Assembly (NCBI GenBank): GCA_016218305.1
Contig: JACREJ010000037.1
Coordinates: forward strand, 1-34,872
DNA: 34,872 bases
Direction: 5' to 3'
DNA from: Gemmatimonadota bacterium
GTDB taxonomy: Bacteria; Gemmatimonadota; Gemmatimonadetes; Gemmatimonadales; Gemmatimonadaceae
Position numbers and translations under genes: made by a program. The first letter of the stretch is position 1, and each line of letters begins with the position of its first letter. This document shows positions 1-34,872 of this stretch, in pieces. Below the pieces are notes generated by a model, which saw only the letters and a list, made by a program, of their open reading frames with translations, made no database searches and was not told where the DNA came from.

Positions 1-1
1 C

Positions 2-64
2 AGTGACGCCACCCGTGCGGCCTTCGACAAGCGGCAGGCACAGCTCCGAGCGATCAAGGAGTAG
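2..64 (+). CDS. C-terminal tail of an unidentified gene (5' truncated by window)
   Basis: Frame 2 is open from the window edge and ends at TAG 62-64, giving the residues SDATRAAFDKRQAQLRAIKE. The lysine, arginine, alanine and glutamate content looks like a helical protein C-terminus. The next gene (mpg) converges on it from the other strand, with its stop at 88-90. Twenty residues are too few to assign a family, and a chance open frame this short cannot be excluded. Confidence 0.35.
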   Translation, partial: SDATRAAFDKRQAQLRAIKE

Positions 65-87
65 TGCCGTGAAGCACTGTCCTCTGC

Positions 88-675
88 CTATCCCACGTCC
101 CGCAGCAGAAACCGCAGCGGCCACTCCACCGCCTTGCTGATCCCAATGCGCGGCGTCACGGCGACGAACGCATCGTCCACCGGGGCGCCGTGCAGGATGC
201 GCAGGCTCGTGCCGCGCACGAGGTCGGCGCCGTGGTGGGTGGGGCCATCGATGCCAAAGGCGCGGCAGAGCTTGCCGGGGCCGTCGGCAAGCGCGTGCTC
301 GCTGATGCGGCGGCCGGTTCCGCGCGCAGAAGCGCCGCGCCGGCGCCGCATCACGTCGAGGCCCTCGAACGGGCGCACCCCGCGGATGAGCACCGCGCTC
401 GGCAGGCCCTCGGCGCGCGTGACGGCGTTCACGCACCAGTACATGCCGTAGATGAAGTAGACGTACGCGGTGCCCGGCGGCCCGTAGAGGCCCACCGTAC
501 GCGCCGTGCGGCCCACCGCGGCGTGGCAGGCGGGATCGTGCTCGCCGAGGTAGGCCTCGGTCTCCGAGATGATGCCGCGGCACGTCACGCCGTCGCGCGT
601 GCACTCGAGCACACGCCCGATCAGGTCGCGGGCCACCACCTCGGTGTCCCGATCGTAGAAACGGCGCGGCAGCAC
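88..675 (-). CDS. mpg: 3-methyladenine DNA glycosylase (AAG/MPG family)
   Basis: Removes alkylated purines (3-methyladenine, hypoxanthine, ethenoadenine) from DNA in base excision repair. With the start used here the protein has 195 residues, the usual length for bacterial AAG proteins. Family motifs seen: LIGRVLECT near the N-terminus, SETEAYLGEHDPACHA, where the second Glu of ETE (E40) aligns with the catalytic Glu125 of human AAG and Tyr42/His51 with its base-stacking residues, then YVYFIYGMYWCVN, and LADGPGKLCRAFGI near the C-terminus. An in-frame GTG at 747 would add 24 residues, but those codons are a strong 13-bp hairpin (688-716) just after the stop of the upstream NYN gene and their translation resembles no AAG N-terminus. 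I therefore prefer GTG 675, although neither start has a clear Shine-Dalgarno. Gene order suggests co-orientation with the NYN gene, possibly separated by that hairpin. Confidence 0.92.
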   Translation of the reverse strand: MLPRRFYDRDTEVVARDLIGRVLECTRDGVTCRGIISETEAYLGEHDPACHAAVGRTARTVGLYGPPGTAYVYFIYGMYWCVNAVTRAEGLPSAVLIRGVRPFEGLDVMRRRRGASARGTGRRISEHALADGPGKLCRAFGIDGPTHHGADLVRGTSLRILHGAPVDDAFVAVTPRIGISKAVEWPLRFLLRDVG

Positions 676-687
676 GCGCCATGAGAG

Positions 688-716
688 ACGCCGCGCCCCC
701 GAAGGGGACGCGGCGT
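688..716 (-). terminator. 13-bp GC-rich hairpin after the NYN gene
   Basis: ACGCCGCG and the following CCCC pair with GGGGG and CGCGGCGT around a UUC loop; read as minus-strand RNA all 13 pairs form, including one U-G wobble. It lies 34-62 nt after the stop of the NYN gene (750). No U-tract follows, so it may be a Rho-assisted terminator, a 3' stabilising hairpin or an attenuator ahead of mpg. Confidence 0.5.
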
Positions 717-749
717 TCTCAGGTGCGGCAGCGCGTGCGCGCGTCACCG

Positions 750-2489
750 TTAGGCAGCCGGGCCCTTCTTGGCGCGCGGCTTCCGTGCGGCCGGCTTGGC
801 CTTGGCCGCCGCCTTCGCAGGCGACTCGGCCTTGGCCGGAGCGTCGGCCTTTGCCGCCGCGCCGGCTTTCGCCGACGGCTTGCGGCCAGGGCGGCCCTTC
901 TTGGCGGGCTCCGCGGCGGCAGGCTCCGACGGCGGGGTCACCGCCGGCGTGTCGTCCACGACGCCGAGGAGGAGGAGCGACGGCGGCACCTTGGCGCCAC
1001 GGCCACCCTTGGCGGGGAGGCCGCGGCTCGCACCCACGCCACGCGGCGCAGGAGCGGCAACCGGCGCCGGTGGCGCGTCGGCCTTGGCCTGCGCCTCGGC
1101 GGCGCTGAGCTGGTCGGCGACGCTGACCGCACCCTCGACGCGCGAGACTTCGAACGAGTCGCCGCGGCGGCGCACATCCACCGCGCCGGCGTCATGCGTG
1201 TCACGCAGGATGCGCGTGAAGTTGCGGTCGCTCAGCGACTCGCTGTCGCGGCCGAGCAGTTCACGCGACTTGACGCGCACGGCCTCGGCCATCACCGAGG
1301 CGTCGCCCGTGGTGAGCGCCTCGACGGCGCGCCGCACCAGCGAGAACGCCTCGTCGCGGGTCAGCCGCACGCCCGAGACGCCGATGGTGGCGTCCACCTG
1401 CGGCGCGGCATGCTTGCGCTCGTGACGCGGGTGATGCGGCGCCGGCGCGGCCGGAGCCGGCGCGGGCGCTGCAGCGGGGGCGGCGGCGGGCGCCGAGACG
1501 ACGGCGGGCGCGCCGGCGGCCTCGGGACGCGGCTCAGCGCCACGCTCGCGACCACGGCCACGTCCACCGCGACGACCGCGACGGCCGCGTCCTTCCTCGT
1601 CATCACGCGGCGCGGCGGCGACGGCGGCCGCCTCGGCCGCCTTGGGCGCGTCCTTGCGGGGCGCGCTGGGCAGCGCGACTTCGAGCTGGCCATTCTCGAG
1701 CTTGGTGACGAGGATGAGCCCCTTGTGCGAGGCCTCCTGGCAGAAGCGCGAGAACTTCGACATGCCGAGGTTCTTCTCGTCGAACGTCGGGTCGATCTCC
1801 TGCATGACCTGCTTGAGGCGGTCGGACCGCATCACGTCGCCGTTCTTCGACATGCGCGTGATGGCCTCGGTGACCAGCTCCCACGGGTCCCACTTCTGCG
1901 CGGCCGTCTCGTCGCTCGACTTCACGAGGCCGGCGAGGGCGTTGTAGCTGTAGTACTCGTCGCAGTTCTGCACGAGCAGGTCGCTCGACGACTCGCGGAT
2001 GCCGACGCCGATGACGTACTTGCCGTACTCCTTGAGCTTGAGCACCAGCGACGAGAAGTCCGAATCGCCGGAAAGCAGGATGTATGTGCCGATTTCCGGG
2101 CGCGTGAAGACCAGCTCGACCGCATCCACGGCGAGGCGGATGTCGGTGGCGTTCTTCTTGGACGACCCGTACGCCGGGGCGAAGATCAGGTCGATGGACG
2201 ATTCCGACAGTGGAACGATGTACTGCGGGTAGCGTCGCCAGTCGGCGTAGGCGCGCTGGACGGCGACCTTGCCGCTGATGATGTCGGACGACAGCAGGTT
2301 GCGGAGCTCCGTCTGCAGGTCGGAGCGAATGCCCATCGTGACGTTGTCGAAGTCGATGAGCAGGGCCGCATTGGGCGCGGCGTGCGGCGTGGCGATCCCG
2401 GCGGCGGCGTGCGCGGCGGCTTGCGGCCCGCGGTGCAGCGGAGCGACGGGGGCGCGGAGCGACGAGCTCCGCTGGTGACGAATGTTCAT
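750..2489 (-). CDS. NYN (PIN-like) domain protein with OST-HTH/LOTUS domain and basic RNA/DNA-binding tails
   Basis: Predicted RNA-binding protein, possibly a ribonuclease; substrate unknown. Numbering is from the ATG at 2489 (579 residues). The NYN/LabA-like fold spans about 43-185 with the acidic residues expected of PIN-type nucleases: LLIDFDN (D46, D48), KKNATDIRL (D116, then D122) and LLSGDSDF (D142, D144). An OST-HTH/LOTUS-like winged helix follows at about 200-275 (WELVTEAITRMSKNGDV through GQLEVALP). Next come an Arg/Gly-rich stretch (about 299-320, RGG-like), an Ala/Pro linker, a second winged-helix-like region (about 375-450) and a Lys/Ala/Pro tail with an AT-hook-like KKGRPGRKP. 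The frame stays open to 2612, but those upstream residues are low-complexity and lie before any recognisable domain. A GAGAAGG lies only 1 nt before ATG 2489, so the exact start is uncertain. Confidence 0.85.
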   Translation of the reverse strand: MNIRHQRSSSLRAPVAPLHRGPQAAAHAAAGIATPHAAPNAALLIDFDNVTMGIRSDLQTELRNLLSSDIISGKVAVQRAYADWRRYPQYIVPLSESSIDLIFAPAYGSSKKNATDIRLAVDAVELVFTRPEIGTYILLSGDSDFSSLVLKLKEYGKYVIGVGIRESSSDLLVQNCDEYYSYNALAGLVKSSDETAAQKWDPWELVTEAITRMSKNGDVMRSDRLKQVMQEIDPTFDEKNLGMSKFSRFCQEASHKGLILVTKLENGQLEVALPSAPRKDAPKAAEAAAVAAAPRDDEEGRGRRGRRGGRGRGRERGAEPRPEAAGAPAVVSAPAAAPAAAPAPAPAAPAPHHPRHERKHAAPQVDATIGVSGVRLTRDEAFSLVRRAVEALTTGDASVMAEAVRVKSRELLGRDSESLSDRNFTRILRDTHDAGAVDVRRRGDSFEVSRVEGAVSVADQLSAAEAQAKADAPPAPVAAPAPRGVGASRGLPAKGGRGAKVPPSLLLLGVVDDTPAVTPPSEPAAAEPAKKGRPGRKPSAKAGAAAKADAPAKAESPAKAAAKAKPAARKPRAKKGPAA

Positions 2490-2569
2490 GCCTTCTCGCG
2501 ATTGGCCGGGCGCAAACGGCCCGGGGGCGAGCATGCCGGCGCGGTCCTGATGACCGTATGCGGCAGCTG

Positions 2570-2593
2570 CCCGTGGTTGATGTGCTCCACGGG
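2570..2593. repeat. Short inverted repeat CCCGTGG/CCACGGG
   Basis: Seven-base perfect arms separated by ten bases, about 80-100 bp upstream of the NYN gene start. It could be an operator half-site pair or a leader hairpin; there is no further support. Confidence 0.3.
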
Positions 2594-2738
2594 TTCTCGA
2601 CCGGAGCGCCAATGGGGGCGGCTGATCGGCAAGAACCTGCGGGTGCGGAAGGGGCCGCGAGCACGCTCAACTGGCTTCCGGCGGTGCCGGGAGACGCGGG
2701 TGGCGCGGACGCTGGGTGGCCCCGAAGTCACGGGCGAA

Positions 2739-2762
2739 GCCGATGATCATCCGATCATCGGC
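2739..2762. repeat. Perfect 10-bp palindrome, candidate operator
   Basis: GCCGATGATC and GATCATCGGC are perfect reverse complements separated by ATCC. The element sits mid-way between two divergent transcription units, where a dimeric regulator could act on both. A structured leader RNA is the alternative reading. Confidence 0.4.
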
Positions 2763-2919
2763 AACGTCCGGGACCTCTGGTCGAGTAATGTAACCATTGC
2801 AGGGGCTTGGCGGCACCCTTCCCTGCCGGTGGCGGTGGCCGCAACCCCGCACCGGTAGCAAGTTTCGGTGGGTCGTGTCTTAATGAAACTCCCCTGCACC
2901 CCTCCCCGTCCCAGATAGC

Positions 2920-4131
2920 GTGCCACTCGGATTCCGCGCCCGGCTCTTCGTCATCCTCGCCCTCTTCGCGCTTGTGCCGTCGCTGGTCCTGACGGTGGCG
3001 TGGGGCGGCGCGACGAGCCGTGTGCTTCCGCGCATGAGCGGGGCTGCGGCGTGGGACAGCGTGGCGGCGTCGGGCTCGCGGGCGGTGCGTCTCGCCATGG
3101 AGCAGCCGGCGTCGGAGGAAGCGAAGGCGGCGCTGGCGCGGCACGAGCAGGAGCTGGCGAGTTCCGTCACGCAGGCACGCCGGTTCGAGTACCTGGCTCG
3201 GCAGACAGGGCCGGCGCTCCTCGCGGTTGGCCTCATCCTGCTCGCCTTCCTCACGTATCTCGCGTCGCGCATTGCGGGCCACCTCAGCCGCCAGTTGAGC
3301 CGGCCGCTGGATGAACTCGTGGGCTGGACCGAGGCGATTGCCAAGGGGGAGCCGCTCCCGGAGCGCACCACGCGGCGCGGCGCGCCGGAATTCGGCGTCC
3401 TGCGCGAGCGTATGCGGGCGATGGCCGCCGACCTTGAGCGGGGACGTGAATCGGCGATCGCCGCCGAACGTCTGGAGGCGTTCCGCGAGTCGGCGCGACA
3501 GGTGGCGCACGAGCTCAAGAACCCGCTGACACCCATCCGCTTCGCGATCGCGCGGCTGCGACGGGATGCCGCGCCGGAACTGCACGAGACGCTGGATGTG
3601 CTCTCGACGGAGAGCGAGCGACTCGAGGCGATGGCGCGCAGCTTCAGCCAGTTCGGCCGCCTGCCGGAGGGGCCGATGGCGGCGCTCGACCTCGGGGAAA
3701 TGGCCCGCGAGGCGACGCGCACGAGCGTCCCGGACTCGGCGCGGGTGACGATCGAAACTGAGGCCGACCTTCCGCTCGTACAGGGTCAGCACGATGCGCT
3801 GCACCGCGCGTTCGCCAACGTGCTGATCAACGCGGTGGAAGCAGGCGGTGCGAGCGCGCGGCTCGAGGTGCGGGTGGCGCGGCGCGGCCACGAGGTGGTG
3901 GTCGCCGTGCGTGACCAGGGATGCGGTATTGCGGCGGACAGGCTGCCCCGCATCTGGGATCCGTACGTGACCGACAAGACGGCAGGCACGGGGCTGGGGT
4001 TGGCGATCGTGAAGCAGACAGTGATGGCGCACGGCGGGCGGGTCGAAGCCGACAGCACGCCGGGTGCAGGGACGGAAATCCGGCTGGTCTTTCCGGCCAT
4101 GAGTGAACAACGAGCGGGGGCAACACCATGA
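2920..4131 (+). CDS. NtrY-like membrane sensor histidine kinase
   Basis: Autophosphorylating sensor of a two-component pair with the sigma-54 activator at 4765. Of 403 residues: TM1 about 8-28; a short extracytoplasmic segment about 29-95; TM2 about 96-116; HAMP linker about 117-170; HisKA with the H-box VAHELKNPLTPIRF (phospho-acceptor H197); HATPase_c with N-box NVLINAVEAGG (N304), G1 DQGCGI (332-337) and G2 GTGLGLAI. The ELKNPLTPI H-box is typical of NtrY-type kinases. The sensor region is far smaller than in classical NtrY and no PAS domain is evident. The start is GTG 2920, with no clear Shine-Dalgarno. The stop overlaps the next start by 4 bp (ATGA), so translation is probably coupled. 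Confidence 0.9.
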   Translation: MPLGFRARLFVILALFALVPSLVLTVAWGGATSRVLPRMSGAAAWDSVAASGSRAVRLAMEQPASEEAKAALARHEQELASSVTQARRFEYLARQTGPALLAVGLILLAFLTYLASRIAGHLSRQLSRPLDELVGWTEAIAKGEPLPERTTRRGAPEFGVLRERMRAMAADLERGRESAIAAERLEAFRESARQVAHELKNPLTPIRFAIARLRRDAAPELHETLDVLSTESERLEAMARSFSQFGRLPEGPMAALDLGEMAREATRTSVPDSARVTIETEADLPLVQGQHDALHRAFANVLINAVEAGGASARLEVRVARRGHEVVVAVRDQGCGIAADRLPRIWDPYVTDKTAGTGLGLAIVKQTVMAHGGRVEADSTPGAGTEIRLVFPAMSEQRAGATP

Positions 4132-4412
4132 ACGGTCCGGAAGTGCTGGTTCCCATTGCGTTCTTTGCGATGGTGGTGACGATCGTGCTCGGCGTGCCGC
4201 TGGTGCGCGCGCGCATCCGGGAGCGCGAGCGGCACGGCACGCCCGTGCTGCAGGACGCGCAGGCCGCGGAGCGCCTGGCGCGCATCGAGGCGGCGGTGGA
4301 GTCCATCGCCATCGAGGTGGAGCGCATCTCGGAGGCACAGCGCTTCACGACCCGGCTGCTGTCCGAGCGTCCGTCGTCCGCGCTCCCGCCGCGCCCGGGA
4401 GAGGGGTCATGA
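4128..4412 (+). CDS. Small single-pass membrane protein with coiled-coil tail (paralog 1)
   Basis: Unrecognised 94-residue protein. Residues about 6-25 form one hydrophobic helix (PIAFFAMVVTIVLGVPLV) followed by Arg-rich RARIRERER, which predicts the C-terminus in the cytoplasm. Residues about 45-82 are an amphipathic helix (RLARIEAAVESIAIEVERIS) that looks like a short coiled coil, ending in a Pro-rich tail. It overlaps the kinase gene by 4 bp and the next gene by 4 bp (ATGA). Its closest relative in the window is the neighbour at 4409, which shares the coiled-coil segment. The position between a kinase and its regulator suggests an accessory role in signalling, but this is inference. Confidence 0.75.
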   Translation: MNGPEVLVPIAFFAMVVTIVLGVPLVRARIRERERHGTPVLQDAQAAERLARIEAAVESIAIEVERISEAQRFTTRLLSERPSSALPPRPGEGS

Positions 4413-4756
4413 TGCCGGCGGCCGCGATTCTGGCGAACATCGTGCCGATGGCCGGCGCGACGGGGAGCACCGTGGATTATGCCGTGGTGACGGGCGGCGA
4501 GGTGGCCATCGTCGCAATCGTCTTCGGGAGCATTGGCAGCATCGTCTATCCGCTCGTGCGCGCTGCGTCGCGCAAGATGGAGGGACGCACGGCGGCGGCG
4601 CTTCCCCTGGCGCAGATCGAGGACCGCCTCGACCGCATCGAGCGCGGGGTTGAGGCGATTGCGCTCGAAGTGGAGCGCGTCTCCGAGGGCCAGCGCTTCG
4701 TCACGAAGCTCCTCGCCGACAGGGCGCCGCCACCGCTCCCCCCGGCGCACCCGTGA
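4409..4756 (+). CDS. Small membrane protein with coiled-coil tail (paralog 2)
   Basis: Unrecognised 115-residue protein. The start is ATG 4409, which overlaps the previous stop (TGA 4410-4412) and has GAGAGGGG 3-10 nt upstream. One strong TM helix lies at about 32-53 (EVAIVAIVFGSIGSIVYPLV) after a weakly hydrophobic N-terminus. It is followed by an amphipathic helix (RLDRIERGVEAIALEVERVS, then EGQRF.TKLLADR) that matches the helix of the preceding protein almost residue for residue. The pair looks like a tandem duplication that diverged in the N-terminal half. The sigma-54 regulator starts 8 bp downstream, so all four genes probably form one transcript. Confidence 0.75.
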   Translation: MMPAAAILANIVPMAGATGSTVDYAVVTGGEVAIVAIVFGSIGSIVYPLVRAASRKMEGRTAAALPLAQIEDRLDRIERGVEAIALEVERVSEGQRFVTKLLADRAPPPLPPAHP

Positions 4757-4764
4757 GCGCCTAG

Positions 4765-6138
4765 ATGCCGTCCGTCCTGATCATCGACGACGAACCCAAC
4801 ATCCGGCGGATGGTGGGGGCGCTGCTGGAGGCCGAAGGCTTCGAGGTGCGCGACGCATCCGACGGCCAGGCGGGGCTGGCGCGGGCGCTCGAGTGGGAGC
4901 CGGATCTCGTGCTGCTCGACCTCATGATGCCCGGCACGCTCGATGGCATGGCCACGCTCGAGCAGCTGCGCGAACGGTTCCCGGAACTGCCCGTGGTGAT
5001 GATGAGCGGGCGCGCCGGACTGGCCGACGCGGTGAAGGCGACGCGGCTGGGCGCCGTGAACTTCCTCGAGAAGCCGCTGACGCCGGAGGGCGTGCTGCTG
5101 GCGCTCGCCGGGGCGCTGGAGCTGCGCATGGCGCGGCGCGAGCGCACAGCCTTGCGAGTGGACCTTGGCCTGCACGGCGAGCTCGTGGGCGACAGCATGG
5201 CGCTGCGCAACGTGCGCGAGATGATCGCGCGCGTGGCCCCGACCGACGCGCGGGTGCTGATCACGGGCGAGTCCGGCACGGGCAAGGAGCTGGTGGCGGC
5301 GGCGATCCACGCGGAGAGTGTGCGGCGCGAGAAGCCGTTCGTGCGCGTGAACTGCGCGGCGATTCCCCGCGACCTCGTGGAGAGCGAGATGTTCGGCCAC
5401 GAGCGGGGCTCGTTCACGGGGGCCACCGAGCGGCGGCTCGGACGTTTCGAACTGGCGCATACGGGGACGCTGTTCCTCGACGAGGTCGGCGACCTCGGGC
5501 CCGAGGCGCAGAGCAAGCTGCTGCGCGCCATCGAGGCGCGGGAGATCGAGCGCGTGGGTGGCGGACGGTCCATCAAGGTGGACGTGCGCATCCTCGCCGC
5601 GACCAACCGCGACCTCGAGCGCGCAGTGCGCGAGGGGCAGTTTCGCGAGGACCTGTTCTTCCGGCTGAACGTGATTCCCCTGCCCGTGCCGCCGCTGCGC
5701 GAGCGGCCGGACGACGTGCCGGCGCTCGTGCGCCACTTCGCGGCGCTGCAACGCCGGCGCTCGGCGCAGGCGATGCCGGTTTGGACTCCCGAGGCGGTGA
5801 ATGCGCTGTCGCGCTACCGCTGGCCGGGCAATGTGCGCGAGCTGGCCAACATCGTGGAGCGGCTGAGCATCCTGCACGCGGGGCAACCGATCGGCGAGGA
5901 GGAGGTGCGCGGCGTGCTGCCGCTGGCGCCCCTGTCGGCGCCGTCGCTGCCCGACCTGGTGCAGCCGGAGCTCACGCTCAGCGACGCGCTCGACGAGTAC
6001 GAGAAGCTGCTGATCACCCGGGCGCTGTCGGCGGCCAATGGGGTGGTCGCGGAGGCGGCGCGGCGGCTGCGCACCGACCGACCCAACCTGTACCGACGCA
6101 TGCGGCGTCTCGGGCTGCAGCCTGACAACGGCGAGTGA
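4765..6138 (+). CDS. Sigma-54-dependent response regulator (NtrX/NtrC-like)
   Basis: Transcription activator of 457 residues partnered with the kinase at 2920. Receiver domain 1-120 with acidic pocket D8/D9, phospho-acceptor D52 (LLDLMMP) and K103. AAA+ domain about 137-365 with Walker A GESGTGKE (168-175), the sigma-54 contact loop GSFTGA (215-220, the accepted Ser variant of GAFTGA), Walker B TLFLDE (235-240) and the R-finger region FREDLFFRLNVIPL. A Fis-type HTH lies at about 425-453 (VVAEAARRLRTDRPNLYRRM). It would hydrolyse ATP to open sigma-54 promoters; a matching promoter lies directly downstream at 6246-6261. The receiver DL-MMPGTLDGM is shaped like NtrX rather than NtrC. Confidence 0.95.
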   Translation: MPSVLIIDDEPNIRRMVGALLEAEGFEVRDASDGQAGLARALEWEPDLVLLDLMMPGTLDGMATLEQLRERFPELPVVMMSGRAGLADAVKATRLGAVNFLEKPLTPEGVLLALAGALELRMARRERTALRVDLGLHGELVGDSMALRNVREMIARVAPTDARVLITGESGTGKELVAAAIHAESVRREKPFVRVNCAAIPRDLVESEMFGHERGSFTGATERRLGRFELAHTGTLFLDEVGDLGPEAQSKLLRAIEAREIERVGGGRSIKVDVRILAATNRDLERAVREGQFREDLFFRLNVIPLPVPPLRERPDDVPALVRHFAALQRRRSAQAMPVWTPEAVNALSRYRWPGNVRELANIVERLSILHAGQPIGEEEVRGVLPLAPLSAPSLPDLVQPELTLSDALDEYEKLLITRALSAANGVVAEAARRLRTDRPNLYRRMRRLGLQPDNGE

Positions 6139-6296
6139 CGAAACGACACGCGTATGACCACTCCTGGCGACTCCGGCCCCGCCACGACGCACGCGTCGAG
6201 GGGCAAACGCATGCCCGCGCGGCGATTGCACCGCTGGGCCTGCTGCGGCACGGCCCCTGCACTCGATCGGGCATCCCAAGCACCCGAGGACGTACG
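6139..6296 (+). other. Regulatory intergenic region ahead of the barrel operon
   Basis: 158 bp between the activator gene and the barrel gene. The frame of the barrel gene stays open through it, but the encoded residues (His/Arg-rich) do not resemble a signal sequence. It contains the sigma-54 promoter and the Shine-Dalgarno GAGGA at 6285-6289. Confidence 0.6.
6246..6261 (+). promoter_or_regulatory. Sigma-54 (-24/-12) promoter
   Basis: CGGCACGGCCCCTGCA matches the RpoN consensus TGGCACG-N4-TTGCA with two mismatches and keeps the diagnostic GG (6247-6248), exactly 10 bp, GC (6259-6260) arrangement. The start site would be near 6271, leaving a leader of about 26 nt with the GAGGA Shine-Dalgarno 7 nt before ATG 6297. 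It lies just after the gene for a sigma-54 activator, which strongly supports it. Confidence 0.7.
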
Positions 6297-8006
6297 ATGA
6301 CTCGCAGTCTCCATCTGGCGGCGCTCGCCGCGCTCGCGCTGTGCACCGCCACAGCCGCCGCGCAGCAGCGCGAGACCCCCACCCGAGATGTTGCCGCCGC
6401 GGCCGTGGCGACCTACAACGCCGAGCGCACCCTGCGCGTGACCGGCGTGCTGGAGGTCGCGGCGGAGCGGACCATCGAAGGCGATGTCGCGGTGCTCAAC
6501 GGTCCGGTCCGCGTGGCGGGGCGGATCACCGGCACGCTCGCGGCCATCAACGCCGACGTGCAGCTGGCCCCGGGGGCGTCCGTGGGCGGGCTCATCGTCG
6601 TTGGCGGAACGATCAGCGGACGCGACGCCGCCACAGTGCGCGGCGAGGTGTTGCGGCGGCCCGAGCTGCTGCGCTACCACTTGGCCGACGATCAGCGCCT
6701 GGTGCCGGAGGAAGATCCGGCGTACGACGAGGCCTGGTGGCGGCGCAAGACGCGCCGCCGGCCACCGCCGCCGGATGATCGCTCCTGGCACGATTTCACC
6801 GTCACGAGCGCGCATACGTACAACCGCGTGGAGGGGCTGCCCATTCACGTCGGACCGCGCATCCACCAGGTGACCGACTGGGGCCGCTTCACACTCGACG
6901 CGTTCGGCGTGGTGCGCACGGCGGGTCCGATACGCTGGGATCGCGGTACGCTGGGACACGACGTGACGAGCGAGCTGCAGTTCGGCAGGAAGCTCGGCCT
7001 GGGCATTGGCGGCCGTACGTTCGACATCGTGGACGCCGTGGAGGACTGGCAGCTGAATGACCGCGAGGTGGGGCTGGCCGCCGTGGTGCTGCACCGAGAC
7101 TTCCGCGACTACTATCGGCGGCATGGCGGCCTCGGTTTCGTGAAGCTGCATGCGGGGGCGGACGCCGACCTCACGTTCTCATACAGCGACGAGCGATGGG
7201 AAAGCGCGCGCGATCGCGATCCGTGGTCGCTGTTTCGCGATAGCGACCCGTGGCGCCTGAACCCGGCGATGGACGAGGGGACCATGCATCTCGCGACGTC
7301 GCGCCTGCGCGTGGACACGCGCCGCCGCGAGAGTGCGCTGTGGGGCGGGTGGTATCTCGACGCGGAGATCGAGCGCGGCACGGGGACGCTGGCCCGCGAC
7401 CCCGGGCTTCTGACGGTGATCCCCGTGCCAGAGGAGGTGTCGTACACGCGGGGCTTCGTGGACGCGCGTCGCTACACGCGCCTGTCACCGTACGCCGCGC
7501 TCAACCTGCGTTTCGTCGCCGGCGGGTGGATGTCGGGCGACCGGCTGCCGACGCAGCGTCGCCTCTCGGTGGGCGGGCCGGGCACGCTGCCCGGGTACGA
7601 CTTCCGGCGGGCGTGGCGTGTACATCCTGACGTGCTGACCTGCGGCGGCACCGCGCTGCCGGGTGCTCCCGCACTCTGCGATCGCGTGATGCTCTTCCAG
7701 GCCGAGTACCGCAGCGATTTCGGCGTCCGCTGGGTGCGCGATGACGACCGCGACGACTGGTGGCGTCCGGGCTTCAACCGGCACGCGTCGTGGGTGCTCT
7801 TCGCGGACGCCGGCCGCGGCTGGAGCGTCGGCGCGCCGGACCTCGCGACGACGTACGCCAAGGACGATGTGCCGCCGCTCTCGAGCTTCCGGGCCGACAT
7901 CGGCGTGGGGATAGACTTCGGCTCGGTGGGCGTGTACGTCGCCAAGGCGACCACCACGGCGCGCGAGCCCATCAACGTCATCGTGCGGGTCAGGCACCCC
8001 TTCTGA
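6297..8006 (+). CDS. Outer-membrane Omp85-like barrel with N-terminal bactofilin-like beta-helix
   Basis: Exported 569-residue protein starting at ATG 6297 (GAGGA 7 nt upstream). Residues 1-22 are a signal peptide ending ATAAAQQ. Residues about 45-110 carry the alternating pattern of a polymer-forming/bactofilin-like beta-helix (TIEGDVAVLNGPVRVAGRIT, then GGLIVVGGTISG). A Pro/Arg-rich linker follows, then about 380 residues of beta-barrel with features of the bacterial surface antigen (Omp85/D15) family: VGGPGTLPGYDFRRAW, FQAEYRSDF, LFADAGRGW, a DIGVGIDFG strand, and a final aromatic RVRHPF as in outer-membrane insertion signals. No POTRA domains are apparent, so it is not BamA. Role unknown. 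Sigma-54 control is predicted, and the next gene overlaps its stop (TGATG). Confidence 0.75.
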   Translation: MTRSLHLAALAALALCTATAAAQQRETPTRDVAAAAVATYNAERTLRVTGVLEVAAERTIEGDVAVLNGPVRVAGRITGTLAAINADVQLAPGASVGGLIVVGGTISGRDAATVRGEVLRRPELLRYHLADDQRLVPEEDPAYDEAWWRRKTRRRPPPPDDRSWHDFTVTSAHTYNRVEGLPIHVGPRIHQVTDWGRFTLDAFGVVRTAGPIRWDRGTLGHDVTSELQFGRKLGLGIGGRTFDIVDAVEDWQLNDREVGLAAVVLHRDFRDYYRRHGGLGFVKLHAGADADLTFSYSDERWESARDRDPWSLFRDSDPWRLNPAMDEGTMHLATSRLRVDTRRRESALWGGWYLDAEIERGTGTLARDPGLLTVIPVPEEVSYTRGFVDARRYTRLSPYAALNLRFVAGGWMSGDRLPTQRRLSVGGPGTLPGYDFRRAWRVHPDVLTCGGTALPGAPALCDRVMLFQAEYRSDFGVRWVRDDDRDDWWRPGFNRHASWVLFADAGRGWSVGAPDLATTYAKDDVPPLSSFRADIGVGIDFGSVGVYVAKATTTAREPINVIVRVRHPF

Positions 8007-8680
8007 TGCCGCCTCGCCTGCGCCGCTGCCTGCTCGCCGCTGTCGTGCTCCTGGGCGCGACGGCGGCAGCGGCGTCGGCGCAATCGCGTCCATCGCTGTC
8101 TATTACGGCACCCACAGCTGACCAGGTGATGCAGACGGGCCCGGTGGTGGTGGCCTCGCACATGCTGTCGGGACGAAAGCTGCAGGAATTGCTCGCCAGC
8201 GGCTTCCCTGCGCGTCTGCATTTTACCGTTGAGCTGTGGAGCGTCGGCGGCTGGGTGAATGACCTCGAGCGCCTCACGGAGTGGGACGTCGTCGTGCGCT
8301 GGCTGGCGGTGGAGCGCGTCTACGAGGTCATCCAGATCATCGGCGCGCGGCCGTTCTCACTCGGCCGGTTTGCGCTCCTGTCCGATGCTGCCTCGGCGGT
8401 AGCCCGTCCCACGCGGGCGCAAATCGTCGCCTCGGCCGCCGCCCGCCGGATGTACTATCAGGCGACGCTGACCGTCGAGACGCTTTCGCTCTCGGACCTC
8501 GACGAGGTGGAGCGCTGGCTGCGCGGCGAGCTGCGCCCGGCCGTGCGCGGCGAGCGCAACCCGGGCACGGTGCTCGGGCGCGGCCTGAAGACGCTGGCGT
8601 CGCGCCTGCTCGGTGGCGAGCGGCGCGAGTACGTGGCACGGACGGGAGTGTTTCAGATACCGATGGGAGGTGGGAGATAG
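8006..8680 (+). CDS. DUF4390-like exported protein
   Basis: 224 residues from ATG 8006, which shares one base with the previous stop. Residues 1-26 are a signal peptide or N-terminal anchor (LLAAVVLLGATAAAASAQ). The body has the pattern of DUF4390 proteins: LASGFPARLHFTVELW near residue 75, WDVVVRWLAVERVYEV, and a C-terminal YYQATLTVETLSLSDLDEVE. DUF4390 genes sit beside ntrY/ntrX in many Proteobacteria, and this one lies in an NtrYX-like cluster, which supports the call. Function is unknown. Its last codons (IPMGGGR) are already part of the heptamer array starting at 8665, so the 3' end of the gene has been shaped by that repeat. Confidence 0.6.
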   Translation: MPPRLRRCLLAAVVLLGATAAAASAQSRPSLSITAPTADQVMQTGPVVVASHMLSGRKLQELLASGFPARLHFTVELWSVGGWVNDLERLTEWDVVVRWLAVERVYEVIQIIGARPFSLGRFALLSDAASAVARPTRAQIVASAAARRMYYQATLTVETLSLSDLDEVERWLRGELRPAVRGERNPGTVLGRGLKTLASRLLGGERREYVARTGVFQIPMGGGR

Positions 8681-8727
8681 GAGATGGGAGATAGGAGATG
8701 GGAGATAGGAGATGGGATATGGGAGAT
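8665..8727 (+). repeat. Heptamer tandem array, nine units of (G/A)GGAGAT
   Basis: Nine consecutive 7-bp units with G-runs at an exact 7-bp period (8665, 8672, and so on to 8721). GGGAGAT and AGGAGAT alternate in the middle, so the effective unit there is 14 bp. The stop codon of the preceding gene lies in the third unit. Three units of the reverse complement (ATCTCCC) occur at 8767-8787. Confidence 0.9.
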
Positions 8728-8786
8728 CAAGAACGGGCGGGCTCAGCGCGAGTCCGCCCGTTCTTGATCTCCCATCTCCCATCTCC
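8708..8786. terminator. Long bidirectional hairpin terminator
   Basis: The core arms 8721-8740 and 8754-8773 are perfect complements over 20 bp. The stem adds three inner pairs (one G-U wobble) around a 7-nt loop (CAGCGCG) and 13 outer bases per arm, with one mismatch, formed by the heptamer repeats on both sides. It lies between convergent genes ending at 8680 (+) and 8790 (-), so it probably terminates both. Confidence 0.8.
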
Positions 8787-8789
8787 CTT

Positions 8790-9362
8790 CTACCGTCGGT
8801 AGTCCACCGTCCGCTCGACCTCATGCAGCATCGCCGCGCCGTAGAACATCCGGATGTACTTGGCCTGCGCCGGGGTCAGCTTGCGCACCGCCCACGAGAG
8901 GTGCACGAAGTGCGGTTCCACCGGATCGTGCAGGAGGCGCATGCCGATTTCCGACGGCAGATGGTTGGCCTTGCGCGTGTTGCACGAACTGCAGGCGGTC
9001 ACGACGTTGGTCCACGCGTTGTCGCCGCCGCGCGAAAGCGGCACGACGTGATCGCGGGTGAGCGACTCGCGCGGCTTCAGCACCGCGGACACGCGCCCGC
9101 AGTACTGGCAGCGGTAGTGGTCGCGAGCGAAGAGGAACGTGTTGGTGACATGGCGCCGGAAGCGCCGCGGCACGTGCACGTACTTGGTCAGCCGGATGAC
9201 GACCGGGTGCGGGAAGTGCCGATTGGCGGACCGCACCGAGCGGGCGCCGTCGGCCTCGACGATCTCGGCCTTGCCGTCGATGACGAGCCGCAGCGCGCGG
9301 CGCAGCGGCACGAGCGTCAGCGGCTCGAACGACGAGTTGAGGGCGAGGCAGCCGACGAGCAC
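8790..9362 (-). CDS. HNH endonuclease family protein
   Basis: 190-residue protein. Zinc-finger-type HNH core: CQYCG (first CxxC), LTRDHVVPLSRGGDNAWTNV (the DH plus the distal Asn of the nuclease motif) and CSSCNTRK (second CxxC) then NHLP. The N-terminal half (LALNSSFEPLTLVPLRRALR) is typical of stand-alone chromosomal HNH proteins found in many free-living bacteria, whose role is not established. No phage or restriction genes are nearby, so a restriction role is not supported. The GTG start at 9362 is backed by GGAGG 5 nt upstream. It lies 44 bp after ilvE on the same strand and may share its transcript. Confidence 0.85.
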   Translation of the reverse strand: MLVGCLALNSSFEPLTLVPLRRALRLVIDGKAEIVEADGARSVRSANRHFPHPVVIRLTKYVHVPRRFRRHVTNTFLFARDHYRCQYCGRVSAVLKPRESLTRDHVVPLSRGGDNAWTNVVTACSSCNTRKANHLPSEIGMRLLHDPVEPHFVHLSWAVRKLTPAQAKYIRMFYGAAMLHEVERTVDYRR

Positions 9363-9406
9363 CTAATCCTCCAGCGAGGTACGGGCGATGCGCGGCGGCC
9401 GCATGG

Positions 9407-10366
9407 TCATCTACTCGCGACCGCGGGACTGGGGACGGGCGTCAGCCAGCCGTAGGGATCGGGGATCCGGCCGCTCGCTATCCCGAGGTACTTCTCCTGG
9501 ATGGCCTTCGTCACCGGACCGCGATGCCCCTCGCCGATCGTGATGCGGTCGATCGAGCGGACGGGGGTCAGTTCCGCGGCCGTGCCGCAGAAAAAGACCT
9601 CGTCGGCGACGTACAGCATCTCGCGCGGCATGGGCGACTCGCGCACTTCGACCCCGAGATCGTGCGCGATGCGCATCACAGAATTGCGGGTGATGCCCTG
9701 CAGGATGCCGGAGCCGATGGTCGACGTGTAGAGCGCTCCGTCACGCACGAGGAACAGGTTCTCGCCGCTTCCCTCGGCCACGTGGCCGTTCACATCGAGC
9801 ATGATACCCTCGATGTAGTCGTCCACCTTGGCTTCCATCTTGGTGAGCTGGGAGCTGAGGTAGTTGCCGCCGGCCTTCGCCATGGTGGGCACCGTGCTGC
9901 CCGCGGCGCGGCGCCAGCTGGAGATGCGCACGTCCACGCCGCGCTCGAGCGCCTCGTCACCGAGATAGCGCCCCCAGATCCAGCAGATGATGAACGTCTC
10001 GATCGGCGCGTTGCCGGGGTGCACGCCCATGTTCTGCCCGCTGCGCAGCACGAGCGGACGGATGTAGCACTCCTTGAGCCCGTTGGCCGCGATCGTGTCG
10101 ACGACGGCCTGGCACATCTCGTCCACGGAGTACTTCATCTCCATGCGGTAGATCTTCGCCGAGTCGGCGAGGCGGCGCATGTGTTCGCGGAGGCGGAAGA
10201 CGGCGCCGCCAGCGGGGGTTTCGTAGCACCGGATGCCCTCGAACACCGAGGATCCGTAGTGCACCACGTGACTCATCACGTGGATCGTGGCATCCTGAAA
10301 ATCCACGAGCGCGCCATCACGCCAGATCTTCTGGGTCGCGCCGCTCGCAGGGGGATTATGTGACAC
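9407..10366 (-). CDS. ilvE: Branched-chain amino acid aminotransferase
   Basis: Transfers the amino group between glutamate and the 2-oxo acids of leucine, isoleucine and valine (PLP fold type IV). 319 residues. Landmarks: VVHYGSSVFEGIRCY, the PLP-lysine segment TMAKAGGNYLSSQLTKMEA (K164, equivalent to K159 of E. coli IlvE), LDVNGHVAEGSGENLF, SGILQGITRNSVM, and the FFCGTAAELTPVRSID motif that marks IlvE. Start GTG 10366 (reads MSHN); GGAG lies about 12 nt upstream. Between it and the amidohydrolase gene upstream are 83 bp without a gene. Confidence 0.95.
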   Translation of the reverse strand: MSHNPPASGATQKIWRDGALVDFQDATIHVMSHVVHYGSSVFEGIRCYETPAGGAVFRLREHMRRLADSAKIYRMEMKYSVDEMCQAVVDTIAANGLKECYIRPLVLRSGQNMGVHPGNAPIETFIICWIWGRYLGDEALERGVDVRISSWRRAAGSTVPTMAKAGGNYLSSQLTKMEAKVDDYIEGIMLDVNGHVAEGSGENLFLVRDGALYTSTIGSGILQGITRNSVMRIAHDLGVEVRESPMPREMLYVADEVFFCGTAAELTPVRSIDRITIGEGHRGPVTKAIQEKYLGIASGRIPDPYGWLTPVPSPAVASR

Positions 10367-10449
10367 GGTGAGGCTGCTCCGGTGGAATGCGACAGAGACC
10401 GACGGAATCCGACAGCAGACGGCAGTCGAAGACGGGGCGCCAACGAATT

Positions 10450-11790
10450 CTACACAAGGGTGTCAGCACGGCGCCAGCGGTCCAGTGCATCGGCGTGCTG
10501 CTGCACGCGCTCGGCAAGCGTCGCATCGTCATGCAACGGGACACCGTCCCGCACGAGCACGCGTCCGGCAACCACCGTGCGCCGGGCCGGGGTTCCCCCC
10601 GCATGCACGAGGGCGGCAGCGACGTCGTGCACCGGGCCGTTCAGGTCGAAGGCGGCGAGGTCGGCCTGAAAGCCCTCGGCGAGGACGCCGACCGTGTCGC
10701 CGAGCCCGAGGGAATGCGCACCGCCCCGCGTGGCGAGTGCAAGCACCTGCGCCGCGGGGAGCGCATCGGTGCGCCGCGTGCGCGCGCGCTGCTGGAGCGC
10801 CGCCAGCCGCCCCTCGCCTGCGATGTCCATGCGGTTGTTGCTTGCCATCGAGTCGGATCCGAGGCCGACATCGAGGCCGGCGTCGAGCAGTTCCAGCAGC
10901 GGCGCGATGTCGTGCGCCAGCTTGGCATTGCTCGCCGGACAGTGCGCCACGGAGCACCGATGACGCACCATGGTGGCGATGTCGGGGGCATCGGCGCGAA
11001 CGGCGTGGATGAGCAGCGGACGGACGGCGAGCACGCCGCACCGCTCGAGGAGCGTGATGGGGGACCGGGCGCGCGGCTCCACCTCGATGCCGCGCGACCG
11101 CAGGAAGTTTGCGAACGGCCCCTGCGCGCGCTCCACCAGCGCGGACTCGTCCTCACTCTCCGCGATGTGCACGGCCATCGGCAGCCGCTTGGCGGCGGCA
11201 TACGCGGCTGCGGCCTCGAACAGTGCATCACTCACGCTGTACGGCGCGTGCGGCGAGATGCCGACGCGCACCCGCGGCGTCTCGTGCGGACGCATCGATT
11301 CCACGCTGGCGCGCAGTCCGGCCATCGATTCGTCCGCCTGCATGGGATCGGGGCCAAAGACCTCGCGATAGGCGATGCCACGTGCGCCCAGCTCGCGCAG
11401 GGCATCGAAGGCGGCGGGCGAATCGCCGGTATCGGCGAAGGTGGTCACCCCGGCGCGCAGTCCCTCGATGACGCCGAGCCGCGCGCTGTCGAGCAAGGCC
11501 GCGGCGTCGAGCGCGTGACGTCGTGCGCGCGCGAGCGTTCGCACCCACTCGAAGAACGGCAGCTCCTCGAGGAACCCGCGCATGACGGTGAGCTCGAGGT
11601 GCGTGTGCGCGTTGACGAGTCCGGGCAAGAGCGCGGCGCGGCCGAGGTCATCGTCCGCGCCGCCCGCGGGTGCCAGGGAACGAGGCCCCACCCACGTGAT
11701 GCGATCGTCGTCCACCACCACCGTGCCGTCGTCGATCGGCGGCGCGGCAATGGGCAGCACCCAGCGCGCGTGATAACGCGTGCGCGCCAC
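10450..11790 (-). CDS. Amidohydrolase of the TRZ/ATZ (MTA/SAH deaminase-like) family
   Basis: Metal-dependent hydrolase, probably a deaminase of a purine-like substrate; specificity cannot be read from sequence. 446 residues from GTG 11790, which lies 2 bp after the PBP1A stop. Metal site: NAHTH (H62, H64), AVHIAESEDE (H208), LIHAVRAD (H262), GSDSMASNN (D313). SPHAPYSVS and HCPASNAKL are classic for the MtaD/SsnA/atrazine-hydrolase branch. The C-terminal beta-sandwich closes with ADLAAFDLNG and VVAGRVLVRDG. Codons upstream of 11790 in the same frame belong to the antiparallel-free overlap with PBP1A and are not part of this protein. It is probably co-transcribed with PBP1A. Confidence 0.88.
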   Translation of the reverse strand: MARTRYHARWVLPIAAPPIDDGTVVVDDDRITWVGPRSLAPAGGADDDLGRAALLPGLVNAHTHLELTVMRGFLEELPFFEWVRTLARARRHALDAAALLDSARLGVIEGLRAGVTTFADTGDSPAAFDALRELGARGIAYREVFGPDPMQADESMAGLRASVESMRPHETPRVRVGISPHAPYSVSDALFEAAAAYAAAKRLPMAVHIAESEDESALVERAQGPFANFLRSRGIEVEPRARSPITLLERCGVLAVRPLLIHAVRADAPDIATMVRHRCSVAHCPASNAKLAHDIAPLLELLDAGLDVGLGSDSMASNNRMDIAGEGRLAALQQRARTRRTDALPAAQVLALATRGGAHSLGLGDTVGVLAEGFQADLAAFDLNGPVHDVAAALVHAGGTPARRTVVAGRVLVRDGVPLHDDATLAERVQQHADALDRWRRADTLV

Positions 11791-11792
11791 GC

Positions 11793-13940
11793 TTATGGCC
11801 TTCGCGTCGCCGCCGCTGGCGGCGCGGCGGGTTGCTTGCGCTGGGGGCGCGTGTCCTTGATGGGCGCCGGGCGTCCGCCCGCACCGCGCGGCGCGCATTC
11901 CGCCAGCGGCTCGGTGCCGGCGATGTACCACTCGAAATACGCGTCTTCCGCCGGGCAGCCCGGGTTGCCGAGGAGCCCCGTGAGTTCGTCCACCTGCTTC
12001 GAGACGAGCGACGACGGACGCGGCCAGTCGGGCGGCGACGGCTTGCGCTGGTACGCCTCGATCATGAACTGCGCCCAGGCGGGCGCCGCGAGCCGGCCGC
12101 CCTGCGCGTTCGGCATGATCTTCTGCGGCTTGTCGAAGCCCATCCAGACGCCCGCGACGAGATCGGCGGTGTACCCGATGAACCAGACGTCGGTGTAGTC
12201 GTTGGTGGTGCCCGTCTTGCCGCCCGCCGGCAGGCGGAATCCCGCCGCCGCCATGGCGCCGGCAGCGCTGCCCCGGCGCAGGACGTCCTTCATCATGTCC
12301 ACCATCAGCCACGCTTCCTCGGGCGCGAGCACCGGCTCACGCAGGATCTCGGGCTTCCAGAGCTCCTTGCCCTGTGCGTCCTCGACCCGCAGGATGCTGA
12401 TCGGCGCCACCCGCCATCCGAGGTTCGCAAAGGTGGAGTAGGCCGCCACCATTTGCAGCGGGACGACCTCGGCCGAGCCGATGTGAATGGACGGATACTC
12501 GGGGATGGGCGTCGTGATCCCGAAGCGGCGCGCCATCTCGACCACGCTCTGCTCACCCAACTCCATCCCGAGCCGGATGGCCGGCATGTTGCGCGACTGG
12601 TACAGCGCGCGCCGCATGCCCATCGGACCCTCGAACTTCAGGTCGTAGTTGCGCGGCTGCCAGGTGTCGCCGGCCACCTGCGGCAGCTCGACGGGCGCAT
12701 CATCGAGGATGTACGACGGCGGGCGACCACTCTGGATGGCGGTCGCGTACACGATGGGCTTGAACGTGGACCCCGGCTGCCGCGTGGCCTGCGTGGCGCG
12801 GTTGAACTTGGAGTCCTCGTAGTCGCGTCCGCCCACCAGCGCGCGGACGGCGCCGTTGCGCGGATCCATGACGATGAACGCGCCCTGCAGGTAGGGCGTC
12901 ACGCCGCCGGGCGGCGGTTCCTCGGCCACCGAGGTGGCCGTCATCAGTGCTTCGTAGGTGCGATGCGGAAAGGCGCCCGCCGAGCCGCCTTCGACGGCCT
13001 TGAGTTGACGTTCCAGCGCACGCTCGGCGGCACCCTGCAGCTCGAGATCGAGCGTCGTGTAGACGCGCATCCCCTCGGTGTAGATGCGCTCGCCGAACTT
13101 CGCCTCCAGCAGCTGCCGCACCCACTCCACGTAGTACGGGGCGACATCCGAGGAGCGTCCGCCGCCGTGGGCGAGGCGCAGCGGATACGCCTTGGCGAGC
13201 GACGCGTCGGCGTCGCTGATGGCGCCCTCGCGGCGCATCAGCTCCAGCACCGTGTTGCGGCGCTGGATGGCGCGATCGGGGAAGCGGCGGGGGTTGTAGC
13301 GGCTGGGCGCCTTGGGCAACGCGGCGAGCGTCGCCGCCTCGGCCAGGTTCAGTTCGCGCACCGACTTGCCGAAGTACCGCTGGCTGGCGGTCTCGACGCC
13401 GTACGCGCCGCTGCCGAGGTTGATCTGGTTGAGGTAGAGCTCGAGGATGTGATCCTTGCTGAACCGCGACTCGATGGCGCGCGCCACCTTCGCTTCGCGC
13501 AATTTGCGCAGGAGCGTCTTCTCGCGGGTCAGCTTTTCGGGGAAGACGTTGCGCGCGAGCTGCATGGTGATGGTGGAGAAGCCCTGCGAGTAGCCGCCAC
13601 GCAGCACGTTGGCGACGCCCGCGCCAAAGACGCGCACGAGGTCGATGCCGCTGTGCTCGTAAAACCGGCGGTCCTCGGTGATGACGAACGCGGCCGTGAG
13701 CACCTTGGGGATCTGCTCGATGGGGACCAGCGTCCGGCGCTCGAGGCCCAGCTCGGCCACGAAGCGTCCATCAGCCGCGAAGAGCTTGGACGTCTGTCGC
13801 GGCCGGTACTTGTCGAGTCCGGCGATGGACGGACAGCGATCGCCGCGGCAGACCAGCCACCAACTGAGCGCCACGCCCGCCACCGAGAGACCGGCGAGGG
13901 ACGCGATGGCGATGAGCGAATAGCGGACGAACTTCCTCAT
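11793..13940 (-). CDS. Bifunctional penicillin-binding protein 1A
   Basis: Class A PBP polymerising glycan strands and cross-linking stem peptides in the periplasm. 715 residues: short cytoplasmic N-terminus, TM about 8-30, glycosyltransferase GT51 domain with VITEDRRFYEHSGID (catalytic E89), GFSTITMQLARN and KVARAIESRFSKDHILELYLN, then a transpeptidase domain with SxxK PGSTFKP (S391, K394), SRN (449-451) and KTGTT (575-579). A Cys-containing C-terminal segment (CPAEDAYFEW to ECAPRG) and a basic Pro/Ala tail follow. Start ATG 13940. A TAGATT hexamer ends 9 nt before it and no Shine-Dalgarno is visible, suggesting a very short leader. The amidohydrolase gene starts 2 bp after the stop. Confidence 0.95.
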   Translation of the reverse strand: MRKFVRYSLIAIASLAGLSVAGVALSWWLVCRGDRCPSIAGLDKYRPRQTSKLFAADGRFVAELGLERRTLVPIEQIPKVLTAAFVITEDRRFYEHSGIDLVRVFGAGVANVLRGGYSQGFSTITMQLARNVFPEKLTREKTLLRKLREAKVARAIESRFSKDHILELYLNQINLGSGAYGVETASQRYFGKSVRELNLAEAATLAALPKAPSRYNPRRFPDRAIQRRNTVLELMRREGAISDADASLAKAYPLRLAHGGGRSSDVAPYYVEWVRQLLEAKFGERIYTEGMRVYTTLDLELQGAAERALERQLKAVEGGSAGAFPHRTYEALMTATSVAEEPPPGGVTPYLQGAFIVMDPRNGAVRALVGGRDYEDSKFNRATQATRQPGSTFKPIVYATAIQSGRPPSYILDDAPVELPQVAGDTWQPRNYDLKFEGPMGMRRALYQSRNMPAIRLGMELGEQSVVEMARRFGITTPIPEYPSIHIGSAEVVPLQMVAAYSTFANLGWRVAPISILRVEDAQGKELWKPEILREPVLAPEEAWLMVDMMKDVLRRGSAAGAMAAAGFRLPAGGKTGTTNDYTDVWFIGYTADLVAGVWMGFDKPQKIMPNAQGGRLAAPAWAQFMIEAYQRKPSPPDWPRPSSLVSKQVDELTGLLGNPGCPAEDAYFEWYIAGTEPLAECAPRGAGGRPAPIKDTRPQRKQPAAPPAAATRRP

Positions 13941-13949
13941 GAGTCCGAA

Positions 13950-13955
13950 AATCTA
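13950..13955 (-). promoter_or_regulatory. Putative -10 element of the PBP1A gene
   Basis: TAGATT on the minus strand, inside the AT-rich patch TTATAGATTTT, 9 nt before the ATG at 13940. No convincing -35 sequence. It implies a leader of only a few nucleotides. Confidence 0.4.
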
Positions 13956-13960
13956 TAACA

Positions 13961-14072
13961 AAGGGTGAAGGGGAAGGGTGCAGGGTGTGGAATGGCGAGG
14001 AGGTCGGGAGGGGCCTCATCCCCCTTGCTACACCCGGCACCCTTCCCCTTTCCACACCCTGCACCCTTCCCC
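13961..14072. repeat. Inverted and tandem purine-rich repeat in a divergent promoter region
   Basis: Left arm 13970-13992 and right arm 14050-14072 are perfect 23-bp reverse complements. The left arm continues outward into degenerate heptamers of the AAGGGTG type (from 13961). A near-identical copy of the right-arm core (18 of 19 bases) is repeated directly at 14030-14048. The element fills most of the 177 bp between the PBP1A gene and the epimerase gene. Confidence 0.8.
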
Positions 14073-14106
14073 ATCCGATCTTCTCCCGCCCGCACGCCGA
14101 CATCGG

Positions 14107-14112
14107 TAACTT
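14107..14112 (+). promoter_or_regulatory. Putative -10 element of the epimerase gene
   Basis: TAACTT followed by CAGGC and the ATG at 14118. The same CAGGC spacer lies between the -10-like hexamer and the ATG of ruvB. The -35 region is not recognisable. Confidence 0.4.
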
Positions 14113-14117
14113 CAGGC

Positions 14118-15170
14118 ATGTCACGACTTCTCGTCACCGGTTCGTCCGGCCTCATCGGTTCTGAAATGGTCGCCCACTTCGCCGCGCTTGGCTGGGACGT
14201 CCACGGCGTGGACAGCAACCAGCGCGCGGTCTTCTTCGGTCCCGGCGGCGACACGCGGTGGATGCAGCAGCGGCTCACGAACCGCTGGAAGAACTTCCGG
14301 CACCACGAGCTGGACGTCCGCGATCGCACGGGGATCGACGCGCTGCTTCGCGAGCTGAAGCCGGATGCCATCGTGCACGCGGCGGCGCAGCCGAGCCACG
14401 ACCGCGCGGCGAGCATTCCGTTCGACGACTTCGACACGAATGCGGTGGGGACGCTCAACCTGCTGCAGGCGGCGCGCACGCACTGCCTCGACGCGCCGTT
14501 CGTCCACTTCAGCACCAACAAGGTGTACGGTGACGCCCCGAACGAGCTGCGGCTCGTGGAACGCGAGACGCGCTGGGACTATGCCGACGCGGCCTACGCC
14601 GGCGGCATCGCCGAGGACTTCCGCATCGACCAGTCGACGCACTCGATCTTCGGCGCGTCGAAGGTGGCGGCCGATGTGCTCGTGCAGGAGTACGGGCGCT
14701 ATTTCGGCATGAAGACGTGCGCGCTGCGCGGCGGCTGCCTGACGGGCCCGGCGCACGCGGGTGTCGAACTGCACGGGTTCCTGAGCTATCTGGTGAAGTG
14801 CAATGTCGAGGGGCGCACGTACCGCATCTTCGGCTACAAGGGGAAGCAGGTGCGGGACAACATCCACGCACGCGACGTCGCGAAGTTCGCGGAGGCGTTC
14901 CTCGCCGCGCCGCGGAGCGGCGAGGTGTACAACCTCGGCGGCGGCAAGGGGAATGCCTGCTCGATCATCGAGGCGTTCGCGCTCGTCGAGGCGCGCACCG
15001 GGAAGGCGATGGTGTCCGAGTACGACGCGACGAACCGCATCGGCGACCACATTTGCTATTACAGCGATTTGCGGAAGATGAGGGCCCATTACCCCGGGTG
15101 GTCCATCACCGTGCCGCTGGCGACGATCTTCGACGAGATCGTCGAGGCGTGGCAGCGGCGCCTGGCGTGA
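14118..15170 (+). CDS. NAD-dependent sugar-nucleotide epimerase (CDP-paratose 2-epimerase-like)
   Basis: Extended short-chain dehydrogenase fold, 350 residues, likely acting on a nucleotide sugar for surface polysaccharide. NAD-binding [10 protein letters not shown] (G8, G11, G14), DSNQRAVFF after beta-2, [16 protein letters not shown] (T133, typical of the CDP-paratose/tyvelose 2-epimerase branch), C-terminal [11 protein letters not shown] and YNLGGG. The usual catalytic YxxxK reads FGASK here (F178, K182), so the Tyr is replaced by Phe. The start is ATG 14118 because the Rossmann motif begins immediately; upstream in-frame codons are repeat sequence. The glycosyltransferase gene overlaps the stop by 4 bp (GTGA), supporting a shared pathway. 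Confidence 0.85.
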
Positions 15171-16363
15171 CGGGACTGCCGCCGCGGCTCCTGCTGGTCA
15201 CGGACGCCGACCTCTCGCCCGGCAGCCGCGGCGCGGGACGCACCCTCGTCAACCTGTTCTCGCGCTACCCCGAGGACGGGCTGCTGGCCATCAGCACCAA
15301 CTCGGATCGGGCGTTCCGGATGGAGGGCAACCGGCGCGTGCTGCCCGCCGCCGCCGCCCTGCCGGGACGCGTAATACAGGCTCTGCGCGGACTGATTGGC
15401 CATGTGGACGCGGCGTGGGTCGGCGCGCGCCCCCTCCCGGGCCGCGCCGAGATCGAGCAGTTCGAACCGCAACTGGTGCTGGCCGTTCCAACACATCCGA
15501 TGGGCATCGCCCTCGCGGAGCAGTGCCGCAGGATCGCGCCGCTGGTCACGTACCTGATGGACGACTGGCTCGCGTTCGAGACGGGTGTTCCGCTGGCCTT
15601 CGACGCGCGTCGCCGTGGACGCGCGCTGCTGCGCGAGTCGGCGGCCTGGCTGAGCATCTCACCGTACCTTCTGTCGTCGACGCGCGAATTCGCCGGCGTG
15701 GATCGGCCGGCGCTGGTCGTGCACAATCCGGTCTCGCTCGATGCGACGCCGCCGGCCGCGCTGTCGACGCCGCGCACCGGACGCTTCCGCGTTGGCTATG
15801 CCGGATCGGTCTGGCCGATGCATTGGGACGCGGTGGCCGCCGTCGCGCAGAGCGTGCAGCGCCTCCGCGCCTCGGGCACCGACATCGAGTTCGTGCTGTT
15901 CACCGATCGGTACTTCTGGGGACGGTACGAGGCCGACTGGCGGCGCTGGGACGTCGTGGACGGCGGGCTCATTCCCTATGCAGAACTCGGCGGCGCCCTT
16001 GGCGGCTGCGACCTGCTGCTGGTGGCGTCGTCGTTCGAGCCGTCGCAGGCGCACATGTCGCGGTCGTCGATCCAGACCAAGGTGACCGACTACATGGCTG
16101 CGGGACGCCCAATCCTCGCCTGTGGGCCGCACCTCGCCGCGTCGAATGACTTCCTGCGCCGACACGACTGCGCGCACTTCGCCGAGGACCCCGCTCCGGT
16201 GGCGATTGATGCGGTGCTCCTGTACTGCGTGGCGGCGCGTGCCGACGGGCCGGCCATGGCGCGCCGCGCCTGGGAGGCGGTGCGCCGAGACCACGAACTG
16301 GTGGGCGTCACGGACCGCCTCTACGCGTTCCTTGCCGAGGCGGCACTCGCCTATATTCCCTGA
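15167..16363 (+). CDS. Glycosyltransferase, GT-B fold
   Basis: 398 residues, start GTG 15167 overlapping the epimerase stop. The N-terminal Rossmann half has [21 protein letters not shown] central [13 protein letters not shown] and HNPVSLD precede the C-terminal half, which has [29 protein letters not shown] and [18 protein letters not shown], the last resembling the donor-site helix of GT4-like enzymes. No TM helix, so it is cytoplasmic. Probably uses the sugar made by the neighbouring epimerase; donor and acceptor are unknown. tyrS begins 1 nt after its stop. Confidence 0.75.
16352..16357 (+). promoter_or_regulatory. Putative internal -10 element for tyrS
   Basis: TATATT within the last codons of the glycosyltransferase gene, 7 nt before ATG 16365. 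It could give tyrS an independent, leaderless transcript. No clear -35 at standard spacing. Confidence 0.4.
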
Positions 16364-16364
16364 A

Positions 16365-17624
16365 ATGACCGACTTCCTCTCAGAACTCGCGTGGCGCGAC
16401 CTGCTCTACCAGCAGACTGAGGGCGCCGCGGCGCATTTCGCGGCGGACCCCGTGACGGCGTATTGCGGATTCGACCCCACGGCCGCGTCGCTGCACGTCG
16501 GCAACCTCGTGCCGATCATGGGCCTCGTGCACCTCCAGCGCGCCGGGCACCGGCCGGTGGCGCTCGTCGGCGGCGGCACGGGCATGATCGGGGACCCAAG
16601 CGGCAAGGCGTCGGAACGCCAGCTGCTCACCGTGGACGAGATCGACGCGAACGTCGCGGGCATTCGCGCCCAGCTCGGGCGCTTCCTCGACTTCTCAGGC
16701 CCGGCCGGGGCCCAGCTCGTCGACAACGGCGAGTGGCTGCGCTCGCTGCACGCGATTGCGTTCATGCGCGATGTCGGGAAGCACTTCACGATCAACCTGA
16801 TGATGCAGAAGGAGTCGGTGAAGGCGCGCCTCGAGGGTGGCATTTCGTACACCGAGTTCTCCTACATGCTGCTGCAGGCGTACGACTTCCTCGAGCTGAA
16901 CCGGCGCTACGGCGTGACGGCGCAGGTGGGCGGAAGCGACCAGTGGGGGAACATCACCGCCGGCACCGAGCTGATCCGCCGCACGGTGCAGAAGGAGGCG
17001 CATGGGGTCACGCTCCCCCTGGTGACGACGTCGGGCGGGCAGAAGTTCGGCAAGACGGAAGCCGGCGCGGTCTGGCTCGACGCCGCGCGCACATCACCGT
17101 ACAAGTTCTACCAGTTCTGGGTGAACGCGGACGATGCCGATGCCGTGCGCTTCCTCAAGATGTTCACGCTTGTCGGGCGCGAAGAGGTGGAGGCGCTGGC
17201 CGCGGCGCTGGCCGCGGCGCCGCACGAGCGTGCGGCGCAGCGCCGGCTCGCCACCGAGGTCACCGCCCTGGTGCACGGCACCGAGGCCGCCGCGCTCGCT
17301 GAACGGGTGTCGCGGGTGATCTTCGACCGTCGCGTGGATGCACGGGAACTGCACGCGGACGTGTTCGAGACGCTGATGACGGAGATCCCCTGCGCCCGTT
17401 TTCCCGCCGAGGCGCCGGTGCAGGTGCTTGATGCGCTCGAGCGCGCATTCGGGCTTTCGCGCACCGCCGCTCGCAAGCTCCTGCAGCAGGGGGCCGTCAG
17501 CGTGAACGGCGAGAAGCTCGGCGCCGAGACGGTTACGATCGATTCGGCGGGCGCGGCCCACAGGCGCTGGTTCCTGCTGCGCAAGGGCGCGCGCGAGATC
17601 GCCGTGCTCGAACTGGTGCCGTAG
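16365..17624 (+). CDS. tyrS: Tyrosyl-tRNA synthetase
   Basis: Charges tRNA-Tyr with tyrosine (class I synthetase). 419 residues, standard length for the bacterial TyrS with KFGKT signature. HIGH-type motif HVGN (44-47) within YCGFDPTAASLHVGNLVP; the substrate pocket QAYDFLELNRRYG; VGGSDQWGNITAG; KMSKS-type motif KFGKT (227-231); C-terminal S4 RNA-binding domain (about 350-415, ARKLLQQGAVSVNGEKL). The start ATG 16365 is only 1 nt past the glycosyltransferase stop. No T-box leader is possible here because no leader exists. Confidence 0.97.
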   Translation: MTDFLSELAWRDLLYQQTEGAAAHFAADPVTAYCGFDPTAASLHVGNLVPIMGLVHLQRAGHRPVALVGGGTGMIGDPSGKASERQLLTVDEIDANVAGIRAQLGRFLDFSGPAGAQLVDNGEWLRSLHAIAFMRDVGKHFTINLMMQKESVKARLEGGISYTEFSYMLLQAYDFLELNRRYGVTAQVGGSDQWGNITAGTELIRRTVQKEAHGVTLPLVTTSGGQKFGKTEAGAVWLDAARTSPYKFYQFWVNADDADAVRFLKMFTLVGREEVEALAAALAAAPHERAAQRRLATEVTALVHGTEAAALAERVSRVIFDRRVDARELHADVFETLMTEIPCARFPAEAPVQVLDALERAFGLSRTAARKLLQQGAVSVNGEKLGAETVTIDSAGAAHRRWFLLRKGAREIAVLELVP

Positions 17625-17633
17625 CCGCACCAG
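17613..17633. terminator. Short hairpin between convergent tyrS and alkD-like genes
   Basis: CTGGTGC and GCACCAG pair with a 7-nt loop containing the tyrS stop codon. The two genes converge with 15 bp between their stops. No U-tract, so termination activity is uncertain. Confidence 0.35.
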
Positions 17634-17639
17634 CGGCGC

Positions 17640-18425
17640 CTAACGCGCGAGCAGCTCCTGCCGCTCGCGCGTCGGCAGGTACTTGACTCCTTCGCGCATC
17701 GTCAGGCCCGACAGGTCCGCCCGGTGCGCGCGAAGGAACGCCGCAACGGCTGCCGGGTTCGACTTGCTCACCTCTCGCAGCGACCAGCCCAGCGCCTTGC
17801 GGATGAAGAACTCGCGCTCGCCGAGCATCGGGACCGCAAGCGCGACAAAGGCGCTGAAGGGGACGGTGCCATCCTTCAGTCCGGGGAGCAGCGTCAGCAG
17901 GGCCGCGCGCCGCATCCAGAAGTCGTCATCGCGCGCCCAGCGCGGCAGGGTGCGCCGCAGCAGCGGGACGCGCGGGAGCATGGGCGCGGCAACCTTGAAG
18001 CAGATCCAGTCGAGGTAGGCCCAGCTCCTCGACTCCCGCAGCAGGCGCGTCACCAGCGGCAGGTCGCGTGCGCCCAGCCGGCCCGCGTTTGCCTCGAGCA
18101 CGAACATTGCCACCGCGCGCAGCTCGTGCACTCCCGTCCCCCAGAGCGCCACGACAAGAGGGCGCATCGACGCATCGGCCGCGGTCCGCACGCGTGCGAT
18201 GACTGGATTGGCGACCTTGCGGATGGCCGGCATGTCGGCGCCGAGGAAGTCGAGGTCACTCTTGAGGTAGGCCTTCTCGTTCACGGCGCGTGCGGCGGAT
18301 CCCACCGCGGACAGCGCGGCGCGCGTATCGCGCACCTCGCGCGCGACGTTCAGCGGCCTGCCGGGTCCCTTCGCCACGGGGCCCGGGCGCGGGCGCGCCG
18401 CCGCCTGTCGGGCGCGAGCTGGCAT
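17640..18425 (-). CDS. AlkD-like DNA alkylation repair protein
   Basis: HEAT-like repeat DNA glycosylase family that excises alkylated purines. 261 residues from ATG 18425 (GAGGAG about 7 nt upstream). Family landmarks: a basic N-terminus, NEKAYLKSDLDFLGADMPAIRKVA near residue 50, RAVAMFVLEA, SRSWAYLDWICFKVAAPML, DDDFWMRRAALLTLLP and REFFIRKALGWSLREVSK, all typical of DNA_alkylation (AlkD) proteins. It ends a long minus-strand run of envelope genes, with 10 bp between the aminotransferase stop and its ATG, so it is probably transcribed with them, though no functional link is obvious. Confidence 0.85.
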   Translation of the reverse strand: MPARARQAAARPRPGPVAKGPGRPLNVAREVRDTRAALSAVGSAARAVNEKAYLKSDLDFLGADMPAIRKVANPVIARVRTAADASMRPLVVALWGTGVHELRAVAMFVLEANAGRLGARDLPLVTRLLRESRSWAYLDWICFKVAAPMLPRVPLLRRTLPRWARDDDFWMRRAALLTLLPGLKDGTVPFSAFVALAVPMLGEREFFIRKALGWSLREVSKSNPAAVAAFLRAHRADLSGLTMREGVKYLPTRERQELLAR

Positions 18426-18435
18426 CAGTCTCTCC

Positions 18436-19590
18436 TCACCTCGGCACCAGCGCCGCCAGCGCGACATCGAGTTCTTCGGTGGTGTTGTAGAGATGCGGCG
18501 AGATGCGCACACCGCCCTCGCGCACCGTGTGCGAAACTCCCGCCGCCGACAGGCGCGCACTCGCCGACGCGAGGTCATCCACCGCGATGGACATCAGCCC
18601 GGCGCGACGCGCACGCGCGGCCGGCGTGACGAGCCGCACGTCGGTGCGGCCCTCGCACCACCCCACCACATGGTCGGCCAACGCCGCCACGTGCGCCTCC
18701 ACCGCCGCGGGGCCGAGTTCGAGAAAGAGACTCAACGACGCGGCCATCGCCCTGAGATCGTGCATCGGCGCGGTGAAGACCTCGAACTTCCGGGCGTCCG
18801 GATAGAACGCGTAGTCGTAGTCGAGGAAGCGGGTGAAGTCCGCCGACGCCGGCATCGAGAGCCAGCCCACCACGGGTGGGTCGAGTTCCTGCACGAGGTC
18901 GCGGCGCACGTACGCGAAGCCCGTACCCCACGGCGAGAGCAGCCACTTCTGCGCACCGGTGGCGAGGATGTCGACGTGGCAGGCCTTCACGTCGAGCACG
19001 GCCGGGCCGAGCCCCTGGATGGCGTCCACCACGAACCAGATGCCGCGCTCCTTGCATGCCGCGCCGAGCCGGGCGAGGTCGAGCCGGGCGCCGGTGGCGA
19101 ACGACACCCAGCTCACGGTGAGCGCGCGCACGTTGGGCCGGTCGAGCGCGGCGATGAGCGCGTCCTCGTCGGGAAGGCGGTGCTGCATCGGCACGAGCTC
19201 GAGCAATACCCCCTTTGCCTTCTCGAGCCCCATCCACGGATAGATGTTCGCCGGAAACTCGCCCGCGGTGGAGACGACCACGTCGCCCGCCTTGAACGGC
19301 AGGGCGCGCGCCGCGAGGTTGACGCCCTGCGACGTGTTGGTCGTGATGGCGATCTCGTCGGGCGACGCGTTGATCAGGGCGGCGGCACACTCGCGCCCGC
19401 GCACGACACCATCCCAGAAGTACTCGAAACCCACGCGCCACAACTCGGCGCGCAGCTCGTTCGCCTCGGCTTGCGCATCGCGGGCGCGCTGCGGCAGCGG
19501 CCCGGTGGCGGCATGGTCAAGAAAGATGCGCTCGCCGCGCGAGGCCCAGGGGAATTCGCGGGCGCGCAGCGCCTCGACGTCATACGTCAC
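18436..19590 (-). CDS. Class V PLP-dependent aminotransferase
   Basis: Fold-type I PLP enzyme related to cysteine desulfurases and isopenicillin-N epimerases; substrate not predictable. 384 residues from GTG 19590. Landmarks: FLDHAATGPLPQRA at the N-terminus, ITTNTSQGVNLAA (phosphate-binding turn), STAGEFPANIYPW, WVSFATGARLDLARLG, VVDAIQGLGP (D189 to the pyridine N), TGAQKWLLSPWGTGF (Schiff-base K215), and C-terminal VRISPHLYNTTEELD. No Cys-loop of an Suf/Isc-type desulfurase is apparent. An upstream open frame exists, but it overlaps the acyltransferase gene. The start lies 19 bp after that gene's stop. Confidence 0.85.
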   Translation of the reverse strand: MTYDVEALRAREFPWASRGERIFLDHAATGPLPQRARDAQAEANELRAELWRVGFEYFWDGVVRGRECAAALINASPDEIAITTNTSQGVNLAARALPFKAGDVVVSTAGEFPANIYPWMGLEKAKGVLLELVPMQHRLPDEDALIAALDRPNVRALTVSWVSFATGARLDLARLGAACKERGIWFVVDAIQGLGPAVLDVKACHVDILATGAQKWLLSPWGTGFAYVRRDLVQELDPPVVGWLSMPASADFTRFLDYDYAFYPDARKFEVFTAPMHDLRAMAASLSLFLELGPAAVEAHVAALADHVVGWCEGRTDVRLVTPAARARRAGLMSIAVDDLASASARLSAAGVSHTVREGGVRISPHLYNTTEELDVALAALVPR

Positions 19591-19609
19591 GAAATCGCTC
19601 GTTGCGCGC

Positions 19610-20524
19610 TCACGGCTCGCGCAGTTCAGGTGGAGTGTCGGGGGGCTGCCGCTTCCAGCGGCGATGCGCCCACAGGTACTGCCCCGGATACCGCCGGACC
19701 CACCGCTCGAGCACCGTCGTGAAGCGGGCGGTGGTGGCATCCACGTCGGCCTCGAGGTCGCCGGTCTGCGTCACCTCCACTTCCTCGAGGTGAAGGATGA
19801 AGCGGCCGCTCGGCTGGCGCGCCGCGCAGACGAAGATCAGCGGCGCGTGGAAGCGCAGCGCGAAGACGGCGGGGCCGCGCGGGGTGCGCGCCGGCCGTCC
19901 GAAGAACGGGACGAAGGTCGCGGCGCCCAGTCCGGCCTGGTCGGCGAGCAGGCCGAGCGCGAAGCCGTCCCTGAGCAGGCGCGGGAGCTTGCGCACCGCC
20001 TCGTCGTCATAGACCACCGTCATTCCGAGGCGACGGCGCGTGCGATTCACGAAGGCATCAGACAGCGGATTGAGCTGGCGTTTGGCCACCGCGGCCACCG
20101 GGACGCCGAGCGCCGAGAGATAGGCGCCGGACAGCTCCCAGTTGCCGAGGTGTCCTGCCACCAGCACGAGCCCCTTGCCGCGGGCGCGGGCGCGTTCGAC
20201 GACGTCGAGGCCGTCCACGCCCTCGAACAGGTCGCCGAGCGACTCCGGCCCCAGCCGGGACATCAGGATGGACTCCACCCCGACGCGCCCGAGGTGTTCG
20301 TACGTCGCCTTGGCCAGCGCGATGCGCTCGAATTCCGACCGCTCCGGGAAGCAGGCGGCGATGTGCCGCGTCACGACGCCGCGCCGAATGCCCAGCGGCC
20401 AGTAGCCCAGCCGCCCGATGCGCGCGCCAATGGCGCTCGCGCGACGGGTGCCGAGCGGCCCGAGCGCGGCGACCACCACGCGGACTGCGGCGTACTCCAG
20501 CCAGTGCTTCCACGTCGCCTTCAT
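19610..20524 (-). CDS. Lipid A-type lysophospholipid acyltransferase (LpxL/HtrB family)
   Basis: Inner-membrane-associated enzyme transferring an acyl chain to a lipid A precursor or similar glycolipid. 304 residues: N-terminal hydrophobic helix about 11-24, the catalytic HX4E motif GHLGNWE (H125, E130), ALGLLADQAG with FVPFFGRPARTPRGPAVFAL (substrate-binding block), and C-terminal YPGQYLWAHRRWKR, the hallmark ending of the LpxL/LpxM family. Its ATG overlaps the stop of the upstream glycosyltransferase by 4 bp (ATGA), indicating translational coupling. Together with the MsbA-like exporter it points to LPS-like glycolipid assembly. Confidence 0.9.
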   Translation of the reverse strand: MKATWKHWLEYAAVRVVVAALGPLGTRRASAIGARIGRLGYWPLGIRRGVVTRHIAACFPERSEFERIALAKATYEHLGRVGVESILMSRLGPESLGDLFEGVDGLDVVERARARGKGLVLVAGHLGNWELSGAYLSALGVPVAAVAKRQLNPLSDAFVNRTRRRLGMTVVYDDEAVRKLPRLLRDGFALGLLADQAGLGAATFVPFFGRPARTPRGPAVFALRFHAPLIFVCAARQPSGRFILHLEEVEVTQTGDLEADVDATTARFTTVLERWVRRYPGQYLWAHRRWKRQPPDTPPELREP

Positions 20525-21696
20525 GATCTGCTCCTCGCCCGATCCACGCAGAGCGCGGCGAACTCCACGGTGTCGCGCGCCACACGGTCCCAGTTAAACC
20601 GCTGCAACGCCGCCTCGCGGGCGGCGGCACCGAGTCGACGCCGCAGCGGTTCGTCCACCATGAGCGTGCGGATGGCATCGGCAACCCGCTCCGGCTCCTC
20701 GGGCGGCACCAGCACGCCGGTTTCCGCATCGAGCACCGCCGAGCGCACCCCGCCGGAATCGCCGGCCACCGAGGGGACGCCGCTGGCCGCCGCCTCGACG
20801 AAGGAGATGCCGAACCCCTCGACGTTGATGGGCGGCAGCAGCCGCGAGAGGCCCACGTACAGGGCGGCGCCGGCGTAGACCGCCGGCAGCACGTCGTCCC
20901 GCAGCGCCCCGGCGAAGACGACGCGGTCCTCCACACCCTCGGTGCGCGCGAGGGCGCGGAGGCGCGGTTCATCCGGTCCCTCGCCGACGATCACGTATCG
21001 CAGCGTGGGCAACTCCGACGCGAGGCGAGCGAGGGCGCGGATGGCAACGTCCTGCCCCTTGTGCGGAACGAGGCGCGCCACCGTGAGCAGATAGGGTGCA
21101 ACACCGAGCCCGAGGCGGGCGCGCACGTCGCCCGTGGCCTGTCCCGGCGCGAACTGCAGCGGGTCGGTGCCGAGCGGGAAGTCCGCCACCGGCGGCAACG
21201 GACTCACCCCCATCTCACGCATGACATCGCGCGCCAGCTCACCGGTCCACGCCGAGTTCGCGATGATGCCGGCCGCATCGCCAAGGATGTGACGCGCGGT
21301 CATCCGCTTGAGCGGCTGCGATGCCTTCTTCCGCTCCCGCAGGAGGTCGCCGCCATTCACGTAGACGAGGTAGGGCACGCCGGCGCGTCGCGAGGCCCAC
21401 CAGGCCGCATACCCGCAGGGACGGATGTTGCCGCAGTGCACGACGTCGAATGTCGCGGCCTCCCGTCGCAGCCACCGCGCCCAGCGGACCTGGTTCGCGA
21501 ACCGGCCGGCCTGCGCGAACGTGAAGGGCTGGCGATGCACCGGCACGGGCTCCGCCGCGTCGGCCGCGACCATGCCGGGCGCGTACACCGTCGAGACTAG
21601 CGAATCCGCCGGAAAGCGCCGGCAGAGTTCGACATGTCGCCGCGCCATGCCGCCGAGGTCAGGCGTGTAATCCTGCGTGATGAAAATGTGGCGCAT
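20521..21696 (-). CDS. Glycosyltransferase family 4 protein
   Basis: 391 residues, start ATG 21696 at the first GT-B beta strand. N-terminal HIFITQDYTPDLGGMARRHVELCRRF contains the Gly-rich acceptor loop. C-terminal half: VARLVPHKGQDVAIRALARL, YVIVGEGPDEPRLRAL, DRVVFAGAL and GFGISFVEAAASGVPSVAGDSGG, the GT4 donor-binding EX7E-like element. Retaining transfer of a sugar from a nucleotide donor in the cytoplasm is expected. The stop overlaps the acyltransferase start by 4 bp and the start shares one base with the stop of the next gene upstream, so it is part of the packed operon. Confidence 0.9.
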   Translation of the reverse strand: MRHIFITQDYTPDLGGMARRHVELCRRFPADSLVSTVYAPGMVAADAAEPVPVHRQPFTFAQAGRFANQVRWARWLRREAATFDVVHCGNIRPCGYAAWWASRRAGVPYLVYVNGGDLLRERKKASQPLKRMTARHILGDAAGIIANSAWTGELARDVMREMGVSPLPPVADFPLGTDPLQFAPGQATGDVRARLGLGVAPYLLTVARLVPHKGQDVAIRALARLASELPTLRYVIVGEGPDEPRLRALARTEGVEDRVVFAGALRDDVLPAVYAGAALYVGLSRLLPPINVEGFGISFVEAAASGVPSVAGDSGGVRSAVLDAETGVLVPPEEPERVADAIRTLMVDEPLRRRLGAAAREAALQRFNWDRVARDTVEFAALCVDRARSRS

Positions 21697-22784
21697 CAGG
21701 TGGTCCACCGCGTGCGGTCGCGCGCCGCCTCGGCCACCTGCAGCCAGCCGTCCGCGCCGGCGTTCAGCGGCCAGCGCCCGGCGCTCTGCCGCGCCGCCGA
21801 GCGCAGGGCGTCGGCTCGGCCGGGATGCGCGAGCGCGGCGGCAATCTCCGACGCCCACTGCGCCTCATCGCCGCGATGGCGCAGGACGCCCGTGACGCCG
21901 TTCTCGACGTAGCGCGCAGTCAGCGGCGTCCGCTCGCCCAGCACGGGCACGCCCTGCCGCAAGGCGTCGAGCATGGCAAAGACGGCGTCGTCCGCAGATG
22001 CGATGACCCACGCGAGCGCGGCGCCCGAGAGCACGTCGTCGCGGCGAGCCGCCGTGGCGCGACAGGCGAGGCGGTCGGCGACGCCGAGCGCGGCCGCTTC
22101 GATGCGGACCGCATCGGCGTGGACAGCGGGCGAGAACACGGTGACACGCAGCGCGGGCATGCGCGGCGCGAGCAGGGCGAGGGCGCGCAGCGCCACCAGC
22201 ATCTCACGCCGCCGGTCGGCGCTGGCGAAGACGACGAGGTGCTGCGCGTCGGGCTGGATGGCGCCCACGGCGGCCGCGGGCCGCGACGTGGCTTCCGTGG
22301 AGGCAGCTACGCCCGGCGACGCCACGAGCGCGGCGAGGGCGCCGTGCGGCGGTTCCGTGCCGCGCATGTCGTCGGCGTGTGCAAAGACGAATCCCGTGGC
22401 GGCCAGGCGCATCGCGAGCCGCCCCTCGCGACCGAGCGCCAGCCGCTCGCCCGCCGCCGTGCGGCGCACCACGGCGCCGCGTCCGGACAGCCGTATGGCG
22501 GCGGCCGCTGCCAGGTGCTCGCCGTCATCGTGCACGAACAGCACCTCCGTCAAGCGCGCCGAGATCACGTGGCGCAGCCGCCAGCCGGCGCGCATCCAGC
22601 CGCCGCCGCTCGCCAAGCCGATGACGTCATGCCCCGCGGCGCGGAGAGACCGCTCGGCCTCGCTGCCGACGGGGGCGACGAGGCAGGTCTCGTAGCCGCT
22701 CGCAGCAAGCAGCGTCGCAGCGTCAGCGAAGGCGCGTGTCGAGCCCGACCACGCTGCGCCGTGCGCCACGAAACAGGCGCGCAT
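21696..22784 (-). CDS. Glycosyltransferase-like GT-B protein (divergent)
   Basis: 362 residues. The N-terminus ACFVAHGAAWSGSTRAFADA resembles the Rossmann start of GT4 enzymes. The C-terminal half contains ADDAVFAMLDALRQGVPVLG and ENGVTGVLRHRGDEAQWA, which match the GT4 donor-site helix but without the usual EPFG motif, so catalytic competence is uncertain. Ala-rich and poorly conserved in the middle. It lies between the ABC exporter (2 bp upstream) and the second glycosyltransferase (1-bp overlap downstream), consistent with a role in building the exported glycolipid. Confidence 0.7.
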   Translation of the reverse strand: MRACFVAHGAAWSGSTRAFADAATLLAASGYETCLVAPVGSEAERSLRAAGHDVIGLASGGGWMRAGWRLRHVISARLTEVLFVHDDGEHLAAAAAIRLSGRGAVVRRTAAGERLALGREGRLAMRLAATGFVFAHADDMRGTEPPHGALAALVASPGVAASTEATSRPAAAVGAIQPDAQHLVVFASADRRREMLVALRALALLAPRMPALRVTVFSPAVHADAVRIEAAALGVADRLACRATAARRDDVLSGAALAWVIASADDAVFAMLDALRQGVPVLGERTPLTARYVENGVTGVLRHRGDEAQWASEIAAALAHPGRADALRSAARQSAGRWPLNAGADGWLQVAEAARDRTRWTT

Positions 22785-22786
22785 GG

Positions 22787-24604
22787 CTAGCCGCCGGCCG
22801 GGGCGTCGTTGAACTGCAGCGCGTGGAGCCGCGCATAGGCGCCGCCCAGCGCCAGCAGCTCGGCGTGCGTGCCGCGCTCCACGATGCGCCCCCGGTCGAG
22901 CACGAGGATCTGCGTCGCGTGCTGCACCGTGGACAGCCGGTGCGCAATCACGAAGACGGTGCGTCCAGCGAGCAGGCGGTCGATCGCTTCCTGCACGGAA
23001 CGTTCGCTCTCGGTGTCGAGCGCCGAGGTGGCTTCGTCGAGGATGAGCACCGGCGGATCGACGAGCAGGGCGCGGGCGATGGCGATGCGCTGCCGCTGGC
23101 CGCCCGAGAGCCGCGTCCCGCGTTCGCCGAGGACGGTGTCGTACCCCTCGGGCAGTTCACTGATGAAGCCGTGCGCGTTCGCGGCTCGCGCGGCGGCCTC
23201 CACCTGCGCCAGCGTATACCGGTCGGGCGCGCCATAGGCGATGTTGGCCCGCACCGTGTCGTTGAAGAGCACCGTGTCCTGGCTCACGATGCCGGTGAGG
23301 GCGCGCAGCGAGGCCAGCGTGAACTCCCGCGTGTCCACGCCGTCGAGGAGGATGCGGCCGGCCGTGGGCTCGATGAAGCGCGGAATGAGGTCCACGAGCG
23401 TGCTCTTGCCCGCCCCGCTGGCGCCGACGAGCGCCACGACGTCGCCGCGCTTGGCGCTGAACTGGATGTCGCGGAGCACCGGGTCGCCGCCGTAGCTGAA
23501 CTCGACGCCGTCGAACACGATGTCGAAGTTGAACGCCGAGGCCGTGCGCGTGCCGCGCTCCGCCTGCCCTTCCGTCGGATAATCGAGAATTTCAAACAGC
23601 CGCTCGGCCGCCGCGAGCGACTGCGTGGCGACGGCGGGCATCTGCGACAGCTGCTTGAGGGGCGGGAGAAGGGACATGAGGGCGCCGAGGAAGGTCACGA
23701 GGCCCGAGCCGCTCAGCGTCTTCGCCTGGAGCACCTCGCGGGCGCCGAACCAGAGCAGGGCGACGGCCACCACCGTGCCGACGATTTCGGCGAGCGGCTG
23801 CGACATGAGGCTGAGGCGGCTCATGCGCACCATGCCGCGGGCGTAGCGGTTGGACGCGTCGGAGAAGCGGGCGCCCTCGTACTCCTCGGCGCGGAACGAC
23901 TTCACCAGCCTGATGCCGCTCACGGTCTCCTGCACGACGCTCGTCATCTCGCCGTATTCGGCCGCCAGCTTCCGGTGTCCCTTGCGCAGGCGGCGCAGGA
24001 GCGGCTGGAACGCCACGATGATGAGCGGCGCCACCACCAGCGAGAGGAGCGCCAGCTTGGTGGAGAGCGAGAAGAGCAGGATGACGGTGACGACAATTTG
24101 CGTGGACGCGTTGAGCGACCGCGTGACCACCTCGGCGAGAAGCTGGCGCGTGGACTGCGTGTCCTGGAAGACGCGCGCCAGCAGCTGGCCCGTCTTGTGG
24201 CTCGTGAAGAAGCGCAGCGGGAGCCGCTCGAGGTGCGTGTAGACCGCGTTGCGCAGGTCGCGCGTGACACGCTCCTGCAGGCCCGCCCCCGTCTGGCCGG
24301 CCAGCCAGGCGAAGACGTTCTTGAGCAGCATCGTGCCCAGAATGACGAGGATCACGATGCGCAGCTGCTCCATCGGCTCTCGTCCCGAGAGCACCCAGTC
24401 GCCGATCGCGCCAAGCAGCTTCGTCATCGGCGACCCGGCCCCCGCGTCGAACGGCTCCTCGTTGAACAGTGTGTTGAGGAATGGCACGAAAAGCGCGTAC
24501 GAGAACGCACTCAGGGCGTTGGCAAGCGCGCTCAGGAACAGCGTGCCGACGACGCGCCCGTAGTAGGGGCGCAGGAACTGCTGAAGGCGGCGGTAGGGAC
24601 CCAT
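22787..24604 (-). CDS. MsbA-type ABC exporter (fused permease and ATPase)
   Basis: Half-size exporter of 605 residues acting as a homodimer in the inner membrane, probably flipping lipid A core or a related glycolipid. Six TM segments lie between about residues 18 and 320 with coupling-helix text LPLRFFTSHKTGQLLARVFQDT and the QETVSGIRLVKSF segment common in MsbA-like proteins. ATPase: Walker A GASGAGKS (394-401), Q-loop IVSQDTVLFNDTV, signature LSGGQ (499-503), Walker B VLILDEATS, H-loop VIAHRLSTV. Start ATG 24604, sharing one base with the PorX-like stop. Substrate assignment rests on neighbours (acyltransferase and glycosyltransferases). Confidence 0.9.
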   Translation of the reverse strand: MGPYRRLQQFLRPYYGRVVGTLFLSALANALSAFSYALFVPFLNTLFNEEPFDAGAGSPMTKLLGAIGDWVLSGREPMEQLRIVILVILGTMLLKNVFAWLAGQTGAGLQERVTRDLRNAVYTHLERLPLRFFTSHKTGQLLARVFQDTQSTRQLLAEVVTRSLNASTQIVVTVILLFSLSTKLALLSLVVAPLIIVAFQPLLRRLRKGHRKLAAEYGEMTSVVQETVSGIRLVKSFRAEEYEGARFSDASNRYARGMVRMSRLSLMSQPLAEIVGTVVAVALLWFGAREVLQAKTLSGSGLVTFLGALMSLLPPLKQLSQMPAVATQSLAAAERLFEILDYPTEGQAERGTRTASAFNFDIVFDGVEFSYGGDPVLRDIQFSAKRGDVVALVGASGAGKSTLVDLIPRFIEPTAGRILLDGVDTREFTLASLRALTGIVSQDTVLFNDTVRANIAYGAPDRYTLAQVEAAARAANAHGFISELPEGYDTVLGERGTRLSGGQRQRIAIARALLVDPPVLILDEATSALDTESERSVQEAIDRLLAGRTVFVIAHRLSTVQHATQILVLDRGRIVERGTHAELLALGGAYARLHALQFNDAPAGG

Positions 24605-26166
24605 CAGCGGCGGGGCGTGAGGTGGACGAGCGGAAGGATGACCTCTTCCGGGGAGACCCCGCCATGCAGGAAGGAGCCGCGGTACCGCTGCTGGTACTCG
24701 CGCAGCTTGGTCGGATAAACGAAGAACCCGTCGCCGGTGGCGAGCGCGGTGTTGACGCGATGGCCCTGCGGCGGCAGCCGCAGCTGCGCGGCCTCGGTGA
24801 AGACGAGCGCCTGCTCCGGCCGTTCGGGCCGCAGGTCCTCGCCCATCTTGTAGCGCAGGTTGGCCGTGGCGTCCTTCTTGGCGAAGACGGTGGCCGGCGT
24901 GTTGCAGTGGATGGAGCCGTGGTCGCTGGTGAGGAGCACCGGCAGGCCGCGCCGCGCCGCCTCGCGCAGCACGCTCCAGAGCGCCGAGCGCCGGAACCAC
25001 TGCTCCGTGAGCTGGCGCAGCGCCGCCTCGTCGCGCGCCACTTCATAGAGGATCGCCGACTCGGAGCGCCCGTGCGTCAGGAGGTCCACGAAGTTGAACA
25101 CGAACGCGCTGACCCCTTCCGCGGCAATCGATGTCGTGAGGTGGCGCTCGAGTTCATCCGAGTCGAGGGCCGACGTGATCTTGTGGTAGCGCACCGGCGT
25201 CTCGCCACGGAGATGGCGCAGCTGCTCGACGAGCAGGTCGCGCTCGTGCTGGTTGAGCGACTCATCGTCGCCCTCGCCCCACCAGGCCGGGAACCGCTCG
25301 GCGATCTCGGCGGGAAAGAGCCCGCTGAACAGCCCGTTGCGCGCGTACGGCGTGGCCGTGGGCAGCAGCCCGAAGTAATGGGCGGTGTCGATCTCGAACG
25401 CCTGGGCGACGATCGGCTCGAGCACCTTCCACTGGTCGAGCCGCAGGCAGTCCACGACGATGAAGACCACGGCGCGATGGTCGCCGAGCGCCGGCATCAG
25501 GAACTCGCCCACGACATCCACCGACAGCGGCGGGCGATCGCCGTCGAGATCGTGCACCCAGCGCGGGTAGCCGTCGCCGATGAAGGCGGCGAAGTCGCGG
25601 TGCATCGCCGGGAAGAGGGCGCGCAGTGAGGCATTGAGTCCCGACTCGCCGGCGGCGGTCAGCTCGACATCCCACTGCACGAGCTCGGCATAGTGTTCGG
25701 TCCACCCGCGCCAGTCGAGGTCCTTGAGGCGCACCGCCTCGAGGGCGCGGAAGCGCTCGACGAACCGGCGGGCGATGGCCTGGCTCCGGATGCGCGGCCC
25801 TTCGAGCAGCCGCGTGAGGACGGCCTGCACCTGGCGCGGCGTGACCGGCTTTACGAGGTACTCGGAGACGTCCTGGCCGAGCGCTTCGCGGAGGGTGCTG
25901 TCCTCCTCGCTCTTCGTGACCATTACCACGGGCATCGTCGGCGCCAGTTCGCGCGCCTCGCGCACCATGGCGATGCCGCGCATGCCGGGCATCTGCTCGT
26001 CGAGCAGGAGGGCATCGAAGGCGTGCTGCCGCAGGAGTTCCAGCGCGTCCGAGGCATTGCGCGCCATCTGGACGCGATACCCCTTCTCGGTCAGGAACAG
26101 CCGGTGCGACTCGAGGAGTTCGGCCTCGTCGTCCACCCAGAGCACGGAGTTCACATGCGGCGCCAT
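24604..26166 (-). CDS. porX: PorX-like response regulator with C-terminal PglZ phosphodiesterase domain
   Basis: 520 residues. Receiver domain 1-120: VDDE (D12, D13), phospho-acceptor D56 (LLLDEQMP), T84, K107. A helical linker (about 120-225) leads to an alkaline-phosphatase-superfamily PglZ domain: FIVVDCLRLDQW (D239), LLPTATPYARNGLFSGLFP (T270 or T272 as nucleophile), FNFVDLLTHG (D361, H365), LLTSDHGSIHCN (D415, H416, H420) and FLHGGVSPEEVILP (H501). This architecture and the motifs match PorX, which in Bacteroidota controls type IX secretion and hydrolyses cyclic and linear oligonucleotides. No type IX genes lie in the window. It heads the envelope operon with TAGCTT 9 nt before the ATG. 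The sensor partner is not adjacent. Confidence 0.88.
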   Translation of the reverse strand: MAPHVNSVLWVDDEAELLESHRLFLTEKGYRVQMARNASDALELLRQHAFDALLLDEQMPGMRGIAMVREARELAPTMPVVMVTKSEEDSTLREALGQDVSEYLVKPVTPRQVQAVLTRLLEGPRIRSQAIARRFVERFRALEAVRLKDLDWRGWTEHYAELVQWDVELTAAGESGLNASLRALFPAMHRDFAAFIGDGYPRWVHDLDGDRPPLSVDVVGEFLMPALGDHRAVVFIVVDCLRLDQWKVLEPIVAQAFEIDTAHYFGLLPTATPYARNGLFSGLFPAEIAERFPAWWGEGDDESLNQHERDLLVEQLRHLRGETPVRYHKITSALDSDELERHLTTSIAAEGVSAFVFNFVDLLTHGRSESAILYEVARDEAALRQLTEQWFRRSALWSVLREAARRGLPVLLTSDHGSIHCNTPATVFAKKDATANLRYKMGEDLRPERPEQALVFTEAAQLRLPPQGHRVNTALATGDGFFVYPTKLREYQQRYRGSFLHGGVSPEEVILPLVHLTPRR

Positions 26167-26175
26167 ATCCTGCGT

Positions 26176-26181
26176 AAGCTA
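26176..26181 (-). promoter_or_regulatory. Putative -10 element of the PorX operon
   Basis: TAGCTT on the minus strand, 9 nt before ATG 26166. A TTGGCG lies 18 bp further upstream (26200-26205) and could serve as -35. The leader would be a few nucleotides long. Confidence 0.45.
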
Positions 26182-26256
26182 GTCCCCGAGAATTGGGGTC
26201 GCCAACGTCCGGGATGCTGGCGGGGGGGTGAACGAGGGGGCAGATTCGTCACCGTG

Positions 26257-26649
26257 ATGGAAGCCCTCCCCTCGTACGCCCTCGCCGAACCGGTCTTTCC
26301 CCTGCGTGCGCTGGCCGTCGCGAGCTCCCGGGCCCCCCTAGGCGGGGCGCGGGAGGCGCTGATGGCGACGCTCGTCGCGGCACGTCTGGCGGCCGCGTCC
26401 CGCGGACCAGTCGCCCTGCCGGCTCCCCTTCGGGTCGAGCGGGCGGGGGCGGCGCGGCACTGGATGGGCGCCCTGACCCTGGCCGCGCCGCTGCGCGCGG
26501 CACTCAGTCAACTGCTCGATGCCACGGTACGCGACGATGCGGCGGCGCTGGCCGCCGCGATGGCCAACGTGACCGAGGTCACGGCGCCGCACCTCGACCG
26601 GAAGGCACGTTCAGAACTGGACCGGCTGACCCGGTGGATCGGTGCCTAA
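26257..26649 (+). CDS. Small hypothetical protein
   Basis: 130 residues, Ala/Leu/Arg-rich, no signal peptide, no TM, no motif that I recognise. Predicted all-helical, with an ordered C-terminal half (LRAALSQLLDATVRDDAAAL, then HLDRKARSELDRLTRWIGA). The frame is open far upstream, but that part mirrors the PorX gene on the other strand. The ATG at 26257 (or GTG 26254) is chosen because it lies in the divergent gap, with GAGGGGG about 16 nt upstream. 58 bp separate it from the ATPase gene. Confidence 0.6.
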   Translation: MEALPSYALAEPVFPLRALAVASSRAPLGGAREALMATLVAARLAAASRGPVALPAPLRVERAGAARHWMGALTLAAPLRAALSQLLDATVRDDAAALAAAMANVTEVTAPHLDRKARSELDRLTRWIGA

Positions 26650-26658
26650 GCCAGGTGC

Positions 26659-26688
26659 TTGTGGGCCGGCGGCCTACATCCGTATTCT
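26659..26688 (+). promoter_or_regulatory. Candidate sigma-70-type promoter for the ATPase operon
   Basis: TTGTGG (26659-26664), 18 bp, TATTCT (26683-26688). Transcription would begin near 26695, which is also the A of an ATG opening a six-codon frame that overlaps the main GTG start. Confidence 0.4.
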
Positions 26689-26707
26689 ATGCAAATGACC
26701 CGCATCC

Positions 26708-27580
26708 GTGGCTGACGCCGGCGTGTCCCGGCCCACCGACATCTCCCCGCTTGCCCGCGTCATGCGCCGCGTGGACAGGGCCGCCGACGGCGACCACGCC
26801 CGTGACGCGTACGCCACGGGCTTTCCGAGCATCGACAAGTGGCTCGGAGGCGGCGTGCGCCGCGGCGACCTGGTGGTGCTCGGCGGGGACGTGCAGAGCG
26901 GCAAGAGCGCGCTGGCGCTGGCCGTGGCGCTGCGGATGGCGCAGCAGGGCATCCCGGCGGTCTTCTTCACGAGCGAGATGTCGCACGAGCGGGTGATGGA
27001 GCGCGCGCTCGCCATCGAGGGGCGCGCACGGGTGGATGACCTGCGCCGCGGCTCGCTGGACGACTTCACGCGATCCGGCGTTGGGGCGGCGGCGGTGCGG
27101 TTCCGCGAGGCCGTCCCGGTGGTCGCCGCGTTCCCGCCGGGCGGGGGTGTCGAAGCACTGTCGGCGGACATCCGTCGCACGCCGAATGCGCCGGTGGTCA
27201 TCGTGGACTCGCTGCAGGGGCTCGCCGGGAGCACGCGCGCGCAGGACGAGGAGCTCGCGGCGGCCGTGCGCATCCTCAAGGCGCTCGCCATCGAGCTCAA
27301 CATCGCGCTGGTGCTGACCTGCCAGTTGCCCCAGCTTCAGGTGGAGCGAGCCGATCCACGTCCGGTCCTCGACGACTTCGGTGTGCAGGGCGCCGTGAAA
27401 CAGCATGCAGACGTCGTGCTGGCCATCTTCCGCGAGGAGATGTACCGCCCCGGCTATGGGGTGGAGGGGGCCACGGAACTGCTGGTGCGCAAGAACCGTA
27501 ACGGCAACGTGGGTTACGTGGACCTGTTCTTCTACAAGCAGTGGATGCGGTTCGAAGACATGCTCGATCCCGACCGATAG
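26708..27580 (+). CDS. DnaB C-terminal-like RecA-fold ATPase
   Basis: 290 residues corresponding to the helicase half of DnaB without its N-terminal primase-binding domain. TGFPSIDKWLGGGVRRGDLVVLGG opens the fold; Walker A GDVQSGKS (60-67); catalytic Glu in FFTSEMSHE (E90); Walker B VVIVDSLQGL (D167); CQLPQLQ sensor strand; KQHADVVLAIFREEMY and LLVRKNRNGNVGYVDLFF correspond to DnaB motif 4. A RadA/KaiC-like role is the alternative. Start GTG 26708, with no clear Shine-Dalgarno. The next gene starts 12 bp after its stop. It is unlikely to be the replicative helicase because of its size and missing domain. Confidence 0.8.
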   Translation: MADAGVSRPTDISPLARVMRRVDRAADGDHARDAYATGFPSIDKWLGGGVRRGDLVVLGGDVQSGKSALALAVALRMAQQGIPAVFFTSEMSHERVMERALAIEGRARVDDLRRGSLDDFTRSGVGAAAVRFREAVPVVAAFPPGGGVEALSADIRRTPNAPVVIVDSLQGLAGSTRAQDEELAAAVRILKALAIELNIALVLTCQLPQLQVERADPRPVLDDFGVQGAVKQHADVVLAIFREEMYRPGYGVEGATELLVRKNRNGNVGYVDLFFYKQWMRFEDMLDPDR

Positions 27581-27592
27581 GAGGCCGGAGAC

Positions 27593-28963
27593 ATGCGATA
27601 CCTGAGACTACTGGCGCTGCCCATGGCGATTGGCCTGGCGCTCACCTCGTCGGCCTGCGCGACGGCGGGCACCGGCGCGCCGCTGGCCCGGCTGGAAGCG
27701 GCGCGCGCGGCGAACCCCAGTTCGGTGGCGGCGCTGCGCGCACTGGGCATCGCGTACTACAAGAACAAGCGGTACGCCGACGCGCGCACGGTGCTCGACG
27801 CGGCACGGAAGCTCGATCCCAAGGACGGAGTGAGCGCGCTCTATGCCGGCCTCGCCTGCGAAGCGCTCGAGGACTACACGGGCGCCAAGGACGCGTACAA
27901 TTCGTACCTGCAGGTCGGCAAGACGCGGTCGGTGCGCGATGACATTCGCGCCCGCCTCGTCGCGCTCTCGCGCGCCGAACTGCACGCCGCCGCCAAGTCG
28001 GCAATCGCCAACGAGGCCCGCATCGCCCAGCAGACGGGTGATCCGCGCACGGTGGCCGTGCTCCCGATGACGTTCAGCGGCACCGACCAGACGCTCGCGC
28101 CGCTGTCGCGCGGCATGTCGGACCTGCTGATCAGCGACCTTGCCCGGTCGCCGGACCTGCAGCTCCTCGAGCGTGACCGCATCCAGGCGATGGTGGACGA
28201 GATCGCGCTGAGCCAGAGCGGTCGCACCGACGCGGCCACGTCGCTGCGAGCCGGCAAGCTCGTGCGCGCCTCACGCGTGGTCCAGGGCGCGATCACCCAG
28301 ACGGGGGCGCGCAACCTGACCGTGAACGCCGCCGTCGTCAGCGTTGCAACCTCGCAGCAGCAGGGTCGTGACGTGCAGAGCAGCGACGTGCTCGACCAGA
28401 TCTTCACGATCGAGAAGAACATCGCGCTTGGCCTGTTCAACGAGCTCGGCGTGCGCCTCTCGGCGGCCGACCGCGCCGCCATCGAGCAGCGCCCCACGCG
28501 GTCGCTGCAGGCCTTCCTGGCCTACAGCAATGGCCTCGTGGCGGAAGACGAAGGGCGCTTCGGCGACGCCGCCCGCTTCTACGAGCAGGCGCGCAGCATC
28601 GACCCGGGCTTCGGCGCGGCGCTGCAGAAGGCGCAGAGCGCACGCAGCGCGCAGCAGGGCCAGCAGGTGACCGCGGCCAAGGTCGAGTCCGGCCTCAAGA
28701 ACACGGCGGAAGGCGCCACGGTATCTGCCGCCGAGCGCGGCGTGGCCGCCACCAACACCGGCATCGGCGCGACGCTCGCCAATGCGGTAGGCGACATCAA
28801 TCCGTCCAACGCCAACACGGTGAACACGAGCACCGGCGGCACCTCGGGACAGACGCAGACCCAGGCGCCGCCCACCACGCGCGATCCCGCCGCGGAGAAG
28901 ACGGGCACTGACCAGCCTGCCACGAAGACCGGGCAGGTGACCATCGTCATCCGGAAGCCGTGA
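27593..28963 (+). CDS. TPR protein with CsgG/FlgO-like domain, probable lipoprotein
   Basis: 456 residues. The signal peptide ends LALTSSACATAG; the Cys could be lipidated, but the lipobox is non-canonical (Ser at -3). Two TPR-like repeats lie at about 45-110 (AALRALGIAYYKNKRYADAR, LYAGLACEALEDYTGAKDAY). A CsgG/FlgO-like domain lies at about 150-285 (TVAVLPMTFSGTD, LSRGMSDLLISDLARSPDLQ, LLERDRIQAMVDEIALSQSG, VVQGAITQ). One more TPR-like unit (LAYSNGLVAEDEGRFGDAAR) precedes a Ser/Thr/Asn/Gln-rich disordered tail. AGGAGG lies 8 nt before ATG 27593. Expected in the periplasm or outer membrane, possibly as an assembly or secretion factor with the barrel encoded next. Confidence 0.8.
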   Translation: MRYLRLLALPMAIGLALTSSACATAGTGAPLARLEAARAANPSSVAALRALGIAYYKNKRYADARTVLDAARKLDPKDGVSALYAGLACEALEDYTGAKDAYNSYLQVGKTRSVRDDIRARLVALSRAELHAAAKSAIANEARIAQQTGDPRTVAVLPMTFSGTDQTLAPLSRGMSDLLISDLARSPDLQLLERDRIQAMVDEIALSQSGRTDAATSLRAGKLVRASRVVQGAITQTGARNLTVNAAVVSVATSQQQGRDVQSSDVLDQIFTIEKNIALGLFNELGVRLSAADRAAIEQRPTRSLQAFLAYSNGLVAEDEGRFGDAARFYEQARSIDPGFGAALQKAQSARSAQQGQQVTAAKVESGLKNTAEGATVSAAERGVAATNTGIGATLANAVGDINPSNANTVNTSTGGTSGQTQTQAPPTTRDPAAEKTGTDQPATKTGQVTIVIRKP

Positions 28964-28965
28964 CC

Positions 28966-30066
28966 ATGAGATACGCTCCCTCGACTCTCATCGCCGCCCT
29001 GCTTCTCGCGGCGCCCATCGGCGCCGGCGCGCAGGGCCTCGGCGACGCCGCCGCAGCGGTCATGCCCCAGTACGTGTCGTTCAAGATCGGCTCCGGCACA
29101 ACGGCCAAGACGGTGACGCAGCTGACCGTGCCCTTCGTGGCCGCTGTGCCCATCAGCTCGCGCCTCAACATCGACGTGGCCACCGCCTTTGCGACGTCGG
29201 AAGTCACCTCCAACGGAGCCGGCCTGAGCTCCATCTCGGGCATCACCGACACTCAGGTGCGCGCCAACCTGACGCTCGGCACGGATGCCGTGGTCTTCAC
29301 GCTCGGCGCCAATCTCCCGACCGGGCAGTACAAGATCACGCAGGACAAGTCGGAGGCAGCGGGGCAGATCGGCAACGACTTCCTGATGTTCCCGACGTCG
29401 TCGTACGGCGCGGGGCTCTCGACGACGGGCGGCATCGCCGTCGCGAAGAGCGTGGGGAACTGGAACCTCGGGATCGCCGGGTCATTCCGGAAATCGACGG
29501 AGTTTGACGCCTATGAGGTGCAGGATGACGCCGGCCAGGAGACGCTGACGTTCACGCCGGCCGACGAAGTGCGCGCCCGCATTGGCGCGGACCGGATGAT
29601 CGGCAACGGCCGCCTGACGGTTGGCGTCACGTTCTCGACCTTCGGCGACGACCTGCTGGCCAACACGTCGTACGCGACGGGCGACCGGTACATCGGGCAA
29701 GCCTCGCTCTTCATGCCGGTGGGGAACACGGACGTGTTCTTGAGCGGCTGGGGACTGTATCGCGCCAAGGGACAGCAGTTCGGCGGCGAGGCAGCGCCTG
29801 AGAACGTCCTCAACGGCGCGCTTGCCGTCGGTTTCCGCTCTGGCAACCTGTACATCGAGCCGAACGTCGAAGTGCGCAACTGGCAGGTGGACGGCTATCA
29901 GGCCGGCTTCCTCGGCAACGGCGGCGTGCGCCTGCGCTGGACCACCGGGGCGTTCAGCGTCATCCCGACCGCCACGTACCAGCTGGGCCAGCTCAACACG
30001 CTCGGCGGCGGCGACACCATCGACCTGTCGGGTTGGCGGGCGTCGGTGACGCTGCGTATCCGCTAA
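28966..30066 (+). CDS. Outer-membrane beta-barrel protein, function unknown
   Basis: 366 residues from ATG 28966; GTG 28960, overlapping the previous stop, would add two residues. Signal peptide 1-22 (LIAALLLAAPIGAGAQ). The remainder is a run of alternating-hydrophobicity strands with turn-rich Gly/Asn/Asp and no cysteine (for example DAVVFTLGANLPTGQYKIT, GNLYIEPNVEVRNWQVDGY, FSVIPTATYQLGQLN), ending in GWRASVTLRIR, as expected of an outer-membrane barrel of about 14-16 strands. The family is not recognised. The close link to the CsgG-like gene suggests a joint outer-membrane complex. A heptamer array begins right after the stop. Confidence 0.7.
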   Translation: MRYAPSTLIAALLLAAPIGAGAQGLGDAAAAVMPQYVSFKIGSGTTAKTVTQLTVPFVAAVPISSRLNIDVATAFATSEVTSNGAGLSSISGITDTQVRANLTLGTDAVVFTLGANLPTGQYKITQDKSEAAGQIGNDFLMFPTSSYGAGLSTTGGIAVAKSVGNWNLGIAGSFRKSTEFDAYEVQDDAGQETLTFTPADEVRARIGADRMIGNGRLTVGVTFSTFGDDLLANTSYATGDRYIGQASLFMPVGNTDVFLSGWGLYRAKGQQFGGEAAPENVLNGALAVGFRSGNLYIEPNVEVRNWQVDGYQAGFLGNGGVRLRWTTGAFSVIPTATYQLGQLNTLGGGDTIDLSGWRASVTLRIR

Positions 30067-30143
30067 GGGCAGACGGCAGACGGCAGACGGCAGAGGGCAG
30101 AGGGCAGAGGGCAGAGGGCAGAGGGTGGACGGCACACGGCGGG
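30067..30143 (+). repeat. Heptamer tandem array (C/G)GGCAGA
   Basis: Eleven consecutive 7-bp units beginning at the base after the stop codon: GGGCAGA, three CGGCAGA, four GGGCAGA, then decaying GGGTGGA, CGGCACA and CGGCGGG. The five GGG runs at 30095-30125, each separated by 4 nt, fit the G3N1-7 G-quadruplex pattern on the RNA-like strand. Confidence 0.9.
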
Positions 30144-30172
30144 GGCGGCTTTCGGGCCGCCCCGGCTGTTTT
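30142..30172 (+). terminator. Rho-independent terminator
   Basis: GGGGCGGC (30142-30149) pairs with GCCGCCCC (30156-30163) around TTTCGG, followed by GGCTG and a TTTT run (30169-30172). It would end the ATPase/CsgG/barrel transcript. Confidence 0.65.
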
Positions 30173-30227
30173 GCGGCACCCTGCCGAGCGGTAGATTCCA
30201 CGCAGGCCAATCGAAATCGTGATCGGT

Positions 30228-30244
30228 GATCGCAATCCGCGATC
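30228..30244. repeat. Inverted repeat GATCGC/GCGATC upstream of yebC
   Basis: Six-base perfect arms with a 5-nt spacer, 33-49 bp before ATG 30277, in a short region with several GATC sites. This is where an operator could lie relative to the putative -10 at 30260. Support is weak. Confidence 0.25.
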
Positions 30245-30259
30245 CTCATCCGAGGTCCA

Positions 30260-30265
30260 TATCCT
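30260..30265 (+). promoter_or_regulatory. Putative -10 element for yebC-ruvC-ruvA
   Basis: TATCCT, 11 nt before ATG 30277, with no good -35. It would give a leader of about 4-5 nt. No Shine-Dalgarno is visible. Confidence 0.35.
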
Positions 30266-30276
30266 GAATCATCGTT

Positions 30277-31020
30277 ATGGCTGGTCACAGCAAATGGAAG
30301 CAGATCAAGCACTACAAGGCCGCGACCGACAAGAAGCGGGGCGCGCTCTTTACCAAGCTCATCCGTGAGATCACCGTCGCCGCCAAGCAGGGCGGCGGCG
30401 ACCCGGACGGCAACCCGCGCCTACGCACGGCCATCGACAACGCCAAGGCCCAGTCGATGCCGAAGGAGAACATCGAGCGCGCCGTGCTGAAGGGGACTGG
30501 CGAGCTCGAGGGCGTGGACTACGTCGATGTGGTGTACGAGGCGTACGGACCGGGCGGCGTGGCGATCATGATCCAGGCGCTGACCGACAACCCGACGCGC
30601 ACGGTGGCCGAAGTGCGCGCCAAGCTGTCGCGCAACGGCGGCAACCTCGGGACGAGCAACTCCGTGGCCTTCATGTTCGACAAGAAGGGTCAGATCTACG
30701 TCGAGGCCGCCGGCCTCGACGAGGATGCGGTGATGGAGAAGGCGCTCGAGGCGGGCGCCGAGGACTTCGTGCGCGAGGACGACGCGTTCGTGATCACGAC
30801 CGCTCCGGCCGACCTGCACGCCGTGAAGCAGGGAATCGACGCGGCGGGGCTGAAGGTGTCGCAGGCGGAACTGTCGTGGATCCCCAAGAGCAGCGTGGCG
30901 GTGTCGGGCGAACCCGCGAGCCAGCTGATGAAGCTCCTTGAGCAGCTCGAGGAACTGGACGACGTGCAGAAGGTCGACGCGAACTTCGAGATGGACGAAG
31001 CGGAGATGACCGGCGCGTGA
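30277..31020 (+). CDS. yebC: YebC/PmpR family regulator or translation factor
   Basis: 247 residues, full length. N-terminal AGHSKWKQIKHYKAATDKKR and KLIREITVAAKQGGGDP, central IERAVLKGTGELEGVDY, YEAYGPGGVAIMI, TDNPTRTVAEVRAKLSRNGG and NLGTSNSVAFMFDKKG are nearly invariant in the family. Members have been described as DNA-binding regulators and, for the YebC/TACO1 branch, as factors that relieve ribosome stalling; sequence alone does not separate these. It is placed immediately before ruvC, a conserved arrangement in many bacteria, and its stop overlaps the ruvC start by 4 bp (GTGA). Confidence 0.96.
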   Translation: MAGHSKWKQIKHYKAATDKKRGALFTKLIREITVAAKQGGGDPDGNPRLRTAIDNAKAQSMPKENIERAVLKGTGELEGVDYVDVVYEAYGPGGVAIMIQALTDNPTRTVAEVRAKLSRNGGNLGTSNSVAFMFDKKGQIYVEAAGLDEDAVMEKALEAGAEDFVREDDAFVITTAPADLHAVKQGIDAAGLKVSQAELSWIPKSSVAVSGEPASQLMKLLEQLEELDDVQKVDANFEMDEAEMTGA

Positions 31021-31526
31021 TCGTCCTCGGCATTGACCCCGGCACGGCGGTGACGGGCTACGGCGTCGTTCGCGCGCGCAGCGCACGGCAGGCGGGCGGC
31101 GCCGAGCTCATCGAGTGCGGGGTCATCAGGACGCGGGCCAGTGAGCCGCTGGCGGCGCGCCTCGCCGACATCTACGAAGGCGTGCGGGAACTGCTCGCCC
31201 GGCACCACCCCGGCGCGCTCGCCGTGGAGGACGTGTTCTACGCCCGCAACGTCCGCACCACGGTGGTGCTGGGGCCTGCGCGCGGCGTGGTGCTGCTGGC
31301 CGGCCAGCAGGCGGGCATCCGCATCCACGAGTACCCGCCGGCGGAGATCAAGAAGACGGTCACCGGGAGCGGCGCCGCCACGAAGGAGCAAGTACAGTAC
31401 ATGGTCATGAAGCTGCTCCGCCTCAAGCCGGCCCCCGAGCCCGCTGACGCGGCCGACGGCGTGGCCGCGGCGCTCGCCTGCGTGCTGCGCGCCGACGTGA
31501 CGCGCCTCATCGAGGCGGCGCGATGA
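31017..31526 (+). CDS. ruvC: Holliday junction resolvase RuvC
   Basis: Dimeric RNase H-fold nuclease that cuts four-way junctions after RuvAB branch migration. 169 residues. Catalytic acids: D7 (GIDPGTAVTGYG), E71 (AVEDVFYARN), D144 and D147 (PADAADGVAAA). The PPAEIKKTVTGSGAATKEQV segment is the DNA-contact region typical of RuvC. Start GTG 31017 inside the yebC stop. The ruvA ATG overlaps its TGA. Confidence 0.97.
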   Translation: MIVLGIDPGTAVTGYGVVRARSARQAGGAELIECGVIRTRASEPLAARLADIYEGVRELLARHHPGALAVEDVFYARNVRTTVVLGPARGVVLLAGQQAGIRIHEYPPAEIKKTVTGSGAATKEQVQYMVMKLLRLKPAPEPADAADGVAAALACVLRADVTRLIEAAR

Positions 31527-32125
31527 TCGCCCGCGTTGCCGGGACGCTGCTCGCGTCGGACATCGACCGGGTGGAGATCATGACGGCCGGCGGCGTGGCC
31601 TACTCCGTGCACATTCCGCTCTCGGTGGCCGAGGCGCTGCCCCGCCCCGGCGGCGGCGTGGAGCTGCACACGGCGCTCGTCGTGCGTGAGGACAGCTGGA
31701 CGTTGTACGGCTTCGCCACTGCCGCTGAGCGCGGGATGTTCCAGCGGGTGCTGGGAACGACCGGCGTGGGTCCCGCCCTCGCCATGAACCTGATGTCGGC
31801 GCTCGGCGGCGACCGCCTGGTGCGCGCCGTGCAGGAGAACGACCTCGCGACGCTGACGCGCGTACCGCGTGTGGGCAAGAAACTGGCGGAACGGCTGGTG
31901 CTCGAACTGCGCGACAAGCTCGTGGCCAGCGGCGACGCGCCGATGCCAGGGCGCGCGGCGGCGCCGGCGGGACCGGGCGCCGACGCGGTGCGCGCGCTCG
32001 TCGCGCTCGGCTACCCGGCCGTGGATGCGGAGAAGGCCGTCTTTGCCGCACTCGAGGATGGCGGCGCCGGCGACACCGCCGACCTCGTCCGCCGGGCGCT
32101 CGTGCGCGTGGCGAAGCGCGGCTAG
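31523..32125 (+). CDS. ruvA: Holliday junction branch migration protein RuvA
   Basis: Tetrameric junction-binding protein that loads RuvB. 200 residues: N-terminal OB fold (MIARVAGTLLASDIDRVEIM, VVREDSWTLYGFATAAERGMF), helix-hairpin-helix pair (VLGTTGVGPALAMNLMSAL and LTRVPRVGKKLAERLVLEL) and the small C-terminal RuvB-binding domain after a Pro/Ala linker (AVRALVALGYPAVDAEKAV). Four-base overlap with ruvC. Confidence 0.97.
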   Translation: MIARVAGTLLASDIDRVEIMTAGGVAYSVHIPLSVAEALPRPGGGVELHTALVVREDSWTLYGFATAAERGMFQRVLGTTGVGPALAMNLMSALGGDRLVRAVQENDLATLTRVPRVGKKLAERLVLELRDKLVASGDAPMPGRAAAPAGPGADAVRALVALGYPAVDAEKAVFAALEDGGAGDTADLVRRALVRVAKRG

Positions 32126-32129
32126 CGCG

Positions 32130-32158
32130 CGGCGCGGCCGACCCTCGCCGCGCCGTTT
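32130..32158 (+). terminator. Hairpin between ruvA and ruvB
   Basis: CGGCGCGGC and GCCGCGCCG form a 9-bp stem with an 8-nt loop, followed directly by TTT. It starts 5 nt after the ruvA stop. It may terminate or attenuate the yebC-ruvC-ruvA transcript ahead of a separate ruvB promoter. Confidence 0.5.
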
Positions 32159-32183
32159 ACACTCCCTTCTCCGAGCGTACATT
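32156..32183 (+). promoter_or_regulatory. ruvB: ruvB promoter, apparently leaderless
   Basis: TTTACA (32156-32161; 5 of 6 to TTGACA), 16 bp, TACATT (32178-32183). The predicted start site falls at or within 1-2 nt of the ATG at 32189, and no Shine-Dalgarno precedes it beyond CAGG, which is too close. Confidence 0.55.
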
Positions 32184-32188
32184 CAGGC

Positions 32189-33220
<1,032 letters not shown>

Positions 33221-33230
33221 GGCGACGGCG

Positions 33231-34872
33231 GTGCGCCGCGCGGCGGCGGCACCGCAGAGCGGCGCCCGGCCCTGCGCGCCTCGGCTCGGCGGCGCATGGT
33301 CCCGCGGGCTCCGGCAGGTCGCGGTCTTCGGCGTGCTTGGCGCCGGCGTGGCGCGAGCCCAACAGCAGCCCCTCCCCGTCACCGCGACGCGCGCCGACTC
33401 GATGACGGCGCTGACCCGCCTTGATTCCGCGGTCGCGCGCGCCGACGCTTCCGCCGCCACCTGGCACGCCCGCGGCCTGCTCGCCTGGCAATTGTCGCAG
33501 GGGAAGCGCGCCGTCGGCACGCGCGTGGATCGCGAGCAATTGCGACTGGACCAGGCCGCCGACTCCTCGCTCGTGCAGGCGGTGACACTCGAGCCGACGC
33601 AGGTGCGCTACCTGGTGGACTTCGCGACATACCGGTCGCAGGGTTCGCCCTTTGTGCGCGCCGGCGCCACGCGCTACATCAAGCGCGCCTTCGAGGCGGC
33701 GCGCGCGCAGGGCGACTCACTGGCCGTGGCACAGATGGCCGACGCGCTGGGCCTGCTCGCGTTCAAGGACTACCAGGTGATGTTCGGGCGGCGGATGTCG
33801 CTGGGCAACGGGCCGGGCGCGAGCCTGCTTGCCATGCTAGGTCAACAAACGAGAGCAGGAAGTTCGCCGGTCCGGGATCGCCGGGGCGGTGAGGTGGCGC
33901 AGGCCATTGCTGACCAGGGTCGCGGCGACAGCGACCGGCTCTTCGGTTCCACGAGCACTGCCGAGCACTCCGTTCGCGAGTTGATCGAAAGCCGCTCGGT
34001 GCTCGTCGGCGGCAATCCACCGCCCGGCACGGCCGCCTTCGACGACGCCCTCGAGTACTTCGAGACCGCGACGCGCGCCGCACCCACCCTGCCGCTGCCG
34101 TGGCGGCATCGCCTGGCGGCCCTCGCCGACCGCCGTCGCTGGGAGGAACTCCACGTCGTGGCCCGCGAGCGGCTACTGATCGCGCCGTGGGATCCCGATG
34201 CATGGCTCGCACTCGGCCTGGCCCAGCATCGCAGCGACCAGCCCGGCGCGATGGCGTCATTCGATAGCGCCTTCGCTCAGATGTCCGAGACAACGCGTGC
34301 CCGCCTCGATCGCGTGGAACGCATCATGCGACCCAACGCCGTGAAGGCGCTCGACGCGCTGTCGCCTGAGGAACGCGCGCGGACGGTGCAGTTCGCCTGG
34401 ACGGCGGCGGATCCGCTGTGGAGCGTGCCGGGAAACGAGGTGCGCGCCGAGTACCTGGCGCGCGTGGCGTTTGCCGACCTGCGCTACACGGACGAGGAGC
34501 AGGGAATGCGCGGTGTGGATACTCACCCGGGCGACCTGCATGTGCGGTACGGCTTCCCCAAGGTGACGGCCAACTGGTCGTGCTCTGGCGCGATGGCGGA
34601 GTCCGAGACGCCGGACAGCGGGAACCAGGTCTGCTGGTTCTGGTGGTACGCACCGCGCCTGCAGTTCATCGTGCATTACCAGCCGATCTTCAACCGCTTC
34701 CGCGCCGGGTTTGACGACGTCGCGGTGAACGAGGAAGTACAGTCGGAGGCCCCAGCCACGTGGGCGGGCGCCCCGGGAATCCCCGCCATCGACTCCATTC
34801 CGTTGCGTGTGGCGCGCTTCCGGCCGGACGGTGCGCGTCCGTCTGTCTTCGTCTCCGGTGCCATTCCGCTCC
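33231..34872 (+). CDS. Exported GWxTD-domain protein (3' truncated by window)
   Basis: The frame is open from the ruvB end to the window edge, at least 547 codons. From GTG 33231 a basic N-region is followed by VAVFGVLGAGVARA and QQQ, a plausible signal peptide; an ATG at 33198 inside ruvB is an alternative start. Helical repeat-like (TPR-type) segments lie at about 60-180 and 270-340 (LEYFETATRAAPTLPLPWRH, PDAWLALGLAQHRSDQPGAM). The C-terminal part has FAWTAADPLW, EYLARVAFADLRYTDE and GVDTHPGDLHVRYGFPK, matching the GWxTD domain pattern (conserved Asp-Arg-hydrophobic strand followed by RYG.P), although the motif itself reads MRGVDT. Function unknown; periplasmic or surface location expected. 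Confidence 0.7.
   Translation, partial: MRRAAAAPQSGARPCAPRLGGAWSRGLRQVAVFGVLGAGVARAQQQPLPVTATRADSMTALTRLDSAVARADASAATWHARGLLAWQLSQGKRAVGTRVDREQLRLDQAADSSLVQAVTLEPTQVRYLVDFATYRSQGSPFVRAGATRYIKRAFEAARAQGDSLAVAQMADALGLLAFKDYQVMFGRRMSLGNGPGASLLAMLGQQTRAGSSPVRDRRGGEVAQAIADQGRGDSDRLFGSTSTAEHSVRELIESRSVLVGGNPPPGTAAFDDALEYFETATRAAPTLPLPWRHRLAALADRRRWEELHVVARERLLIAPWDPDAWLALGLAQHRSDQPGAMASFDSAFAQMSETTRARLDRVERIMRPNAVKALDALSPEERARTVQFAWTAADPLWSVPGNEVRAEYLARVAFADLRYTDEEQGMRGVDTHPGDLHVRYGFPKVTANWSCSGAMAESETPDSGNQVCWFWWYAPRLQFIVHYQPIFNRFRAGFDDVAVNEEVQSEAPATWAGAPGIPAIDSIPLRVARFRPDGARPSVFVSGAIPL

Follow-up and report, generated by a model that had tools for sequence, protein, structure and literature searches.

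A sigma-54 element and a candidate enhancer between an NtrYX-like kinase-regulator pair and an outer-membrane operon in Gemmatimonadales

Does a two-component pair of NtrYX kinship act on the cell envelope through a sigma-54 promoter of its own? The question is raised by a 158-bp gap between a response regulator (RR) gene and an outer-membrane protein gene, in which an earlier note, made from the sequence, had recognized a -24/-12 element. The window, that is, the whole stretch of 34,872 nucleotides that was analysed, is contig C100 of a 2.0-Mb Gemmatimonadota genome, the close relatives of which have been deposited as Gemmatimonas sp. or as Gemmatimonadetes metagenome-assembled genomes.

Gene order and the -24/-12 element

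All the genes concerned lie on the + strand. The first encodes a sensor histidine kinase of 403 aa (HK, 2920-4131), in which Pfam recognizes HisKA and HATPase and, just under the cut-off, HAMP. It is followed by two small open reading frames for membrane-type proteins: S1 (4128-4412), which overlaps the HK stop codon and encodes a hydrophobic N-terminal segment and a charged coiled-coil-like C-terminus, and S2 (4409-4756), which resembles S1. The Pfam search assigned no family to either, and among the loci examined their orthologues were encountered only in family f1. The RR gene (4765-6138) encodes receiver, AAA+ (GSFTGA loop) and Fis-type HTH domains, as identified by Pfam. Beyond the RR-barrel gap (6139-6296) lie the outer-membrane protein gene, here called the barrel gene (6297-8006), and the gene of a DUF4390-family secreted protein (8006-8680), the start of which overlaps the barrel gene stop. 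The barrel protein comprises a signal peptide, a bactofilin-like N-terminal repeat domain and an Omp85-superfamily C-terminal barrel; both assignments were made with Pfam on orthologues. The coordinates of the earlier note were found to be right when re-read from the sequence: the RR stop codon ends at 6138, the gap occupies 6139-6296 and the barrel ATG is at 6297. The succession of HK, RR, barrel and DUF4390 genes is kept throughout the order Gemmatimonadales, with the RR and barrel genes always linked. The genome encodes RpoN (PF04552 match, 215 bits), as do 77 of 78 relatives.

The element, CGGCACGGCCCCTGCA (6246-6261, + strand), reads CGGCACG-GCCC-CTGCA, with two mismatches to TGGCACGN4TTGCW. 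Its GG (6247-6248) and GC (6259-6260) have the exact GG-N10-GC spacing, in a context of the TGGCACGNNNNTTGCW type, and it is located 109 bp past the RR stop and 51 bp ahead of the start of the Omp85-like gene; the spacing and the distance from the RR gene claimed earlier are thus borne out directly. Counting from the -12 position at C6260, transcription is predicted to start at about 6271-6272 (+ strand). A GAGG at 6286-6289 (+ strand), conserved in the genus, is a plausible Shine-Dalgarno sequence.

Such a match by itself would prove little, since loose matches to the consensus are no more frequent in the window than expected: the three-mismatch pattern was found 51 times, compared to 59 expected by shuffling. 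The element has the top score of the whole window with an approximate sigma-54 matrix modelled on the published consensus. A clade pattern, YGGCAYGNNNNYTGCW, has just two matches in the whole 2.0-Mb genome, the element included. The other match (G000:C25:26156-26171, locus L074) is followed, some 40 bp further on, by an open frame that starts with GTG and encodes about 218 aa. In congener G006, the same pattern is also present ahead of FliL-like and FliA-like genes (names read from translations). Genes of the fliL and fliA type are classical sigma-54 targets, which argues that the pattern reads sigma-54 sites in this clade.

Conservation of the promoter and of a palindrome across the order

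Within the genus, the position of the element is the same in 10 of 11 congeners, which keep it in a gap that has otherwise diverged: in the genus alignment its 12 fixed positions are 94% identical, compared to about 60 to 76% in neighbouring stretches. The eleventh genome (G003) has lost the entire gap and has no element. For a wider comparison, 65 RR-barrel junctions in which the start could be read were taken from three families of the order; barrel start codons were picked by script, and two were corrected by hand. The gap was at least 60 bp long in 38 of the 65 junctions, among which 30 had a GG-N10-GC motif 47 to 51 bp ahead of the start codon, compared to a mean of 2.2 and a maximum of 10 after shuffling (as the loci are related, the shuffled counts should not be taken for strict probabilities). 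Outside the genus the count was 20 of 28 (shuffle mean 1.55, maximum 6). The element recurs at the same start-codon distance in other genera and in two further families. Three further gap junctions had the motif at 45, 53 and 87 bp from the start codon, and the remaining 5 of the 38 had no element near it. As an example, the gap in the single-contig genome G031 (4,636,964 bp, locus L060) carries TGGTACGTGTCTTGCT. Lack of conservation in orthologous loci is what the earlier note had named as speaking against its proposal, and conservation is what was found. Because the element is kept within the genus and recurs in other genera and families, and is rare genome-wide, a chance match was rejected. 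Judged from sequence, a real sigma-54 element lies between the sigma-54 activator gene and the outer-membrane operon.

Conservation might also be due to coding, if the barrel protein were extended at its N-terminus by sequence encoded in the gap. In the window, a frame starting with GTG at 6135 is indeed open, as it is in several congeners. Congener gap lengths of 158, 159, 169 and 170 bp break this frame, however, and it was on these lengths that the extension was rejected. In addition, the GTG-started frame is absent in two loci (L004 and L008), the gap is conserved in short blocks that lie apart from each other, and the signal peptide beginning at 6297 is a good one; we give this explanation almost no credence.

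A second conserved feature of the gap is a palindrome, clearest in family f3, where CGTGTCG-N3-CGACACG is perfect in 6 of 7 loci. It is placed directly or nearly directly after the RR stop codon, about 105 to 110 bp upstream of the -24 element, and 6 of the 7 f3 genomes contain exactly one perfect copy genome-wide, at the RR-barrel junction. Degenerate versions (11 to 13 of 14 positions) are present in other gap-bearing lineages. In the genus of the window 12 of 14 positions are kept, and the left half lies on the stop codon; the candidate enhancer, or upstream activator site, of the window is AGTGACG-AAA-CGACACG (6134-6150), which overlaps the RR stop codon. This is the sole zero-mismatch match of GTGWCGNNNCGACACG in the genome, one-mismatch matches being common. 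A palindrome score of at least 11 of 14 was obtained for 25 of the 38 gap junctions, compared to none of the 27 junctions with a shorter gap.

The palindrome is found 105 to 117 bp upstream of the element in families f1 and f3, and about 50 to 72 bp upstream in f2. Upstream activator sites of sigma-54 promoters are typically located about 80 to 150 bp upstream, and as far as sequence evidence goes the palindrome can be classed with them. Its distance and symmetry fit, as does its being absent wherever the promoter is absent through loss of the gap; we therefore read it as a probable enhancer for the RR, and we infer that the RR binds it. The regulatory link proposed in the earlier note is strongly supported by this co-conserved, enhancer-like palindrome, while its binding step stays inferred. 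The genus alignment shows two more conserved blocks, TGACC..C...GCGACTC (6155-6173), which may possibly contain second half-sites for the regulator, and GGCAAACGCATG (6202-6213).

In the other 27 of the 65 junctions (G003 and 26 other relatives) the gap is shorter than 60 bp, the genes being fused or nearly fused, and none has an element; the barrel gene is presumably reached there by read-through. Moreover, no sigma-70 promoter, terminator or known RNA element was found in the RR-barrel gap of the window. One might then regard the barrel and DUF4390 genes as distal genes of an HK-RR operon, and the element as a minor or vestigial internal promoter. We hold this to be very improbable: wherever the gap exists, element, palindrome and start-codon distance are clearly conserved, unlike a vestige, and read-through can operate together with a sigma-54 promoter. 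On the RR tree, which follows taxonomy, the promoter trait has undergone 12 changes or more. That three families share the arrangement suggests an old promoter that was lost repeatedly, the tree counts being unable to separate gain from loss. A promoter that is repeatedly present or absent, with gene fusion as the alternative, amounts to a natural experiment on regulatory rewiring.

It may also be asked whether the promoter, while real, answers to another regulator of the cell, its adjacency to the RR gene being incidental. The genome encodes five full-length NtrC-type regulators, four besides the RR, a paralogue on contig C20 matches NtrX better than the RR does, and other genera have a similar palindrome and element away from the RR gene. 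Against this, palindrome and element are found directly behind the RR gene in three families and are jointly absent once the gap is lost; the uniqueness of the palindrome, at this junction, in 6 of 7 f3 genomes and the constant linkage of RR and barrel genes point the same way. An incidental neighbourhood is therefore unlikely, and activation by the adjacent RR is preferred.

A loose genome-wide search for a half-palindrome with an element was too weak to give more than examples, as the reversed control also matched often. Such pairs were seen in relatives ahead of genes for an OMP beta-barrel, a TonB-dependent receptor, a DUF6174 lipoprotein-like protein and an exosortase (L217, L219, L220 and L212), and some of them may be due to chance. 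In genus g24, three loci (L213, L214 and L215) have the palindrome, a sigma-54 element about 113 bp downstream, and then an ORF of some 60 aa that is conserved (GIVIADGG.P.TETRF.AFVWGP.PD.DE); in one of these genomes, G033, the barrel gene has no element (L106). The ORF may be a second target, or the target may have been switched.

Kinship of the kinase-regulator pair

By its Pfam domains (receiver, AAA+ with a GAFTGA-type loop, Fis HTH), the RR is an NtrC-family enhancer-binding protein, and the GAFTGA/GSFTGA sigma-54 contact loop is present in 63 of 65 orthologues. Among solved chains it scores best against NtrX 5m7n, which we take to be the NtrX of Brucella (labelled by the search tool as nitrogen assimilation regulatory protein). 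Identities to NtrX, NtrC, AtoC and ZraR are all about 39 to 44% (44% for ZraR); since identity cannot separate NtrX from ZraR or AtoC, trees were used. In the maximum-likelihood tree of the regulators, NtrX and the C20 paralogue are sister to the RR clade (95/92), and in that of the kinases the HK is placed beside NtrY (94/93, just under the starred level); both trees are from small samples, with NtrX and NtrY references from alphaproteobacteria only. The H-box of the kinase, HELKNPLTPI, points to the same kinship. The form HE[LIM]KNPLTPI or a near variant is found in 36 of 39 orthologues, compared to HEIKNPLTPI in NtrY, HEVRNPLTAI in AtoS and HEIRNPLSSI in ZraS.

Strict membership is another matter. 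Unlike NtrY (744 to 771 aa), the kinase is short, and Pfam detected no PAS or PDC domain in it. The RR scores 395 bits on the curated NtrX model, below the cut-off of 600, and the kinase too is under its NCBIfam cut-off. On the same NtrX model the C20 paralogue outscores the RR, with 450 bits. This second NtrX-like regulator (G000:C20:1705-3039, locus L226) has kept its sigma-54 loop intact, and a kinase gene was not seen adjacent to it. The RR also differs from alphaproteobacterial NtrX, which is without the sigma-54 loop in the structure-match alignment and in the reference sequences; Caulobacter NtrX likewise has none (PMC10274813). Of the label 'NtrYX-like' given to the pair in the earlier note, the kinship can be kept and strict membership cannot. 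The best reading is that the pair is related to NtrYX, has remained competent for sigma-54 and would serve an NtrYX-like envelope circuit.

The outer-membrane operon and the proposed circuit

The calling of the two target genes as Omp85-like and DUF4390-like holds at the family level. Among 33 barrel orthologues, Pfam found Omp85 (PF01103) in 23 at E <= 0.05 (best 2.3e-9) and Bactofilin in 19 (best 3.3e-5), the barrel protein of the window alone being under the cut-offs. No POTRA family was among the Pfam matches on orthologues at the N-terminus, where the bactofilin-like domain takes its place. Outside about residues 30 to 140 the barrel protein was modelled with poor confidence, and fold searches were uninformative, so we make no claim on its fold. 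DUF4390 (PF14334) was found in 24 of 27 orthologues of the last gene (best 3.5e-10), compared to 0.013 for the protein of the window alone.

Taken together, it is highly probable that the HK-RR pair switches on the adjacent outer-membrane genes via a dedicated sigma-54 promoter and enhancer. The kinase and the RR would be made from their own promoter upstream of the kinase gene, without a sigma-54 element. Upon an envelope signal, the kinase would phosphorylate the RR, dimers of which would bind the palindrome (AGTGACGAAACGACACG in the window) overlapping or directly after their own stop codon, and possibly also the next conserved block. The DNA would then loop, and the AAA+ ring would drive RpoN-RNA polymerase open at the element. 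The transcript, beginning near 6272, would encode both the bactofilin-Omp85 outer-membrane protein and its DUF4390 neighbour. Judged by the analogy of Bordetella PlrP and of ZraP, the DUF4390 protein probably reports back to the kinase, which would make the operon both output and feedback arm.

A broader proposal is that of an order-wide, three-part envelope circuit, consisting of a sigma-54-competent pair of NtrYX lineage, its own palindromic enhancer, and a feedback arm formed by the bactofilin-Omp85 protein and a PlrP-like DUF4390 partner. We hold it tentatively, and put it a little short of an even chance. Points against the mechanism are the relatives that lack the element (G003 and the 26 others), the five gap junctions without it, the degenerate palindrome of the genus, and the kinase without PAS or PDC; the last counts against PlrP-type feedback because this is thought to act through the PDC domain.

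In the E. coli ZraPSR system, as in AtoSC and GlrK-QseG-GlrR, an NtrC-type regulator encoded beside its kinase activates a neighbouring envelope gene via sigma-54. ZraR drives zraP, and ZraP feeds back on the kinase. The present locus has a similar arrangement, with the RR next to the kinase and an adjacent predicted sigma-54 envelope target, and lies at a similar sequence distance; it differs in its target, an outer-membrane barrel and a DUF4390 protein rather than ZraP, and the trees favour the NtrX side. The Bordetella protein PlrP belongs to the DUF4390 family and is the third component of PlrSR, an NtrYX-family pair, and plrP homologues nearly always adjoin a plrSR-type pair (PMC13001219). 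The DUF4390 gene likewise adjoins the pair here, as in this PlrSR subset of NtrYX, but it is downstream, in a sigma-54 operon with the Omp85-like gene, whereas plrP is upstream of the kinase gene. NtrYX of Rhodobacter sphaeroides, whose family the RR and kinase neighbour in the trees, has already been shown to control the envelope (PMC7240162). The earlier idea of a circuit for the envelope rather than for nitrogen is thus not new as such. In the part of the survey by Francke et al. (2011, PMC3162934) considered here, which treats functions in general, control of the bacterial exterior by sigma-54 is an established theme, and the envelope genes of this locus fit it; that part contains no description of the operon, its palindrome or Gemmatimonadota targets.

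What is new is a sigma-54-competent NtrYX-like pair, with its candidate enhancer and dedicated operon, spread over the order. An outer-membrane protein and DUF4390, a family only just shown to supply a third NtrYX component, are here linked to a kinase-regulator pair of NtrYX kinship, and the DUF4390-NtrYX association is extended to another phylum. The switch, if confirmed, would show that a system of the NtrYX kind can govern the envelope through sigma-54 instead of nitrogen metabolism. The three-part circuit, if true, would suggest an origin of NtrX as a sigma-54 activator and the occurrence of DUF4390 partners beyond Proteobacteria. For a phylum in which regulation has received little study, the locus would offer a concrete unit of enhancer and promoter whose regulator and target can both be named, and the unit is probably also present in a relative that can be cultured.

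As for the HK-RR genes themselves, sigma-54 autoregulation was rejected, no convincing element being found upstream of the HK gene. A conserved inverted repeat, AGTTTCG...CGAAACT, is present upstream of the kinase gene at about 2825-2870 of the window and at the same place in relatives (GTTTCG..CGAAAC in other genera), and may be the operator or promoter of that gene.
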